Assembly: GCF_002104515.1 (NCBI RefSeq)
Contig: NZ_NBOE01000003.1
Span: 1 to 64,000 of the forward strand
Direction of reading: 5' to 3'
From: Colwellia polaris
GTDB lineage: Bacteria > Pseudomonadota > Gammaproteobacteria > Enterobacterales > Alteromonadaceae
Length of the DNA: 64,000 nt
The position numbers and the translations under genes were made by a program. A model generated the notes under the pieces. It saw only the letters and a program-made list of their open reading frames with translations. It had not been told where the DNA came from and ran no database searches. Numbering within the stretch: the stretch's first letter is position 1; each line of letters begins with the position of its first letter. Positions 1 to 64,000 of the stretch are shown in pieces.

Positions 1-377
1 GTGCATATTTGGGGTGACATTCGTGATGGTTTTCTTCAAAATAGGTAGTACATTCATGGCGTTTTCTGATTGTTTTTGTTTGGCGATAGATCTGATCACC
101 AAACGTCATGAATGTTCCATTTTTTTTTATATTAATTGATTGATATTTATCAATTAGTTGTGGGGATAGGTCAGTATCTGACCCTACTTTTTGTATTTAA
201 AGTTCAGGAATATCTGCTACTTCTTATTTAAAAAATAGTACCTTCTTTAGTATCTTAGGTTCTCTGTAATCGTAAATGTGTGTTGCAATTAAAATGACTA
301 GTCTTAACTATCCATGTACCTAATGTCTAATAAATGCTAGTTTTGTGTTAATTCTGTAACTTGAATAGGGTTTTCAC
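1..377. other. Intergenic left edge with an imperfect inverted repeat
   Basis: No supportable gene. An imperfect inverted repeat spans about 52-119: ACATTCATGGCGTTT on the left and AAACGTCATGAATGT on the right, with a few mismatches. A fragment of the dispersed repeat GTATCTGACCCTAC lies at 174-187. A short open stretch reads in from base 1 and stops at 46-48; it could be the tail of a gene outside the window, but it is too short to identify. Confidence 0.4.
174..190 (+). repeat. Solo fragment of the GTATCTGACCCTAC dispersed repeat
   Basis: The bases GTATCTGACCCTACTTT match the terminal repeat of the palindromic element at 7770-7916 and the tandem copies at 23833-23880. No partner copy in inverted orientation is visible here, so this is a single end or a remnant. 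Confidence 0.6.
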
Positions 378-1841
378 GTGTTGAAACATTTATTTTCTTT
401 AAGTTTTTTATTAATCATAAACTTAACTTATGCAAGCGAAAAAAATCTGACTAATCAAAAGCCAAACATCATTGTTATTATGACTGATGATCATGGCCAA
501 TGGGCGCTAGGCTCATACGAAACACGCATGAAAACACCTAATTTAGATTACTTAGCTGATCAAGGCGTTATATTCGACAATGCTATGACGCCGGCGCCTG
601 TTTGTTCGGCTGCTCGGGCGAGTTTTCATACCGGTAAAATGCCTTCTCAACATGGTGTATACGATTTTTTATCTGAAGGTAAAGGTTACGAAAATAAATG
701 GTTGGTCGGTGAAAAATTTCTGGGTGAGCGATTACAAGAGAATGGCTATCGCACAGCATTATTTGGTAAATGGCACGCTAATGAAGCAAGCCCGAAACCT
801 GTTGCGGGGTTTGATCACTGGCTAAGTTATGATGCGTTAAAAGCCGGTTGGAAAAACCAATACAAACATAGAGGGAGTGTTTCTTTTTCAAAAAATGGTC
901 AACCATTTGAATATACAGGTGTACAAGCAAGGTTTTTAACAGCTGAAGCGATTAAATTTATTGACCAAAAGAATAACAAACCATTTTTTATTAACTTAAA
1001 TTATGTCGAACCTCATGCACCTTTCGAAGATCTTCCAGAGCGGCTGGTTAATCTTTACCGCCCTATAGCACTTGAGATGATACGCGACGGTGGTAATTCT
1101 GACCTTATGCTTGGGAGTAACTATTCATCGGTACCAAAAAATCATCCTGAAGCACTGGCACAGTACTTAGCGGCGATTAGTCTTATTGATGAACAGCTAG
1201 GTCATATTATGGACGCTTTGGAGGGACGTGACTTATTAAAAAACACCGTTATTGCGTTTGTTTCTGATCATGGCTTATTAATGGGCCAATATGGCTTGTA
1301 TGGCAAAACAAATGCTTCATTTCCTTATAACTTCTATGAGGAAACCATACGTATACCCTTTATAGTTTACGGGCCAGAATCACTTATTCAAGGCAAACAA
1401 TCCCGTGGTGAATTTGTTGATTTACTCGATTTACATAATACAATTTTAGATTTTGCTGGCGACAAAAGTTTCACTAAAGCACAAGGCCCAGGTCGCTCCA
1501 TTAAGCCCTTACTTAAGGCAGAACGTGTAACAAACTGGAAACGCTACCAAATAATTGAGCGTGGCAATGCCCGCATGATTACCGACGGCCAGTGGAAATT
1601 GGTCCGTTATTACAAAAAAGACGCTAGTGTTATTGATCATTGGTACGATTTATCGCACCCCATGAAAGAGCGGTTTATTACTGAGCCCCCTCGTAAAGCA
1701 ATTGTTTTGAAGATGACAACTGAACTAGATGCGTTCTTTGAAAAATACAGCGACCCTGCTCATTCAGGTAAAAACATTTGGCAACAACCTAGACCTAATT
1801 TCAATAGTGAAAATCTGATGGAACAATCTTTATGGCAATAG
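378..1841 (+). CDS. Secreted type I (formylglycine) sulfatase
   Basis: A 487-residue sulfatase of the alkaline-phosphatase superfamily, expected to hydrolyse sulfate esters, perhaps of algal polysaccharide, outside the cytoplasm. Residues 1-19 form a signal peptide ending Thr-Tyr-Ala. Asp37-Asp38 in the DDHG motif and Asp297-His298 in SDHG are the expected metal ligands. Cys76 starts the CSAAR motif and would be converted to formylglycine by an activating enzyme. Lys87, GKWH at 130-133, EPHAP at 211-215 and Lys310 fit the active site. The third position of the activation motif is Ala rather than the common Pro, a tolerated variant. The start is GTG at 378, with TTG next to it. The gene stands alone and converges on the next gene. 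The substrate cannot be told from sequence. Confidence 0.88.
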   Translation: MLKHLFSLSFLLIINLTYASEKNLTNQKPNIIVIMTDDHGQWALGSYETRMKTPNLDYLADQGVIFDNAMTPAPVCSAARASFHTGKMPSQHGVYDFLSEGKGYENKWLVGEKFLGERLQENGYRTALFGKWHANEASPKPVAGFDHWLSYDALKAGWKNQYKHRGSVSFSKNGQPFEYTGVQARFLTAEAIKFIDQKNNKPFFINLNYVEPHAPFEDLPERLVNLYRPIALEMIRDGGNSDLMLGSNYSSVPKNHPEALAQYLAAISLIDEQLGHIMDALEGRDLLKNTVIAFVSDHGLLMGQYGLYGKTNASFPYNFYEETIRIPFIVYGPESLIQGKQSRGEFVDLLDLHNTILDFAGDKSFTKAQGPGRSIKPLLKAERVTNWKRYQIIERGNARMITDGQWKLVRYYKKDASVIDHWYDLSHPMKERFITEPPRKAIVLKMTTELDAFFEKYSDPAHSGKNIWQQPRPNFNSENLMEQSLWQ

Positions 1842-1877
1842 TTTTTGTTTAAATAACCTTGCACTTGTCGATATAAT

Positions 1878-3920
1878 TTAAATAAAAACAAGCTCTGGAG
1901 AGCGTTTATACACAGGGCATATTTTAATGACTTTGTGCCAAATATTTTCTTTGGCATTTGTATTACCTACATACTCAGCCAACCAGGCTAAATGAGCTCT
2001 GGCTTGAAGGCTATAAGAAGCCTCTTTTTGAATAAATTGAGTAACTTTGCTACTAATATCAATTAATAAAATGTTGTTTTTAGATAACTTGTGCAACTTT
2101 ACTTGGTAATACAATTTAAATAGCTCGTCGCTAAGTACGGCATTTTTTAAAAGTTCGTCACGCTCAAGTTGCCTTAATGCTTTTGTATAATAAAAAGCAG
2201 CGTTTTTAGGTTGTTCTAGCCTCAAATATACTTCTGCTAAACTTGCCCATGTTTGATGAATAGAGATATCAGGTTGTTGCTTTATAGCACGTAACTTTTG
2301 TTCTAATGCTTGTTGGTATTGATGTTGAAATAAATAAACTGTGCCTAAATTCTCATAACCAAGATAATTATCTTTTACGTTTTCAATCAGATCATGATAA
2401 GTATTTTGGGCTTGTTCTAGCTCATCGAAACAAAGTTGCATTGTACCTAAGTTAGCTAATATAACCTCATGCTTTACCACGTTAGTCGCTGCGAGATAAT
2501 ATTTTTTTGCATTATGAATATCGCCAACACTAAAGTAAAAATTACCTAATGTATTGTAAGCACGCCAATGGTTGTTTGCGAGTGAAATAGCCTGAGAAGC
2601 ATACCCTTCAATATATTGGATTAAATCTTCTTCTGATGAATAACTACGATTAAAAACGAAAAACACCTCTGCTGCTACTGCCAACAAGTCAGCGTTATAA
2701 GCGTTGTTAAGTTTGAGGCTTTTTATCAACTCAAGTGCCTTAGGTATTTCTCCTGTTCTAGCATAAAGCTCTGCTTGAGCACTTTTTAGTGAGCTACTAT
2801 TCGAATTTACTAATGCTCCTTTTTGGCAGAATTTAGCCGCGTTTTCAAGAGTGGCTGTTTCATCTTTCATCCAACTTATACGAACATAAGCTCGGCATAA
2901 TTCAGCCATTGCATCAACAAAGTTGTTATCTAAAGTTATCGCTTTTAATAAATGTGATGTCGCCTTTTTGTAGCTTTGAGCACTATGACTAATAAAAAGT
3001 AAATTTTTACCTGATAGATAATAGTTAAGTGCTTGCTCTGATTGAGATAACATTGCATTAATAGGCTCACCATTTATAAACTTTATTGTGTTTTGGGCTA
3101 ACGCATTTGTTAAGCTGGCACTAGCTGCTTTCATCTCTGTTGGTCTTATTACTTTTTGCAATAATATTGATGTATGCGATTTAGAACGAATTTTAGCTTG
3201 AATAATTTGATAATTTTCACCAGATATTACAGAAAAAGAAATTACCGCATGTGCTTGCCATTTTATTAATGCCGCTTGGGCTGAAATACTCTCGTTAAGC
3301 ACTTGTGTTGGCATAATGGCACTAACCTCATCATTGACTTCAAAGTGTTCAACAAAATTTTGAACTAAGTCGGTCATTAATTGATGAGGTTGCACTACGA
3401 TTAATGTTTTTCCTATTGCACTATGAATACGTGTACTTTCTGGTAAAACATTGTGTTGATGTATAAATAAGGCTGTTAGCACCAATGAAAAAAAAGCTAA
3501 TAAGATCAAAATAACATTAGTCTGCCAAAATTTCGCTTTCTGGTAAATTGAGCTTTGCGTAGCTGAGGTTATTAACGAGGCATTGTTGGGGATATGTTCG
3601 GTATTTTCAGTCGCATTTTTAGCTAAAAGGTTTGGCGATTGGTTACTTATCGTATCATTAAATTGGCTATCATCTTTTGCCAAATAAATTGTATGCGCTG
3701 CTACGTTAAGTGCTTTTGCAACTCTCGCTAAGTTATGCGTAGAAACACCTTGCTCACGAAACACTTTATTCACTAAATCTTTCGGGGCTTTACTTAACCC
3801 TTCATCGATCAAAATTTGTTGAGCTAAAGCCGCTTGAGTGTCGAAACCACGCGCTAACATTGCAGCTTCTAATTTTTCTCGAGACGCTTTTATACCTCTT
3901 TTACGCTTCCTAGGTTCCAT
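1878..3920 (-). CDS. Membrane-anchored HTH regulator with periplasmic TPR domain
   Basis: A 680-residue protein of three parts. Residues about 10-82 look like a Cro/CI-type helix-turn-helix (the TQAALAQQ, KDLVNKVF and NLARVAKALNV segments). One hydrophobic helix lies at about 135-154. Residues 280-650 are a run of tetratricopeptide-like helical pairs, several ending in the typical Ala-X-X-Tyr/Leu pattern. By analogy with CadC/ToxR-like one-component regulators, the N-terminus would bind DNA in the cytoplasm while the TPR part senses or docks in the periplasm. This layout is inferred from sequence; the HTH is not the OmpR winged-helix type. The gene is convergent with the sulfatase, 36 bp apart. 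No target is evident. Confidence 0.7.
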   Translation of the reverse strand: MEPRKRKRGIKASREKLEAAMLARGFDTQAALAQQILIDEGLSKAPKDLVNKVFREQGVSTHNLARVAKALNVAAHTIYLAKDDSQFNDTISNQSPNLLAKNATENTEHIPNNASLITSATQSSIYQKAKFWQTNVILILLAFFSLVLTALFIHQHNVLPESTRIHSAIGKTLIVVQPHQLMTDLVQNFVEHFEVNDEVSAIMPTQVLNESISAQAALIKWQAHAVISFSVISGENYQIIQAKIRSKSHTSILLQKVIRPTEMKAASASLTNALAQNTIKFINGEPINAMLSQSEQALNYYLSGKNLLFISHSAQSYKKATSHLLKAITLDNNFVDAMAELCRAYVRISWMKDETATLENAAKFCQKGALVNSNSSSLKSAQAELYARTGEIPKALELIKSLKLNNAYNADLLAVAAEVFFVFNRSYSSEEDLIQYIEGYASQAISLANNHWRAYNTLGNFYFSVGDIHNAKKYYLAATNVVKHEVILANLGTMQLCFDELEQAQNTYHDLIENVKDNYLGYENLGTVYLFQHQYQQALEQKLRAIKQQPDISIHQTWASLAEVYLRLEQPKNAAFYYTKALRQLERDELLKNAVLSDELFKLYYQVKLHKLSKNNILLIDISSKVTQFIQKEASYSLQARAHLAWLAEYVGNTNAKENIWHKVIKICPVYKRSPELVFI

Positions 3921-4251
3921 GGGTAAACAATTATCCTAGTGATTAATTTAAAACTCACTAATAAAGTCTAGGTAGTGAATACTTCTTTTGCACGCTTCAA
4001 GGCCAATTAATCTTTACTGAATTTAGTATTTTTTATTTGTAAGTTTCAATAATTGGCTTCAACAGACTAATCGTCAGTTAACGCCACTTAAGATTCATTA
4101 ACTGCATATTTCACTTTTAAGGCTTTGTATAACTTTATTAATTGCCGTATATCTTTTATGAGGCACTGAAAAATCTTCACTTCATTAACATTAATTTAAT
4201 CGGCCTAAATTAATGGATGAAAACTCCTGTATGGACATTGAGAGGGATAAT
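3921..4251. other. Intergenic region between divergent genes
   Basis: About 330 AT-rich bases between the HTH-TPR gene (leftward) and the lipoprotein operon (rightward). It should hold both promoters, but no convincing -35/-10 pair or operator was found by eye. Confidence 0.5.
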
Positions 4252-4818
4252 ATGAAAATTCAAAAACACTTCACCACAGCTATAATAACGAGCACACTTT
4301 TCTTATTAACCGCATGTAACAGTACTTCGAATAGTAGCGATGATACTTTAGGCTGGGGAACACGAACAGTGTTGTGTACCGGCGGTGGGCTTGTTGGTGG
4401 CTATGTTGGAAAAAAGCTTGCAGAGAAATACTTTGAAAAAACGGGTTCTAAGTATAGTGCTGAGCAAATTGAACTGTATACCAAAGGTTTTCAACTGGGT
4501 TTATTTCTTACCTTTTGCAAAATAGCTGATTATGCTGGAAATACTATATATAAAAACCTTTCTGAAGAAGGTGAAAAGCAAAGACGAGAGCAAGTATTAC
4601 AAGCTGCAGCATCTGCACAAACAACAACATACAAAGACCCTAGCAACCCTAATTTACATGGAACAGTTAAACCGATTAAAACCTATGCTGAAAGTGCTCT
4701 TAATCGTGAATGTGTTGATATTGAAGATACGCTAGCAGATGGTAATAGTTCAGAAAGTGTTTACGTGAAATACTGTAGAAGCCTGCCGAATGGCCCTTAC
4801 CAACCTGTAACGGTATAA
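4252..4818 (+). CDS. Predicted lipoprotein, first gene of a three-gene envelope cassette
   Basis: The start is taken at ATG 4252, not 4213, because GAGAGGG sits a few bases upstream and translation then begins with a classic lipoprotein signal: a basic start, a hydrophobic stretch and the lipobox LLTAC with Cys22 as the lipidated residue. The 188-residue product has a glycine-rich hydrophobic stretch near residues 43-55 (GGGLVGGYVG) like a glycine-zipper segment, followed by a mostly helical polar region. I do not recognise the family. The next gene starts 7 bp after its stop, so the two are probably co-transcribed. A function in the envelope is inferred only from the signal. Confidence 0.72.
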   Translation: MKIQKHFTTAIITSTLFLLTACNSTSNSSDDTLGWGTRTVLCTGGGLVGGYVGKKLAEKYFEKTGSKYSAEQIELYTKGFQLGLFLTFCKIADYAGNTIYKNLSEEGEKQRREQVLQAAASAQTTTYKDPSNPNLHGTVKPIKTYAESALNRECVDIEDTLADGNSSESVYVKYCRSLPNGPYQPVTV

Positions 4819-4825
4819 AAACAAA

Positions 4826-5737
4826 ATGCGCTTTCATCATTGGCTAGGATTATTTTTATTGTTTCTATGCAACCCAAGCTATAGTGCCAATATTACTATA
4901 GAGCATAAAGAAAACCGCAAAGTGTTATTTTACAGTGGTCCAGTAAAAGTTGGTGATGCTAGACGTATGCGCTATATGTTAAGCAATAACAGAGTTGATG
5001 AGGTATGGCTGAGCTCTGGAGGGGGTGTTTTAATAGAAGGAGTAAAAATAGGCCTGATTTTAAGAGAATATGGCACTATGGTTAAGATAAAAAAACAACA
5101 TCGTTGTGCTAGTGCCTGTACTGTCGCATTTTTAGGAGGAGTAATTCGTTCAGTTGAACCTAATGGTAGGTATTTAGTACATGCCTACTCTCGGTATAAA
5201 GATAAATTGCCAACCCGTAAAGGAGAATCTCAAGCAGCATTAAAACGTCGAATTACTTCCGATCCTAAAGCGTTTCTCTTACAACTATCTAATGAACAAA
5301 TGCGAAGCATTGCCGTTATGTGGGCAAGCCGTTTATTTGTTTATTATCGTTTAATGATTCAACCTGAACCACGTGCGAAACGCTATACCGTGATTGACTC
5401 CACTGAAGAAAGAAATATAAAACGTGCGTTAACGCGATACGGTAATAAAGCATATGAACGTTATCAAACAAAAATACTGAGCAATGATATAAAGCGTATA
5501 ACAAAAGAAGGTGTTAGTGCTGCCCATGAAATTGCCATGCGCATAGAACGCGACGCAATGAAGGTAATGCTAACGGGTTTAAAGAACTTAGAGCAACAAA
5601 ACTATTTAAAAAACCGTGCCCCTGAAGCTATTCGAATACTGAGTACCATGTTTGAAAGTCGAATACTTGCAACCAGTGATTTAAGTTTAGAAACGCTCTC
5701 AGAATATGGATTTACTAATGTCCCTTTTAGCCAATAA
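4826..5737 (+). CDS. Secreted ClpP/crotonase-fold protein (COG3904-like)
   Basis: A 303-residue protein with a signal peptide (about 1-20, ending Pro-Ser-Tyr-Ser). The next 130 residues resemble the periplasmic ClpP-fold family: a beta strand plus SSGGG at 63-67, which would form the oxyanion loop, CASAC at 94-98 with Ser96 where ClpP has its nucleophile, and His119 in YLVHA where ClpP has its histidine. Cys94 and Cys98 flank the serine and could form a disulfide. The C-terminal half is helical and basic with no recognisable domain. It lies between two predicted lipoproteins and overlaps the following gene, so the three probably act together at the envelope. Proteolytic activity is inferred from the motif only. 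Confidence 0.72.
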   Translation: MRFHHWLGLFLLFLCNPSYSANITIEHKENRKVLFYSGPVKVGDARRMRYMLSNNRVDEVWLSSGGGVLIEGVKIGLILREYGTMVKIKKQHRCASACTVAFLGGVIRSVEPNGRYLVHAYSRYKDKLPTRKGESQAALKRRITSDPKAFLLQLSNEQMRSIAVMWASRLFVYYRLMIQPEPRAKRYTVIDSTEERNIKRALTRYGNKAYERYQTKILSNDIKRITKEGVSAAHEIAMRIERDAMKVMLTGLKNLEQQNYLKNRAPEAIRILSTMFESRILATSDLSLETLSEYGFTNVPFSQ

Positions 5738-7091
5738 CACAGTAAAATATTTAACAACAATTTGCATCATTTGTTTTGCAGGTTGTAAAAGTACCGCTTT
5801 AGATAATAATTTAGATACACAAATATTAGCTTCAGGGTCAAAAATTGAATTTAATTGGCAAGACACCCACCCTTTTGCTAAAGATTACGCAAGTCAGCAA
5901 ATTGTATTAGTTGCAGAATATGTTGAAGTATCGCTTGATGGCGCAACTAAACCCGTAAGACAAGTTATTTCCCGCTCTAACAACCGTTTAACCGAAATTA
6001 ATAAAAAAATATTTACCTTACCATCAAGCATGCCTTCACGTGTAAATACTCCAAATATTTGCCTGTACTTACAAATGAATCGTCAAGCAATTCCTATTCG
6101 CGCAGCTAATAATGCTGACACTGCACGCTTTAGTTACCCTGCGTGGCAAACGTTAGTAGCTGGCAATACAAATCAACAGATTATTTCACAAAACCTAAAA
6201 GTGGCTGAAAGAAACTTAACTACGGCTGAAGAAAATATTGATAGAGCTTTAGCACAACAAAATCAAGCTATCGATGATTTTAATGAACAATTATCACAAG
6301 ATAATACAGCACAAAGCCCGATAATATATGACGCCAAAGATTGTCAGCATATTAATGTAAATACAAAAAAATTAATTCAACCTAGAGATATTATTGCACC
6401 GAATAAAAGGCAGTCTACTGCATTTAATATATGTGCTGCTCGTGCATACAATAGCGTGAAGTACGCGAGACAAATTAGCAGTAAAAAAATACCCGCGGTT
6501 AAATTATTGCCTTTTTCTATTAAATTTAATCAACAAAATTTATCCAAAGTCATCGCTAATTTTGATAAAAACCGATTAGAACAATTTAAAGTTTTCCATC
6601 AAACTTACGAACACTTTTTAAAGAACATTGCTCAAAGTTATACACCAGAGTTAGGTAGTAAAAATGATATATTACCGATTAGCGAATATAACTTTCAATT
6701 ACAATCACAAGCTTATTCTGCTCTTATCTCTAAAAATGCATTAACCCAGGAACAGATTAATATTGTAAACGAAGTTTATAGTAATGAATTAGAAGAGTTT
6801 AAAAGTTGTGTTATTGAGGGACAAAACCAACTAAAAACTAAGTTTGAAGCATGGGAGATTAGAAAAAAAGCTTATCCAAATAGAATTAAAGCTAGAAAAT
6901 CTTTTTTAAAAGAAAAGTGTGATAATTTATTCTCGCAAAACAAGCAGCAATTACAAATATTAAAGCGACAAGAAACCGCAGCAGATAAAGAGCTTACAGC
7001 ATTAAAACAACAGTTTCAGCAATCCAACAATACCATTGCGCTAAGCGATAGCAACCTGATATTAAATGGCAAAACCTGTCAAATTCAATAA
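5718..7091 (+). CDS. Predicted lipoprotein with coiled-coil regions
   Basis: The start is set at ATG 5718, which gives a 457-residue lipoprotein: a hydrophobic signal ending in the lipobox FAGC, with Cys23 lipidated. ATG 5706 is also possible. Either start lies inside the end of the upstream ClpP-fold gene, so translation is likely coupled. After about 100 residues of mixed beta character the protein is rich in Gln, Asn, Lys and Glu. It has heptad-like helical stretches near residues 150-190 and 400-445, suggesting coiled coils. I recognise no family. It is the last gene of the 4252-7091 cassette. Confidence 0.68.
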   Translation: MSLLANNTVKYLTTICIICFAGCKSTALDNNLDTQILASGSKIEFNWQDTHPFAKDYASQQIVLVAEYVEVSLDGATKPVRQVISRSNNRLTEINKKIFTLPSSMPSRVNTPNICLYLQMNRQAIPIRAANNADTARFSYPAWQTLVAGNTNQQIISQNLKVAERNLTTAEENIDRALAQQNQAIDDFNEQLSQDNTAQSPIIYDAKDCQHINVNTKKLIQPRDIIAPNKRQSTAFNICAARAYNSVKYARQISSKKIPAVKLLPFSIKFNQQNLSKVIANFDKNRLEQFKVFHQTYEHFLKNIAQSYTPELGSKNDILPISEYNFQLQSQAYSALISKNALTQEQINIVNEVYSNELEEFKSCVIEGQNQLKTKFEAWEIRKKAYPNRIKARKSFLKEKCDNLFSQNKQQLQILKRQETAADKELTALKQQFQQSNNTIALSDSNLILNGKTCQIQ

Positions 7092-7295
7092 TATAACCTG
7101 AATTCTTAATAAGCAGCACTTGCTCAATGCTCCTTTTTAAGCCATTACCTGCGTTAAAACGTCGATAAATAGTAATATAAGTTAACGTTAATAGATAAAA
7201 TCATTTAAAAATATTTTATTACGATGAATTAGCTTGCACGACAGCGTTAACTAACTCCGTTATAATAGTTTTTTATTTCAATTTTAAAGCCCCAT

Positions 7296-7691
7296 ATGAC
7301 AGACACTATTCAACATATTGATGTTTCAATTCAACCTATAGAACTATGTAAACTATTAAAAATTGCCAACATGGTTGGTGGTGGTGGTGAAGCAAAAATA
7401 GTGATCAGCGAGGGTTATGTATTATTAAATAACGAAGTTGAATTTCAAAAGCGTAAAAAAGTCTACCATGATGATATTGTAGAATTTAATGGTGAAGTTA
7501 TTCAGGTTAATGTAGTGAAACTTGATAAAGAAGCTTCGCCTATAACAACAAAAATAAAAGCCGAGAAAACACTTACCAAACAAAGTGCGTTTAAGAAAAC
7601 TAAGAATAAAAAAGCTAAAACCGATAACCAGCAACAAGCTGCTCAAGTAAATGATACTCCCCGTTCAAAACGTAAACCAATTTCTTTTTAA
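7296..7691 (+). CDS. S4-domain RNA-binding protein (YbcJ-like)
   Basis: A 131-residue protein. Residues about 12-72 form an S4 RNA-binding fold close to E. coli YbcJ: LCKLLKIANMVGGGGEAK, then VISEGYVLLNNEVEFQKRKK. The family binds structured RNA and is linked to ribosome or tRNA function. Beyond residue 80 there is a strongly basic, low-complexity tail (many KK and KxK) that YbcJ lacks; such tails usually add non-specific RNA affinity. The gene appears monocistronic. Confidence 0.82.
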   Translation: MTDTIQHIDVSIQPIELCKLLKIANMVGGGGEAKIVISEGYVLLNNEVEFQKRKKVYHDDIVEFNGEVIQVNVVKLDKEASPITTKIKAEKTLTKQSAFKKTKNKKAKTDNQQQAAQVNDTPRSKRKPISF

Positions 7692-7769
7692 ATACATTTT
7701 GAGCTCTTTTTATAGTAAAAACTTAAGGCATTTAACCACGAGTTCTTTGCTTTGCAAGAGACAAAAAGA

Positions 7770-7916
7770 ATAAAGTAGGGTCAGATACACATTAAATTTT
7801 AGTCGCCTGATATCCTCTAAAACGAGCAGCATAGCCAAACTATGGGCTAAATATTCCCTCTTTTACCATTACCCTAGACACCAAAATCAATTAATGTGTA
7901 TCTGACCCTACTTTAT
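7770..7916. mobile_element. 147-bp near-palindromic MITE-like element
   Basis: Perfect 26-bp inverted repeats at 7770-7795 and 7891-7916 carry the core GTGTATCTGACCCTAC (in inverse at the left end). The interior also pairs partly with itself and centres on CATAG-CCAAA-CTATG at 7830-7844, so the whole element could fold into one long hairpin. It codes for nothing. The same terminal sequence recurs at 174-190 and twice in tandem at 23833-23880. It is best read as a non-autonomous element moved by a transposase encoded elsewhere. Confidence 0.72.
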
Positions 7917-8032
7917 ACTAAGCAGACGCTTGCACTAATTAATAACTGGCAAGCGAAACAGTAAATACTTTAGCAGGTTATGTGTAGTTATAATGAATAA
8001 ACTGTCTTGGCGTTAATTATAGCTTTAATGCC

Positions 8033-8515
8033 TTAGAGTTTTTTTTGCCAGAATACAGCTTGGCCCATTTTTGGATCAAGCTCATAGCCGCTAAATCCTA
8101 CTTTTTCATAAGCCTTTTTTGCAACAACATTTCCTTCAAGTACTTCTAAGGTTAATTTACAACAGCCTTTATCAATAGCAATTTGTTCCACGTAATCAAA
8201 TAAATACGTGGTTAGGCCGCGCCCTCTAAATTCTTTAAGCACAACAATATCATGAAAATTAATTAAGGGTTTTGCACTAAATGTTGAAAAACCTTCCACA
8301 CAATTTGCTAACGCTGCAACTTTATCATCTACATAACACAATACGCTGAAAACATTATTTTGCTGTTGTAACTTCTCAATTAAATTATGCTGTGTATATG
8401 TTGACAAGCTTTCACCGCCCCCCATGGGATCAAGGGCGTATGCAGACAAACACATCATTACATCATTTGCCTGTTGCTTGTTATAATAATCCGCGGTTAT
8501 TACAGATACATTCAT
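8033..8515 (-). CDS. GNAT family N-acetyltransferase
   Basis: A 160-residue protein with the acetyl-CoA binding motif A of the GNAT fold at about residues 90-112 (DIVVLKEFRGRGLTTYLFD; Arg97-Gly98-Arg99-Gly100 forms the pyrophosphate loop). It also has the motif B region EGNVVAKKAYEKVGF, in which the Asn and the Ala-X-X-X-Tyr pattern are typical. It transfers an acetyl group from acetyl-CoA to an unknown amine. It is divergent from the Kelch gene, with about 140 bp between them. Confidence 0.85.
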   Translation of the reverse strand: MNVSVITADYYNKQQANDVMMCLSAYALDPMGGGESLSTYTQHNLIEKLQQQNNVFSVLCYVDDKVAALANCVEGFSTFSAKPLINFHDIVVLKEFRGRGLTTYLFDYVEQIAIDKGCCKLTLEVLEGNVVAKKAYEKVGFSGYELDPKMGQAVFWQKKL

Positions 8516-8658
8516 ATAAATCTCCTTTGTACGATTAAATACATTGTTTTGCCTTACCCCGATATAATTATCCGCGAATAATACTATAGCCTGAAAGTGT
8601 TATTTGCTAGGCTAGCGGCATTATTATCATTTTAGTTTACAAAGAAGAGTTTAATATT

Positions 8659-9732
8659 ATGACCAGACTTAAATTGCCGCTTTGGGCATTTTTAACATTG
8701 CTTATTAACCCTGTAGTTCATGCAGCAACGCAAACTCAGTTAAGTGCAATACCAGTGCCTGTTAGCAATAACGGTGTGGCACAAGTTAAAGTAAACAACA
8801 ATTGGTACTGGATTTCGTTTAGTGGTTTAGGGAACAACAAAGGCTATCAAGATGTACATAATCGTACTTTTGCTTTTGATGTTAGTAAAAACAAATGGTT
8901 GGAAAAATCACCGGTACCAATAGCAAAGCCTATTAACGGTTTAGTAGGACGTTTAGCGAGTGTAGCAACAGCTATTAATGAAACGGCTTATGTTTTTGGT
9001 GGCTACACGGTCGCTAAAGATCATAGTGAAGTTTCGGTGCCCGACGTTTATGCTTATCATGTATTAAGCGATAAATACCAAGCTTTAGCTCCTATGCCTG
9101 TACCTGTTGATGACAGTATTGCCCTGCCTTATAACAATCGATATATCTACTTAATTAGTGGTTGGCATAACGATGGTAATGTAAATTTAGTGCAGGTATA
9201 TGACATTAAAACCGATAAATGGCAACAGGCATCACCGTTTCCTGGCAAGGCGGTTTTTGGCCATGCTGGCGGCATTGTTGATAATACTATATTAGTTTGC
9301 GATGGCGTTAGAGTTGACGTACACCTTAATAAACGTCGAAGTTATGCAGCAGAAACAGCCTGCTATCGAGGTGAAATTGATAGCCAAACTCCTCATAAAA
9401 TTGCTTGGTTTAAGGTTGAACACCCAACAGGCGAGTCTCGTTATCGTATGGCCGCAAAAGGTATAGTTAATAATACCACCAACAAAGAAATAGTCTTTGT
9501 TGGTGGGAGTAACAACCCATATAACTACAATGGTATTGGCTATAACGGTATGCCTTCAGAGCCAAGCAATCAAATATGGCGTTACAACATTAAAACTGCA
9601 CAATGGCAAATAACCACCACGGATACTGCAACCATGGATCATAGAGCTTTGTTAGAATTAAATGGCGAGTTATTTACCCTAGGTGGTATGGGTAAAAAAC
9701 AACAAGTTCTTAATACGATTAATCGTTATTAA
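8659..9732 (+). CDS. Periplasmic Kelch-repeat beta-propeller protein
   Basis: A 357-residue protein with a signal peptide ending Val-His-Ala at about residue 22. At least five Kelch-type blades are visible through repeated patterns such as AYVFGGYT, YIYLISGWHN, EIVFVGGSNN and ELFTLGGMG, each followed by a Tyr/Trp-containing strand (DKWQQASPF, AQWQITTT). The fold is shared with N-acetylneuraminate epimerase NanM and with carbohydrate-binding propellers. No sialic-acid genes lie nearby, so epimerase function is not supported. The ribosome site AAGAAGAG lies upstream of the ATG. Confidence 0.78.
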   Translation: MTRLKLPLWAFLTLLINPVVHAATQTQLSAIPVPVSNNGVAQVKVNNNWYWISFSGLGNNKGYQDVHNRTFAFDVSKNKWLEKSPVPIAKPINGLVGRLASVATAINETAYVFGGYTVAKDHSEVSVPDVYAYHVLSDKYQALAPMPVPVDDSIALPYNNRYIYLISGWHNDGNVNLVQVYDIKTDKWQQASPFPGKAVFGHAGGIVDNTILVCDGVRVDVHLNKRRSYAAETACYRGEIDSQTPHKIAWFKVEHPTGESRYRMAAKGIVNNTTNKEIVFVGGSNNPYNYNGIGYNGMPSEPSNQIWRYNIKTAQWQITTTDTATMDHRALLELNGELFTLGGMGKKQQVLNTINRY

Positions 9733-9846
9733 CTAACCTTATCAATAATATTTACCTATTGGGCAATTAAAACCTTTTTCGTGTGAAATTGCCCTGATAG
9801 AATACACCTCATATTTATACTCGCTTACTAATGGAATTTTTTCTCA

Positions 9847-11556
9847 ATGCGTACAAGCCAATATTTACTTTCAACTTTGAAAGAAACCCCTGCTAGCGCT
9901 GAAGTTATCAGTCATCAATTAATGTTACGTGCAGGTTTAGTACGTAACGTCGCATCAGGTTTATATACTTGGTTGCCCACCGGCTTAAAAGTTTTACGCA
10001 AAGTTGAAAACATTGTTCGTGAAGAAATGGAACGTGCAGGTTCACTTGAAGTATTAATGCCAATGGTACAACCGGCAGACTTATGGGAAGAGTCTGGTCG
10101 TTGGGAAGATTACGGCCCAGAACTTCTGCGTATTAATGACCGCCACAATCGCTCGTTTGTTTTAGGACCAACGCACGAAGAAGTGATCACTAAACTTGTT
10201 GCGAACGAAATAAACAGCTACAAACAGCTACCGCTAAACGTATTTCAAATTCAAACTAAATTTCGTGATGAAATACGTCCTCGTTTCGGCGTTATGCGTG
10301 GTCGTGAATTTTTAATGAAAGATGCCTACTCGTTTCATTTAGATAGTGCGTGTTTAGACAAAACTTACCAAGCAATGTTTGACGCTTATTGTCGTATTTT
10401 CGACCGTTTAGGTTTAGATTACCGTCCGGTAATTGCTGATACTGGCTCTATCGGTGGCGAAGCGTCACATGAGTTTCACGTGTTAGCTGATTCAGGTGAA
10501 GACGACATCGCCTTTAGTGATGGCTCTGATTTTGCAGCAAACGTTGAAAAAGCTGAAGCTTTAGCACCAGCAGGCGATCGAGCTGCACCGACACAAACGA
10601 TGACAGAAGTTGCAACACCTAATGCCCGTACAATAGACGATGTTGCTAAATTATTATCGATTGATGCCACAACCACAGTTAAAACACTGTTAGTGCAAGG
10701 TACATCAACAAAAGAAAACGAAACGCCGATTGTTGCGCTAGTATTACGTGGCGACCACCAATTAAATGAAGTTAAAGCCGAGAACCTAGCACAGATTGCT
10801 TCACCATTAACTTTTGCGACCGACGAACAGCTTGTCGCTGCTGCAGGCTGCAATGCAGGCTCTATTGGCCCTGTAGGTTTAAACATCGAAGTTATTGTTG
10901 ATAGAAGTGCCGCGCACTTAGCTGATTTTGTGTGTGGCGCAAATAAAGACGACGTGCATTTAACCGGTGTAAACTGGGATCGTGATACCACAAGTTACAC
11001 TGTTGCCGATTTACGTAACGTTGTTGCTGGTGACCCTAGCCCGTGTGGACAAGGTAATATAGAAATAAAACGTGGTATTGAAGTTGGCCATATTTTCCAA
11101 CTTGGTGATAAATATGCACAAGCAATGAATTGTGGCGTATTAACTGAAGCAGGTAAAAACCAAATTTTAACCATGGGTTGTTACGGCATTGGTGTTTCAC
11201 GTATTGTGGCTGCAGCTATTGAGCAAAACCATGATAAATATGGTATTAAATGGCCTGCTGCGATTGCACCATATCAAGTAGCGGTTGTGCCAATGAACAT
11301 GGCAAAATCTGCACGGGTTAAAGAAACCGCAGAGGCGTTATACGAGCAGCTACAAAGCGCCGGCATTGAAGTTATATTTGACGATCGTAAAGAGCGCCCT
11401 GGTGTAATGTTTGCCGATCACGAATTAATAGGTACACCATTGTTACTTGTTATTGGTGAACGTAATTTAGACAACCAAGAAATTGAAGTGAAGAACCGTA
11501 TTACTGGTGAAAAGTCGATGTTAGCCATTGCCGATGTAATGTCGCTATTTGCTTAA
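9847..11556 (+). CDS. proS: Prolyl-tRNA synthetase
   Basis: A 569-residue bacterial-type class II synthetase that charges tRNA-Pro. The motif GPTHEE is at 107-112, motif 2 [10 protein letters not shown] at 139-148 with Arg-Glu-Phe just after, and motif 3 GIGVSR at 447-452. Between about 225 and 400 lies the YbaK-like insertion domain that clears mischarged Ala-tRNA-Pro. The C-terminal anticodon-binding domain is complete. Length matches E. coli ProS (572). The gene is monocistronic and is followed by a strong intrinsic terminator. Confidence 0.97.
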
Positions 11557-11591
11557 TATTTATTTTTACGCACTTTTGTAAATAAAGAAAG

Positions 11592-11625
11592 AAAACGGCT
11601 TTGCATAACTTGCAAGGCCGTTTTT
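11592..11625 (+). terminator. Intrinsic terminator of proS
   Basis: A 14-bp stem (AAAACGGCTTTGCA with TGCAAGGCCGTTTT, one G-U pair), a 5-base loop TAACT and a run of five T. It begins about 35 bp after the proS stop. Confidence 0.93.
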
Positions 11626-11699
11626 ATTTAGGTATTAACTGATACTTAAGTAAGTTTACCCAATCTCTGCACAACTCGATACAACTCGATACAACTCTG

Positions 11700-12287
11700 C
11701 TAGCAATCACATTTATCCCAATAAATCACGCGGTCAAACAATTTTGCCATATTTATCGATAATGCTTTAAACGTGGTTATCGGCTTAGCATCGGATTGGA
11801 AACACTGCCAAATAAATTGATGACAATTGTTATTAAACAAATGATAATTAATTACCTGATAAATTTGTTCAATTGCTTTTTGTGCGGCTAATTCACTCAC
11901 CAAAGGCCTACCTAATGAATCACAGGCAATAAAAATTCCATCTCCGGAGCGTGTTTGAGTAAACCTTTGCACAGATACTGCTTTAATTAAACCATTACCA
12001 TCAACTTCAACAATAGTATTGTCACCAATCCAAATTCCACTGTGCTCTAAAACCCCACCAATACCACAACAAACAATCGCCCCAACCTCAGGTTTAACAA
12101 GTTGTTCAGTGTAAAACATATCAGTAGGATAGATAGCAATTGGCGACTCATGTCTTTCAAGATCAGCAAGAGTTTTCGCTCGAAAGTTATTAGCACGATA
12201 ACCTTGTTGACGTTTTCTATCATCAGCCAATGTTTTTACGGCTAAAGCAGAAGCGGCAGCACCTAGCCACAATAAAGGTAAAGGCAT
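11700..12287 (-). CDS. LRAT/NlpC-P60-like papain-fold protein
   Basis: A 195-residue protein with an N-terminal hydrophobic stretch (about 3-17) that may anchor it in the membrane. The core resembles the LRAT subfamily of permuted papain-like enzymes: His82 in LEHSGIWIGD, followed by a strand with VEVDGNG, and Cys155-His156 in NNNCHQF, which matches the NCEHF nucleophile motif. Family members act as acyltransferases or amidases on lipids or peptides; the substrate here is unknown. It is a single gene, convergent with proS. Confidence 0.7.
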   Translation of the reverse strand: MPLPLLWLGAAASALAVKTLADDRKRQQGYRANNFRAKTLADLERHESPIAIYPTDMFYTEQLVKPEVGAIVCCGIGGVLEHSGIWIGDNTIVEVDGNGLIKAVSVQRFTQTRSGDGIFIACDSLGRPLVSELAAQKAIEQIYQVINYHLFNNNCHQFIWQCFQSDAKPITTFKALSINMAKLFDRVIYWDKCDC

Positions 12288-12558
12288 TATTAGTCTCCTC
12301 GTTAGTGTAAATTTTCCTGAATGTATGCCCGAAAAATTCCTCTTAATAACAAGATGGCGTAATTATTCACTATTTACTATAAAAAAGTTGCAAGTAACTG
12401 TTTCAAAATTGGCTAATATTCGCAACAATGGGATTAAGAACATTAATTTAAATAACGTACATTCAATGACTATCAGTTTTGCTTTAGCTTCATTTTCTGT
12501 TTCATATTAACGAGCACGGTAACGTTAATTCACTTTTATCATTTATAAGACCGCCATT

Positions 12559-13773
12559 ATGAAAATTATCAATAAATCTTCAAAATTAAAAAACGTATGC
12601 TACGAAATTCGTGGACAAATAGCTGCTGAGGCCAAACGTTTAGAAGATGAAGGTCATAAAATTTTAAAACTCAACATTGGTAACCCTGCCCCATTCGGTT
12701 TTGAAGCTCCCGATGATATTTTAAAAGATGTTATTCGCAACTTACCCACGGCCCAAGGGTATTGTGAATCAAAAGGTATATACCCTGCACGTGTAGCTGT
12801 AATGCAGTATTTTCAACAAAATGGCATTTTAGATGTTAGTGTTGACGATATTTATATTGGTAATGGTGTTAGCGAACTTATTGTTATGGCCATGCAAGGC
12901 TTGTTGAACGACGAAGATGAAGTGTTAATTCCAGCACCTGACTACCCCTTATGGACAGCAGCAGTTGCGCTTTCAGGTGGTGAGCCAATACATTATCATT
13001 GTGACGATGAAAACCACTGGTTTCCTGACTTAGCAGATATGGCGAATAAAATAACACCTAAAACCAAAGCCATAGTGTTAATAAACCCAAATAACCCCAC
13101 TGGCGCAGTTTACAGTGAAGAAATTCTTCAAGGTATTATCTCGCTTGCGCGTGAACATAATTTGATCATATTCAGTGACGAGATTTACGATAAAATTCTT
13201 TATGATCAAGCTAAGCATATTCCAACGGCAAGCCTAGCAAATGACGTACTCATTATTACTATGGGTGGATTATCTAAAAACTATCGCATAGCAGGATTCC
13301 GCGCTGGTTGGATGGTTGTTTCTGGTCCTAAATCTCATGCCGAAGATTATTTAGAAGGTTTAAATATACTTGCTTCAATGCGCTTATGTGCCAATGTGCC
13401 CTGTCAACATGCTATTCAAACAGCACTGGGTGGCTACCAAAGTATTAACGAACTCATTCATGGCGATGGTCGTTTACTCAAGCAACGTAACTTAGCACAC
13501 AAAATGATAAATGAGATTGACGGTCTTTCTTGCCACCCTGCAATGGGCGCTTTGTATTTATTCATTAAAGTGGATCAAGAAAAGTTCAACATCAGCAATG
13601 ATGAAAAAATGATATTAGATTTACTCAAGCAAGAAAAAATATTGCTCGTACATGGCAGTGCTTTTAATATTCAACAAAAAAATTACTTTCGTTTAGTGTT
13701 TTTACCGCATGTATATGAATTAAAACAAGCAATGGAAAGGTTAGCTAACTTTTTTAGCACTTACCGCCAATAA
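12559..13773 (+). CDS. alaA: Alanine-synthesising transaminase AlaA
   Basis: A 404-residue fold-type I, PLP-dependent aminotransferase, very close in motif content to E. coli AlaA (YfbQ), which makes alanine from pyruvate with glutamate. NPNNPTG at 176-182, SDEIYD at 206-211, the Schiff-base Lys240 in GGLSKNYR and the carboxylate-binding Arg248 in FRAGW are all present. Length is the same as E. coli. It is followed 39 bp later by yfbR, the same order as in E. coli. Confidence 0.92.
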   Translation: MKIINKSSKLKNVCYEIRGQIAAEAKRLEDEGHKILKLNIGNPAPFGFEAPDDILKDVIRNLPTAQGYCESKGIYPARVAVMQYFQQNGILDVSVDDIYIGNGVSELIVMAMQGLLNDEDEVLIPAPDYPLWTAAVALSGGEPIHYHCDDENHWFPDLADMANKITPKTKAIVLINPNNPTGAVYSEEILQGIISLAREHNLIIFSDEIYDKILYDQAKHIPTASLANDVLIITMGGLSKNYRIAGFRAGWMVVSGPKSHAEDYLEGLNILASMRLCANVPCQHAIQTALGGYQSINELIHGDGRLLKQRNLAHKMINEIDGLSCHPAMGALYLFIKVDQEKFNISNDEKMILDLLKQEKILLVHGSAFNIQQKNYFRLVFLPHVYELKQAMERLANFFSTYRQ

Positions 13774-13812
13774 TTTTTAATACTTATTTATAGTTTTACT
13801 TAAGGTTTTAAT

Positions 13813-14418
13813 ATGCAAAGTACTTTTCTCGCTTGGATGTTTAGAATGCCACTTATCAAACGCTGGGCATTAATGTTTTGCGTTAAACCAGAGAATGTTG
13901 CAGAACACTCTCATCAGGTAGCGATTGTTGCGCATTTATTAGCGGTAATTAAAAATGAAAAATTTTCAGGAAACATAAATGCCGATAAAGTTGCTACCGT
14001 TGCACTTTATCATGAAGCTAGTGAAACAAGGTTTGGTGACATTGTAAGTCCAACCAAATATGCAAACCCAGAGATCGCACGTGAGTTTAAAAAAATAGAA
14101 TATATTGCGGAAAAACAATGCCTTGAGTCTTTACCTGAAGAGTTTCAAGCTGTTTTTTCAGATATTATTGTGCAAGATAATGTAGACGAACAATACAAAA
14201 AAATTGTTAAAGCCGCCGACATTTTAGTAGCGTATATTAAAGCACTTGATGAATTGAACCACCAAAACCATGAGTTTGATCACGTAAAAGAACGTTTAGA
14301 ATTAAAGTTAACCAGCCTAAAGCAACAAATGCCTGAAGTTGAATATTTTTTGTCGGTTTTCCTTAAATCTTGCTCTACAACAGTAGATAAGCTTACCGAA
14401 GTGCAAATTAAAAAATAG
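13813..14418 (+). CDS. yfbR: YfbR-type HD-domain 5'-deoxynucleotidase
   Basis: A 201-residue HD-superfamily phosphohydrolase acting on deoxyribonucleoside 5'-monophosphates. His32 and His34 lie in AEHSHQVA, and the second metal motif is His67-Glu68 in YHEASE rather than His-Asp. GDIVSPTKY at 75-83 matches the GDLPTPVKY loop, and Asp216-type ligands are replaced by the AADILVAY segment near residue 138. The Asp-to-Glu change at the HD dyad keeps a carboxylate ligand. It is likely co-transcribed with alaA. Confidence 0.87.
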   Translation: MQSTFLAWMFRMPLIKRWALMFCVKPENVAEHSHQVAIVAHLLAVIKNEKFSGNINADKVATVALYHEASETRFGDIVSPTKYANPEIAREFKKIEYIAEKQCLESLPEEFQAVFSDIIVQDNVDEQYKKIVKAADILVAYIKALDELNHQNHEFDHVKERLELKLTSLKQQMPEVEYFLSVFLKSCSTTVDKLTEVQIKK

Positions 14419-14490
14419 TAGCAACGTGCTCCTAGTTAAACATTCATACGCTTATTAAAAATAATTAAATGAGAAAAACCATAAAATATT

Positions 14491-15102
14491 ATGATAAAAA
14501 AACATCTAGGCTTTTTGATTAACCTTGTCGCTATAGCGTTATTTATTCCGGGTATATTTTTACCTATGTTTTCGCTAAATATGGCAATGACAGCAAACGT
14601 TAGTGGCGCAAAAGTTACCAATACATTAATTGATAAAAACTTATCTTTATTACAGACAGTACAAGAGCTTTGGCAAGATGAACGCTTATTAGTTGCCGCA
14701 TTAATTTTTGCTTTTTCAATTTGTATTCCAGTGTTCAAGTTTATATTGCTTACCCTAGCTTACATAAAAAAGCATACCAGGCTTGAAGTTATGGTTTATA
14801 GCATTATTAGCAAAATTGGTAAGTGGTCGATGGCTGATGTTTTTGTAGTCGCTATTTTCCTTGCTGTGTTATCTACAAATCATGCGGAAACCGCGACACA
14901 ACAACAAATGGCAATTTTTGGTTTCAAGTTAGACTTTATTATTAGTAGCGAAACTTTGTCTGCTTTGGGGCCAGGCTTTTATTACTTTACTAGCTATTGT
15001 TTATTGTCTTTATTAGGCACAGCAATAAGTAGTAGTAGCATTGGTACAAAAGTTTTAGCGACAACAAAATCTTCAGCTGTAATTAAAGCTATTGACGAGT
15101 AA
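14491..15102 (+). CDS. PqiA-domain inner-membrane protein
   Basis: A 203-residue protein with four predicted membrane helices (about 8-28, 66-92, 115-130 and 158-182). It carries the PqiA signature KIGKWSMADVFVVAIFLAVLS, with the conserved Trp-Ser-Met-Ala/Leu-Asp-Val-Phe. PqiA/LetA proteins work with MCE proteins in lipid traffic across the periplasm. Only one PqiA domain is present, about half of E. coli PqiA, and no MCE (pqiB-like) gene is adjacent. Confidence 0.82.
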   Translation: MIKKHLGFLINLVAIALFIPGIFLPMFSLNMAMTANVSGAKVTNTLIDKNLSLLQTVQELWQDERLLVAALIFAFSICIPVFKFILLTLAYIKKHTRLEVMVYSIISKIGKWSMADVFVVAIFLAVLSTNHAETATQQQMAIFGFKLDFIISSETLSALGPGFYYFTSYCLLSLLGTAISSSSIGTKVLATTKSSAVIKAIDE

Positions 15103-15119
15103 TAATTAAACTAACCCAC

Positions 15120-15263
15120 CTATTCTAAATAACACTGACTAAAATTAGGCCATGTGGCTCGCGGTGCTAAAGCGCAATAATTTTTTGCTGGTGACGAAAA
15201 ATACTGATGCAGCTTTTGGGTCTTCAGGCCGTTAATTTTTAATAATGTAAAAGTCGTCTCCAC
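15120..15263 (-). other. Possible displaced C-terminal frame of the Rieske gene
   Basis: Starting at a GTG inside the Rieske gene and in another frame, 47 codons run to a stop at 15120-15122. The product contains LHQYFSSPAKNYCALAPRA and reads like real protein, with Pro, Trp and Cys rather than shadow-ORF composition. It could be a tail lost from the Rieske protein by a frameshift, or chance. There is no start signal of its own. Confidence 0.25.
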
Positions 15264-15603
15264 GTTTCACAGTTAAGTAAGCACGATTGTACTCGCTGAA
15301 TATACATATAGGGCGACGGTGCAAAGAGCAATATACATTGCCGTCTGGTTTGAGTTCATCCAGGCTTATATCAGCACCTTGATGTGGGCACTTTGCTGAA
15401 ATAGTACGATACTCTATTTCACCATTGGCTAGCAGCTGCCGATAGATAACAACAGGCTTTTCTGTGCTTGAATATGGTAACTTCGCCATCGCAAATAGAA
15501 CATCTTCACGCTGAGTTGTCTTAAGATCTGCAAGCTTAATTTCATCTGCTACCTGGCCGCCTGCGGGGTAGTACTTATCTAATGTTAGCAAAATTATTTC
15601 CAA
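15232..15603 (-). CDS. Small Rieske [2Fe-2S] protein
   Basis: A 123-residue protein with the complete Rieske ligand set: Cys72-Pro-His74 and Cys92-Ser-Leu-His95, with 17 residues between. It resembles the ferredoxin component of aromatic dioxygenases or NirD-like proteins but stands alone, so its redox partner is unknown. The only upstream start is TTG at 15603 with a weak ribosome site. An open frame shifted relative to this gene continues for about 110 bases past its stop (see 15120-15263), so the C-terminus may be frameshifted. Confidence 0.72.
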   Translation of the reverse strand: MEIILLTLDKYYPAGGQVADEIKLADLKTTQREDVLFAMAKLPYSSTEKPVVIYRQLLANGEIEYRTISAKCPHQGADISLDELKPDGNVYCSLHRRPICIFSEYNRAYLTVKRGDDFYIIKN

Positions 15604-15926
15604 ATATTCTTTAGTACAACAAGCTTATATTTTGTCATGTTTATTATCTTATTCAAGTATGATCAATGGTTATGAAGAGCGTCAATATTGCAGGCTAACG
15701 GCTTGTAAATTATTTTATACTGGCAATAAATAGCAGTTATTCCATAAAATAATGAATAAACTGGCCACTCTTAGCTATTAATCTCAGCTACTAATCACAG
15801 CGAAAAATTACAAACACTCAGTTATTTCTGCTAAATGGTTAAAATTTAATACTCTTGAAATTGTCTTAAGCAATAAGTAATACTACCTTTAAATAATAAG
15901 TAACAATTTCACTAGGTAGCTTTACG
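15604..15926. other. Intergenic region between divergent genes
   Basis: About 320 AT-rich bases between the Rieske gene (leftward) and the solute-binding-like gene (rightward). I see no repeat, RNA gene or convincing promoter here. Confidence 0.5.
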
Positions 15927-16688
15927 TTGAAACAACATTATTATATTTCATCCTTTATTTTTTTATCGCTTACTATGATACATACCATGTCACTTGCTAG
16001 CGATAAAAGCATTAACTTCAGTGTGCCGCCATTCTCACCTTTTAATGGCTTTGATGAACAGCCAAAATGTAAAGGTGTTGGGGTGCTAGCTATTGAGAAA
16101 GTAATTATAAATCTTGAAGAAGATTTCACATTAGCTCTACTCCCATACGCTAGAATTTTAAATTCACTGAAAACAGGTCAGCTTGATCTAGCAATATTAT
16201 TTAAAAATAATACCGTTGCTGAAAACATTGAATACATTGGCCCACTTTCTATGGCAAAGGTTTTGGTTATTACTCAATCTGGTACCACAGTGAAACATTA
16301 TAAAGATTTATATCAGCTCGACAGTATTGGGGTTATCAGAAGTGCACAATTTAATAATAGATTTGATCAAGACGAGTTGTTAAAAAAAGTTAACGTAAAT
16401 AGTTATAGCCAGGCGGTTAAGTTGCTAAAATTAAAGCGCATAAACGCTGTAATTGGCTCTAAAATTGGACTTGAGTATGCTTTATACCATGAAAATATGA
16501 GCAATGAATTAATAGCTGATGCTTTTTACCTTGGGGACAAAGAGCTAGGATTACACCTTTCAAAAAAGTCTGCTTTAATCAGTAACCTTCCGCTGATAAA
16601 AAACGCAGTAAAAAGTGCTTATCAAGCTAATCTTACTGAACAACTTTATAGGCAACAAATGAATGAGTGTTATTCAAAAATATATTAG
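15927..16688 (+). CDS. Periplasmic solute-binding-like protein (SBP family 3 type)
   Basis: A 253-residue protein with a signal peptide ending Ser-Leu-Ala near residue 24. The start is TTG at 15927, supported by AGGTAG seven bases upstream. The layout follows periplasmic amino-acid-binding-like proteins: an early PPFSPFNGF segment, YARILNSLKTGQLDLAI near residue 75, and ALYHENMSNEL late in the chain. Many such orphan proteins in marine gammaproteobacteria are not tied to an ABC transporter, and none is present here. Its stop codon overlaps the stop of the convergent CDF gene. Confidence 0.68.
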   Translation: MKQHYYISSFIFLSLTMIHTMSLASDKSINFSVPPFSPFNGFDEQPKCKGVGVLAIEKVIINLEEDFTLALLPYARILNSLKTGQLDLAILFKNNTVAENIEYIGPLSMAKVLVITQSGTTVKHYKDLYQLDSIGVIRSAQFNNRFDQDELLKKVNVNSYSQAVKLLKLKRINAVIGSKIGLEYALYHENMSNELIADAFYLGDKELGLHLSKKSALISNLPLIKNAVKSAYQANLTEQLYRQQMNECYSKIY

Positions 16689-17590
16689 TGTGTATTTTGC
16701 CCATGATGCTGGCAACCTGCGGTTTCAATTTGCAATACACTGGTTGTAATATCGAACTGCTCTTTTAAAACACGTTCAACTTGAAAACGGCAAATTTCGT
16801 CATGTTTCTCTAGTGTACATTGATGTTTTAACACAATATGTGCACCAACAACCACTTCACCATTATCACTTTTTACAATTAAGTTATGCACATTGTCGAT
16901 ATGGTCTACTTGCTGTAAAGCTGTTTCAATTTTTTTCAATGCGGGTAAGCGCACACGGTTGAAAAACAGTCCTTTAATACATTTATAAAGCAACTTAGAG
17001 CCGGTAAATAGTACAAATATAGAAATAAGTACGCTAGATAAAGAGTCAACAACCGTCCAACCAGTAGCATAAATAATAATACTGGTGGCAAAAGTCACTA
17101 TAGTTGACAGTAAATCAAAAAAAGTATGTAAAAAAACAGCATATACGTTCACGCTATCTTTGCGGCCTTTATATAAAATATAGGCCGATGCACCATGGAA
17201 CAAGAAGCCTAACGATGCAACCGACGACATAACAAAAGTATTTATTTCATGTTCATCATGATGCTCATGACCAAATATTCTGTCAGCACCTTGCAGTAAA
17301 ATCCAACAGCTGATCAAGATATATAACGTGCCGTTAATTAAGCCACCTGATAGCTCTAATCGCTGATAACCATCACTAAATGTTCGGCCAAACTTAATCG
17401 CTAAAGTTGAAGCTATTAGCGCAATAAACAAAGAACTATTATGCACAAACAAATGCCCTGCGTCGGCATATACCGCTAGTGAATTTGCATAGAAAGCACC
17501 GACCAACTGTAACAGCATAAATACACTGGTAATAGCCAGTGCAATAAGTAAACGCCGCTGCGATGCTTTATGGGTAGTAATAGTTGTCAT
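16685..17590 (-). CDS. Cation diffusion facilitator (CzcD/ZitB-like) metal exporter
   Basis: A 301-residue, six-helix CDF protein that would export divalent metal in exchange for protons, with a cytoplasmic C-terminal domain. The helix-5 half of the transport site is normal (His155-X3-Asp159). The helix-2 half reads DAGHLFVH, so the usual His-X3-Asp is His46-X3-His50. A short His-rich loop (GHEHHDEHE, about 107-115) and a His-rich tail (CQHHGQNTH) should bind metal. Its upstream region carries two copies of a palindromic motif (17697-17734), which could be the operator of a metal regulator. Confidence 0.88.
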   Translation of the reverse strand: MTTITTHKASQRRLLIALAITSVFMLLQLVGAFYANSLAVYADAGHLFVHNSSLFIALIASTLAIKFGRTFSDGYQRLELSGGLINGTLYILISCWILLQGADRIFGHEHHDEHEINTFVMSSVASLGFLFHGASAYILYKGRKDSVNVYAVFLHTFFDLLSTIVTFATSIIIYATGWTVVDSLSSVLISIFVLFTGSKLLYKCIKGLFFNRVRLPALKKIETALQQVDHIDNVHNLIVKSDNGEVVVGAHIVLKHQCTLEKHDEICRFQVERVLKEQFDITTSVLQIETAGCQHHGQNTH

Positions 17591-17696
17591 GCGAAAAAGT
17601 TAATACTCTCATTATGGAGATTAATTGAAATTACTGCGTAATATGTCGTCGAAAAGCGCAGCTGATGTAGTCTTATTTGTTCAAAATAAATAATCA

Positions 17697-17738
17697 GTAC
17701 AATTGTACATTAAAAACATAAACTACAATTGTACATTA
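17697..17738. promoter_or_regulatory. Duplicated palindromic operator candidate upstream of the CDF gene
   Basis: The perfect palindrome GTACAATTGTAC is at 17697-17708. A second copy with one change, CTACAATTGTAC, is at 17723-17734. The shared 15-mer TACAATTGTACATTA repeats at 17698-17712 and 17724-17738, exactly 26 bp apart. Two copies of a dyad in the only upstream region of the exporter gene suggest a dimeric repressor or activator. I do not recognise the regulator. Confidence 0.55.
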
Positions 17739-17751
17739 CAGAACATTTTAA

Positions 17752-19056
17752 TTACTGCGCCCAATAAGCTTGGTCTAAGCTATCTTCGCGCTCAGGTAAA
17801 CCACGAGATAAACGCGGGGAGTGTTGCACTAATACCTCATAACTAGCTCTGTTTGCATATTTACTCATTTGAGATAATGAAGAATAAGTTAACGCAGGCT
17901 GTTGATGTTTACTGGAATTTGAAACTGTGTTTTTATGATAAACATTAGCACTTAAATCATGCAATATTGCAGCAAGCGCTGCATCACCTGCACCGTTAGT
18001 ATTCTTAATACTTTCAGGGCCGCCCATATAAGGTGCAGAATGTGTATATATGCGAATAGGTTGTTTACAATCTTTTAAGAACATAGGACGAGAATATTCA
18101 TAACGATTAAATTCATGTATTTCGCCTGAAAGTAATGGATACTCACTTTCTCGTTTAAAGGCATCGTCAACGTAACCTGCCATGTATAAGCCATCTTTTC
18201 CAGCAGTACAAATAACCATGTCTACCCAATCTAGGCATTTATTGGCGGCAAGCAGCGGATCTTCAATTTCCGTAATAGCCAAGGCTTCTTCTTCATTCAT
18301 TGTTAGAATGTTGACATATTTTTGCACAAAATCACGCCAAAATTCAGGCTCTTCTTCGATTAAAAATTTAGTGCCTAAGGTTAGTACAACAGGTACACCG
18401 GCAGCATTTGCACACTTAACGGCTTTAACAGCAGCTTCAGTCATGGTATCGCCGGGCTGCGTTCGCATTAAATACGAACTAATAACTAATGCTGAAGCGC
18501 CAGCAATTAATGACTCGTCGATAGAGTCAGGATGTAAGCGGTTAATTAAGCCAGCATTAATACCAAATGTACGTTCTCCGGTATCATCTATCAATGTAAA
18601 GCAGCGACCAATAGGCCCATCTACCGGTTGAAGGTAATTAAGATCAACACGCGATGAAGTATTACTGATAAAACGATAAGCGTAATCACCAACATGAATA
18701 TTTTTAGACATTACGCCAAGCAATACCGAGCGGTCATCAGCAAGCACAGAATAATTGTGCATAGTGTTGCCAATTGTGCCACCCGCGAATTCATAATTTA
18801 TTAGCGATTCATCTTTTAAGCGTTGATAAAGACGCTGAGTAACCTCGTCTGAAATAACTTGAGACATACCACGTTGAAGATCAAACTCATCTAAAAAAGC
18901 TTGATCTACTTTCGCTTCTATATCGACTAAAACTTGATCAATACCCACAATGTAATTTTGCTTAGCATTAGCGCTAGCGTTTACTTGGTTTGTTAGTGGG
19001 TTTTTATGATCGACAGGGAAATAATGTCTATGTTGACGTCGTCCAGGAAACTTCAT
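17752..19056 (-). CDS. gsk: Inosine-guanosine kinase
   Basis: A 434-residue PfkB-family kinase that phosphorylates guanosine and inosine in purine salvage. The ATG at 19056 is chosen because translation then begins MKFPGRR, matching E. coli Gsk (MKFPGKR). Starts further upstream add residues foreign to the family. The anion-hole and catalytic-base motif NTNGAGDAA is at 352-360 with Asp358; the sugar-binding glycines AGGTIGNTMHN lie near residue 91. It is a complete single gene. Confidence 0.93.
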   Translation of the reverse strand: MKFPGRRQHRHYFPVDHKNPLTNQVNASANAKQNYIVGIDQVLVDIEAKVDQAFLDEFDLQRGMSQVISDEVTQRLYQRLKDESLINYEFAGGTIGNTMHNYSVLADDRSVLLGVMSKNIHVGDYAYRFISNTSSRVDLNYLQPVDGPIGRCFTLIDDTGERTFGINAGLINRLHPDSIDESLIAGASALVISSYLMRTQPGDTMTEAAVKAVKCANAAGVPVVLTLGTKFLIEEEPEFWRDFVQKYVNILTMNEEEALAITEIEDPLLAANKCLDWVDMVICTAGKDGLYMAGYVDDAFKRESEYPLLSGEIHEFNRYEYSRPMFLKDCKQPIRIYTHSAPYMGGPESIKNTNGAGDAALAAILHDLSANVYHKNTVSNSSKHQQPALTYSSLSQMSKYANRASYEVLVQHSPRLSRGLPEREDSLDQAYWAQ

Positions 19057-19270
19057 GAAGCAATACACGGTTAATGGCAAAAAACGAATTATACCGTATT
19101 GCTATTTGGTTTGACCAGAGCACATCACATGAAATAACACAGAAATGTCTATAAGTTTGTACTTATCGCTAAATTGTAATTTTATAGTTGGTTAAAAATT
19201 AGCTAAAGAGCGTTTTATAATTCGAAAAAAAGCCTGAATTTACGCTCTATAATTAAAAATAATAACAAGG

Positions 19271-19438
19271 TCAATGCATTAAAAAATTGTCGTACGACTC
19301 GATTTCTCTTTGCATTCTTTTTTGCTCTTTTAACGCTTCAATTTCGCGCCATTTTCGCTTTGATTGCTTACTATTTTTTTTATGTTGAAACTCAGCATAA
19401 TCGTCTATTTCATCTAAATACTTTTCTTTATATTGCAT
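19271..19438 (-). CDS. Small basic protein, DUF3545-like
   Basis: A 55-residue open frame from ATG 19438 to a TGA at 19271-19273. The centre reads KRKWREIEALKEQKRMQREI, which is the hallmark of the short DUF3545 proteins found in Vibrio, Shewanella and relatives. The rest is charged and helical. Function unknown. It sits alone between gsk and the DHH gene. The identification rests on recalled similarity, not a search. Confidence 0.7.
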   Translation of the reverse strand: MQYKEKYLDEIDDYAEFQHKKNSKQSKRKWREIEALKEQKRMQREIESYDNFLMH

Positions 19439-19750
19439 AACACGTACTCATTTAAATAATTTGTCTTTAAATTAATAAGTTTGTGTTTCAGTTATTTGAA
19501 TGAAATATGACAATTTAAATATCCGCTAAATTTATTTAAAACTCACCATGACTTATCTATTTTAAATTTCCCTTTGAACTGGATTAAGTTAAATTAATGT
19601 TTCATACGTATAAAGTGAAAACGAAAGAGAGCCAAGTCTCGGTTAATTAATATAAACTTAAATACAAACAGCGCTAATCATTTAAAAGAAAATATGCTTA
19701 AATAAACATTATAATGAAAAATAAAGAATTAAGCCTATTGGAGAACATAT
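19439..19750. other. Intergenic region upstream of the DHH gene
   Basis: About 310 AT-rich bases between the small DUF3545-like gene and the DHH gene, presumably holding both promoters. The ribosome site TTGGAGA lies just before ATG 19751. I see no repeat or RNA gene. Confidence 0.5.
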
Positions 19751-20683
19751 ATGACAGAAAATAAAAAATATCGTTTAGTAACTAGAAGTGATTTCGATGG
19801 CTTAGTTTGTGCAATATTACTCAAGCATATTAATTTAGTTAACGACATTCTTTTTGTACACCCAAAAGATATGCAAGATGGCATTATCCCTATTGGCTCT
19901 GACGATATTTCAACTAACCTTCCTTTTGTTGAGGGTGTACATATCGCTTTTGATCACCATCATAGCGAAACCATACGCAATGAAAAAAGTGATAATCATG
20001 TTATAGACCCTAAGGCACCATCAGCGGCACGTGTTGTTTATGATTATTACGGTGGCGCTGAAACATTTCCAAAAGATTGGGATAGTATGATGGCAGCCGT
20101 TGACAAAAGTGATTCGGCACAATTTAACATGGAAGAAGTGTTAAATGCTAAAGGCTGGGATTTACTTAATTTCATTATGGATTCTCGCACGGGTTTAGGC
20201 CGATTTAGAGATTTTAGAATTTCTAACTATGAGCTTATGATGGCTTTAATCGAGTTTGGTAAAGATCATAATATTGACCAGTTACTTGAATTGCCAGACG
20301 TAAAAGAACGTACTGAGCTTTACTTTGAACATGAAGAAAGCTTTAAAGAACAAATTATGCGCTGTGCAACCGTACACGGTAATTTAGTGGTCTTAGATTT
20401 ACGCGACGAAATAATTATTTACTCTGGTAACCGCTTTGTAATTTACGCCTTATTTCCACAATGTAATATTTCAATTCACATTATGTGGGGTCTTAAAAAA
20501 CAAAACACCGTTTTTGCGACAGGTAAGTCTATTTTTGACCGTAGTTCAAAAACGAATGTTGGCGAATTAATGCTTAAATTTAATGGCGGTGGCCATAATG
20601 CCGCAGGTACTTGCCAAGTGCCGCATGAAGAGAATGAAGCATGTCTTGCAGAGCTTATTTCCACAATCAATGCTGATGGCTAA
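19751..20683 (+). CDS. DHH-family phosphoesterase (exopolyphosphatase-like)
   Basis: A 310-residue DHH/DHHA1 protein. Asp14-Phe-Asp16-Gly and Asp68-His69-His70-His71 are metal-binding motifs of the DHH domain, and GGGHNAAGT near residue 279 is the substrate-binding DHHA1 signature. The family includes nanoRNases, cyclic dinucleotide phosphodiesterases and exopolyphosphatases. The N-terminal DFDG (rather than DADG or HDNPD) is found in a poorly characterised group, so the substrate is left open. Confidence 0.83.
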   Translation: MTENKKYRLVTRSDFDGLVCAILLKHINLVNDILFVHPKDMQDGIIPIGSDDISTNLPFVEGVHIAFDHHHSETIRNEKSDNHVIDPKAPSAARVVYDYYGGAETFPKDWDSMMAAVDKSDSAQFNMEEVLNAKGWDLLNFIMDSRTGLGRFRDFRISNYELMMALIEFGKDHNIDQLLELPDVKERTELYFEHEESFKEQIMRCATVHGNLVVLDLRDEIIIYSGNRFVIYALFPQCNISIHIMWGLKKQNTVFATGKSIFDRSSKTNVGELMLKFNGGGHNAAGTCQVPHEENEACLAELISTINADG

Positions 20684-20708
20684 ATATCAATAAACTTATC
20701 TAAAAGCC

Positions 20709-20742
20709 TAACTCGTATAAAGTAAATACTTTATACGAGTTA
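20709..20742. terminator. Perfect 16-bp inverted repeat between convergent genes
   Basis: TAACTCGTATAAAGTA pairs with TACTTTATACGAGTTA around a two-base centre. It lies between the DHH gene and the convergent S9 peptidase gene. Neither side has a clear T run, so it may stop transcription from both sides weakly or protect mRNA ends rather than be a classic terminator. Confidence 0.5.
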
Positions 20743-20788
20743 AATAACGATATAGAAAAGCGTTAACTATATTATGTACCCTGCTATT

Positions 20789-22693
20789 TTATATGTGCTT
20801 ATTAATAAACCTCAACGACTCTTCTAAAAATATTCGGCGAGAATTACCACTAGAGAACCAATGGTCTTCCCCTTCTAACTCAATATACTCACTTTTATTA
20901 TTTCCTAATTCTTTTAATTTTTTATGCATTTTATTCGATTGAAATACAGGTACTTGAGTATCATTATTCCCATGTATTAATAACAAAGGTAGCGTTGCTT
21001 TAGAAGCCAAATGGTAAGGTGAGTATTGATGTAACTCTTTATAATCCCCGGGTTTACCAATACTTTTAGAAAAGTAACCAGAGAAATTCAATTGCTCTTT
21101 TTCATGTAAGAAAACATCACCTAAATTACTAATGCCTGCAAATGAAACACTGCATTTAAACAGACTTTGTCTACTAGTAGCGCTAAACATAGCAACATAG
21201 CCGCCATAACTTCCACCCACAACACAAATTCTATTTGGGTCTATTTTGCCATCTGTTATTAATAACTTAACGCCCTCATCAACATCTCTTTGCATCGCCT
21301 GGCCCCACTGTCCGTAACCACTTTTTGCAAAGTCTTTACCGAAGCCAGAAGAGCCCCTAAAGTTAGGCTGAAAAACAGCAAATCCCTCAGCTACATAAAA
21401 CTGCCGCATCCAATCAAAACTCATATCATCTCTAGATTCTGGTCCACCATGAGGCATAACAATTAGCGGGGGTTTTTCATCTGTTTTTAACACTGGCATA
21501 GTGAAGTAGCCCGTGATCTTTTGCCCATCACTCGTTTCATAATCAAAGCGATTAACTTTACCTAAAAGAGCTTTGTCGACAGCTGGATAACCTTCAGCTA
21601 CTGGCATTAGCTGACCTAATTTACGATCGTAAACCGTATATTTTTCTGGATAAGAACTACCAGAAGTTTTAATTACTATACGCTCACGCTTCAAATCATA
21701 AGATGTAATATTAACTTCAGTATCCAAATAAGTCGCTTTCAGATCAGCTTGAATCTGTGCTAGTTCATTATCTAGATAATCATATTCAGCATAATCTTCA
21801 ATTAATTTTGTACCAACTATTTTATAGGCATTGTTGTAATCATAAACAATATTATCTACATCATAAATATCACTTTCAGCAACTGTAGTTGCTTCACTAA
21901 CAATAAACTTATCTATCGTAGATTTTACCAATACTCGCCTACTGTCTTTATTACTTTGCCAATAATATAGCGTTTTTTTATCTTCACTTAGCCTAACCAC
22001 AACTTCAGTGAAGTTTTCCAATTTTCCGTCTTTTAAAATAGAAAGCCGTTCAAAGTCGCCCTCTGATTCATCTCTATATAAATTGACCCATTTAGTCACC
22101 TTACCGCTGTAGAGCCGATAAAGAAAAACATCACCGTCGTTATCTGTCAGCCAATTTCTTGCATTAGTATCTCTAAATACCTCTTCTCTACTGCCATCTT
22201 CAAGCTTCACTTTATACAGCGCATTGATTTTCCCGTAATAATATGAAAGCAAAATGTGTTCATTGTCGTCAGGTAATTTATTAACTAAAGTGGGAGCACC
22301 AATATTGCGCTTAAAACGACTACTGTTAAAAATCCACTTAACCTCATTAATCTCCACGTCAAGAACTCCTAACCTATACATGGTAAAGGTTTCAAAATCA
22401 CCTCTTGAATAATATGGAATGGTTAAATCAAGTAAAACATTTTTATTATTTGCCCATGTAAAGCCTCGTATCAACGCTTTTTTCATTCCAAAAACTGTAG
22501 GCTTACCACCAGCTAATGCTTGGGTTACAACTACATACTTACCATCTAGATCTCTTAGATAAGCAATTTTTTGTCCATCAGGTGAGATTTGTACATCGGT
22601 TACAAAAGGGAGTCGGCCAAAACTATCTACGTTGCTGTTTGCTTGAGCAAAGTAGCAAACCATAGATAAAGACACAGCCAATAAAAGCTTCAT
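20789..22693 (-). CDS. Secreted S9 family prolyl oligopeptidase / acylaminoacyl peptidase
   Basis: A 634-residue serine peptidase. ATG 22693 is chosen over the one 39 bp upstream because AAAGGA precedes it and a signal peptide (about 1-18, ending Ala-Gln-Ala) follows directly. An N-terminal beta-propeller (residues about 25-375, with repeated DGQKIAYLRD-like strands) gates the C-terminal alpha/beta-hydrolase domain. The triad is visible: Ser495 in GGSYGGY, Asp578 in GNNDTQVP and His611 in GEDHWF. It should cleave short peptides in the periplasm. It is a single gene. Confidence 0.9.
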   Translation of the reverse strand: MKLLLAVSLSMVCYFAQANSNVDSFGRLPFVTDVQISPDGQKIAYLRDLDGKYVVVTQALAGGKPTVFGMKKALIRGFTWANNKNVLLDLTIPYYSRGDFETFTMYRLGVLDVEINEVKWIFNSSRFKRNIGAPTLVNKLPDDNEHILLSYYYGKINALYKVKLEDGSREEVFRDTNARNWLTDNDGDVFLYRLYSGKVTKWVNLYRDESEGDFERLSILKDGKLENFTEVVVRLSEDKKTLYYWQSNKDSRRVLVKSTIDKFIVSEATTVAESDIYDVDNIVYDYNNAYKIVGTKLIEDYAEYDYLDNELAQIQADLKATYLDTEVNITSYDLKRERIVIKTSGSSYPEKYTVYDRKLGQLMPVAEGYPAVDKALLGKVNRFDYETSDGQKITGYFTMPVLKTDEKPPLIVMPHGGPESRDDMSFDWMRQFYVAEGFAVFQPNFRGSSGFGKDFAKSGYGQWGQAMQRDVDEGVKLLITDGKIDPNRICVVGGSYGGYVAMFSATSRQSLFKCSVSFAGISNLGDVFLHEKEQLNFSGYFSKSIGKPGDYKELHQYSPYHLASKATLPLLLIHGNNDTQVPVFQSNKMHKKLKELGNNKSEYIELEGEDHWFSSGNSRRIFLEESLRFINKHI

Positions 22694-22914
22694 AGTTAAT
22701 CCTTTGATTATTATTATTTTTATATTTTCCATTACGCTAACTTATTAATACTACGTTCTTTAAGTTGATTTTAAAAGCAGCTAATTTAGTTTTTATGCCG
22801 CCCTTAACGTTAACAGATAAATATAATTTACTCGTAGTCACAAAATACAAAAATAATTAAATTTATGTTATACATGAATACCTTGAAACACTTTTAAATT
22901 GCACAAGGAACATT

Positions 22915-23505
22915 ATGTCTGAATCTCAATGCGCATCATGCAATCATATTGTTAAAGCAAAAGTGCTTCATTGCCCTATGTGTAATGGTGGTATGAAAGT
23001 ATTAGAGGAAACGAAACAAAAGTCGTGTCCTAGATGCTCCATAGCTTTACAAATAAGACATTACAGAAATTATGAATTAGATAAATGTAATCAATGTGAA
23101 GGCTTATGGTTACAACCAGATGAATTTTCAGTTTTAACATCCGAATTTGACGTTTACCGCGATGCTGAAAGTAATCCACAATATTTACGTACGGGGCTAC
23201 CTCAAGCTGAAAACTACTTACCCTGTGCAAATTGCAATAAGGTTATGTCAAGGCGTAACTTTAAGTCGATTTCTGGCGTATTAATTGATGCCTGCATACA
23301 TTGCGGCGTTTGGTTAGACAAAGGCGAGTTACAAAGTATTCGAAACTTTATCGCCAGCGGTGGTTTAGATAAGGCTCAAGATAATAAGCTGGTAAAACAA
23401 GAGCTAAAAATAGATGCCTTGAATGATCGTGTTTCGGACCTTGAATTGATGGAAAAAATGCTGAATAAATATAATATGAAAAGAATATTATTCAGAGGAT
23501 TTTAA
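22915..23505 (+). CDS. Protein with TFIIB-type zinc ribbons
   Basis: A 196-residue cytoplasmic protein. An initial CxxC pair set (CASC, CPMC) is followed by two zf-TFIIB motifs: CPRC...CNQCEGLWLQPDEF at about 38-71 and CANC...CIHCGVWLDKGEL at about 103-139. The CxGxWLxxxEL pattern is characteristic of this uncharacterised bacterial zinc-finger family. A helical tail, probably coiled coil, ends the chain. Function unknown. Confidence 0.8.
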   Translation: MSESQCASCNHIVKAKVLHCPMCNGGMKVLEETKQKSCPRCSIALQIRHYRNYELDKCNQCEGLWLQPDEFSVLTSEFDVYRDAESNPQYLRTGLPQAENYLPCANCNKVMSRRNFKSISGVLIDACIHCGVWLDKGELQSIRNFIASGGLDKAQDNKLVKQELKIDALNDRVSDLELMEKMLNKYNMKRILFRGF

Positions 23506-23620
23506 TCTTTTTGTAAGCTAAAAATAAGTAAAATATAGAGCGGCTAAACTGAGCCCATAAGTTCAATTATGTAATTAGCTAGAAAGTTTTTAAAATTTTA
23601 AAAGTAAACTCCACAGTCGA

Positions 23621-23832
23621 ACCAATCGCCAAGCACGCCACATTAAACGCACGAACGTAATATTTAGCATCATGGAGGGAATACGTTTAATGCAGTCGCG
23701 CCAACAAACTCCAGAGCTAAGAAAGTATGAATGCTGCTAACCTCCCTTCTCCTTTTTGGATTTAGTCGGCCCCAATGCCATACTAATAAACAAGTTCCAG
23801 TCCGATAAATTTACAGGGGCTCGGTGAAAGAG
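23621..23832 (+). repeat. Structured repeat, copy A (lacks the double-hairpin domain)
   Basis: It shares CATTAAACGC, the segment GCATCATGGAGGGAATACG (23667-23685), TAGTCGGC and AATAAACAAG with copies B and D, in the same order. The stretch holding the two hairpins in B and D is missing, as if deleted between the arms of the outer stem. The 3' end runs into the GTGTATCTGACCCTAC tandem repeat. Confidence 0.6.
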
Positions 23833-23880
23833 TAATGTGTATCTGACCCTACTTACTAATGTGTATCTGACCCTACTTAC
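23833..23880 (+). repeat. Two tandem 24-bp direct repeats of the GTGTATCTGACCCTAC family
   Basis: Identical 24-bp units at 23833-23856 and 23857-23880, each containing GTGTATCTGACCCTAC. The unit matches the terminal inverted repeat of the element at 7770-7916. The tandem arrangement suggests element ends joined head to tail or repeated insertion at the same site. Confidence 0.8.
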
Positions 23881-23952
23881 TACTATCGTTTGACTATCTA
23901 AAACATTAATTTCTTGAAACATTAAAATATAAACTCAAGAATCGAATCAAAC

Positions 23953-24198
23953 ACCAAGTCTGCTTCATTAAACGCCGGAATGATGATCAATATTCACGTA
24001 TCACTGGCAAGGATGCCAGTGAAAGCGCTGTTGGCACACGGACGTGCCATCAGCGCTGGTACGTCGAGAATATTGGGCATCATGGAGGGAATACGTTTAC
24101 GGCGTTTAACCCTCTTTGGGTGTAGTCGGCACCCCGACGCCAAACCAATAAACAAGCTCCAAGCCGATCAATTCGCAGTGAGTGAGTATCTGTCTAAT
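23953..24198 (+). repeat. Structured repeat, copy B, with three-way junction
   Basis: A 246-bp copy from ACCAAGTCTGC to GTATCTGTCTAAT. An outer stem (23988-24000 with 24060-24075, one three-base bulge) encloses hairpin 1 at 24001-24022 (9-bp stem, loop AGGA) and hairpin 2 at 24024-24057 (7-bp and 5-bp stems around an internal loop). Both hairpin tips read CANGGANG (CAAGGATG, CACGGACG). A 3' domain holds GTCGG-CACC-CCGAC. It is less AT-rich than the surrounding DNA. No long open frame is conserved with the other copies. Confidence 0.72.
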
Positions 24199-24242
24199 AT
24201 TAATATGATTTTAATATTTTTTTTTGAAACTTAACTGCTTTG

Positions 24243-24480
24243 AGTTTTAATCTCTGCTTGGCGTCGCGGTGGCGACAACACCCAGAGGGACGTTGCACGC
24301 CAAACGCCCCTCTGGACTCCCCATGGCGCCCAACACAGCAAAACACTCCAACAGAATTTAGGCACGAAGTTTATACCTGCCGAAAATCGTCCCTTCACGC
24401 GGCAGTCTACGCCATCCATGGCTCCGATAAACATCGCACTTTTCTAAATTCAGTTTCCGTTGCTGTGATGGGATCTAGTG
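24243..24480 (-). repeat. Structured repeat, copy C, inverted and divergent
   Basis: Read on the minus strand this copy ends in CCCTCTGGGTGTTGTCGCC and CGCGACGCCAAGCAG, matching the 3' domain of copies B and D (TGGGTGCAGTCGGCACC, GACGCCAAAC). It also holds a hairpin tipped CATGGATG (24411-24422) and a second stem CTGCCG/CGGCAG at 24377-24405 with GAAGGGACG inside. The 5' flanks of the stem (GAATTTAG with CTAAATTC) replace the outer stem of B and D. So the architecture is kept while the sequence differs. Confidence 0.58.
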
Positions 24481-24539
24481 ATCGTTGAAATTTCATTTTC
24501 TAAATTAACGAATTGAGAGCTATGAAAGATGAAACAACC

Positions 24540-24813
24540 ACCAAGTCTGCTTCATTAAACGCCGGAATGGTGACCAATATTCACGTATCACTGGCATGGA
24601 TGCCAGTGAAAGCGCTGTAGTACATGGATGTACGTTCAGCGCTGGTACGTCGAAAAATATTGAACAGCGTGAAGGAAACACGTTTAATGTAGCAGCGCCG
24701 AGGGAGTCCAGAGCGAGGTCGGCGTCAGCCTCCCTTTGGGTGCAGTCGGCACCCCGACGCCAAACAGGTAAACAAGCTCCAAGTCGTTAAATTAGAGTGA
24801 GTGTCCGTCTAAT
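24540..24813 (+). repeat. Structured repeat, copy D, with three-way junction
   Basis: A 274-bp copy from ACCAAGTCTGC to GTGTCCGTCTAAT, the fullest form. The outer stem is 24575-24587 with 24646-24662. Hairpin 1 is at 24588-24609 (loop TGGA). Hairpin 2 is at 24611-24643, with upper stem GTACA/TGTAC where copy B has GGCAC/GTGCC: compensatory change in both arms. Both tips read CATGGATG. The 3' part adds GGGAGTCCAGAG and the GTCGG-CACC-CCGAC hairpin. Confidence 0.73.
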
Positions 24814-24901
24814 TAGTCTTTTTTGTCATACACGGATGAATTTTCAAACGCTATTATCTCAAAGTAATATTTATAATAAAGATAACTATTAATAAGCAAT
24901 A

Positions 24902-24938
24902 AAAAACCCGCATTCTCTTATAGAGAGTGCGGGTTTTT
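24902..24938. terminator. Bidirectional terminator after the suc operon
   Basis: AAAAACCCGCATTCTCT pairs with AGAGAGTGCGGGTTTTT (one G-U) around a three-base loop, with A and T runs on both flanks. It lies 33 bp past the sucD stop on the minus strand and would also stop rightward reads from the repeat array. Confidence 0.92.
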
Positions 24939-24970
24939 ATTAAGAAAAACAGTTTGCAATCAAAAGCTGA

Positions 24971-25843
24971 TTACCAACCCGTTTTCTCTTTAAGTGCTAC
25001 ACCGATATCCGCTAAAGAACGAACTGTTTTAACACCAGCCGCTTCTAATGCTGCGAATTTCTCATCAGCTGTACCTTTACCACCAGCGATAATTGCGCCA
25101 GCGTGACCCATACGCTTACCTTCTGGCGCAGTAACACCAGCAATGTAAGATACAACAGGTTTAGTAACGTTTGCTTTGATGTATTCTGCAGCTTCTTCTT
25201 CAGCTGTACCACCAATTTCACCAATCATTACGATTGCTTCAGTTTGTGGATCGTTTTGGAACATTTCCAATACGTCGATGAAGTTAGTACCAGGGATAGG
25301 GTCACCACCAATACCTACACAAGTAGATTGGCCAAAACCAGCATCTGTAGTTTGTTTAACGGCTTCGTACGTAAGTGTACCAGAACGTGAAACAATACCT
25401 ACTTTACCAGGCTTGTGAATGTGACCAGGCATGATACCAATCTTAGTTTCGCCAGGAGTAATAACACCTGGGCAGTTAGGACCGATCATACGAACGCCAG
25501 ATTGATCAAGCTTAGCTTTAACGTCAACCATATCTAAAGTTGGGATACCTTCAGTGATAGTAACGATAAGCTCGATGCCTGCATCAATAGCTTCTAAAAT
25601 TGCATCTTTACAGAAAGGAGCAGGAACATAGATAACTGTAGCTGTTGCGCCAGTTGCTTCTACTGCATCACGTACTGTGTTGAATACTGGAAGGCCTAAG
25701 TGCGTTTGACCGCCTTTACCTGGGCTTACGCCACCTACCATTTGTGTACCATACTCAAGTGCTTGCTCTGAGTGGAATGTACCTTGACCACCAGTGAAAC
25801 CTTGACAGATTACTTTAGTATCTTTGTTAATTAAGACAGACAT
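24971..25843 (-). CDS. sucD: Succinyl-CoA synthetase alpha subunit
   Basis: A 290-residue ADP/GDP-forming subunit that binds CoA and carries the phosphorylated histidine. The N-terminal Rossmann motif [10 protein letters not shown] is at about residues 16-25, and the phospho-His lies in [12 protein letters not shown] near residue 246. Full length compared with E. coli (289). The start overlaps the sucC stop by one base, so the subunits are translationally coupled. It is the last gene of the operon. Confidence 0.97.
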
Positions 25844-27009
25844 TATTTGCCCTCCGCAGCTGCTACAACTTTAGTTGCTGCATCAGATAATGATTCGGCA
25901 GCAATGATATCTAAGCCAGAGTTTTTAAGAACTTCACGACCTAATTCAGCATTAGTACCTTCTAAACGTACAACTACTGGTACTTTAACGCCAACTTCTT
26001 TAACTGCGCCAATAATACCTTCAGCAATCATGTCACAACGTACGATACCGCCAAAGATGTTAACTAAAACAGCTTTAACGTTGTCGTCAGAAAGGATGAT
26101 TTTGAATGCTTCAGAAACACGTTCTTTAGTCGCCCCGCCGCCAACATCAAGGAAGTTAGCTGGCTTGCCGCCGTGTAAATTAACGATATCCATTGTACCC
26201 ATTGCTAGGCCGGCACCGTTAACCATACAACCAACGTTGCCATCTAAAGCTACGTAGTTTAATTCAAAACGTGCTGCATGTGCTTCACGCTCATCTTCTT
26301 GAGATGGATCGTGGAACGCGCGCATTTTAGGTTGACGGTATAAAGCATTACCATCGATACCAATTTTGCCGTCTAAACAATGAAGGTTACCTTCGTCAGT
26401 AATAACTAACGGGTTGATTTCTAATAATGCGAAATCGAAATCTTCAAACATTTGTGCAAGACCTAAGAAGATCTTAACAAATTGCTTCATTTGCGTTGGG
26501 TTTAAACCTAACTTGAAGCCTAATTCACGTGCTTGGTAAGGTTGTGCGCCAACAAGTGGATCGATTTCAGCTTGGTGAATTAACTCAGGAGTCTCTTCAG
26601 CAATCTTCTCGATGTCAACACCGCCTTCAGTAGAAGCCATAAATACAACTCTACGGCTTGCACGGTCAACAACAGCACCAAGGTATAATTCGTTCGCGAT
26701 ATCAGTACAGCTTTCTACTAAAATTTTAGCAACAGGCTGACCGTTTTCGTCTGTTTGGTAAGTAACTAAGTTTTTACCTAACCAGTTTTGTGCGAAGTCT
26801 TTAATCTCTTCTTTTGATTTAACTAGCTTTACACCGCCAGCTTTACCACGTCCACCTGCGTGAACTTGAGTTTTAACAACCCACATATCGCCGCCAATTT
26901 TGTCGGCAGCTTCGGCAGCTTCTTGAGCGGTATCGCAAGCGAAACCTTCAGAAACTGGTAAACCATATTCAGCGAATAATTGTTTCGCTTGATACTCATG
27001 CAAATTCAT
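25843..27009 (-). CDS. sucC: Succinyl-CoA synthetase beta subunit
   Basis: A 388-residue ATP-grasp subunit, the same length as in E. coli. The opening [19 protein letters not shown] and [11 protein letters not shown] near residues 52-62 (nucleotide-binding loop) are typical, and the [10 protein letters not shown] segment near 320 contacts the alpha subunit active site. A 171-bp gap separates it from sucB, wider than other gaps in the operon; this gap holds short inverted repeats, so an internal promoter or processing site is possible. Confidence 0.97.
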
Positions 27010-27180
27010 GGTGTTTTATCCATTTATCTGTAGATGAAAATGACAATAATATTAAAGCTATTGCCATCGAAAAAAGTCGACCGATTATAGTATAAAAGCT
27101 CTAAAGAACATAGTCCTTAGAGCCTAAGACTATAGTCTAAATCGAACAAAATAATTTAGTACTATATACTAGATGCTTAA

Positions 27181-28686
27181 CTATATATTTAGTAACAAGC
27201 GTGTTGGATCTTCCAACAACTCTTTAATCGTTACTAAGAACCCTACAGATTCTTTACCATCAATTAAACGATGATCATAAGAAAGTGCTAGGTACATCAT
27301 AGGTAATATTTCAACTTTTCCATCAACAGCCATTGGGCGGTCTTGGATTTTATGCATTCCTAAAATTGCCGCTTGTGGCAAGTTTAAAATTGGTGTTGAA
27401 ATTAATGAACCAAAAACGCCGCCGTTGGTAATTGTAAAGTTACCACCTTGCATCTCGTCCATGGTTAATTTTCCGTCACGACCTTTAATTGCTAAAGCAC
27501 GAATACCGTTTTCGATACCTGCCATGCTTAATTGATCAGCATCACGTAATACCGGTGTAACTAAACCACGAGGAGTAGATACAGCAATAGATACGTCGAA
27601 AAAGTTATGATAAACAATATCATCACCGTCAATTGACGCATTAACTGCAGGGTAGCGTTTAAGTGCTTCTGTGACTGCTTTAACGTAAAACGACATGAAA
27701 CCTAAACGAGTATCATGAGTTTTTTCGAATACGTCTTTGTATTGAGCACGAAGATCCATGATTGGCTTCATGTTAACTTCGTTAAACGTAGTTAACATCG
27801 CCGTAGAATTTTTAGCTTCTAATAAACGTGTCGCTATTGTTTTACGCAAACGTGTCATAGGTACACGTTTTTGTGTACGCTCACCTAATGCTGCAGAAGC
27901 TTGTGCTGCTGGGGCAGGCGCCGCGGCTTTTGCAGGAGCTGCTTTTGGCTTATTGGCTGCAGCTTCTACGTCTTCTTTAGAAATACGACCACCTTTGCCA
28001 GTACCTACAACATCATTTGCTGTAAGGCCCTTTTCTGTCATTAAGCGACGTACTGAAGGACTAGCGAGCTCGTCAGAACTAATGGCTTCTTCTGCTGAGG
28101 CAGCAGGTGCTGCACTTGCTGTTGCACCAGCACTAAGCTCACCAATTTTTTGGTCGCCTAATACTGTATCGCCTTCTGCATGAATAATTTTACCAATTAC
28201 ACCATCAGCTTGTGCTACAACTTCTAAAACTACTTTATCAGTTTCAATGTCGACTAAGTTTTGGTCAACTGATACCGTGTCGCCTTCAACAACATGCCAT
28301 GTCGCAATAGTTGCATCAGCAACTGACTCAGGCAATACAGGTACAACAATATCAATAACTTTAACGTCGCCAGCAGGAGCTTTCGAAGCAGATTTGCTTT
28401 CTTTAGCTGTGGCTTCTTTTTTAGCTTCAGGAGCAGCTGCTTCAGCTTCACCTTCAGATAAAATAGCAATTACTTGCTCGCCAAGTACCGTAGCACCTTC
28501 AGCTTGAGATATATCTGTGATTACGCCATCTGATGTTGCTGGTACTTCAAGTACCACTTTATCAGTTTCAATATCAACTAATACTTGATCACGAGATACT
28601 TTATCACCTACTTGTACGTGCCAAGTCGCTATTGTTGCATCTGCAACTGATTCAGGTAAAACGGGAACCTTAATTTCGGTTGTCAT
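27181..28686 (-). CDS. sucB: 2-oxoglutarate dehydrogenase E2 with two lipoyl domains
   Basis: A 501-residue dihydrolipoamide succinyltransferase. Two lipoyl domains are present: residues 1-78 with Lys43 in [11 protein letters not shown], and residues about 108-186 with Lys151 in the same motif. They are nearly repeats of one another (both contain [17 protein letters not shown]). A peripheral E1/E3-binding domain follows at 208-243 ([13 protein letters not shown]). The catalytic domain ends with His472 and Asp476 in [10 protein letters not shown]. coli SucB has one lipoyl domain and 405 residues. The Ala/Pro/Lys-rich linkers are flexible arms. Confidence 0.95.
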
Positions 28687-28737
28687 TTATAATATTCCTT
28701 ACACACTCTTAATTAATCTCTTTATAAAAAAGAGGGT

Positions 28738-31542
28738 CTATTCTACATTAAGCGCGTCATGAACTAGCGCCTGTTGCTCTTTAACATGAACTGACATATA
28801 ACCTACAGCCGGTGCTGCCGAAGCATTACGTCCTGCATATGTCAAATTAGTACCTGCCGGTATAGCCGCTCTAAAATGATGCTGAGAACAATACCAAGCA
28901 CCCTGGTTTTGCGGTTCTTCCTGACACCAAACGAATTGCTTAACATGCTGATATTTTGCAATTTCAGCTTTTAGCTCATCTTCTGGGAATGGATATAATT
29001 GCTCAATACGAATGATAGCCACATTGGTTTGCTCATTCTTACGACGTTGATCAAGTAGTTCGTAGTAAACTTTACCACTACAAAATACAACGCGCTCAAC
29101 TTTATCAGCATCTAATTCATCAACTTCGCCAATAACATTATGGAATACACCCGTAGAAAGCTCTTCTAATGATGATACCGCCATTGGATGACGCAACAAT
29201 GATTTAGGTGACATAACGACCAAAGGACGTCGCATAGGGCGTACCACTTGACGACGAAGCATGTTAAATACTTGCGCAGGTGTTGATGGCACACAAACTT
29301 GCATGTTGTGATCAGCACAAAGTTGTAAAAATCGTTCTAAACGAGCAGATGAATGCTCAGGTCCTTGACCTTCATAACCGTGCGGTAACAACATGGTTAA
29401 GCCACATAAGCGACCCCACTTTTGCTCGCCTGAACTAATGAACTGGTCAAAAACAACCTGTGCACAGTTAGCAAAATCACCAAATTGAGCTTCCCAAATA
29501 GTTAAACCACTTGGCTCTGCTGTTGTGTAGCCATATTCAAAAGCTAATACTGAAACTTCAGATAATACTGAGTCATGTACATCAAAAGGACCTTGCCCTT
29601 CACGAACATTTTGCAATGGCAAGTAACGACTTGCATCATCTTGACCATGTAATACAGCATGACGATGGAAGAATGTACCACGACCTGAATCTTGACCAGT
29701 AATACGAACGCGTTTCCCGAGGTCAACAATAGAAGCGTAAGCTAAGTTTTCCGCCATCCCCCAATCGAGTAACTTCTCACCTGAAGCCATTTTTACACGG
29801 TCATCGTAAATTTTCTTTACGCGGTTATGAACATTATGTTCATCAGGAATGCTAGAAATTTTACCGGCAAGTTCTTTTAACTTTTCAAGCGAAATTTCTT
29901 TATCGTAGTCGTCATTCCACTCGTGACCAAGATATGGAGACCAATCTACTGAATGTTCAGTCATTGGGCGCCACTGCTCAACCGTACACTGACCTTCATC
30001 GAGTAATTTACGGTAATAAGCAGTTAACTCATCTGTTTTTGCTTTATCTAGCGAGCCTTCAGCATTTAACTTGTCAGCATAAAGTTGACGAGGCGTTGGA
30101 TGCTTTTTAACTTTTTTATACATAAGCGGCTGCGTAGCACTTGGCTCATCAGCTTCGTTATGTCCGTGACGTCGGTAACAAACAAGGTCAATCACTACGT
30201 CGCGTTTAAACTCGTTACGGTAATCTAATGCGATTTGTGTCGCTAAGATAACCGCTTCAGGATCATCACCGTTAACATGAAGAATTGGCGCTGAAACCAT
30301 TTTCGCAACTTCAGTACAATATTCACCGCTGCGTGTATCTTCTGAGTTTGAGGTGGTAAAACCAACTTGGTTATTTACTACAATACGAATAGTGCCGCCG
30401 ACTTTAAAAGCGCGCGCTTGTGACATATTGAAAGTTTCTTGCACTACACCTTGACCAGCAATTGCCGAGTCACCATGAATAGTAATAGGTAAGACTAAAT
30501 CACCCTCATTACAATCACGTCGGTCTAGTCGTGCTCGCACACTACCAATAACTACAGGGTTAACAATTTCTAAATGCGACGGGTTAAAGGCTAATGCTAA
30601 ATGAACATTGCCGCCCGGAGTAACGAAGTCTGACGAATAGCCTTGATGATATTTAACATCACCAGAAGATAAAATTTCGTCATGTTTTCCGCCAAACTCA
30701 TCAAATAACTTAGATGGATTTTTACCCATCACGTTAACTAACACATTTAAACGACCACGGTGAGCCATACCAATAACAACTTCTTTCGCACCTTGCGTTC
30801 CGGCACGAGTAATAAGTTGTTTCAACATTGGCACTAGTGCATCACCACCTTCAAGAGAGAAACGTTTAGCACCCGGGAATTTAGCACCTAGGTATTTTTC
30901 AAGTCCATCAGCCGCAACTAAGTCTTTGAAAATTTCTTGTTTCTCTTCAGCAGTTAAAACAGCTTGTGACTGCACTGATTCAAGGCGTTGTTGTAACCAA
31001 CGTTTTTCATCCGTACTGTTGATATGCATATATTCAGCACCAATAGAACCACAATAAGTAGTTTTAAGGGCTTTATATAAGTCTCCAAGTTTCATCGAGT
31101 CTTGGCCTATCGCCAATGAACCAATGTTAAACTCACGATCAAAGTCATTTTCTGATAGATCATGATGAGATAATTGCAAATCACGTACTTTATCACGTTG
31201 CCATAACCCTAAAGGGTCAAGGTTAGCATTTTGATGTCCGCGAAAACGAAAAGCATTGATAAGCTGTAAAACTTTAACTTGCTTAGCGTCACTGCCACCC
31301 GAAACAACCACAGTTTTTTGTGTTTGTTGGGCTAGGTCTTTAAATTCATTGCGGATTTCAGAATGCCGATATTCAACGTCAGCACCTTCAATTTTAGGAA
31401 GTTGTTGGAATATAGCTCGCCATTCTGCAGTAACAGATTGTGAGTTATCCAGATAAGATTCGTATAATTCTTCAATATAAGCAGCGTTTGCGCCACTTAA
31501 ATGGGAAGACTCTATCCAAGCCTTCATAGCACCTTCGGGCAT
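28738..31542 (-). CDS. sucA: 2-oxoglutarate dehydrogenase E1 component
   Basis: A 934-residue thiamine-diphosphate-dependent decarboxylase, one residue longer than E. coli SucA. The N-terminus has the short helix that docks on E2 (SHLSGANAAYIEELYESYL). GMAHRGRLNVLVNVMGK near 260 and GDSAIAGQGVVQET near 360 form the ThDP site, and FEYGYTTAEP lies in the C-terminal transketolase-like domain. It reads leftward between sdhB and sucB, 51 bp ahead of sucB. Confidence 0.97.
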   Translation of the reverse strand: MPEGAMKAWIESSHLSGANAAYIEELYESYLDNSQSVTAEWRAIFQQLPKIEGADVEYRHSEIRNEFKDLAQQTQKTVVVSGGSDAKQVKVLQLINAFRFRGHQNANLDPLGLWQRDKVRDLQLSHHDLSENDFDREFNIGSLAIGQDSMKLGDLYKALKTTYCGSIGAEYMHINSTDEKRWLQQRLESVQSQAVLTAEEKQEIFKDLVAADGLEKYLGAKFPGAKRFSLEGGDALVPMLKQLITRAGTQGAKEVVIGMAHRGRLNVLVNVMGKNPSKLFDEFGGKHDEILSSGDVKYHQGYSSDFVTPGGNVHLALAFNPSHLEIVNPVVIGSVRARLDRRDCNEGDLVLPITIHGDSAIAGQGVVQETFNMSQARAFKVGGTIRIVVNNQVGFTTSNSEDTRSGEYCTEVAKMVSAPILHVNGDDPEAVILATQIALDYRNEFKRDVVIDLVCYRRHGHNEADEPSATQPLMYKKVKKHPTPRQLYADKLNAEGSLDKAKTDELTAYYRKLLDEGQCTVEQWRPMTEHSVDWSPYLGHEWNDDYDKEISLEKLKELAGKISSIPDEHNVHNRVKKIYDDRVKMASGEKLLDWGMAENLAYASIVDLGKRVRITGQDSGRGTFFHRHAVLHGQDDASRYLPLQNVREGQGPFDVHDSVLSEVSVLAFEYGYTTAEPSGLTIWEAQFGDFANCAQVVFDQFISSGEQKWGRLCGLTMLLPHGYEGQGPEHSSARLERFLQLCADHNMQVCVPSTPAQVFNMLRRQVVRPMRRPLVVMSPKSLLRHPMAVSSLEELSTGVFHNVIGEVDELDADKVERVVFCSGKVYYELLDQRRKNEQTNVAIIRIEQLYPFPEDELKAEIAKYQHVKQFVWCQEEPQNQGAWYCSQHHFRAAIPAGTNLTYAGRNASAAPAVGYMSVHVKEQQALVHDALNVE

Positions 31543-31596
31543 TGCCTGTTCCTTTATGGGATAAAAGCAATCAAAAGATATGGCTAAAATAAATTA

Positions 31597-31624
31597 TCCG
31601 AGTACACAACACTGCGTACTCGGA
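31597..31624. promoter_or_regulatory. Hairpin in the sdhB-sucA spacer
   Basis: TCCGAGTAC pairs with GTACTCGGA around a 10-base loop, just after the sdhB stop. It lacks a T run on the transcribed strand, so it looks like an mRNA-processing or stabilising hairpin that could set different levels for sdh and suc messages rather than a full terminator. Confidence 0.55.
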
Positions 31625-31632
31625 CGTTTAAA

Positions 31633-32346
31633 TTAAACCGCTCTGGTAAGCAACATTGACTTTATATGGCCAATGGCTTTTGTTGGGTTTAATCCTTTCG
31701 GACAAACATCAACACAGTTCATGATACCATGACAACGGAATACGCTGTAGGCATCTTGTAAATCATCTAAACGTTCTTCGGTTGCAGTATCACGGCTATC
31801 GATAAGAAAACGATATGCATGTAATAAACCTGCTGGCCCAATAAATTTATCAGGATTCCACCAAAAAGAAGGACAAGATGTTGAACAACAAGCACATAGT
31901 ATACATTCGTATAAACCATCTAGTTTTTCACGTTCTTCGATAGTTTGTAAATGTTCACGTGCAGGTTGCTCTTTACCATCATTAATCAGGTAAGGTCTGA
32001 TTTTTTCATATTGATTGTAGAACTGTGTCATATCAATAATCAAATCACGTACTACTGGCAAGCCTGGTAATGGACGCAACACAATCTTCTTTGCTGGAAC
32101 AGCAGATAAAGGCGTGATACAAGCCAAACCGTTTTTACCATTCATATTTAATCCGTCAGAGCCACAAACACCTTCACGACATGAGCGACGGAAAGATAAT
32201 GTAGGATCTTCCTCTTTCAACATAATTAATGCATCTAGCACCATCATGTCTGAACCATCAGGTATTTCTAGTTCATAGTCCTTCATGTAAGGCGCATTGT
32301 CTACATCAGGGTTATAACGGTAAATTGAAAATATCTGTTTCATCAA
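31633..32346 (-). CDS. sdhB: Succinate dehydrogenase iron-sulfur subunit
   Basis: A 237-residue subunit carrying the [2Fe-2S], [4Fe-4S] and [3Fe-4S] centres. It has CREGVCGSDG and its partner Cys near residues 56-75, then CILCACCSTSCP near 147-158 and CHGIMNCVDVCPKGL near 204-218. It passes electrons from SdhA FAD to ubiquinone. The first two codons are both Met; either could start. It follows sdhA by 8 bp. Confidence 0.97.
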   Translation of the reverse strand: MMKQIFSIYRYNPDVDNAPYMKDYELEIPDGSDMMVLDALIMLKEEDPTLSFRRSCREGVCGSDGLNMNGKNGLACITPLSAVPAKKIVLRPLPGLPVVRDLIIDMTQFYNQYEKIRPYLINDGKEQPAREHLQTIEEREKLDGLYECILCACCSTSCPSFWWNPDKFIGPAGLLHAYRFLIDSRDTATEERLDDLQDAYSVFRCHGIMNCVDVCPKGLNPTKAIGHIKSMLLTRAV

Positions 32347-32354
32347 ATTATTCC

Positions 32355-34127
32355 TTAGTAAACACGAGCTTTAGGTGGGAAAGCTTCACGATGAACCGGT
32401 ACCATGTTTACATCACGCTTAGACATATCTTGTGTCTCAGGAGTGTAAATTGAATGACATAACCAATTTTCATCATCTCTATCCTGGAAATCTTCACGTG
32501 CATGTGCACCACGAGATTCCGTTCTAAAGTTCGCCGCTTTAGCTGTACTAAAGGCCGTTTCCATCAAGTTGTCTAGCTCTAAACATTCAATACGTTGAGT
32601 ATTAAAATCTGAAGACTTATCACTTAAATGAGCCGTTTGTAAACGTTCGCGTATTTCTGTTAGCTCTTTCATACCCTGAGCCATCGCTTCGCCTTCACGG
32701 AAAACAGAGAAATTAAACTGCATACATTTCTGAAGATCTTTACGAATTTGAACAGGATCTTCACCAGATGTAGATGCTTCCCAACGATTAGTACGAGCTA
32801 ATGAAGCTTCTAAATCAGATTCTGAGGCTTCTTTACCAAATTCTGTATCATTTAAGTAGGTACCTAAGAAGTTACCCGCTGCACGACCAAATACAACTAA
32901 ATCAAGTAATGAGTTACCACCTAAGCGGTTTGCACCATGTACAGATACACAAGCTATTTCACCAACAGCGAATAAACCTTCAACAATACTTTCTTTACCC
33001 GTAGCTGGGTCGAAATGAATTGCTTGGCCATTCACATTACAAGGTACACCACCCATTTGGTAATGACATGTAGGAATAACTGGAATAGGCTCATCAGCAG
33101 GATCAACGTGTGCAAATGTTTTAGATAATTCACATACACCAGGTAAGCGTTTGTATAACGTTTCACGGCCTAAATGATCAAGCTTAAGTTTAATATGTGG
33201 ACCATACGTTGGATGATCACAACCACGACCTTCACGTATTTCAGTCATCATAGAGCGAGCTACAACATCACGACCCGCCAAATCTTTAGCATTAGGTGCG
33301 TAACGTTCCATGAATCGTTCGCCATCTTTGTTAAGAAGATAACCACCTTCACCACGACAACCTTCAGTTACTAATGTACCAGCACCTGCTATACCTGTAG
33401 GGTGGAACTGCCACATTTCCATATCTTGCATTTGAATGCCAGCACGAAGCGACATACCAACACCGTCACCTGTGTTAATGTGAGCATTAGTTGTTGAAGC
33501 GAATATACGACCAGCGCCACCGGTAGCAAGTACCGTTGCACGAGCTTTAAAGTAAACGACTTCACCAGTTTCAATACATATTGCTGTACAACCTACAACG
33601 CCACCATCACTGTTTTTAACTAAATCTAGTGCATACCATTCTGAGTAAACGTTCGTTTTATTTTTAACGTTTTGTTGGTATAAACAATGTAATAACGCAT
33701 GACCTGTACGGTCAGCGGCAGCTGCGGTACGAGCGGCTTGTTCACCACCAAAGTTTTTAGATTGGCCGCCGAATGGACGTTGGTATATTTTACCTTCTTC
33801 CGTACGAGAGAAAGGTAAACCCATATTCTCAAGTTCGATAATTGATTCTGGGCCGGTTTTACACATGTATTCAATAGCGTCTTGGTCACCGATATAATCA
33901 GAGCCTTTTACGGTATCGTACATGTGTTGTTCCCAGTGATCTTCATGGGCATTACCCAAGGCAACAGTAATACCGCCCTGTGCTGATACCGTATGAGAAC
34001 GAGTAGGAAAAACTTTTGAAATCAGAGCACATGATTTGCCTGATTCAGAGATTGCTAGGGCAGCGCGCATACCTGCACCACCAGCGCCAATAACAATGGC
34101 GTCGAATTCACGAATTGGAACGCTCAC
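32355..34127 (-). CDS. sdhA: Succinate dehydrogenase flavoprotein subunit
   Basis: A 590-residue FAD-containing subunit. The N-terminal dinucleotide fold [11 protein letters not shown] begins at residue 15, and the covalent FAD histidine lies in [11 protein letters not shown] near 45. [15 protein letters not shown] and [16 protein letters not shown] are substrate and FAD contacts. Length matches E. coli (588). Its start abuts the sdhD stop with no gap. Confidence 0.97.
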
Positions 34128-34475
34128 TTACACACCCCACACAGTTAATAAGCCTGCTGCAAAGTATACAAGCAACAAAACAGAAAAGAAAAATTGTAAA
34201 CCACCGCGTAGAAGCGCAGGTTTAATGTAATCAGAAAGTACTTGCCATACACCAATCCAAGCGTGAACTAACAACGCAACAATCGCTAAAATGGTAAATA
34301 TTTTAGTGCAGATGCTACCAAAGAATGCTTGCCATACTTCAAATGTTACATCCGCAGTTGTAACGAAAAAGCCAACAAGATAAAAGGTATACAGTGCTAA
34401 TATAATCGCACTAGCACGAAGAAGAATGAAATCATGTACGCCACTACGGCCTACTGTTGCTGCGTTATTTACCAT
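34128..34475 (-). CDS. sdhD: Succinate dehydrogenase membrane anchor subunit
   Basis: A 115-residue, three-helix anchor. The start is ATG 34475, because the product then begins MVNNAATVGRSGVHDF, aligning with E. coli SdhD (MVSNASALGRNGVHDF) at the same length; the longer frame is ruled out. TAGGAG inside the end of sdhC is its ribosome site. The HAWIGVWQVLSDYIKP segment includes the haem histidine and the Asp-Tyr pair at the quinone site. It overlaps sdhC by 7 bases. Confidence 0.95.
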   Translation of the reverse strand: MVNNAATVGRSGVHDFILLRASAIILALYTFYLVGFFVTTADVTFEVWQAFFGSICTKIFTILAIVALLVHAWIGVWQVLSDYIKPALLRGGLQFFFSVLLLVYFAAGLLTVWGV

Positions 34476-34843
34476 AATCGAACTCCTACTACTACAGTAA
34501 GCACCAACCAAAGTGCAATGATAAGTTTAGCCGTAGCATTGCCTGACGCTAGCTCTTCAAAATGACCTAAATCCATAAGTAAATGACGAATACCGCCAAG
34601 TAAATGATAGATAAGAGCAGAAAGCGTACCAAGCATAATTATTTTGAAGAATAAGCCACTAAGTAATGATTCTACTTGAGCAAAACCTTCAGCAGAAGAT
34701 AGAGATAAAGAAAGCGTCCACAATAAAATACCGATAGCAAATACCATGATTACACCTGATACTCGGTGCAATATTGAAGCATTAGCTGCTGCATGCATTT
34801 TAATTGTTGACAAATCTAGGTTTACAGGACGTTGTTTTTTCAC
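34469..34843 (-). CDS. sdhC: Succinate dehydrogenase cytochrome b556 subunit
   Basis: A 124-residue, three-helix subunit that binds haem b and ubiquinone with SdhD. RPVNLDLSTI near the start, the quinone-site motif LHRVSGVIMV (Ser and Arg) near 25-35 and HLLGGIRHLLMDLGH near 84 (haem ligand His) are all conserved. It is the first gene of the leftward sdhCDAB-sucABCD run, whose promoter must lie in 34844-35264. Confidence 0.96.
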   Translation of the reverse strand: MKKQRPVNLDLSTIKMHAAANASILHRVSGVIMVFAIGILLWTLSLSLSSAEGFAQVESLLSGLFFKIIMLGTLSALIYHLLGGIRHLLMDLGHFEELASGNATAKLIIALWLVLTVVVGVRLW

Positions 34844-35279
34844 GATTGTTGCCTAAGGAGCTCTTAGAGCTTTCAACTTATTTTTTTTACGTTATCTAAC
34901 TTATTTTTCACAGTTAGGTAACCCCCTCTCCGATACAAATTAAATTTTTGCACTTAATTTATTTTAATTTATAAATATTAAAAATTAATGAATGCTAAAA
35001 AAAAATTCAGATCGGCTTGATTATATAGGTGAAAATCATTAATTACAATTTTCTTCCTGACAAGTTTTCGCCCTTTTTGTCAGGAAAACGACTATTTAAA
35101 CAGCATACGAAACAAAATATCCTAATGACATGTAACTTTAGTCTAAGAGATAAACAAACAAATTGACTTCTAGGGGGGGATCTGAAGTAGAATAGGGTTA
35201 GTTTAATATTCACAAAAATTGATTAAACATTTGGTTTTAGCAATTTTATAGATAAACAAAAATAATGGGGACGAAATAT
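34844..35279. promoter_or_regulatory. Shared control region of sdhCDAB-sucABCD and gltA
   Basis: A 436-bp divergent region. It contains a 10-bp inverted repeat TTCCTGACAA/TTGTCAGGAA at 35054-35063 and 35077-35086 with a 13-base spacer, a G7 run at 35173-35179, and a possible gltA promoter TTGACT (35163-35168) with TAGAAT (35188-35193), 19 bp apart. Divergent TCA genes in other bacteria are controlled by ArcA, CRP or IHF, but no site for those is clear here. Confidence 0.5.
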
Positions 35280-36566
35280 ATGGCTGACTCAAAAGCCTCT
35301 CTTAGTATCGACGGTAATGAAGTTGCGGAATTACCAATTCTTAAAGGTAGTGCAGGTAACGACGTTATAGATATTCGTACACTTGGCAGTGCTGGCTATT
35401 TCACCTACGATCCAGGATTTTTAGCAACCGCGTCTTGTGAGTCTGCAATTACTTATATCGATGGTGATAAAGGTATTTTACAACATCGTGGCTACCCAAT
35501 TGATAGCCTTGCTAAACAAGCTGATTACTTAGAAGTATGTTATATATTATTGAATGGCGAAGCTCCAACCAAGAGCCAATATAATGAATTTACAGAAACT
35601 ATTACTAACCATACGATGGTACATGAAAAATTAGTTCACTTTTTTCATGGCTTCCTACCAGATGCACATCCTATGGCAATGCTTTGTGGTGTTGTTGGCG
35701 CTATGTCTTCTTTTTACCACAGCGATTTAGACATTCACGCACCAGACCAACGTATGCGTAGTGCTCACCGTTTAATTGCTAAAATGCCTACAATTGCAGC
35801 AATGGCATACAAATACAGTATTGGACAACCTTTTGTTTACCCACGCAACGACTTAACTTATGCAGAAAACTTCTTGCATATGTTGTTCTCTGTACCAGCT
35901 GAAGAATACATTGTTAGCCCTACTGTTGCTCGTGCTATGGACCGCATTTTTACATTACACGCAGACCATGAGCAAAATGCTTCAACATCAACAGTACGTT
36001 TAGCAGGTTCTTCAGGCGCTAACCCTTATGCATGTATTGCCGCTGGTGTTGCATCACTTTGGGGCCCTGCTCATGGCGGCGCAAATGAAGCGTGTTTAAC
36101 CATGCTTGAACAAATTGGTTCATTAGATCGTGTGGACGAATTTGTTGCTAAAGCAAAAGATAAGTCTGACCCGTTCCGTTTAATGGGCTTTGGACATCGT
36201 GTTTATAAAAACTTCGACCCTCGTGCAACGGTAATGCGCGAAACTTGTCATGAAGTTTTAACTGAACTAGGTATAAAAGATCCATTACTTGATGTGGCTA
36301 TGGCACTTGAAAAAGTAGCTTTAGAAGACCCATACTTCATTGAGAAGAAACTCTACCCTAACGTAGATTTCTACTCAGGCATTATTCTTAAAGCCATTGG
36401 TATTCCAACTAACATGTTCACGGTAATTTTTGCCATGTCTCGTACTGTTGGCTGGGTTGCTCATTGGGATGAAATGTTAGGTCAAGAAGGACAAAAAATT
36501 GGTCGTCCTCGTCAAAAATACACAGGCGAAATAGATCGTAAATTTGTGCCATTAAGTGAGAAGTAA
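35280..36566 (+). CDS. gltA: Citrate synthase, type II
   Basis: A 428-residue hexameric-type citrate synthase condensing acetyl-CoA and oxaloacetate. ATG 35280 is chosen: the product begins MADSKASL as in E. coli GltA (MADTKAKL), and GGGGACG lies just before it. The ATG at 35265 lies within that ribosome site. Active-site residues are in [14 protein letters not shown] (His, near 235), GPAHGGANE (His, near 265) and the Asp in the DFYSGI motif near 363. It is followed by a strong terminator. Confidence 0.97.
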
Positions 36567-36600
36567 TTAACGTTAATTAATTGCTTATTATGAATATCAA

Positions 36601-36628
36601 AAGGCAACCAAATGGTTGCCTTTTTTTA
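36601..36628 (+). terminator. Intrinsic terminator of gltA
   Basis: AAGGCAACCA pairs with TGGTTGCCTT, followed by a run of seven T. It begins 35 bp past the gltA stop. Confidence 0.93.
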
Positions 36629-36776
36629 TTACAATGTATTAGAAACACCTATATTTAATAGCTAGACATATCAGCTTAACTTAATATATTTCTTATACAA
36701 TTTCTGTACATTAGGGTTACAAACACGGTATTGTTACACTAATATTCTCCCTCATTATTTAAACGGTACTGCAACT

Positions 36777-38318
36777 TTGCTTAATCATATTTTAATTGTC
36801 GATGAAAGCCGCTTAGTGCGTGAGGCACTTGCTAAAATACTTTGTTCTTGTGGTATTACTAAAACCGCGATTGCGTGTATTGAAAATGCTGATGACGCAT
36901 TAGAATATGCTCAATTTTCAACGATTAGCTTAGTCATTTGTGCTGATAATTTAACTACAGATAACAGCTTAAATTTTCGCGATGAATTAGTTAAAATATT
37001 AAATGTTGAGCAGTTGCCAATTTTAATTCTTTCGAAAAAGCCCTCAAAGGATCAGCCTCAAAACATCAATACTCCATCAGAAAATATAGTGGAGTTAAAT
37101 CATAGCATTACATTAGCCCCTCCTTTTAAAAGACACAGGGTAATTAATGCTTTATTTGAGTTAACGCAAGCCTCTGAATTTGCTAACTGTGCCGAACGAT
37201 CAAATACCGCTGACACACCTGATAAAATGGTAAATATCGAAAAAAATGCTCTGCAAGACCATAAACCTACAATATTGGTTGTTGATGATGAAAGCAGTAA
37301 TATCGATGTTGCCGCCGGAAACCTACGAAGCTTGTATCGTGTTATAGCGGCAAAATCAGGACAACATGCATTAAAAATAGTGGCTAATAACAATCATAAT
37401 ATTAGCCTTATTTTGTTAGATATTATGATGCCAGAAATGGACGGTTATCAAGTATGCAAGAGTCTAAAAGAGTTGGAGAAAAGTGCAAATATTCCAATTA
37501 TATTTCTAAGCGCGAAAGCACTGGTAGAAGATATAAAATATGGTTTTGATCTTGGTGCTGTTGACTACATAACAAAACCATTAAACGGTGATTTACTACG
37601 TGCACGAGTTGCTACCCATATTCGGCTACAACAGCAAAACCTTGCTTTAGCTGCACAAGTAACAACCCTTAAAGAAAATGCTAAACTACGAGAAGATATA
37701 GAAAAAATAACGCATCACGATTTAAAAGCGCCATTGAATAACATTTTATTTGAAACCTACCGTTTGACAGACAAAAGTGCTGCAAAATCGATAAACCGTG
37801 CAGTTAACAATGTGGTCAACATGGTGAATAACTCGCTTAATTTATATAAAATAGAGCAAGGTATTTACAGAGTTATGCCACAAGTAACAAGCCTTAATGT
37901 ATTAATTAATGACGCGATTAATGCTGTAACAACGGTAAGTGATGCTAAAAACATTAGCTTTGAGTTAAGCGGCTTTGATGTTGAGCATAATATTTTGGCC
38001 GAGCCTTTGCTTTGCTTATCTATATTTAATAACTTAATTAAAAATGCGGTAGAAGCCTCACCAAGTAATAAAAATATTACTTTAGCAATAAGACAAAACA
38101 ACCACTTTATCACTTTTCAACTAACTAATTATGGTGTTATACCGGCTGAAATGCGCTCAACACTATTTGAGAAATACAGCAGTTCTAACCACAATACAGG
38201 CATTGGTTTAGGTACATATTCAGCCAAATTAATGACAGAAGCACAGCATGGGGAAATTCATTTTGAAATACTTAATGAAGAAAAAACCCAGTTTACCGTC
38301 AGCTTGCCGCTAGCATAG
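36777..38318 (+). CDS. Response regulator / histidine kinase hybrid with two receiver domains
   Basis: A 513-residue soluble signalling protein. Residues 3-125 form a degenerate receiver: the acidic patch DES is present but the phosphoacceptor position (LVICADNL, residues 52-59) is shifted or lost. Residues 164-285 form a canonical receiver with DD170-171, Asp215 in LLDIMMPEMDG and Lys267 in YITKP. Then come a HisKA helix with the phosphorylatable His314 in THHDLKAPL, an N box NNLIKNAVEA and a G box GIGLGTYSAKL. No sensor or membrane segment is present, so it likely receives phosphate or binds a partner. The start is TTG at 36777, without a strong ribosome site. No cognate partner is adjacent. 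Confidence 0.82.
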   Translation: MLNHILIVDESRLVREALAKILCSCGITKTAIACIENADDALEYAQFSTISLVICADNLTTDNSLNFRDELVKILNVEQLPILILSKKPSKDQPQNINTPSENIVELNHSITLAPPFKRHRVINALFELTQASEFANCAERSNTADTPDKMVNIEKNALQDHKPTILVVDDESSNIDVAAGNLRSLYRVIAAKSGQHALKIVANNNHNISLILLDIMMPEMDGYQVCKSLKELEKSANIPIIFLSAKALVEDIKYGFDLGAVDYITKPLNGDLLRARVATHIRLQQQNLALAAQVTTLKENAKLREDIEKITHHDLKAPLNNILFETYRLTDKSAAKSINRAVNNVVNMVNNSLNLYKIEQGIYRVMPQVTSLNVLINDAINAVTTVSDAKNISFELSGFDVEHNILAEPLLCLSIFNNLIKNAVEASPSNKNITLAIRQNNHFITFQLTNYGVIPAEMRSTLFEKYSSSNHNTGIGLGTYSAKLMTEAQHGEIHFEILNEEKTQFTVSLPLA

Positions 38319-38920
38319 CGAACTAAACATAGCGGACTAAAGAAACCTCTATAATAAAATTTATATCGATATCCTAGCTTACCATTTTTATTTTCCGCTG
38401 CTTCAACGTCTATTTATTGACTAAATTAGGCGAATATACGAGCTAAAATAGTGCTTTCAAGTACGAAAATTAGTCATAATTACTTAGCTACTTAGATTAA
38501 AGTGTTAAATCTGATATCAAAACCGTATAAAAAACTATCAGATAGTTCCTTTATCCAGATTTATATAGAGCTAATAACAAGCTTCTATATAGATTTTTAA
38601 CTTATTTAGCTAAATTTAGCCTTATTATCACAAATATTAAGCATCAATTATGCTGACCATTTTATATTTACAGTGCTTCCCTGCCGTAAAAAGCATAAAT
38701 AAAAGCCAAATCCAGCGGTTTAAATCAGCTGAATTACTTAATTCTTATCACTGACTTAAATAACGAAAATAAACAATATAAATATCCATTTGGTCTACCT
38801 GAATTAAATCTCTTCTTTAATGATAAAATAGCGTTAAAAAAACTTAATGATTTACAGACATAGCTTTAGTTTAAGGTACTGCTATAATGCGCAGCGAATT
38901 TTCTCGTTAGTGGATAAATA
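38319..38920. other. Long AT-rich intergenic region
   Basis: About 600 bp without an open frame of note. A TATAAT box at 38883-38888, about 30 bp before tcdA, is a probable -10 element, but no good -35 is seen at the right distance. No repeat family of this window occurs here, and no terminator was seen after the upstream kinase gene. Confidence 0.5.
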
Positions 38921-39706
38921 ATGTCTGATTATCAATTAAGGTTTGGCGGTATAGCTCGATTATATGGTAATAGCCAAAGTGAAGCACTTCAAAAGGCTCA
39001 CTTTTGTGTTATAGGTATTGGTGGTGTTGGCTCTTGGGTTGCAGAGGCCTTTGCACGTAATGGTATAGGCCAGATAACCTTGATAGATCTTGATGATCTA
39101 TGTATCACTAATATTAATCGACAAATACATGCGCTCACTAGTTCAGTTGGTCAAAGCAAAGTAGATGTAATGCGTGACAGAATTATGCAAATTAATCCTG
39201 AGTGTGTTGTTAATACTATTGAAGATTTTGTGACCCTAGAAAACATGGCTGAAATTATGTCAAATGGTTACGATTATGTTGTTGATGCCATTGACTCGGT
39301 AAATGTTAAGAGTGCGGTTATAGCCCATTGTAAGAGAAATAAAATCCCCCTTATTACTATTGGTGGTGCTGGTGGTCAAATTGATCCAAGCAAAATTGCC
39401 ATTGCAGATTTAAGCCAAACATATCAAGATCCGCTATTAGCTAAAGTGCGAAATCAACTGAGAAGAGAGTACAATTTTCCTAGAAATGTTAAACGTAAAT
39501 TCTCAATTGATGCCGTTTTTTCAACTGAGCAATTACGTTACCCTGATTCAACCGGAAATGTCTGCCACGCTAAACAAGCAACTGATGGCGCAATGCGATT
39601 AGATTGTAGTGGCGGCTTTGGCGCAGCAACACATGTTACCGCAAGTTTTGCTTTTTTCGCTGTAGGTCGAGCGATGGAGAAGTATTTAAAGAAAGCCTTT
39701 AACTAA
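38921..39706 (+). CDS. tcdA: tRNA threonylcarbamoyladenosine dehydratase
   Basis: A 261-residue E1-like enzyme (TcdA, CsdL) that uses ATP to cyclise t6A to ct6A at position 37 of ANN-decoding tRNAs. The nucleotide-binding GIGGVGSW is at 32-39, then the Arg finger region INRQIHAL near 70 and DAIDSVNVK near 127. Cys and basic residues of the C-terminal half are conserved. In E. coli this gene sits beside csdA-csdE and its product interacts with them. Here it faces the fused csdA-csdE gene. Confidence 0.94.
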   Translation: MSDYQLRFGGIARLYGNSQSEALQKAHFCVIGIGGVGSWVAEAFARNGIGQITLIDLDDLCITNINRQIHALTSSVGQSKVDVMRDRIMQINPECVVNTIEDFVTLENMAEIMSNGYDYVVDAIDSVNVKSAVIAHCKRNKIPLITIGGAGGQIDPSKIAIADLSQTYQDPLLAKVRNQLRREYNFPRNVKRKFSIDAVFSTEQLRYPDSTGNVCHAKQATDGAMRLDCSGGFGAATHVTASFAFFAVGRAMEKYLKKAFN

Positions 39707-39797
39707 CATAGACTTGATAGTTAATAGCAGGCCATTAATTTATGCTTTGAGTAATAACTGCGACGTAATAGCTAGAACCTGACATATATTGTCTGTT

Positions 39798-41519
39798 CTA
39801 GCTCTCATTAACTAAGTGATATATTTTTTTAACAATAGCTGAAAGGCCATTCCCTCGAGATGGACTTAAATGCTGTATCAAGCCTAATTCTGAAAAATAA
39901 TTACTCATATTAAAAGTATTAATCTGCGCAGAAGTTTTATGATTAACGGCGGCTAAAACAATGGTTAGAAGTCCTCGAATAACTTTTGCATCGCTGTCAG
40001 CGCTAAATATAAAAGTGCCATTTGGTTGTTGTTTACCCACCAACCAGGCCTTGCTCTCACAACCAGAGATTAAGGTCTGCGCTGTTTTATCTTCTTCAGC
40101 TAAACCTAATTGCTTTTTTCCTAACATCATAATTTCACGATGTTTACTATCCCAACTTTTGGCTTTTGAAAATAAAGCTACAACATGTTTTTCGGTAAAA
40201 TCATTGATGTTCTTTTCAGCCGTATTGATATCGGGAACATGATTATTTTTAGCCACAGTATTAATTGGGTTAATTAAATTAACATTACGAGGAGAGTCAG
40301 ACATGTTAGAACTTAAATTTTTAAGCTCTTGCACTGTAAAGTCAATTTCTTCAAAACTATTATAAGCAGACAAAGATAAGCGTATACAACCATCTAGCTT
40401 TAAATATTGCATTAAAGGCATAGCGCAGTGATGACCCGCTCTAACCGCAATGCCTACACTGTCTAATGCGGTTGCAACATCATGATTATGTTGCCCTGCT
40501 AAGGTAAAAGAAAATACCGGAATATCGGGTATTTTCTCAACAATAAAGCTTAGTCCTTGCACCGTTGACAGTTGCTCAAAACAATAATTTTTTAATTCAC
40601 TCTCGTAGTTGAATAAAGCAAGATGGCTGTACTTTTCAATAAACTCAATCGTAGCTCCCATAGCTACAACACCTGCAATATTGGGTGTGCCTGCTTCAAA
40701 TTTATGGGGTAATTCATTAAACAAAGTTTTTTCGAAGCTAACGGTTTTTATCATTTCACCACCCGCTTGATACGGCTGCATATCATCAAGAAGTGCTTGT
40801 TTTGCATAAAGTACACCGACACCTGTTGGACCATACATTTTATGTGCAGAAAATACATAAAAGTCACAATCTAACTTAATAACATCTACCTTTAGATGAG
40901 CGATCGCCTGCGCACCATCAATTAAAGTTAAAGCTTCGTACTTTCGAGCAATACGTATAACCTTTTCTATCGGGTTAATTTTGCCGATAACATTGGATAT
41001 ATGAGCACAACATACAATTTTTGTTTGCTCGCCGATAACATGTTCAAGTTGTTCAGCATCAATTTGACCGGCAAGTGTTAAAGGTAATATTTTAATTTTA
41101 GCGCCAGTTTGTTCTGCAACTATTTGCCAAGGTACAATATTGGCGTGGTGTTCACTGTAACTCAATACTATTTCATCACCGGGTTTTAAGTTGGCTCTGC
41201 CCCAGCTATTGGCAACCAAATTAATGCTTTCAGTACTTCCTTTAGTCCAAATAATTTCTTTACTTGTTTTAGCATTAATAAAGTTTTTTACACTTTCACG
41301 CGCAGCTTCAAATGCTGACGTAGCTCTAGCGCTTACAGCATGTGAAGCTCTATGAACATTAGCATTGCTTGTTTGATAAAATTGGTTATGACTTTCGATA
41401 ACACAACCAGGCTTTTGAGTAGTTGCAGCATTGTCAAAATACACTAATGGCTGTTCGTTCACTAAACTAGTTAACAGCGGAAATTGTTGACGAAAATCGA
41501 TATAAGAAAAATTTTCCAT
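39798..41519 (-). CDS. Cysteine desulfurase CsdA fused to sulfur acceptor CsdE/SufE
   Basis: One uninterrupted frame with two proteins. The numbers below count from a possible TTG start at 41552; ATG 41519 (residue 12 of that frame) is preferred because the product then aligns with CsdA/SufS N-termini. Residues about 27-412 form a group II (SufS/CsdA) desulfurase: His135 in SEHHAN, Lys238 as PLP lysine in SAHKMYGPTG, and Cys376 as persulfide cysteine in RAGHHCAMPL. A polar linker at 413-452 leads to a SufE domain (453-584), with Cys498 in LISGCESKAWL as the sulfur-accepting residue. In E. coli these are separate genes, csdA and csdE. The fusion faces tcdA, their known partner. Confidence 0.92.
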   Translation of the reverse strand: MENFSYIDFRQQFPLLTSLVNEQPLVYFDNAATTQKPGCVIESHNQFYQTSNANVHRASHAVSARATSAFEAARESVKNFINAKTSKEIIWTKGSTESINLVANSWGRANLKPGDEIVLSYSEHHANIVPWQIVAEQTGAKIKILPLTLAGQIDAEQLEHVIGEQTKIVCCAHISNVIGKINPIEKVIRIARKYEALTLIDGAQAIAHLKVDVIKLDCDFYVFSAHKMYGPTGVGVLYAKQALLDDMQPYQAGGEMIKTVSFEKTLFNELPHKFEAGTPNIAGVVAMGATIEFIEKYSHLALFNYESELKNYCFEQLSTVQGLSFIVEKIPDIPVFSFTLAGQHNHDVATALDSVGIAVRAGHHCAMPLMQYLKLDGCIRLSLSAYNSFEEIDFTVQELKNLSSNMSDSPRNVNLINPINTVAKNNHVPDINTAEKNINDFTEKHVVALFSKAKSWDSKHREIMMLGKKQLGLAEEDKTAQTLISGCESKAWLVGKQQPNGTFIFSADSDAKVIRGLLTIVLAAVNHKTSAQINTFNMSNYFSELGLIQHLSPSRGNGLSAIVKKIYHLVNES

Positions 41520-41679
41520 AAATGTCATAATGATTTCATTAAGTTGCCACAATTATATCCTAACTTCTCACTAATAAAGTTAAAAACTATGCTTATTTAA
41601 TCAAAAAATATTTGAGATATATGAGCAAAAAATAACATTTTGCACTATACCTTATAAGTGTAAATGGAGGAAAAATACT

Positions 41680-41925
41680 ATGGCATTATTTTCATGGTTT
41701 ATTACAAGAAAAAATCTTAACTCCGCCAAAAATAATCAAGCTACATTAAAACAAGAGCTTTTAATTTTTAATAACAACACTATGTGGCCTGTAGCTAAAG
41801 TTAGAAAGAATGTTGTCTTACACAAGCAAGAATATATCAGTTCAACTTTGCAGCAAGGAAATGAAGTTAAATCAAACTCACAGAAGGATTTTCAACACGA
41901 CTTACTCAAACAGCAGGCAAGCTAA
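41680..41925 (+). CDS. Small hypothetical protein
   Basis: An 81-residue frame with a strong ribosome site (TGGAGG, 9 bases before the ATG), the best reason to believe it. The product is basic and Asn/Gln-rich, with a short hydrophobic start (ALFSWFI) and no signal peptide or known domain. It is divergent from the csdA-csdE fusion. Not recognised. Confidence 0.55.
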   Translation: MALFSWFITRKNLNSAKNNQATLKQELLIFNNNTMWPVAKVRKNVVLHKQEYISSTLQQGNEVKSNSQKDFQHDLLKQQAS

Positions 41926-42037
41926 AATATAAAATTAAATACGAGGAAAAACTTAAGCATTAAAATTTAGCCAATGAATAATATGCAAATGTTTAATAAA
42001 TTTAAACTATTCAAATATTCACATGGCTAAATTTTAA

Positions 42038-43474
42038 TTAATCAAATAATGTTGTTTGCAACACTTCAATCGCGTCACTAAGCTCTCCCTGCTCGACTAA
42101 GTCTTGGCTAATATTATAATGGTAACTCGGCATCAAATATTGCCTTGGAGCTAATAGGAATATGCGTTCGTATATTTCTGGAAACGTTAATTCAAAGTAT
42201 TCTAATTTTGTTCGTCGGGCAATGGGTTTAAATGCCTGTACATGACTTGAATAAAAACAAGTATCTGCCTCAAACACACCTACTTGATCGTTAAATTCTC
42301 TTGGCGTAGCCAATTGCCAACCGTTGTTTCCTTGAGATAAAATCGGTGTCGAATCTTTAATTAAATCGCGCCATGGTATTTGAGATAATATATGCTCTCG
42401 CAGAACTTTGCGGTTACCTTGATAATTTTTATCTAATATTACGAGGTTATGGGCAAATGGTGTTTCCTGTGCTTTTTGACATACTTGATGTTGTTTGGAT
42501 AGAGGATACTCATCTAAAAAACCAATAAAGTGGCTGAGTTCATGAACCAAAACATCAATCGTATCATGTTGATCAAGATACATAATTCCGTTATCTACAT
42601 TTGCTGCGCCTTGTTCAACAATTAAACCAATATAACGTGATGATACATCTTTTCGTGTAAGCCATACTCTTGCATTACAGTTAATGTGCTTTGATATTTC
42701 ATTCTGACAATTTATTGTCTTTGATGGGATATATTTAGGTGGCGCTAAACAAATATACTCTGACAACCTATGTTGCTCAAAAGATGAAATTAAAGCGACA
42801 GCATGGCGCAAACCAGCTAAGTTCGTCGCAAATAATTGTACTTCAAATAAACAAGTGGCTGACGATGAACTGCTTCGAGTACCTATTTTTTTCTCTTCTA
42901 AAGTATCATTAAACACTGAATAATGTACAAGCTCACGATAGAAATCAGCATCAGTAGCTTTTGCTAATTGGCTTTTGTACTTATCAATAAAATTCAGATC
43001 ACCTTGATGTAAAGCCAACTTATAAAGTAAGGCTAACGCGTTATCATTGGTTATTATCGGGAGGAGTAAGGGTTTAATCGCAAGATATTGCTGTGATTCA
43101 AAATAGATATTAGCTAACGCTAAACGCGCCTCACTATGTTTTTGTCTGATGGCAGTTTTAAACCAAATTACTGCTGAGCGTTTATTATTTCTACTCAGAA
43201 AATATTCACCCAACTGAAATGCGGTATTTGGGCTTTTATGCGCATGTAGTTGTGCTAAATGCACCCAAGCATTCTTATTACCCGCTGCTCGAAATTGGGC
43301 CAATCGCTCGTCAGTATTAGTTGCCGTAAAGACATGTAAATATTCTAGTATAGAAAGTTCTTGGCTCGTTATCTCAGCACTATTAAGTTTAACTGTGTAG
43401 GTAAAGATCAAAAAAAATAAGCTTAGTAATACCAATATTACTAAGCTTATTATCAGCTTTTTAAAAACATCCAT
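42038..43474 (-). CDS. Membrane-anchored metzincin-like protease with TPR/Sel1 repeats
   Basis: A 478-residue protein with one N-terminal membrane helix (about 7-27), then Sel1/TPR-like helical repeats (about 55-170), then a zinc protease module. HELSHFIGFLDE at 311-322 matches HExxHxxGxxD: His311, Glu312, His315, Asp321. Four to five cysteines in the 208-266 stretch could form disulfides, in keeping with a periplasmic location. The family is not one I recognise. It lies 20 bp downstream of nlpI on the same strand, so the two are almost surely co-transcribed. Because NlpI in E. coli is an adaptor that brings substrates to the protease Prc, partnership is plausible but untested. Confidence 0.75.
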   Translation of the reverse strand: MDVFKKLIISLVILVLLSLFFLIFTYTVKLNSAEITSQELSILEYLHVFTATNTDERLAQFRAAGNKNAWVHLAQLHAHKSPNTAFQLGEYFLSRNNKRSAVIWFKTAIRQKHSEARLALANIYFESQQYLAIKPLLLPIITNDNALALLYKLALHQGDLNFIDKYKSQLAKATDADFYRELVHYSVFNDTLEEKKIGTRSSSSSATCLFEVQLFATNLAGLRHAVALISSFEQHRLSEYICLAPPKYIPSKTINCQNEISKHINCNARVWLTRKDVSSRYIGLIVEQGAANVDNGIMYLDQHDTIDVLVHELSHFIGFLDEYPLSKQHQVCQKAQETPFAHNLVILDKNYQGNRKVLREHILSQIPWRDLIKDSTPILSQGNNGWQLATPREFNDQVGVFEADTCFYSSHVQAFKPIARRTKLEYFELTFPEIYERIFLLAPRQYLMPSYHYNISQDLVEQGELSDAIEVLQTTLFD

Positions 43475-43494
43475 AAATAACTAAAATTCAGTAT

Positions 43495-44412
43495 TTAAAG
43501 TGCACTAGATTGTTGAATGGTTTGTCGCATAAGATCGAGTTCAAGCTTGGCATATCTATGCTCAACGAATTCATATACGTTAGTACTTAAAGCAAGTTTA
43601 AAAAAGTTAAGGGCTGCATAATTATCACCTTGCATTTGGCTGTACTTGCCTAAATAAAAGTACGCTTCACATAAGCGCTCTGTTAAGCCTACATTTGAAT
43701 TAACATTATCCGCTAAAAGACTAATAAAAGTATTTTGGCTCATCTCACCTAAATAAAGCTTAATAACATTTTTAGCCCAAACGCTTTCGCTTATTAATTC
43801 AGCATTTAAGCGTAAGTCGCTCGTCGCTTTTTCTTTATTTATTTCTAGATCTGACAAGTATTGCCATAACACACGGTAAGGATCATTTTGTTGGTATTGC
43901 CTAAATGTTTCAAAGTCAGCAGACGCTAAATTAGGACGGCCTCCATAATAAAGTGCAATTCCACGGTTTAAAAAAGCAAACTCATGATCAGGCGCCAATT
44001 CTATAGCTGAGTCAAAAGCATCGTATGCTTGATTAAATTCTTGAAGCTGTGTGAAGTGAATTCCTAAGAAGTTATAAGCGTCAACCATATCAGGCTTTAA
44101 GGATAAAGCTTGATTAAAGTCAAAACGCGCTAAGGCACGTAACCCTACTTTGTCATATTCAACACCACGTTGATAATACAACTCTGCACGTTGTCCGTCG
44201 CTAATTTCCGCTCGCAGCAACACTTGTGTTAATCGAGCTAAAGCGATTTCATTTTTATAGCTAATCTCAATAGGCTCAGCAATGATCAGATCACCGATTG
44301 CCGATTGCGGATTAGTGTTTGTAGAACAAGCTTGAGTGATCAATAAGCCTGAAACAAGTAATACTTTGGAAAATAAAGTTTTTGAAAATTGAATATTAGG
44401 AAGTAAGCGCAC
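43495..44412 (-). CDS. nlpI: Lipoprotein NlpI
   Basis: A 305-residue outer-membrane lipoprotein with a GTG start at 44412. The signal ends in the lipobox ITQAC with Cys29. Four or so TPR motifs follow, such as AELYYQRGVEYDKVGLRALA and AYNFLGIHFTQLQEFNQAYD, as in E. coli NlpI, an adaptor for the periplasmic protease Prc and for peptidoglycan hydrolases. The pnp-nlpI order is conserved with E. coli. A terminator separates it from pnp, so a separate promoter is expected. The gene after it encodes a membrane protease. Confidence 0.92.
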   Translation of the reverse strand: MRLLPNIQFSKTLFSKVLLVSGLLITQACSTNTNPQSAIGDLIIAEPIEISYKNEIALARLTQVLLRAEISDGQRAELYYQRGVEYDKVGLRALARFDFNQALSLKPDMVDAYNFLGIHFTQLQEFNQAYDAFDSAIELAPDHEFAFLNRGIALYYGGRPNLASADFETFRQYQQNDPYRVLWQYLSDLEINKEKATSDLRLNAELISESVWAKNVIKLYLGEMSQNTFISLLADNVNSNVGLTERLCEAYFYLGKYSQMQGDNYAALNFFKLALSTNVYEFVEHRYAKLELDLMRQTIQQSSAL

Positions 44413-44454
44413 GAAAAACAGAACCCTAGAAAGAATTTATGCTAATGAGTATAT

Positions 44455-44484
44455 AAAAAAGGGAGCAATTAAGCTCCCTTTTTG
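44455..44484 (-). terminator. Terminator between pnp and nlpI
   Basis: GGGAGC and GCTCCC flank AATTAA; on the minus strand the stem is followed by a six-T run. The plus strand also has five T after the stem, but the only active genes here run leftward. Confidence 0.88.
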
Positions 44485-44544
44485 TTTATTAGATATTAGC
44501 AGAAATAAATTCGATTTCCGCTGTACCTATTTATGGTATTAAGT

Positions 44545-46665
44545 TTACTCAGCTGAGTCAGCTTCAGGTGCTGCTGCTGGCTTTTCTACCGCTTCTTTCA
44601 TACTTAAACGTACGCGACCTTGACGGTCAACTTCGAGTACTTTAACTACTACATCTTGACCTTCTGTTAACACGTCGCTTACTGCATTAACACGTTCTTC
44701 AGAGATTTGAGAGATATGTACTAAACCATCTTTACCAGGTAATACGTTAACAAAAGCACCGAAATCAACGATACGTACTACTTTACCCGTGTAAACAGTA
44801 CCCACTTCAATTTCAGCCGTTAGTGCAGTAATACGTGCAATGGCATCTTTAGCTTGTTCGCCATCAGTTGCTGCAATTCTTACTGTACCGTCGTCTTCAA
44901 TTTCAATTGTAGTACCCGTTTCTTCGGTTAATTGACGAATAGTTGCGCCGCCTTTACCAATGATGTCACGGATTTTATCTTGTGGCACTTTCATTGTGTG
45001 GATACGTGGAGCAAATTCAGAGATATCGTTACGATGTCCGCCAATAGCTTCGTCCATTACACTTAAGATATGCGTACGTGCAGCTTTTGCTTGGTTTAAA
45101 GCAAGTTGCATAATTTCTTGTGTAATACCTTCAATTTTAATATCCATTTGAAGTGCAGTAATACCACCCGTAGTACCGGCTACTTTAAAGTCCATGTCGC
45201 CTAAGTGATCTTCGTCACCTAAGATATCTGAAAGAACAACAAAGTTGTCGCCTTCTTTAACAAGACCCATAGCAATACCAGCAACTGAAGCTTTAATTGG
45301 TACACCAGCATCCATAAGTGCTAATGAAGTACCACATACTGAAGCCATTGAAGATGAACCATTTGATTCAGTAATCTCAGAAACTACACGAACTGCATAT
45401 GGGAATTCTTCAGCTGATGGCATAACAGCCAACATGCCACGCTTTGCAAGACGGCCATGGCCAATCTCACGACGCTTTGGAGAACCAACAAAACCAGTTT
45501 CACCAACACAGTATGGAGGAAAGTTGTAATGCAACATGAAGTTGTCTGTTTTCTCACCCATGATAGTATCAAGGCGTTGAGCGTCACGTTGTGTGCCAAG
45601 TGTAGCAGTAACAAGTGCTTGAGTTTCACCACGTGTAAATACAGCAGAACCATGAGTACGAGGTAATACGCCTGTCATAACATCTAACGCGCGAATCATT
45701 TCTGGATCACGGCCATCAATACGCGGAGAACCTTGAGTGATACGACCACGAACAACTGTTTTTTCTAAGTCGTGGAATAAATCTTTTACTTCTTGAACGT
45801 CAACTTCAGCGTCGGCTTCAAGTAATTGCTCAACAACAGCGTTGCGAATTTCAGCAATTTTTTCATAACGAACAGCTTTTTCAGTAATTTGGTAAGCTTC
45901 GTTAACTTGTGCTTCTGAAAGTTCAGCAATTTTAGCAATTAAATCAGCATTTTTAACTGGAGCAGTCCATTCCCATTTAGGGTTGTTAACTTCTGCAGCC
46001 ATTTCTTTAATTGCAGTAATCGCTGTTTGCATTTGCTCATGACCGTATACAACAGCACCAAGCATAACTTCTTCAGATAATACGTCAGCTTCAGACTCAA
46101 CCATTAATACGGCTGAATCTGTACCTGAAACAACTAAGTCTAGTTGTGAAGTAGCTAACTCAGATTGTAACGGGTTAAGAATATATTTGCCGTCAGTATA
46201 ACCAACACGCGCTGCACCAACAGGACCACTAAAAGGCATACCTGAAATAGCTAATGCTGCAGAAGTACCTAATAAAGAAATAATATCTGGGGCAATTTCT
46301 GGGTTAGCAGAAACTACAGTAATAATAACTTGAACTTCGTTTGTAAACCCTTCAGGGAATAATGGACGAATTGGACGGTCAATTAAACGCGCGATTAATG
46401 TTTCTTCTTCTGAAGGACGACCTTCACGTTTGAAGAAACCACCTGGGATTTTACCTGCAGCGTAAGTACGCTCTTGGTAGTTAACCGTTAATGGGAAAAA
46501 GTCTTGACCTGGCTTAGCTTCTTTTTTACCTACAACAGAGACTAATACAGAAGTATCGTCCATGCTTGCCATAACGGCACAAGAGGCTTGACGAGCAATA
46601 ACACCCGTTTCAAGAGTAACGGTATGTTGACCGAACTCAAATGATTTAGTAACTGGTTTGAACAT
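44545..46665 (-). CDS. pnp: Polynucleotide phosphorylase
   Basis: A 706-residue trimeric 3'-to-5' exoribonuclease. Two RNase PH domains (about 1-215 and 310-540) hold the conserved [12 protein letters not shown] and [16 protein letters not shown] loops. The KH domain with [10 protein letters not shown] is near 562-571, and the S1 domain ([18 protein letters not shown]) runs from about 620. Length fits E. coli (711). Expression is likely autoregulated through its long 5' region (46666-47377), as in E. coli. Confidence 0.97.
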
Positions 46666-47377
46666 ATTATTAGTTCCTTAAATATTTTTGATTTTAATCA
46701 ATCTGTACAATTATTTATTCACTTAGTTAATCATTTGATATTAAGGCGTTACCGATAAGTTACGCACCAAGTTGAACAAAAAATTATACAGTTTGATTGA
46801 TTAGTTTTTTGCAAATACAAAATTTGCAGGCACATTATACTGAACAGTTATATTTTTACTAGCATCAAAGGCAAAATGTTATGGTTAAAGGTGTAAAAAC
46901 AGACGGTTTTTTATTAATATTTTCAAATTACACAAATTGAAAATATATGCAGCTATTATTGGGATAATTTATTACCACTGAGATAGTTTTTTAAATAATA
47001 CAATAGCAAAACGTCAAAGCCTTCGGCTTTACAGTTATTTAATAAGTGAAGTTATTCTTAGCGGATAGTGTGTTGAACATAAAATTTGGTTGCTAGTTTA
47101 TTAATCAAGGATATTACAATTAAAGCCCTACTTTACATCAGATAAAGTATTAATCATCGGGTAATAACTACAGATTTATTAGCATTAGAAAACACAATAC
47201 ATTAGTGCAAGTATTATATCAGAACGGCTTAATCAAACTGCAGTGTCGAGAGCATACGCTCTTAATAGAAAACAGCTTTATATGCTCTTTCGAACTAGTC
47301 ACTTTAAAATACGATATACAAAGCAATAAAAAAGGAGCCGTTAAGCTCCTTTGAATATTCTTTATTTAAATCTAGTC
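46666..47377. promoter_or_regulatory. Long rpsO-pnp spacer, probable pnp leader
   Basis: A gap of 712 bp with no open frame of merit; the E. coli spacer is about a third as long. It contains the rpsO terminator, an inverted repeat ATATTTTCAA/TTGAAAATAT (46917-46926 with 46937-46946) and a hairpin AGAGC-ATAC-GCTCT (47249-47262). In E. coli the pnp leader forms a long stem cut by RNase III. A comparable single long stem is not obvious here. Confidence 0.5.
47331..47352 (-). terminator. Terminator after rpsO
   Basis: On the minus strand AAAGGAGC pairs with GCTCCTTT around a 6-base loop, followed by T residues. It lies about 26 bp past the rpsO stop. Confidence 0.9.
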
Positions 47378-47647
47378 TTAACGACGTAGACCTAATTTAC
47401 CGATTAAAGCAGTGTAACGTTCAACGTTTTTGCCTTTTAAGTAATCAAGTAATTTACGACGTTGGCTTACCATACGTAATAGACCACGACGTGAGTGATG
47501 ATCATGGATGTGCTGTTTAAAGTGACCTTGTAAGTGGTTGATTTGTGTAGTTAACAAAGCAACTTGAACTTCTGGAGAACCAGTGTCACCTTCAGCTTGT
47601 GCGTATTCTGCAACGATAGCAGCTTTTTCAGCAGCATTTAAAGACAT
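47378..47647 (-). CDS. rpsO: 30S ribosomal protein S15
   Basis: An 89-residue small-subunit protein binding 16S rRNA. It matches the usual length and carries [37 protein letters not shown] and the GLRR end. Position between truB and pnp is conserved with E. coli. Confidence 0.98.
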
Positions 47648-47779
47648 AATATTTACCTTAATTTTAGTGTTTTAAAAATCGCGTCGAGCCGAACACTAAA
47701 TCAGCAAGACGTTCTAAGAGCGCGTATTCTATCAGCAATAACCCGAAATGCAACTTTTACTGATATTACAAGTATTTCT

Positions 47780-48724
47780 CTAATTAACAACAGTAATTCG
47801 TTTAGGGGCAACTAAACCATCATCGTCAATTTCGCCAACACCGATAAACTCACCGGTATCAACATCATCACCGATAAACACTTGTACTAAACCATCACTG
47901 GGTCCGTTCGAGCACTGAACAGGATTACCGTGTCGTAAGAAGTTAGCCGACATATCATCAACAAAAACGACAGGTATACCATCACATGCTGTCGTCATAG
48001 GTAATAGTAATGGATCTAAATACACCGACGGTTGAACATCTTCAGCTTGTGCTTGTTCAAGCAAAGCTTCTAACTCGGCCATTGTTACCATACGCTCGGT
48101 CGGGTAATTTCCTACCGCACTTCTACGAAGTTGGGCAACATGAGCGCCACAACCTAAAAGCTCACCTAAATCATCGATAATCGTACGGATATATGTGCCT
48201 TTAGATACATGAATATCTAAATCGACTTCATCACCTTCAAAGCGCAATAAATCTAATCTAAATACCGTAATATCACGAGATTCTCGTGGTACTTCAATGC
48301 CTTCACGTGCATATTTATATAAAGGTTGTCCTTGATATTTTAATGCAGAATACATTGATGGAATTTGTTGGGTTGTGCCACGAAATGAATCTATTGCTAT
48401 TGCTAATTGCTCAGCACTAACGTCTACCGGTTTCTCGCTAACGACTTCACCATCGGCATCACTGGTTGTCGTACGGACGCCTAATTTCGCAGTTACTTGA
48501 TATGTTTTATCGGTATCAAGCAAGAACTGGGAAAACTTAGTCCCCTCACCTAAACATATTGGTAACATGCCAGTAGCTAGAGGATCTAAGGCGCCGGTAT
48601 GCCCTGCTTTTTGAGCAAAGTAAATATGCTTTACTCGCTGCAGTGCATTATTAGATGACATATCGTAAGGCTTGTCGAGTAACAAAACACCGTTAATTGC
48701 ACGGCCTTTTCTTTTCTTAGCCAT
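47780..48724 (-). CDS. truB: tRNA pseudouridine-55 synthase
   Basis: A 314-residue enzyme making pseudouridine 55 in the T-loop of tRNAs. The catalytic Asp is in [14 protein letters not shown] near residue 42, and [14 protein letters not shown] near the start and SKGTYIRTI near 180 are family motifs. It lies 2 bp downstream of rbfA. Confidence 0.96.
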
Positions 48725-48726
48725 TA

Positions 48727-49134
48727 TTATTCACTCTCTGGCTTTTGTGTTTCGTCGATTTCGCCTTCGTGATTTTTCATATCTTCAGCGACGGCTTTAT
48801 CTACTAAGTTACCCATACGAACACCTTCAACCATAGAGCTATCATAGATAAATCTAAGCTCTGGCATAATGCGCGCTTTAATACGTTTAGCTAACAAAGT
48901 GCGAATGTAACTTGAAGCTTCATTTAATACCTCAAGTGAAACATCAACGTTTTGTCCTTCTAACGTAAAGAAGGTAACAAATATTTTTGCATAAGCTAAA
49001 TCACGGGTAATTTCTACTGCATTAACCGTTACCATACCTAAACGTGGATCTTTGACTTCGCGTTGAATAATCATCGCAATTTCTTTTTGAATTTCTTGTG
49101 CAACTCGATCAGTTCGAGCAAATTCTCTGGCCAT
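48727..49134 (-). CDS. rbfA: Ribosome-binding factor A
   Basis: A 135-residue 30S maturation factor with a KH-like fold. [18 protein letters not shown] at the start, [18 protein letters not shown] in the middle and [11 protein letters not shown] near 90 are typical. The acidic tail is common. Downstream neighbour of infB, separated by a possible terminator. Confidence 0.96.
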
Positions 49135-49219
49135 AATTAATTCCTAAGACCTAATTATATTTAACTCGGTACGAATGTAATCACCATACACTTTAAATAT
49201 TAGGTATATTTTTCAAATG

Positions 49220-49244
49220 AAAATGGAGGCTAAGCCCCCATTTT
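49220..49244 (-). terminator. Probable partial terminator between infB and rbfA
   Basis: On the minus strand an 11-bp stem (one mismatch) with AAAATGGGGGC and GCCTCCATTTT around a three-base loop, ending in a T-rich stretch. It lies inside the cluster, so it should only reduce read-through into rbfA-truB. Confidence 0.6.
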
Positions 49245-49270
49245 AACTAAACCATGAAAACTAAACGCGA

Positions 49271-51958
49271 TTAAAGTGTGCGTTTAATCTCAACCGTTTC
49301 AAATACTTCAATTTGGTCACCAACGCGAACGTCGTTGTAGTTCTTAACACCGATACCACACTCAGTAGCGTTACGAACTTCTTGCACGTCATCTTTAAAG
49401 CGACGTAAAGATTCTAACTCACCTTCGTAAATAACTACGTTATCACGTAGTACACGAATTGGTGCTGAACGTTTAATAATACCTTCAGTAACCATACAAC
49501 CAGCAATTGCGCCAATCTTAGGAGACTTAAATACATCACGAACTTGTGCTAAACCAATGATTTCTTGTTTAAACTCAGGAGCAAGCATACCGCTCATTGC
49601 CGATTTAACTTCTTCAATTAAAGCGTAAATAACACTGTAGTAACGTAAATCGATTTTCTCAGCGTCAATCACTTTGCGTGCTGTAGCATCGGCACGAACG
49701 TTGAAACCAACCATAATCGCATTAGACGCTGCAGCAAGAGTTGCATCAGTTTCAGTAATTGCACCAACACCACTACCGATAATACGTACTTTAACTTCGT
49801 CGGTAGAAAGTTTAGTTAGTGAATCAGAAATCGCTTCAAGTGAACCTTGTACATCAGACTTAAGTACCACGTTAACTTCAGAAACTTCACCTGTAGCCAT
49901 GTTAGCAAACATGTTTTCAAGTTTAGATTTCTGTTGGCGTGCAAGTTTAACATCACGGAACTTGCCTTGACGGAATAAAGCAACTTCACGCGCTTTCTTC
50001 TCATCTTTAACAACTGTTGCTTCGTCACCAGATTGTGGAACACCACTTAAACCAATAATTTCTACTGGGATAGATGGGCCTGCCGATTGAATCGTTTTGC
50101 CGTTTTCATCACGCATAGCACGAACACGACCATATTCTAAACCACACAGAACGATATCGCCTTGGTTCAATGTACCTTCTTGAACAAGTATAGTCGCTAC
50201 CGGACCACGACCTTTATCAAGTTTTGACTCTACTACAACACCGTTAGCCATTTTATCAACTACAGCGGTTAGCTCTAATACTTCAGATTGAAGTAATATC
50301 GCGTCAAGTAATTCGTCAATGCCTAAACCTGTTTTAGCTGATACGTGACAGAATTGAACGTCGCCGCCCCACTCTTCAGATAGTACATCGTGTTGTGAAA
50401 GTTCACTTTTAACACGCTCTGGGTCTGCACCCTCTTTATCCATTTTGTTAACCGCGATAATAATTGGTGCTTCAGATGCTTTAGCATGCTGAATAGCTTC
50501 AATTGTTTGTGGCATTACGCCATCATCTGCGGCTACAACAATAATGACGATATCTGTAGCTTTAGCACCACGTGAACGCATAGCAGTAAACGCTGCGTGA
50601 CCAGGAGTATCTAGGAATGTGATCATTCCGTGCCCTGTTTCTACATGGTATGCACCAATATGCTGAGTAATACCACCCGCTTCGCCAGCGGCAACTTTTG
50701 CTTCACGAATGTGATCAAGTAACGATGTTTTACCGTGGTCAACATGACCCATGATAGTAACAACCGGAGCACGTGTAATCGCTTCACCTGAATGATCACG
50801 ATCTGAAAGTACCGCTTCTTCAAGGGCATTCTCTTTTACTAACACTACTTCACGGCCCATTTCTTCAGCAACTAGGGCCGCTGTTTCTTGGTCGATTACT
50901 TGGTTAATGGTTGCCATAGCACCCATTTTAAACATAGCTTTAACAACTTCAGCGCCTTTAACAGACATTTTGTTTGCTAATTCAGCTACCGAAATAGTTT
51001 CACCAATGCGTACTTCGTTAAGTTTAATTTCTACAGGTTTAGTAAAACCATGTTTTAAACTTTGCGGTGAAGAAAGACTTAACTTGCCTTTACCTCTAGC
51101 ATTACGACCGCCGCGGTTGTTTCTGTCTTGGCCAGCTGGTTTTTTCTTCTTACGTCGACGACCACTTTCGTCAGCAGAGTCACTTTTATCTTCAGCTTCT
51201 TGTGCGTATTTAGAAGAAGTTAAATGTACAACTTCTTTTTCCTTCGCTTTACGTTCAGCTTCTTGCTCTTTCCAACGTGCTTCGTTTTCTTCTGCAAGCT
51301 TACGTGCAACTTCTGCAGACAAGCGTGCTTCTTCTTCCGCTTTCGCGGTTAATTCAGCTTCTTGTTGTAAACGTAATTTTTTAGCTTCTTCCGTTTCAGC
51401 AACTACTGGTGCAGGCTTAGGCGCCTCTTCAATATTTTTTGCTTTCGCGATAGCAGCTTGTTTAGCTTTAGCTTCTGCTTCAAGTTTTGCTTCAGCTTTT
51501 GCTGCGGCTTCAACTTCAGCTTTTGCTGCAGCGGCAGCGGCAGCATTTACAGCTTCTTTAGCATCTGCTTCAGCTTTTGCTGCAGCATCAATTTCTGCTT
51601 GAACACGTGCTTCTTCAGCCGCTTTTGCTTCAAGTTCAGCTTGTTGTTGCTCTTCTAAATCGCTACGTTTTACATAAGTGCGTTTCTTACGTACTTCTAC
51701 TTGAACTGATTTAGCTTTGCTACCGTGACCTAAAACTAAAGTAGACTTTTTCTTACGGCTTAATGTCATTTTACTTGGGTTAGCCGTTGAGTCATCACCG
51801 TGTTGCTTTTTCAAATAATCAAGTAGGTTTTCTTTTTCTTCTTGCGAAACAGAATCGGTTGCCGATTTGCTCACACCTGAGTCAGCCAATTGGCTCACTA
51901 AGCGATCCACCGGTGTACCGATCTCTTTGGCAAGTTGTTCTACTGTTACGTTTGCCAT
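49271..51958 (-). CDS. infB: Translation initiation factor IF-2
   Basis: An 895-residue GTPase that brings initiator tRNA to the 30S subunit. A small N-terminal IF2N domain (1-50) is followed by a long Ala/Glu/Lys coiled-coil stretch (about 90-260). A second IF2N region, the GTPase motifs [15 protein letters not shown] and NKMD, and the C-terminal fMet-tRNA domain follow. Length close to E. coli (890). It starts 21 bp after nusA. Confidence 0.97.
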
Positions 51959-51979
51959 CTATATAATTCTCCCGATGCG

Positions 51980-53476
51980 TTATTCTTCGTTAAACCAACA
52001 AATATTACGTGCAGCCATAATTAGCTCGCCCGCTTTGGTTTCATCTAATTCTTCAATGTCTGATATTTCATCAACGCCTTGTTCTGCAAGGTGTTCTAAT
52101 GTAGTAATACCACGACTCGCTAATACAAACGCTAAATGGCGTTCTAAGCCAGGAAGGTTTAATAAATCTTCTGCAGGCTCTGCACCTTCAAGTGTTTCTT
52201 CACTTGCTAATGCTTGAGTAGTAATTGCTGCTTTTGCACGCTCACGTAATTCTTCAACAATGTCTTCATCCATGCCGTCAATATCAAGCATTTCAGCAAC
52301 AGGTACGTAAGCAATTTCTTCTAATGAAGTAAAACCTTCTTCGACTAACATCAGAGCAAAATCTTCATCAAGATCTAACTTGTCAGTGAATAATGTTAAA
52401 ACTTTATCGTTTTCGGCTTGATGCTTTTCGTTCATGTCAGCAACAGTCATTACGTTTAATTCCCAGCCAGTTAACTGACTAGCTAAACGAATGTTTTGAC
52501 CACTACGACCAATCGCCATGGCTAAGTTGCCTTCTTCAACAGCGATATCCATCGTGTTCTTGTCTTCGTCAACAATAATAGAAGCAACTTCAGCTGGTGC
52601 CATAGCATTGATAACGTATTGTGCTGGGTTGTCATCATATAAAACGATATCAACACGCTCACCGCCTAACTCACCAGAAACGGCTTGAACACGTGAACCG
52701 CGCATACCAACACAAGCACCTACTGGGTCGATACGTTTGTCGTTACTTTTTACAGAAATTTTTGCACGAGAACCAGGATCGCGAGCTGCGCCCTTAATCT
52801 CAAGCATTTCTTCACCAATTTCTGGTACTTCAACACGGAAAAGTTCAATTAACATTTCAGGTTTAGTACGGCTAACAAATAATTGTGCGCCACGTGCTTC
52901 TGGTTTAATTTCATATAGCAAACCACGAACACGATCACCTGGACGGAAGCTTTCACGTGGTAACATGTCATCACGATAAATTATTGCTTCGGCATTATTA
53001 CCTAAATCTAAAATAACGCTGTCACGGCTTGCTTTTTTCACGACACCTGTGATGATTTCACCAACTTGTTCTTGGTAAGCATCAACAATAAGTCCGCGTT
53101 CAGCTTCGCGAATTTTTTGCACAATAACTTGTTTTGCCGTTTGTGTTGTAACACGATCAAACTTAACTGATTCAATTTGATCTTCAACATAATCACCAAC
53201 TTTTAAATCGGCATCTTCATATTGCGCCGCTGCTAAGCTTATTTCAGCATACGGATTTTCCATTGGTGTTTCGCTTTCATCAACAACTAACCAACGACGG
53301 AAAGTGTCAAACTCACCCGATGCGCGGTCAATACTTACACGAACTAAAATCTCACCTTCATATTTCTTTTTTGTTGCTGTTTCTAAAGCGGTTTCCATCG
53401 CTTCAAAAATGCTTTCTCGTGGTAATGCTTTTTCATTAGAAACAGCATCTACGACCAGTAATATTTCCTTACTCAT
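51980..53476 (-). CDS. nusA: Transcription termination/antitermination factor NusA
   Basis: A 498-residue factor, near the 495 of E. coli. It has an N-terminal RNA-polymerase-binding domain, an S1 domain (about 135-200, [18 protein letters not shown]), KH domains with [32 protein letters not shown], and two acidic repeats (about 365-420 and 440-495) that interact with the alpha subunit C-terminal domain. In E. coli it regulates its own operon; the terminators upstream of rimP fit this. Confidence 0.96.
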
Positions 53477-53504
53477 GCTAGTTAGCCTTTCTCATTATTA
53501 TAAA

Positions 53505-53966
53505 TTATTTATTGTGGTTATAAACAAGGTGAGCCTTGTCTACGTTACTAATAACAAGTTCATATTCCTCGTTATCAACCATTACAATTAAACTATCGTT
53601 CTCTACGGCAACCAATTTACCTTTAAATTTACGACGACCGTTTAATGGCATTGAAATTTTAGCTTCAACCGTTTCACCCACAACCGCTTCAAACTGCGAT
53701 TTTTCAAAAAGAGGACGATCAAGCCCTGGTGATGAAACTTCTAAGCTATATTCACTACTAATTGGGTCTTCTACATCTAGAATAGCCCCTACTTGACGAC
53801 TTACTTCAGCGCAGTCATCAACATCGATACCATTTTCATGGTCGATAAATAATCTTAAAACCGAATGGTTGCCAGCACTGATAAATTCAACGCCTAATAA
53901 TTCCTTACCCGTTTCTTCAACGGCAGGACGTAACATTTCGGTTAATTTGTGTTCAAATTTAGCCAA
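53505..53966 (-). CDS. rimP: Ribosome maturation factor RimP
   Basis: A 153-residue factor needed for 30S assembly. GVEFISAGNHSVLRLFIDHENGI near 25-47, DDCAEVSRQVGAILDVEDPI and EVSSPGLDRPLF near 78-90 identify it. First coding gene of the operon. The structured leader at 54066-54244 lies upstream. Confidence 0.95.
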   Translation of the reverse strand: MAKFEHKLTEMLRPAVEETGKELLGVEFISAGNHSVLRLFIDHENGIDVDDCAEVSRQVGAILDVEDPISSEYSLEVSSPGLDRPLFEKSQFEAVVGETVEAKISMPLNGRRKFKGKLVAVENDSLIVMVDNEEYELVISNVDKAHLVYNHNK

Positions 53967-53999
53967 TCACTTTTCTCCAATTTGGAAGAGTTCAGAAAC

Positions 54000-54020
54000 A
54001 AAAAAAGGGCATAAAGCCCA
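54000..54020 (-). terminator. Second, weaker leader terminator before rimP
   Basis: On the minus strand GGGC-TTTAT-GCCC followed by a seven-T run. The stem is only 4 bp, so it may act as a NusA-sensitive pause or attenuator close to rimP. Confidence 0.5.
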
Positions 54021-54065
54021 GCGATACACCTTGCTGCTATTGCACCTTTTACAAAGTTAAGATAC

Positions 54066-54090
54066 AAAAAAGCCCCAATACGCGGGGCTT
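54066..54090 (-). terminator. Intrinsic terminator ending the rimP leader RNA
   Basis: On the minus strand AAGCCCC-GCGTATT-GGGGCTT with a six-T run. It lies 100 bp ahead of rimP and about 125 bases after the -10 box at 54216, so a short RNA is made unless transcription reads through. Confidence 0.88.
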
Positions 54091-54209
54091 ATTCACTGAA
54101 CCCACGATGTAAACCAAGTAATAACGTTCTTGGTTCTGTATAACAATATCTTAGATGTATATCTACCTTCGATAAAATCTATTCAGTGAAATATTGCTAC
54201 ATTCAAGCT
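54066..54209 (-). ncRNA. Structured leader RNA of the rimP-nusA-infB operon (rimP-leader-like)
   Basis: About 144 bases from a predicted start at 54209. TATTTCACTGAA near the 5' end pairs with TTCAGTGAATA just before the terminator, closing a domain that contains hairpins TAGAT-ATAC-ATCTA and AACCAAG-N10-CTTGGTT. In E. coli a tRNA gene (metY) and terminators occupy the matching place. Here no tRNA fold is found. A rimP leader family exists in Rfam from attenuator screens, and this may belong to it; that was not tested. Confidence 0.6.
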
Positions 54210-54215
54210 GCGCAA

Positions 54216-54244
54216 ATTATATAGAGTTGCTGCTTATATGGCAA
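54216..54244 (-). promoter_or_regulatory. Sigma-70 promoter for the rimP leader
   Basis: Read on the minus strand: TTGCCA at 54244-54239, 17 bases, then TATAAT at 54221-54216. The spacing is optimal and the -10 is the perfect consensus. It faces rimP and diverges from csrD. Confidence 0.75.
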
Positions 54245-54448
54245 GCTAATTTTCGTAGTGATTTAGGCTTGTGATTATAATATTGTCGACCTTATTAGAA
54301 AAGAATAGTTACTATTTATGCTAACATTACTATAATAATTATTGTGGCATTATCAGATAGTTAGTAAATTAGTCTAATTTATGATAAAAGTTGCTACAGT
54401 TGATATCTTGCAATCTTAATTAAGTATATAAAGGCACTTTGAAATTAT

Positions 54449-56335
54449 ATGTATACATATTCTCGTTTATTCATCAGAAACTTGTTTATTGCGATAGGCT
54501 TTTGTGCCTGTGTATCCCTAGCTAGCATTCTTAGTTTAGCTACACATATTGAAGAACAGCAAACTCAACATCAAGCAACCTTGCTAAAATTAGATAAGCA
54601 AATAGATTTTGGAAGTACAGAAGTACTGGCGAAGCAACTCGCTAATATTAATCAGTATCAATACATTAATATTATCAATATAGAAGGTGATGTTATTGTT
54701 AATGAACAACGTAAACCTACTTTTATTGACGAATATTTATTAGCTCCTAAAAGTCAAATTAAACTAACTAATTCAGATTTAATTATTCAGTTTCAATTAG
54801 CTGCACACACACAATTAAAATCTTTACAATTAACGCTCGTCAATGTATTCATTATTTCATTGTCTTTTGCTGTGCTTTTGATGCCGTTAATTATTGCAAG
54901 ATCACGTAAGTTTGCTAAGAAAATTGATCAACAAGTCACACGTGAACTCGCATTTATTATTGCTGAAAAAGAAAGTCCTCTGACCGCAAATAGAAATGAT
55001 ACAAGCTTACCTGAAATTGAAAAAAGCTTAATTGATTTAAGAACGCTCATTGCCAATAAAATTACCGCAACAACATTGCTAGAGAAAGACGCTTATATTG
55101 AGCCAGTAACGAAATTAGAAAACCGCAATCGTTTTGTGCAGTTTTTTGAAAATGCTAATAGCCGTTCAAACTTTGGCGTTTTATCTATTACTCGCTGTTC
55201 AGAGTTACAAACAATTAACCAAATACATGGTTATCATGAGGGTGATAATTATATTCGCAAAGTTTCCGAGATTATGAAAAATGCGGTCAGTCGATATAAA
55301 GGTGCACAAGTTTTTAGATTGAACAGTTCTGATTTTGCAACATTACTTCCAAATGTTAATTTAAAAGGTGCTGAATCATTTGCGACTGAATTAACCAGTA
55401 ACTTTAATAAATATCAACAAGCATCAGACTTAGACTCTGTCGGTTATACAGGCTTAGTTTACTTTGATAATGATAAACCACTAGGTGAATTATTAGCATT
55501 AGCCGACACCGGCATTAGTGTTGCTCAAACACAAAAAGTAAATGCTTGGTATGCTCAAACAGATACCAGCATTATTGACAACAGTAGTGCAAGTTATGGT
55601 AATCAAAATTGGCGTCAAGAAATTGATAGTGTAATTGCCAACCAACGTGTTAATTTGCTAGTTCAACCAATAAAGCCTAGCAGCCCTAATAACCGAGTAT
55701 ACGGTGAAATTTTAACGCGCTTTTTAAACAGTAATGAAGATATATTACCCACAGCTTCTTTTATAGCGATGGCAGAAAAGCTTGATAAAATAGTCGCGGT
55801 CGATCAAATGATCATTGAAGCGGCAATTAAAGAAATCTCTAATCGTAATATGCAAGATAACTTCTTTGGTATTAATGTTAGTTCACGCTCAATAAACGAT
55901 GGTCATTTTTTAATTTGGCTTGAAAGAAGGTTATTACGCGACACGATTATTGCATCAAAACTTGTTTTTGAAATTACCGAAAGTGGTTTACAGCATAACA
56001 TCAAAGCAAGTAAAAACTTTATTGATATGGTGCACAGAGTGGGTGCAAGAATTACTGTCGAACGTTTTGGTATTGGCTTAACTTCGTTTAAGTTTTTTAG
56101 AGATTTAAAGCCTGACTTTATTAAAATGGATAGCACTTATACTCGAGACATTGACGAAGATAAAAACAATCAATACTTTATGCGTTTAATGGTAGATTTA
56201 GCGCATAGATTAAGTATTAGCGTGCTAGCTGAAAGTGTTGAAAGCCAAGAAGAGAAGTTCATGCTTGAAAAGCTCTTTGTTGATGGTTGTCAGGGATTTT
56301 ATATTGGTAAACCACGAACTATATCGTCATCTTAA
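54449..56335 (+). CDS. csrD: CsrD-type protein with degenerate GGDEF and EAL domains
   Basis: A 628-residue inner-membrane protein: helix 10-31, a periplasmic segment (about 32-128), helix 129-150, and a cytoplasmic linker, then a GGDEF-like domain whose signature is NSSDF (292-296) and an EAL-like domain whose signature is GEILTRF (419-425). Both are degenerate in the same way as E. coli CsrD (HRSDF and ELM), which neither makes nor breaks c-di-GMP but hands the CsrB/CsrC RNAs to RNase E. The similarity supports CsrD, though other degenerate dual-domain proteins cannot be ruled out. A terminator follows. Confidence 0.8.
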   Translation: MYTYSRLFIRNLFIAIGFCACVSLASILSLATHIEEQQTQHQATLLKLDKQIDFGSTEVLAKQLANINQYQYINIINIEGDVIVNEQRKPTFIDEYLLAPKSQIKLTNSDLIIQFQLAAHTQLKSLQLTLVNVFIISLSFAVLLMPLIIARSRKFAKKIDQQVTRELAFIIAEKESPLTANRNDTSLPEIEKSLIDLRTLIANKITATTLLEKDAYIEPVTKLENRNRFVQFFENANSRSNFGVLSITRCSELQTINQIHGYHEGDNYIRKVSEIMKNAVSRYKGAQVFRLNSSDFATLLPNVNLKGAESFATELTSNFNKYQQASDLDSVGYTGLVYFDNDKPLGELLALADTGISVAQTQKVNAWYAQTDTSIIDNSSASYGNQNWRQEIDSVIANQRVNLLVQPIKPSSPNNRVYGEILTRFLNSNEDILPTASFIAMAEKLDKIVAVDQMIIEAAIKEISNRNMQDNFFGINVSSRSINDGHFLIWLERRLLRDTIIASKLVFEITESGLQHNIKASKNFIDMVHRVGARITVERFGIGLTSFKFFRDLKPDFIKMDSTYTRDIDEDKNNQYFMRLMVDLAHRLSISVLAESVESQEEKFMLEKLFVDGCQGFYIGKPRTISSS

Positions 56336-56354
56336 CTGCGAAGCATTGATCCTT

Positions 56355-56382
56355 AAGCCACTAAAATATAGTGGCTTTTTTA
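56355..56382 (+). terminator. Intrinsic terminator of csrD
   Basis: AAGCCACTA pairs with TAGTGGCTT around AAAAT, followed by a run of T. It begins 20 bp after the csrD stop and separates it from rsxA. Confidence 0.92.
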
Positions 56383-56560
56383 TTGCTTCTTATAGAAACA
56401 TATACACCAATGTTGTCTCAATTGTTCAACTTTACATCGATTTTATAAACACATTTCAATCAACCGACATTTAAAATTAATAACCTTACAGTTCATCTGT
56501 TGTTTATTGCTTGATAAACACGGATAATAGTGCCAATTTTCACGGTAAAATAATAAGCGA

Positions 56561-57142
56561 ATGACTGATTATCTCTTGCTACTTGTTGGCACAGTATTAG
56601 TAAATAACTTTGTTTTAGTTAAGTTTCTAGGCTTATGCCCTTTTATGGGTGTATCTTCCAGAACAGAAACGGCTATCGGCATGTCGTTTGCGACTACCTT
56701 TGTTATGACACTAGCTTCACTGCTAAGCTATATCGTTAATAGTTATGTTCTAGCACCTTTAGGCCTAGAATATTTAACTACCATGACCTTTATTTTAGTG
56801 ATTGCTGTTGTTGTGCAATTTACCGAAATGGTGGTACATAAAACCAGTGCTAATTTATATCGCTTATTAGGTATTTTCTTACCACTTATTACGACTAACT
56901 GTGCCGTACTCGGTGTAGCTTTATTAAACTTTCAAGAACAACACAACTTTTTCGAGTCAATTATATATGGCTTCGGCGCTGCAGTTGGTTTTTCACTAGT
57001 GTTAATCATGTTTTCAGCTATGCGTGAAAAACTAGCTAATGCTGACGTGCCCGCCCCATTTAAAGGTTCAGCTATTGCAATGATCACGGCAGGATTAATG
57101 TCTTTAGCCTTTATGGGCTTTACTGGTTTGGTTAAAGTTTAA
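56561..57142 (+). CDS. rsxA: Electron transport complex subunit RsxA
   Basis: A 193-residue, six-helix subunit of the Rsx/Rnf complex. [19 protein letters not shown] near residue 14 and [15 protein letters not shown] near 107 are the half-helix motifs, each with a conserved Cys that together hold a membrane [2Fe-2S] centre. Same length as E. coli. Its stop overlaps the start of rsxB (TAATG). Confidence 0.96.
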
Positions 57143-57696
57143 TGAGCACTCTTATCGCAATATTAGTCGTTGGTGTACTTGCTGCTTTATTTGGAGCCCT
57201 GCTCGGTTACGCCTCTGTACAATTTAAAGTTATTGGTGATCCACTTGCAGAGCAACTAGATGCCTTACTACCACAAACTCAATGTGGCCAATGTGGCTAT
57301 CCGGGTTGTAAGCCTTATGCAGAAGCGGTTGCTAATGGCGAAGCTATCAATAAATGTGCCCCTGGCGGTGAAGACACCATTAAAAAAATAGCTGATTTAA
57401 TGGGCGTTGAAGTACAACCATTAGATGGTAATCATGAAACCGATAATACACCGAAAGTTGCTTTTATCATTGAAGAGGACTGCATAGGTTGTACTAAATG
57501 CATTCAAGCCTGCCCTGTTGATGCCATTATCGGTACGACAAAGCAAATGCATACAATAATAGCTGACGAATGTACTGGCTGTGACTTATGTGTTGCACCT
57601 TGTCCGGTTGATTGTATTGAGATGATCCCATTAGCCACAACAACACAAAACTGGCAATGGGATTTAAATAGTATTCCTGTTGTACAAATAGATTAA
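57142..57696 (+). CDS. rsxB: Electron transport complex subunit RsxB
   Basis: A 184-residue ferredoxin-like subunit with an N-terminal membrane helix (about 4-26). The first cluster lies in [17 protein letters not shown] near 47-63. Two further 4Fe-4S motifs are [12 protein letters not shown] and [12 protein letters not shown] near 113-155. Confidence 0.96.
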
Positions 57697-57708
57697 AAAG
57701 AGGTTTTG

Positions 57709-60411
57709 GTGGAATCGGTAATTGAACGTATAAAAAAAGGAAATTTTTCGCATTTTCACGGTGGTATTCACCCGCCTGAGCAAAAATTTCTTACCAGCAC
57801 TAAACCTATTGCCAGTGCACAAATACCTGAGCAGCTAATAATTCCGCTACGCCAACATATTGGTCAAGCCGGCAAATTAATTATTAGTGTTGGTGACAAG
57901 GTACTTAAAGGACAAGCTCTCACGACTATAGATACCCCAATGTCGTTGCCTGTTCATGCACCAACAAGTGGTACAATTACTGATATCAAATTAATGCCGA
58001 TACCTCACCCATCAGGGTTGAGCGAAGCTTGTGTAATATTAACTCCTGACGGTGACGACACATGGCAGCCGCGTAAAATATGTCCTGACTATAAGTTATT
58101 AAGCAAAGAAAATATTTTAGATAAAATTGCGAATGCTGGTATTGCTGGAATGGGCGGCGCTGGATTTCCTACCAAAGTAAAAGTAAGTACACTCTCAAAG
58201 ATTGAATATTTAATTATTAATGCTGCTGAGTGTGAACCCTATATCACCGCTGATGATTTATTAATTCAAGAGCATAGCCCAACCATTTTAGATGGTATAA
58301 AAATAATCGACCATTTATTGTCACCAACAAACATTCTTATTGGTATTGAAGACAATAAACCCAAAGCAATTGACGCTTTAATGAAAGCTACCGCCGATAT
58401 TGACCACCTTCAAGTTTGTGTTATTCCAACAAAATATCCGAGTGGCGGTGAAAAACAGCTGATTCAGATATTAACTGGGCAAGAAGTACCTTCAGGTGTT
58501 TTACCTAGCTCTTTAGGTATTATTATGCAAAACATTGGCACTTGTTTTGCCATTGCTGATGCTGTCATTAATGATACTCCTCTTATAAAGCGTGTAGTGA
58601 CTATAAGCGGGCAAGCACTGGAGAAACCTCAAAATATCTGGGCATTAATTGGTACACCTGTCGGCTTTTTAACAAAGCATTGTGGTTATCAAAATAATGA
58701 AAAGCAGCATTTAATTATGGGTGGCCCTATGATGGGCTTTAGTTTACCCACAGATCAAATACCAGTCATAAAAAGCACTAACTGCATTTTAGCGCCGAGT
58801 GAAATTGAAATAGCTTCACCTTTTTCCTCTACCAGTAGTAAAGAAGTAGAATGTATTCGTTGCGGACAATGTGCTGATGTATGCCCTGCACAATTACTGC
58901 CTCAAGAATTACAGTGGAGTGCAAAAGCAAAAGATCAAGCTCAACTGGCCAAACTTAATTTATTTGATTGCATTGAATGTGGTGCTTGCGCTTATGTATG
59001 CCCTAGCCAAATTCCTTTAGTGCATTATTACCGTGTCGCCAAAGCTGAAATTCGTCAACAAAAGTTACTTGATATAAAAGCTGAAAAAGCCAAAGTAAGG
59101 TTTGAAGCACGAAAACTAAGACTGGAGCGTGAGAAAATTGCCCGCGCCGAAAAACACAAAAAAGCAGCAGAAGCTCGCAAAGCTAGAATGAACTCTGGCA
59201 CAGCAGCAGCTAAATCTGAAAAATCCGCAGTTGCCGATGCTCTCGCACGTGTAAAAGCTAAAAAAGCACAAGCTAATAAAGCGATAGCTAGTTCAGATAA
59301 CAACAAAGAAAACCCAGCAACAGAGCAAGTTGACTCAGGTAAAAGCCAAGTAGCAAATGCCATTGCTCGAGCAAAATCGAAAAAACTAGCTCAGCAAGAA
59401 CAAGCGCAGTTAGACGCTATAGATACGCAACAAGACAACGAATCTCCAAGTTCACTAGCAACTAAACAAATCGAGCCTGTTGTAATAGATAAAAAAGCAA
59501 AAGTAGCCGCTGCTATTGCAAAAGCGAAAGCAAAGAAACGTCAAAAAGAAACAACAGCGAATAATACTGATAGTAATAGTGAAAGCGAAAGGAATGATTC
59601 AGCTACTACTCAAAGTACATCAAATAAAGCGGATCATGAAACAATAGATACCGCAGTAACAGAATCGGTTAATGCACCTGAAAGTGCTAACAAAACGCTA
59701 GATAAAAAAGCAAAAGTAGCTGCAGCTATTGCAAAAGCGAAGGCGAAGAAACGTCAAAAAGAAACAACAGCGAATAATACTGATAGTGATACTGATACTA
59801 ATAGTGAAAGTAATAGTGAAAGCGAAAGTAATGATTCAGCTACTATTCAAAGTACATCAAATAAAGCGGAACATGAAACAATAGATACCGCAGTAACAGA
59901 ATCGGTTAATGCACCTGAGAGTGCTAACAAAGCGCTAGATAAAAAAGCTAAAATCGCGGCGGCAATTGCAAAAGCTAAGTCAAAAGCTAAGTCAAAAGCT
60001 AAAGCTAAATCAGCTATAAAATCAGAGTCTGACGCAAGTTTACAAAATGTTGAGACATCAACAACAAAGATAGAACCAAGCCAAGAGCCAATGAAAAACG
60101 CTGAAATTGAGCATGAAACTAGCGACGTTCAATCAAAAGTTAACAATAATACAGCTGATATAGATAGAAAAGCTAAGATAGCCGCCGCAATAGCTAAAGC
60201 TAAAGCCAAAAAACTGGCTAATAATACGCAAAAATCTTCAAGCGAATCTTCTAAGCAAAAGCTACAACAACCAGAGCATTCAGAAATTGTTGAGGCAAAA
60301 GCCAAAAACCTTGAAGCTGAAAACAAAAAAGCGCGCGTTGCTGCTGCAGTCGCTAAAGCGAAAGCAAAAAAGCTGGCTGCTTCAGCCAATAAATCAACCC
60401 ATTCAGAGTAA
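57709..60411 (+). CDS. rsxC: Electron transport complex subunit RsxC with long repeat tail
   Basis: A 900-residue subunit binding NADH, FMN and two 4Fe-4S clusters. GTG 57709 is preferred to the TTG three bases upstream because AAGAGG (57698-57703) lies at better spacing. Core signatures are FHGGIHPPE near 16-24, GIAGMGGAGFPTK near 145, CIRCGQCADVCP and CIECGACAYVCP near 385-435. From about residue 450 the chain is a charged Lys/Ala tail of seven degenerate units of the form KAKVAAAIAKAKAKK, separated by Ser/Asn/Glu spacers. E. coli RsxC (740) has a shorter tail of the same kind. Confidence 0.95.
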   Translation: MESVIERIKKGNFSHFHGGIHPPEQKFLTSTKPIASAQIPEQLIIPLRQHIGQAGKLIISVGDKVLKGQALTTIDTPMSLPVHAPTSGTITDIKLMPIPHPSGLSEACVILTPDGDDTWQPRKICPDYKLLSKENILDKIANAGIAGMGGAGFPTKVKVSTLSKIEYLIINAAECEPYITADDLLIQEHSPTILDGIKIIDHLLSPTNILIGIEDNKPKAIDALMKATADIDHLQVCVIPTKYPSGGEKQLIQILTGQEVPSGVLPSSLGIIMQNIGTCFAIADAVINDTPLIKRVVTISGQALEKPQNIWALIGTPVGFLTKHCGYQNNEKQHLIMGGPMMGFSLPTDQIPVIKSTNCILAPSEIEIASPFSSTSSKEVECIRCGQCADVCPAQLLPQELQWSAKAKDQAQLAKLNLFDCIECGACAYVCPSQIPLVHYYRVAKAEIRQQKLLDIKAEKAKVRFEARKLRLEREKIARAEKHKKAAEARKARMNSGTAAAKSEKSAVADALARVKAKKAQANKAIASSDNNKENPATEQVDSGKSQVANAIARAKSKKLAQQEQAQLDAIDTQQDNESPSSLATKQIEPVVIDKKAKVAAAIAKAKAKKRQKETTANNTDSNSESERNDSATTQSTSNKADHETIDTAVTESVNAPESANKTLDKKAKVAAAIAKAKAKKRQKETTANNTDSDTDTNSESNSESESNDSATIQSTSNKAEHETIDTAVTESVNAPESANKALDKKAKIAAAIAKAKSKAKSKAKAKSAIKSESDASLQNVETSTTKIEPSQEPMKNAEIEHETSDVQSKVNNNTADIDRKAKIAAAIAKAKAKKLANNTQKSSSESSKQKLQQPEHSEIVEAKAKNLEAENKKARVAAAVAKAKAKKLAASANKSTHSE
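59488..59937 (+). repeat. Near-identical tandem duplication inside rsxC
   Basis: Unit 1 is 59488-59700 (71 codons) and unit 2 is 59701-59937 (79 codons). They are almost identical apart from 24 extra bases of GATAGTGATACTGATACT-like sequence in unit 2 and a few substitutions. Both are multiples of three, so the reading frame is kept. The low divergence points to recent duplication by slippage or recombination. Confidence 0.9.
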
Positions 60412-60420
60412 ATTAGCACC

Positions 60421-61485
60421 ATGGCATTTTGGATAGCAAGTTCTCCACATAATCATCAACAAAGCGAAACCTCGGCCCTGATGAGGCTCGTTATATATGC
60501 CACAATTCCGGGTATATTGGCTCAATGGTACTTTTTTGGTTGGGGGAATTTAATCCATATAGCTTTAGCTGTTACCACTGCAATCGTCGCCGAATTTACT
60601 GTTTTGTCTCTTCGTGATAAAAAAATCACATCACAGTTATTTGATGGTAGCGCGATATTAACCGCCGTATTACTTGGCATTAGTTTACCTGCTCTAGCAC
60701 CGTGGTGGATAACCATTATTGGTAGCATATTTGCTATCGCAGTCGTTAAACAGCTTTACGGTGGTTTGGGCCATAACCCTTTTAATCCTGCGATGGCAGC
60801 GTATGTCATGTTGTTAATTTCATTCCCTGTACAAATGACCCAGTGGCAACCGCCATTGTCTTTGTTGGCTATGGACATACAATTTAATGACACACTTGCG
60901 GTTATTTTTTCTGGTTATACCCCTCAAGGTTACTCTGTAGAACAAATTCGTACCCATATCGACGGCTACACCATGGCAACACCTTTGGATACCGTGAAAA
61001 CTAACCTTACCCTCGGTTTAACAGTCGCTGAAAGTATGAACTCACCCGTTATTGGCAAGCACTTTGGTTTAGGGTGGGAATGGATAAACGCAGGTTTTTT
61101 ACTGGGTGGCTTATTTTTACTGTTCAAAAAAGCAATCCACTGGACCACACCATTTAGTTTCTTAATCAGTTTATTTGTTTGTAGTTTTATTGCTTTTATT
61201 ATCAGCCCTGACAGCAGTACATCTACTATGTTTAACTGGTTTACCGGTGCAACAATGCTCGGCGCATTTTTCATTTTAACCGACCCTGTTTCAGGTGCAA
61301 CCAGTGTAAAAGGTAGGTTAGTTTTCGGTGCGCTTGCTGGTTTATTAGTTTATTTAATTAGAAATTTTGGTGGTTACCCAGATGCAATAGCGTTCGCGGT
61401 ATTATTATGTAATATGGCAGCCCCTTTAATCGACCAATACACTCGACCGCGTACCTACGGACATGATTTAGGAGCTAAAAAGTAA
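60421..61485 (+). CDS. rsxD: Electron transport complex subunit RsxD
   Basis: A 354-residue membrane subunit with about nine helices. Thr187 in YTMATPLD corresponds to the threonine that carries covalent FMN in E. coli RsxD (Thr187 there too). GHNPFNPAMAAYVMLLISFP is near 118-137. Its stop overlaps rsxG's ATG. Confidence 0.95.
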   Translation: MAFWIASSPHNHQQSETSALMRLVIYATIPGILAQWYFFGWGNLIHIALAVTTAIVAEFTVLSLRDKKITSQLFDGSAILTAVLLGISLPALAPWWITIIGSIFAIAVVKQLYGGLGHNPFNPAMAAYVMLLISFPVQMTQWQPPLSLLAMDIQFNDTLAVIFSGYTPQGYSVEQIRTHIDGYTMATPLDTVKTNLTLGLTVAESMNSPVIGKHFGLGWEWINAGFLLGGLFLLFKKAIHWTTPFSFLISLFVCSFIAFIISPDSSTSTMFNWFTGATMLGAFFILTDPVSGATSVKGRLVFGALAGLLVYLIRNFGGYPDAIAFAVLLCNMAAPLIDQYTRPRTYGHDLGAKK

Positions 61486-62126
61486 TGTCTGAATTAACGC
61501 CAGCAATCAGTAAAAACTCACTAATATTAGCCTTATTTGCTATTTCTTGCACAGCGGCAGTCGCTATTGTACAACTGCTTACTGCTGATCGTATTGAACA
61601 ACAAGCGCAACAAAAACTTATCAGGCAGTTAAATCAAGTCATTCAAAAAGATAATCACGACAATGAAATGTTTCTTGACTGTATTGTCGCGCCTGAAGAT
61701 AACAATTCAGATTTACTCATCGATGTTATCTATCGCGCTAGGCTTAATAATGCTCCAACTGCCGCAGCAATAAAAACCGTTGCCCCTGATGGTTATAGTG
61801 GCAATATCGAATTGTTAATTGCTATTAATACCGACGGCAGTGTTAGTGGCGTTAGAACCCTAATGCATAAGGAAACACCCGGTTTAGGTGATAAAATAGA
61901 GCGTAGAAAAAGTGCTTGGATAGATAGTTTTTCAGGAAAAAAACTTCTCGACGACAACGATAGTCGCTGGGCTGTTATAAAAGATGGTGGTATGTTCGAC
62001 CAATTTACTGGCGCAACTATAACCCCGAGAGCTGTAGTTAAAACGGTAAGAAAAACAATCGAATATTTTGAGAGTAATCAAGAGCGTATTTTTTCTACCG
62101 CCAGTAATTGTGGAGTTTACCCATGA
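61485..62126 (+). CDS. rsxG: Electron transport complex subunit RsxG
   Basis: A 213-residue subunit with one membrane helix (about 12-32) and a periplasmic FMN-binding domain. The flavinylation motif FTGATIT at 174-180 places FMN on Thr178. [11 protein letters not shown] near 128-138 is conserved. An ApbE flavin transferase is needed but is not in this window. Confidence 0.95.
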
Positions 62127-62827
62127 AAATAAATCCAGAATATAAAGAACTCGCATGGCAAGGTTTATGGAAAAATAACCCAGGGCTTGTGCAGTTGCTT
62201 GGCCTTTGCCCTTTACTTGCTGTCACATCAACGGTTGTTAACGCCTTAGGCTTAGGCATAGCAACGCTGTTTGTGCTTATTTGTTCGAATGCTACCGTGT
62301 CTGCCATAAGACAATGGGTACCTAAAGAAATTCGTATTCCAATTTTCGTTCTTATTATTGCCACTTTTGTTACCTGTGTGCAATTACTCATGAACGCCTA
62401 TACCTACGATTTATATCAATCGTTAGGTATATTCTTACCGCTTATTGTGACTAACTGCGCCATTATTGGTCGTGCCGAAGCCTACGCCTCTAAAAACCCG
62501 ATCAAACAAGCAAGCTTCGATGGTTTAATGATGGGCCTTGGCTTCTTGGCAGTACTTCTGGTGCTTGGTGCGATACGTGAAATATTAGGCCAAGGAACAT
62601 TATTTGATGGTGCAAACTTATTTCTTGGTGAATGGGCGACTCAACTTAAAATAGAAGTTTACCAGCTTGATAGCCAGTTTTTATTAGCCATACTTCCTCC
62701 GGGTGCTTTTATTACTATGGGCTTTTTAATTGCAGGTAAAAATGCTATTGATCAAAAAATAGCGCAAGCTAAACCTAAAAAATTAGAACAAGCCATTGAG
62801 CGTGTACGTGTAAACTTTGAAAGTTAA
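62123..62827 (+). CDS. rsxE: Electron transport complex subunit RsxE
   Basis: A 234-residue, six-helix subunit, paralogous to RsxA and inverted in the membrane. ATG 62123 overlaps the rsxG stop (ATGA) and gives the family start [20 protein letters not shown]; the more upstream ATG is not used. [18 protein letters not shown] and [16 protein letters not shown] hold the conserved cysteines. Last rsx gene; nth follows after 48 bp. Confidence 0.95.
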
Positions 62828-62875
62828 CACGACATATTTACTTGAAACTTAAAGTATAAAGAATCAAAAAGCCTG

Positions 62876-63538
62876 ATGAATAAAGATAAAAGAATAGAAA
62901 TGCTAACTCGGTTAAGGGATAACAATCCAAACCCGACCACCGAGCTAAATTTTTCCAGCCCTTTTGAGCTTTTAATTGCGGTACTGTTATCGGCTCAATC
63001 AACCGACGTTGGAGTTAATAAGGCTACGGATAAATTATATCCTGTCGCTAATACCCCACAAGCTATACTTGACTTAGGCCTTGATGGCCTAAAATCTTAT
63101 ATTAAAACCATTGGCTTATTTAATACTAAAGCAGTAAACACGATTAAAACCTGTCAAATGTTAATAGATTTGCATGGCGGTGAAGTGCCTGAAAACAGAG
63201 CTGCGCTCGAAGCTCTGCCTGGTGTTGGTCGTAAAACGGCTAATGTCGTGTTAAATACCGCATTTGGTTGGCTAAAAGATAACGAAGGTAAATACTTTAT
63301 TGCCGTTGATACCCATATTCAACGCGTAGCTAACCGCACAGGTTATGCTAAAGGTAAAACAGTTGAAGAAACCGAACAAAATATTGTTAAAAATACCCCA
63401 AGAAAAACTGAATTTTTCTTTAACTTGCACCACTGGTTAATACTGCACGGTCGCTATACTTGTGTAGCAAGAAAACCACGATGTGGCTCGTGTATTCTAG
63501 AAGACTTATGCGACTTTAAAGATAAAACTGAAGACTAA
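62876..63538 (+). CDS. nth: Endonuclease III
   Basis: A 220-residue base-excision-repair glycosylase/lyase for oxidised pyrimidines. The helix-hairpin-helix LPGVGRKTANVVLN holds catalytic Lys120, and Asp145 lies in VDTHIQR. The C-terminal [4Fe-4S] ligands are C-X6-C-X2-C-X5-C (CVARKPRCGSC...C). Compared with E. coli Nth there is a seven-residue insertion before the catalytic Asp (LKDNEGKY region, 133-140). The rsx-nth linkage is conserved in gammaproteobacteria. Confidence 0.96.
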   Translation: MNKDKRIEMLTRLRDNNPNPTTELNFSSPFELLIAVLLSAQSTDVGVNKATDKLYPVANTPQAILDLGLDGLKSYIKTIGLFNTKAVNTIKTCQMLIDLHGGEVPENRAALEALPGVGRKTANVVLNTAFGWLKDNEGKYFIAVDTHIQRVANRTGYAKGKTVEETEQNIVKNTPRKTEFFFNLHHWLILHGRYTCVARKPRCGSCILEDLCDFKDKTED

Positions 63539-63619
63539 TAGCTAACGCAAAAGTTTACGAAACATATTCATAAGCAATTAATAGCATTATCAATTGAACG
63601 TTAAAAGGATAAATCAACG

Positions 63620-64000
63620 ATGAAATTTTTACACTCGATGGTTCGTGTTAACGACCTAGAAAAATCACTCGACTTTTATATTAAGCATTTAGGTTTAGTA
63701 GAAACTCGCCGTGTTGATATACCTGAAGGTAAATTTAGCTTAATATTTTTAGCAACTGAGCCAGGCGCGGCTGAAATAGAGCTTACCCACAATTGGGGAT
63801 CGGAAGAAGAATATACTGTTGGCAGAAACTTTGGTCATTTAGCCTTTGAAGTTGACGATATTTATGCGTTATGTGAAAAGCTAATGGCTGCTGGTATTAC
63901 CATCAATAGGCCTCCGCGTTGTGGCCATATGGCTTTTGTTAAATCGCCTGATAATATTTCCATTGAATTACTACAAAAAGGCGAAAAACTTGCGCCAAAA
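63620..64000 (+). CDS. gloA: Lactoylglutathione lyase (glyoxalase I), cut by window edge
   Basis: 127 codons are visible from ATG 63620 (AAAAGGA upstream) and no stop occurs before base 64000. The metal ligands of the two beta-alpha-beta modules are present: His5, Glu54, His73 and Glu116, spaced as in E. coli GloA (His5, Glu56, His74, Glu122). It converts the methylglyoxal-glutathione hemithioacetal to S-lactoylglutathione. The family is about 130-135 residues, so only the last few residues are missing. Confidence 0.92.

Follow-up and report, generated by a model that had tools for sequence, protein, structure and literature searches.

On balance, we favor the view that a cluster of repeats in a 64,000-nucleotide stretch of Colwellia polaris DNA (the window) consists of the arms of a dispersed, noncoding inverted-repeat element of Gammaproteobacteria and that an arm, once transcribed, would serve as a platform for a CsrA dimer. 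Four repeat copies, A to D, lie between an open reading frame (ORF) on the plus strand (22915 to 23505), which carries a Zn_ribbon_TFIIB domain in Pfam, and an ORF on the minus strand (24971 to 25843), which is sucD-like by its sequence and by its place beside a sucC-like ORF; both gene names, sucD and sucC, are ones that we presume. The repeats extend past both limits of the interval, 23953 to 24813, in which a sequence-only reading had noticed them.

Copies B (23940 to 24190) and D (24527 to 24810), both on the plus strand and delimited by repeats, folding, and Rfam matches, are D-type arms, in which a junction is followed by a 3′ domain. As the sequence-only reading described, each folds into a three-way junction of two hairpins and an enclosing stem (z scores of −5.0 for B and −3.8 for D), and 0 of 200 shuffles was as stable in either case. 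In B, the fold and the alignment called A1 below pair the 5′ side of the outer stem (23982 to 24001; A1 columns 2 to 21) with its 3′ side (24059 to 24081). Within this stem stand hairpin 1 (24001 to 24022, loop CAAGGATG), whose outermost pair, depending on the fold, is also the last pair of the outer stem, and hairpin 2 (24024 to 24057, loop CACGGACG), which is placed by fold, alignment, and covariation. Fold and alignment place the corresponding hairpins of D at 24588 to 24609 and 24611 to 24643, both with the loop CATGGATG; the 3′ domain of D, defined by folding, is a longer hairpin plus a GTCGGCACCCCGAC hairpin (24695 to 24770). The upper stem of hairpin 2 reads GGCAC/GTGCC in B and GTACA/TGTAC in D, exactly as first reported, and two of the upper pairs are unformed in D (A1 columns 52/69 and 53/68).

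Copy C (24228 to 24500, minus strand), recognized from repeats, folding, and relatives, represents a second arm type. Its minus-strand fold has an outer stem of its own, GAATTTAG/CTAAATTC, around two inner hairpins (z score of −3.8; 0 of 100 shuffles as stable), which bears out the earlier claim of a different outer stem with the same inner arrangement. Hairpin 2 (CTGCCGCGTGAAGGGACGATTTTCGGCAG; 24377 to 24405, minus strand) and hairpin 1 (GCCATGGATGGC; 24411 to 24422, minus strand) were placed by sequence, fold, and alignment. The 3′ domain is common to C and D, and C and relatives have, past the junction, a plan similar to that of D.

Copy A (23589 to 23830, plus strand), identified from repeat families and alignment with B, is a D-type arm without the three-way junction. 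Its fold is no better than that of shuffles (z score of +1.1; 172 of 200 as stable), because the junction is missing between two copies of AATATT: in A, AATATT is followed directly by right-arm sequence, and 23659 to 23689 match positions 130 to 160 of the B query. Thus, A has lost the hairpin domain precisely, as had been noted, between two AATATT stem arms. AATATT is self-complementary, so the arms of the stem also hold a direct repeat, and the domain that A lacks is exactly what slippage across the hairpin would remove. Between A and B, a repeat search found a 24-bp tandem, TAATGTGTATCTGACCCTACTTAC twice (23833 to 23880, plus strand), perhaps an end or an insertion mark; similar units adjoin arms in loci L036, L041, L042, and L050 of our collection. 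ORFs of 84 and 82 amino acids run over B and C; a protein-coding reading was rejected, because indels of one base separate the arms at A1 columns 51 and 87.

Copy B belongs to a known family, Rfam RF01731 (TwoAYGGAY), which it matches at 23973 to 24090 with 58.3 bits against a cutoff of 43 (E value of 4.7e-7 in a search of the whole window). D, at 24539 to 24703, scored 42.6 bits, 0.4 below the cutoff, and C gave no RF01731 match even at an E value of 5. The sequence-only reading, which did not recognize the family, had suggested a comparison with Rfam; that comparison names it, and the RF01731 matches rule out an unknown family. B and D both have two adjacent hairpins with AYGGAY-like loops in an outer stem; loop 1 of B is AAGGAT, and the other three loops conform. 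Rfam types RF01731 as “Cis-reg” and groups it with CsrB (RF00018; Escherichia coli CsrB was scanned as a yardstick) in clan CL00106. The table of Weinberg 2010 lists TwoAYGGAY as a probable RNA that is probably neither cis-regulatory nor a riboswitch and gives human gut, Gammaproteobacteria, and Clostridiales as its sources (PMC2864571). A passage of the 2014 RMfam paper predicts CsrA binding from the TwoAYGGAY loops and calls the function of the family unknown (PMC4333381), and the Rfam 15 report records two additional covarying pairs for RF01731 in its R-scape revision (PMC11701678). Two known RNA leaders also lie on the minus strand of the window, a ribosomal S15 leader (47591 to 47712; 75.8 bits) and a rimP leader (54000 to 54122; 50.2 bits).

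The stems of the copies in the genus covary, in keeping with the paired changes first seen between B and D. Alignment A1 holds 23 copies from 14 genomes, picked by sequence similarity alone from the window and from regions of 15 further congeneric genomes, each with coverage of the junction query of 85% or more; D-type copies below 85%, including the loop-insertion arms of L036 and L046, were left out. Among its 920 cells, 95.1% are paired. Changes on both sides affect 7 of the 40 pairs, compared with an average of 3.8 in shuffles (3 of the 500 reached at least 7), and 27 cells, compared with an average of 8.6 (none of the 500 reached 27); these cells are not independent events because the copies are related. 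Slid controls gave 0 to 3 pairs and 0 to 4 cells. These changes sit in hairpin 2 and in the outermost stem. No pair changed on both sides in hairpin 1 or in the inner part of the outer stem of A1, and a count of further pair types in A1 gave no signal (331 of 500 shuffles as high). The proposal of selection on folded RNA or single-stranded DNA fits the covariation, the conserved GGA loops, and the G.T excess described below; part of the long perfect pairing could be due to palindrome dynamics, since the copies look like head-to-head inverted-repeat arms.

CsrA (RsmA) binds hairpin loops of the consensus CA(N)GGANG, one per face of the dimer. The loops of B and D present GGA in this context, and the second loop of C is less canonical; in A1, every row has GGA in loop 2, and 22 of the 23 also have it in loop 1. 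Scanning 59 loci with no requirement set on the flanking C, A, and G, we found 98 two-hairpin junctions, with both loops fitting the consensus in 81, a count that is partly circular, as the loci had been fetched mainly via RF01731 or similarity to the window. Three triplet-shuffles yielded 13, 9, and 20 junctions, none with the consensus in both loops; the 17 real junctions in which at least one loop lacks the motif may thus be chance. Both 4-nucleotide (AGGA) and 5-nucleotide (ANGGA) cores are present among the junctions, and the outer stems range from 7 to 26 bp; the 81 have 60 distinct 5′ arms between them. Junctions sharing the same triplet numbered 98 for GGA, against 100 for ATT, 99 for TTT, 96 for TCC, 90 for CTG, and 89 for TGG (median of the 64 triplets, 38), and adjacent hairpin pairs in the genus set shared TAA (16) more often than GGA (9). 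With other triplets about as frequent as GGA, the CA..G context therefore carries more of the signal than the triplet itself does.

The genome of the window (G000) contains csrA (91.4 bits); the CsrA family had no match in a control genome, Bacteroides ihuae. A CsrB candidate (G000:C28:75802-76129) scored 36.2 bits, below the cutoff of 71, in a search that also gave matches in 8 of 14 controls at an E value of ≤10. Four promoter-like matches fall in the array, no excess over shuffles (mean, 3.5).

The outer parts of C and D form an imperfect 68-nucleotide inverted repeat (24228 to 24295 and 24726 to 24793; 74% complementary), the exact ends of which are not fixed. In arrays of the genus, the two arm types alternate, the D type on one strand and the C type on the other, with their 5′ ends facing. 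Because of this alternation and the shared 3′ domain present as an inverted repeat, we read about 24190 to 24820, on both strands, as one complete element; C on the minus strand and D on the plus strand look like its two head-to-head arms, and A and B are read as single arms. An arm with its junction measures about 230 to 280 bp.

Other gammaproteobacterial families also have divergent junction pairs (L103, L109, L119, L132, and L136), with no visible sequence similarity between families in the outer stems. The pair in L103 stands between rplT-like and pheS-like genes, as we take these neighbors to be, and L106 has two junctions in tandem. Across the 59 scanned loci, neighboring junctions lay <900 bp apart in 36 cases, oriented −− in 19, ++ in 8, −+ in 8, and +− in 1; the 8-to-1 ratio is biased upward, as several loci were chosen for divergent hits, and most C-type arms escape the scan. 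In some arms, the loop of a GGA hairpin holds a further cluster of hairpins, whose loops again are GGA or TCC (L042:7503-7679, L036:7140-7421, L046:6431-6780, and L046:7114-7463), which is nested growth at the loop. At L086:3836-6106 (genome G082), arms recur in tandem about every 600 bp, with another palindromic repeat, CCCGGATATCGCTGCGCGATTCCGGG, interspersed among them.

RF01731 matches two places in the genome of the window, both at this locus. In the family, 56 of 147 genomes have matches at an E value of ≤0.01, 36 of them above the cutoff, and none of 14 control genomes does. In the phylum, where strict filters left few candidates to be scored per genome, matches at an E value of ≤0.001 occur in 35 of 398 genomes, 34 from the same class and 1, weak, from elsewhere. 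DNA of the window element is found in 16 of 17 genomes of the genus, its own included, and some of these relatives have up to three loci. sucD stands beside the main array, its 3′ end facing it, in 13 of the 14 fetched, the exception being G001; the sucD locus of G010 gave no DNA match to the window element, and, as degenerate pieces are visible there by eye, it was not counted as empty. The spot beside sucD is variable: genes for a CAP12/Pycsar-type TIR protein, a LysR protein, and a DUF2971 protein lie in or next to the arrays of different species (L036:5545-6408, L041:8476-9399, and L053:7567-8526).

Outside the genus, we scored the orientation of the gaps that hold elements, with ORFs of at least 150 amino acids standing in for genes. 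Thirty-six of 40 fetched loci entered the count; we set aside 8 in which an open frame covers the element and 1 that lacks a right neighbor, which left 27, several of them sharing a genome. Ten of these 27 gaps are convergent, 17 are co-directional, and none is divergent, against 22 divergent and 19 convergent gaps among 92 background gaps at the same loci (P of about 6e-4 on the assumption of independent loci, which does not hold fully). With divergent gaps absent, each counted copy therefore lies downstream of at least one gene.

The window element had no match on plasmids, so it is not a known plasmid passenger. The Pseudomonas-type element had no phage match, which rejects a known phage passenger for that element, and only small pieces of it (8 to 10% of the query) occur in 18 plasmids. 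Seventeen plasmids of the Bacteroides group (H1 to H17) carry a hairpin that shares about 80% identity with a portion of the Pseudomonas-type 3′ domain. On two of them, Bacteroides conjugative plasmids (L206:2501-2571 and L205:73-143), the hairpin lies just 3′ of an ArdC-like gene; no GGA junction was seen in the one of these two that was inspected for it.

The element is probably mobile. In genome G516, a second copy matches query positions 1556 to 2251, and two pieces (1556 to 1851 and 1974 to 2250) keep one such end each. No target duplication was recognized by eye at the ends of seven copies. Nor was a transposase tied to the element among 20 ORFs scanned, 18 of them near arrays of relatives; the set includes the neighbor in the window and one ORF from a region that shares just a chance match of 16 bases. 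Thirteen of these ORFs had Pfam matches and 7 had none; the matches were to LysR, CAP12-type TIR, DUF2971, RraB, KAP NTPase, and others, and two were of the IS110 type. Both IS110-type genes come from G014, where the stretches that hold them share 99.7% identity; they look like separate insertions. On the basis of these 20 ORFs, we disfavor an autonomous element with its own transposase, the only transposase-type genes recognized being the two of IS110 type, which showed no link to the element. A comparison of the L132 flanks with 79 genomes and then with the 29 loci returned gave no exact empty site; matching flanks lie about 150 to 260 bp apart in L169, L165, and L172, too diverged for an exact junction. 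As there is no exact empty-site junction, mobility is therefore something that we infer. To a known transposon end, the alternative raised by the sequence-only reading, the architecture bears a resemblance, but neither a transposase nor a target duplication was recognized.

The main rival explanation takes folded DNA as the relevant form. The arms would then be the ends of a nonautonomous mobile element whose hairpins, single-stranded or extruded as cruciforms, are recognized by a putative transposase or recombinase, with the GGA loops as part of the site. Head-to-head arms with inverted 3′ domains, copies with common ends in G516, and the deletion in A at AATATT repeats, which hairpin slippage predicts, all agree with this explanation. 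We nevertheless rate it as possible but rather unlikely: transposase ends do not usually have outer stems that vary freely in sequence, the letters that are conserved belong to the site of an RNA-binding protein, and no linked transposase emerged from the 20 ORFs scanned (7 of which have no Pfam match), the IS110-type genes looking separate. The mismatches inside stems also bear on the question. Read on the GGA strand, they comprise 17 G.T and 5 A.C (P of 0.017 pooled, with copies that are not independent; P of 0.11 for hairpins and 0.15 for outer stems taken apart), the other 50 of the 72 counted being neither. This one-strand bias in the larger set leans weakly toward RNA as the folded form; A1 alone has no clear bias and thus accords with folded DNA, its G.T and A.C pair types being nearly even at 11 versus 9 (43 versus 10 cells).

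Improbable in our judgment is a selfish palindromic repeat in which template switching corrects quasi-palindromes and copies survive only where they are harmless. It would account for long, perfect outer stems of unrelated sequence, and the absence of divergent gaps fits selection against promoter damage, as argued in part of a study of other Pseudomonas repeats (PMC2718517). Template switching, however, keeps no loop letters, yet GGA stays while the stems turn over, and the two-hairpin arrangement is kept across families. That the array is a bidirectional transcription terminator or insulator between convergent genes is very hard to credit: it does lie between two ORF 3′ ends, and 10 of 27 element gaps are convergent compared with 19 of 92 in the background, but 17 of the 27 are co-directional, no terminator-like site occurs in 23500 to 24970, and the conserved GGA loops are left unexplained.

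We return to an inverted-repeat element whose transcribed arms would bind CsrA. Several of the results above count against it: promoter-like matches without an excess and no terminator-like site, a C arm that RF01731 does not match, other triplets about as frequent as GGA, a separate CsrB candidate below the cutoff, nearly even pair types in A1, no recognized target duplication or linked transposase, and a related hairpin on Bacteroides-group plasmids that occurs without a GGA junction, while the CsrA family had no match in B. ihuae. As we read it, a complete element consists of two arms placed head to head. Going outward, each arm starts with a three-way junction, the two hairpins of which usually have CA(N)GGANG loops, and continues with a 3′ domain made of another two hairpins; these 3′ domains are the outer inverted repeats. 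Since the arms point outward, either direction of transcription would give one platform: read-through from a neighboring gene on either side would yield one arm with the GGA loops in the sense strand. The junction would hold two loops side by side, suited to the docking of one CsrA (RsmA) dimer, and the RNA may act as a decoy or titrator of CsrA or as a stabilizer of 3′ ends rather than as a riboswitch.

As a tentative extension, which we regard as more doubtful than the platform itself, the element may be a mobile, symmetric CsrA decoy that can insert in either orientation and, by read-through from either neighbor, supply one sense platform at the 3′ side of a transcript. If so, each new copy would add CsrA-titrating RNA or tag a host mRNA for CsrA, and arrays that grow and shrink at one locus, such as that beside sucD in this genus, would tune Csr regulation. 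Viewing TwoAYGGAY as one arm of a paired element with CsrA-consensus loops also poses a testable question, namely, whether these repeats load the gammaproteobacterial transcriptome with CsrA sites, and would call for reannotation of the intergenic repeats and of the spurious open frames over them.

Several known systems invite comparison. CsrB/RsmB and the Rsm-type small RNAs (RF00018) share with these repeats the clan CL00106 and GGA in hairpin loops. CsrB collects many GGA sites in one small RNA gene, whereas here each arm has two, in repeats without a recognized terminator or an excess of promoter-like sites. The alternating orientation within arrays is that of REPs in BIMEs. REPs, however, are palindromes described as 20 to 40 bp long (PMC3733652), in contrast to arms of about 230 to 280 bp with a three-way junction. 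Terminal inverted repeats, a trait of MITEs, are present as the imperfect 68-nucleotide repeat. With MITEs and the R-family repeats of Pseudomonas fluorescens, which an account of those repeats gives as 50 to 352 bp long, with five families made of a stem and a variable core, the element has in common that it is intergenic, multicopy, and gene-free, with inverted repeats in some and a bias to gaps between gene 3′ ends (PMC2718517). The conserved multihairpin fold of each arm sets it apart from the R families, R26, R178, and R200 being compared here by description only (PMC2718517). Our literature searches, made among open-license papers, found none describing the head-to-head element, and older Pseudomonas repeat lists may hold it under an R-number. 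RF01731 itself shares with B and D the two GGA-loop hairpins enclosed by a stem. Its model spans the junction of one arm only and leaves the C type unmatched, and the 3′ domain, the head-to-head pairing, and the inverted-repeat element are absent from the passages cited here of its published descriptions (PMC2864571, PMC11701678, and PMC4333381). Thus, the RNA motif and the CsrA idea are already in print, and the paired, head-to-head inverted-repeat anatomy is the part that appears to be new.
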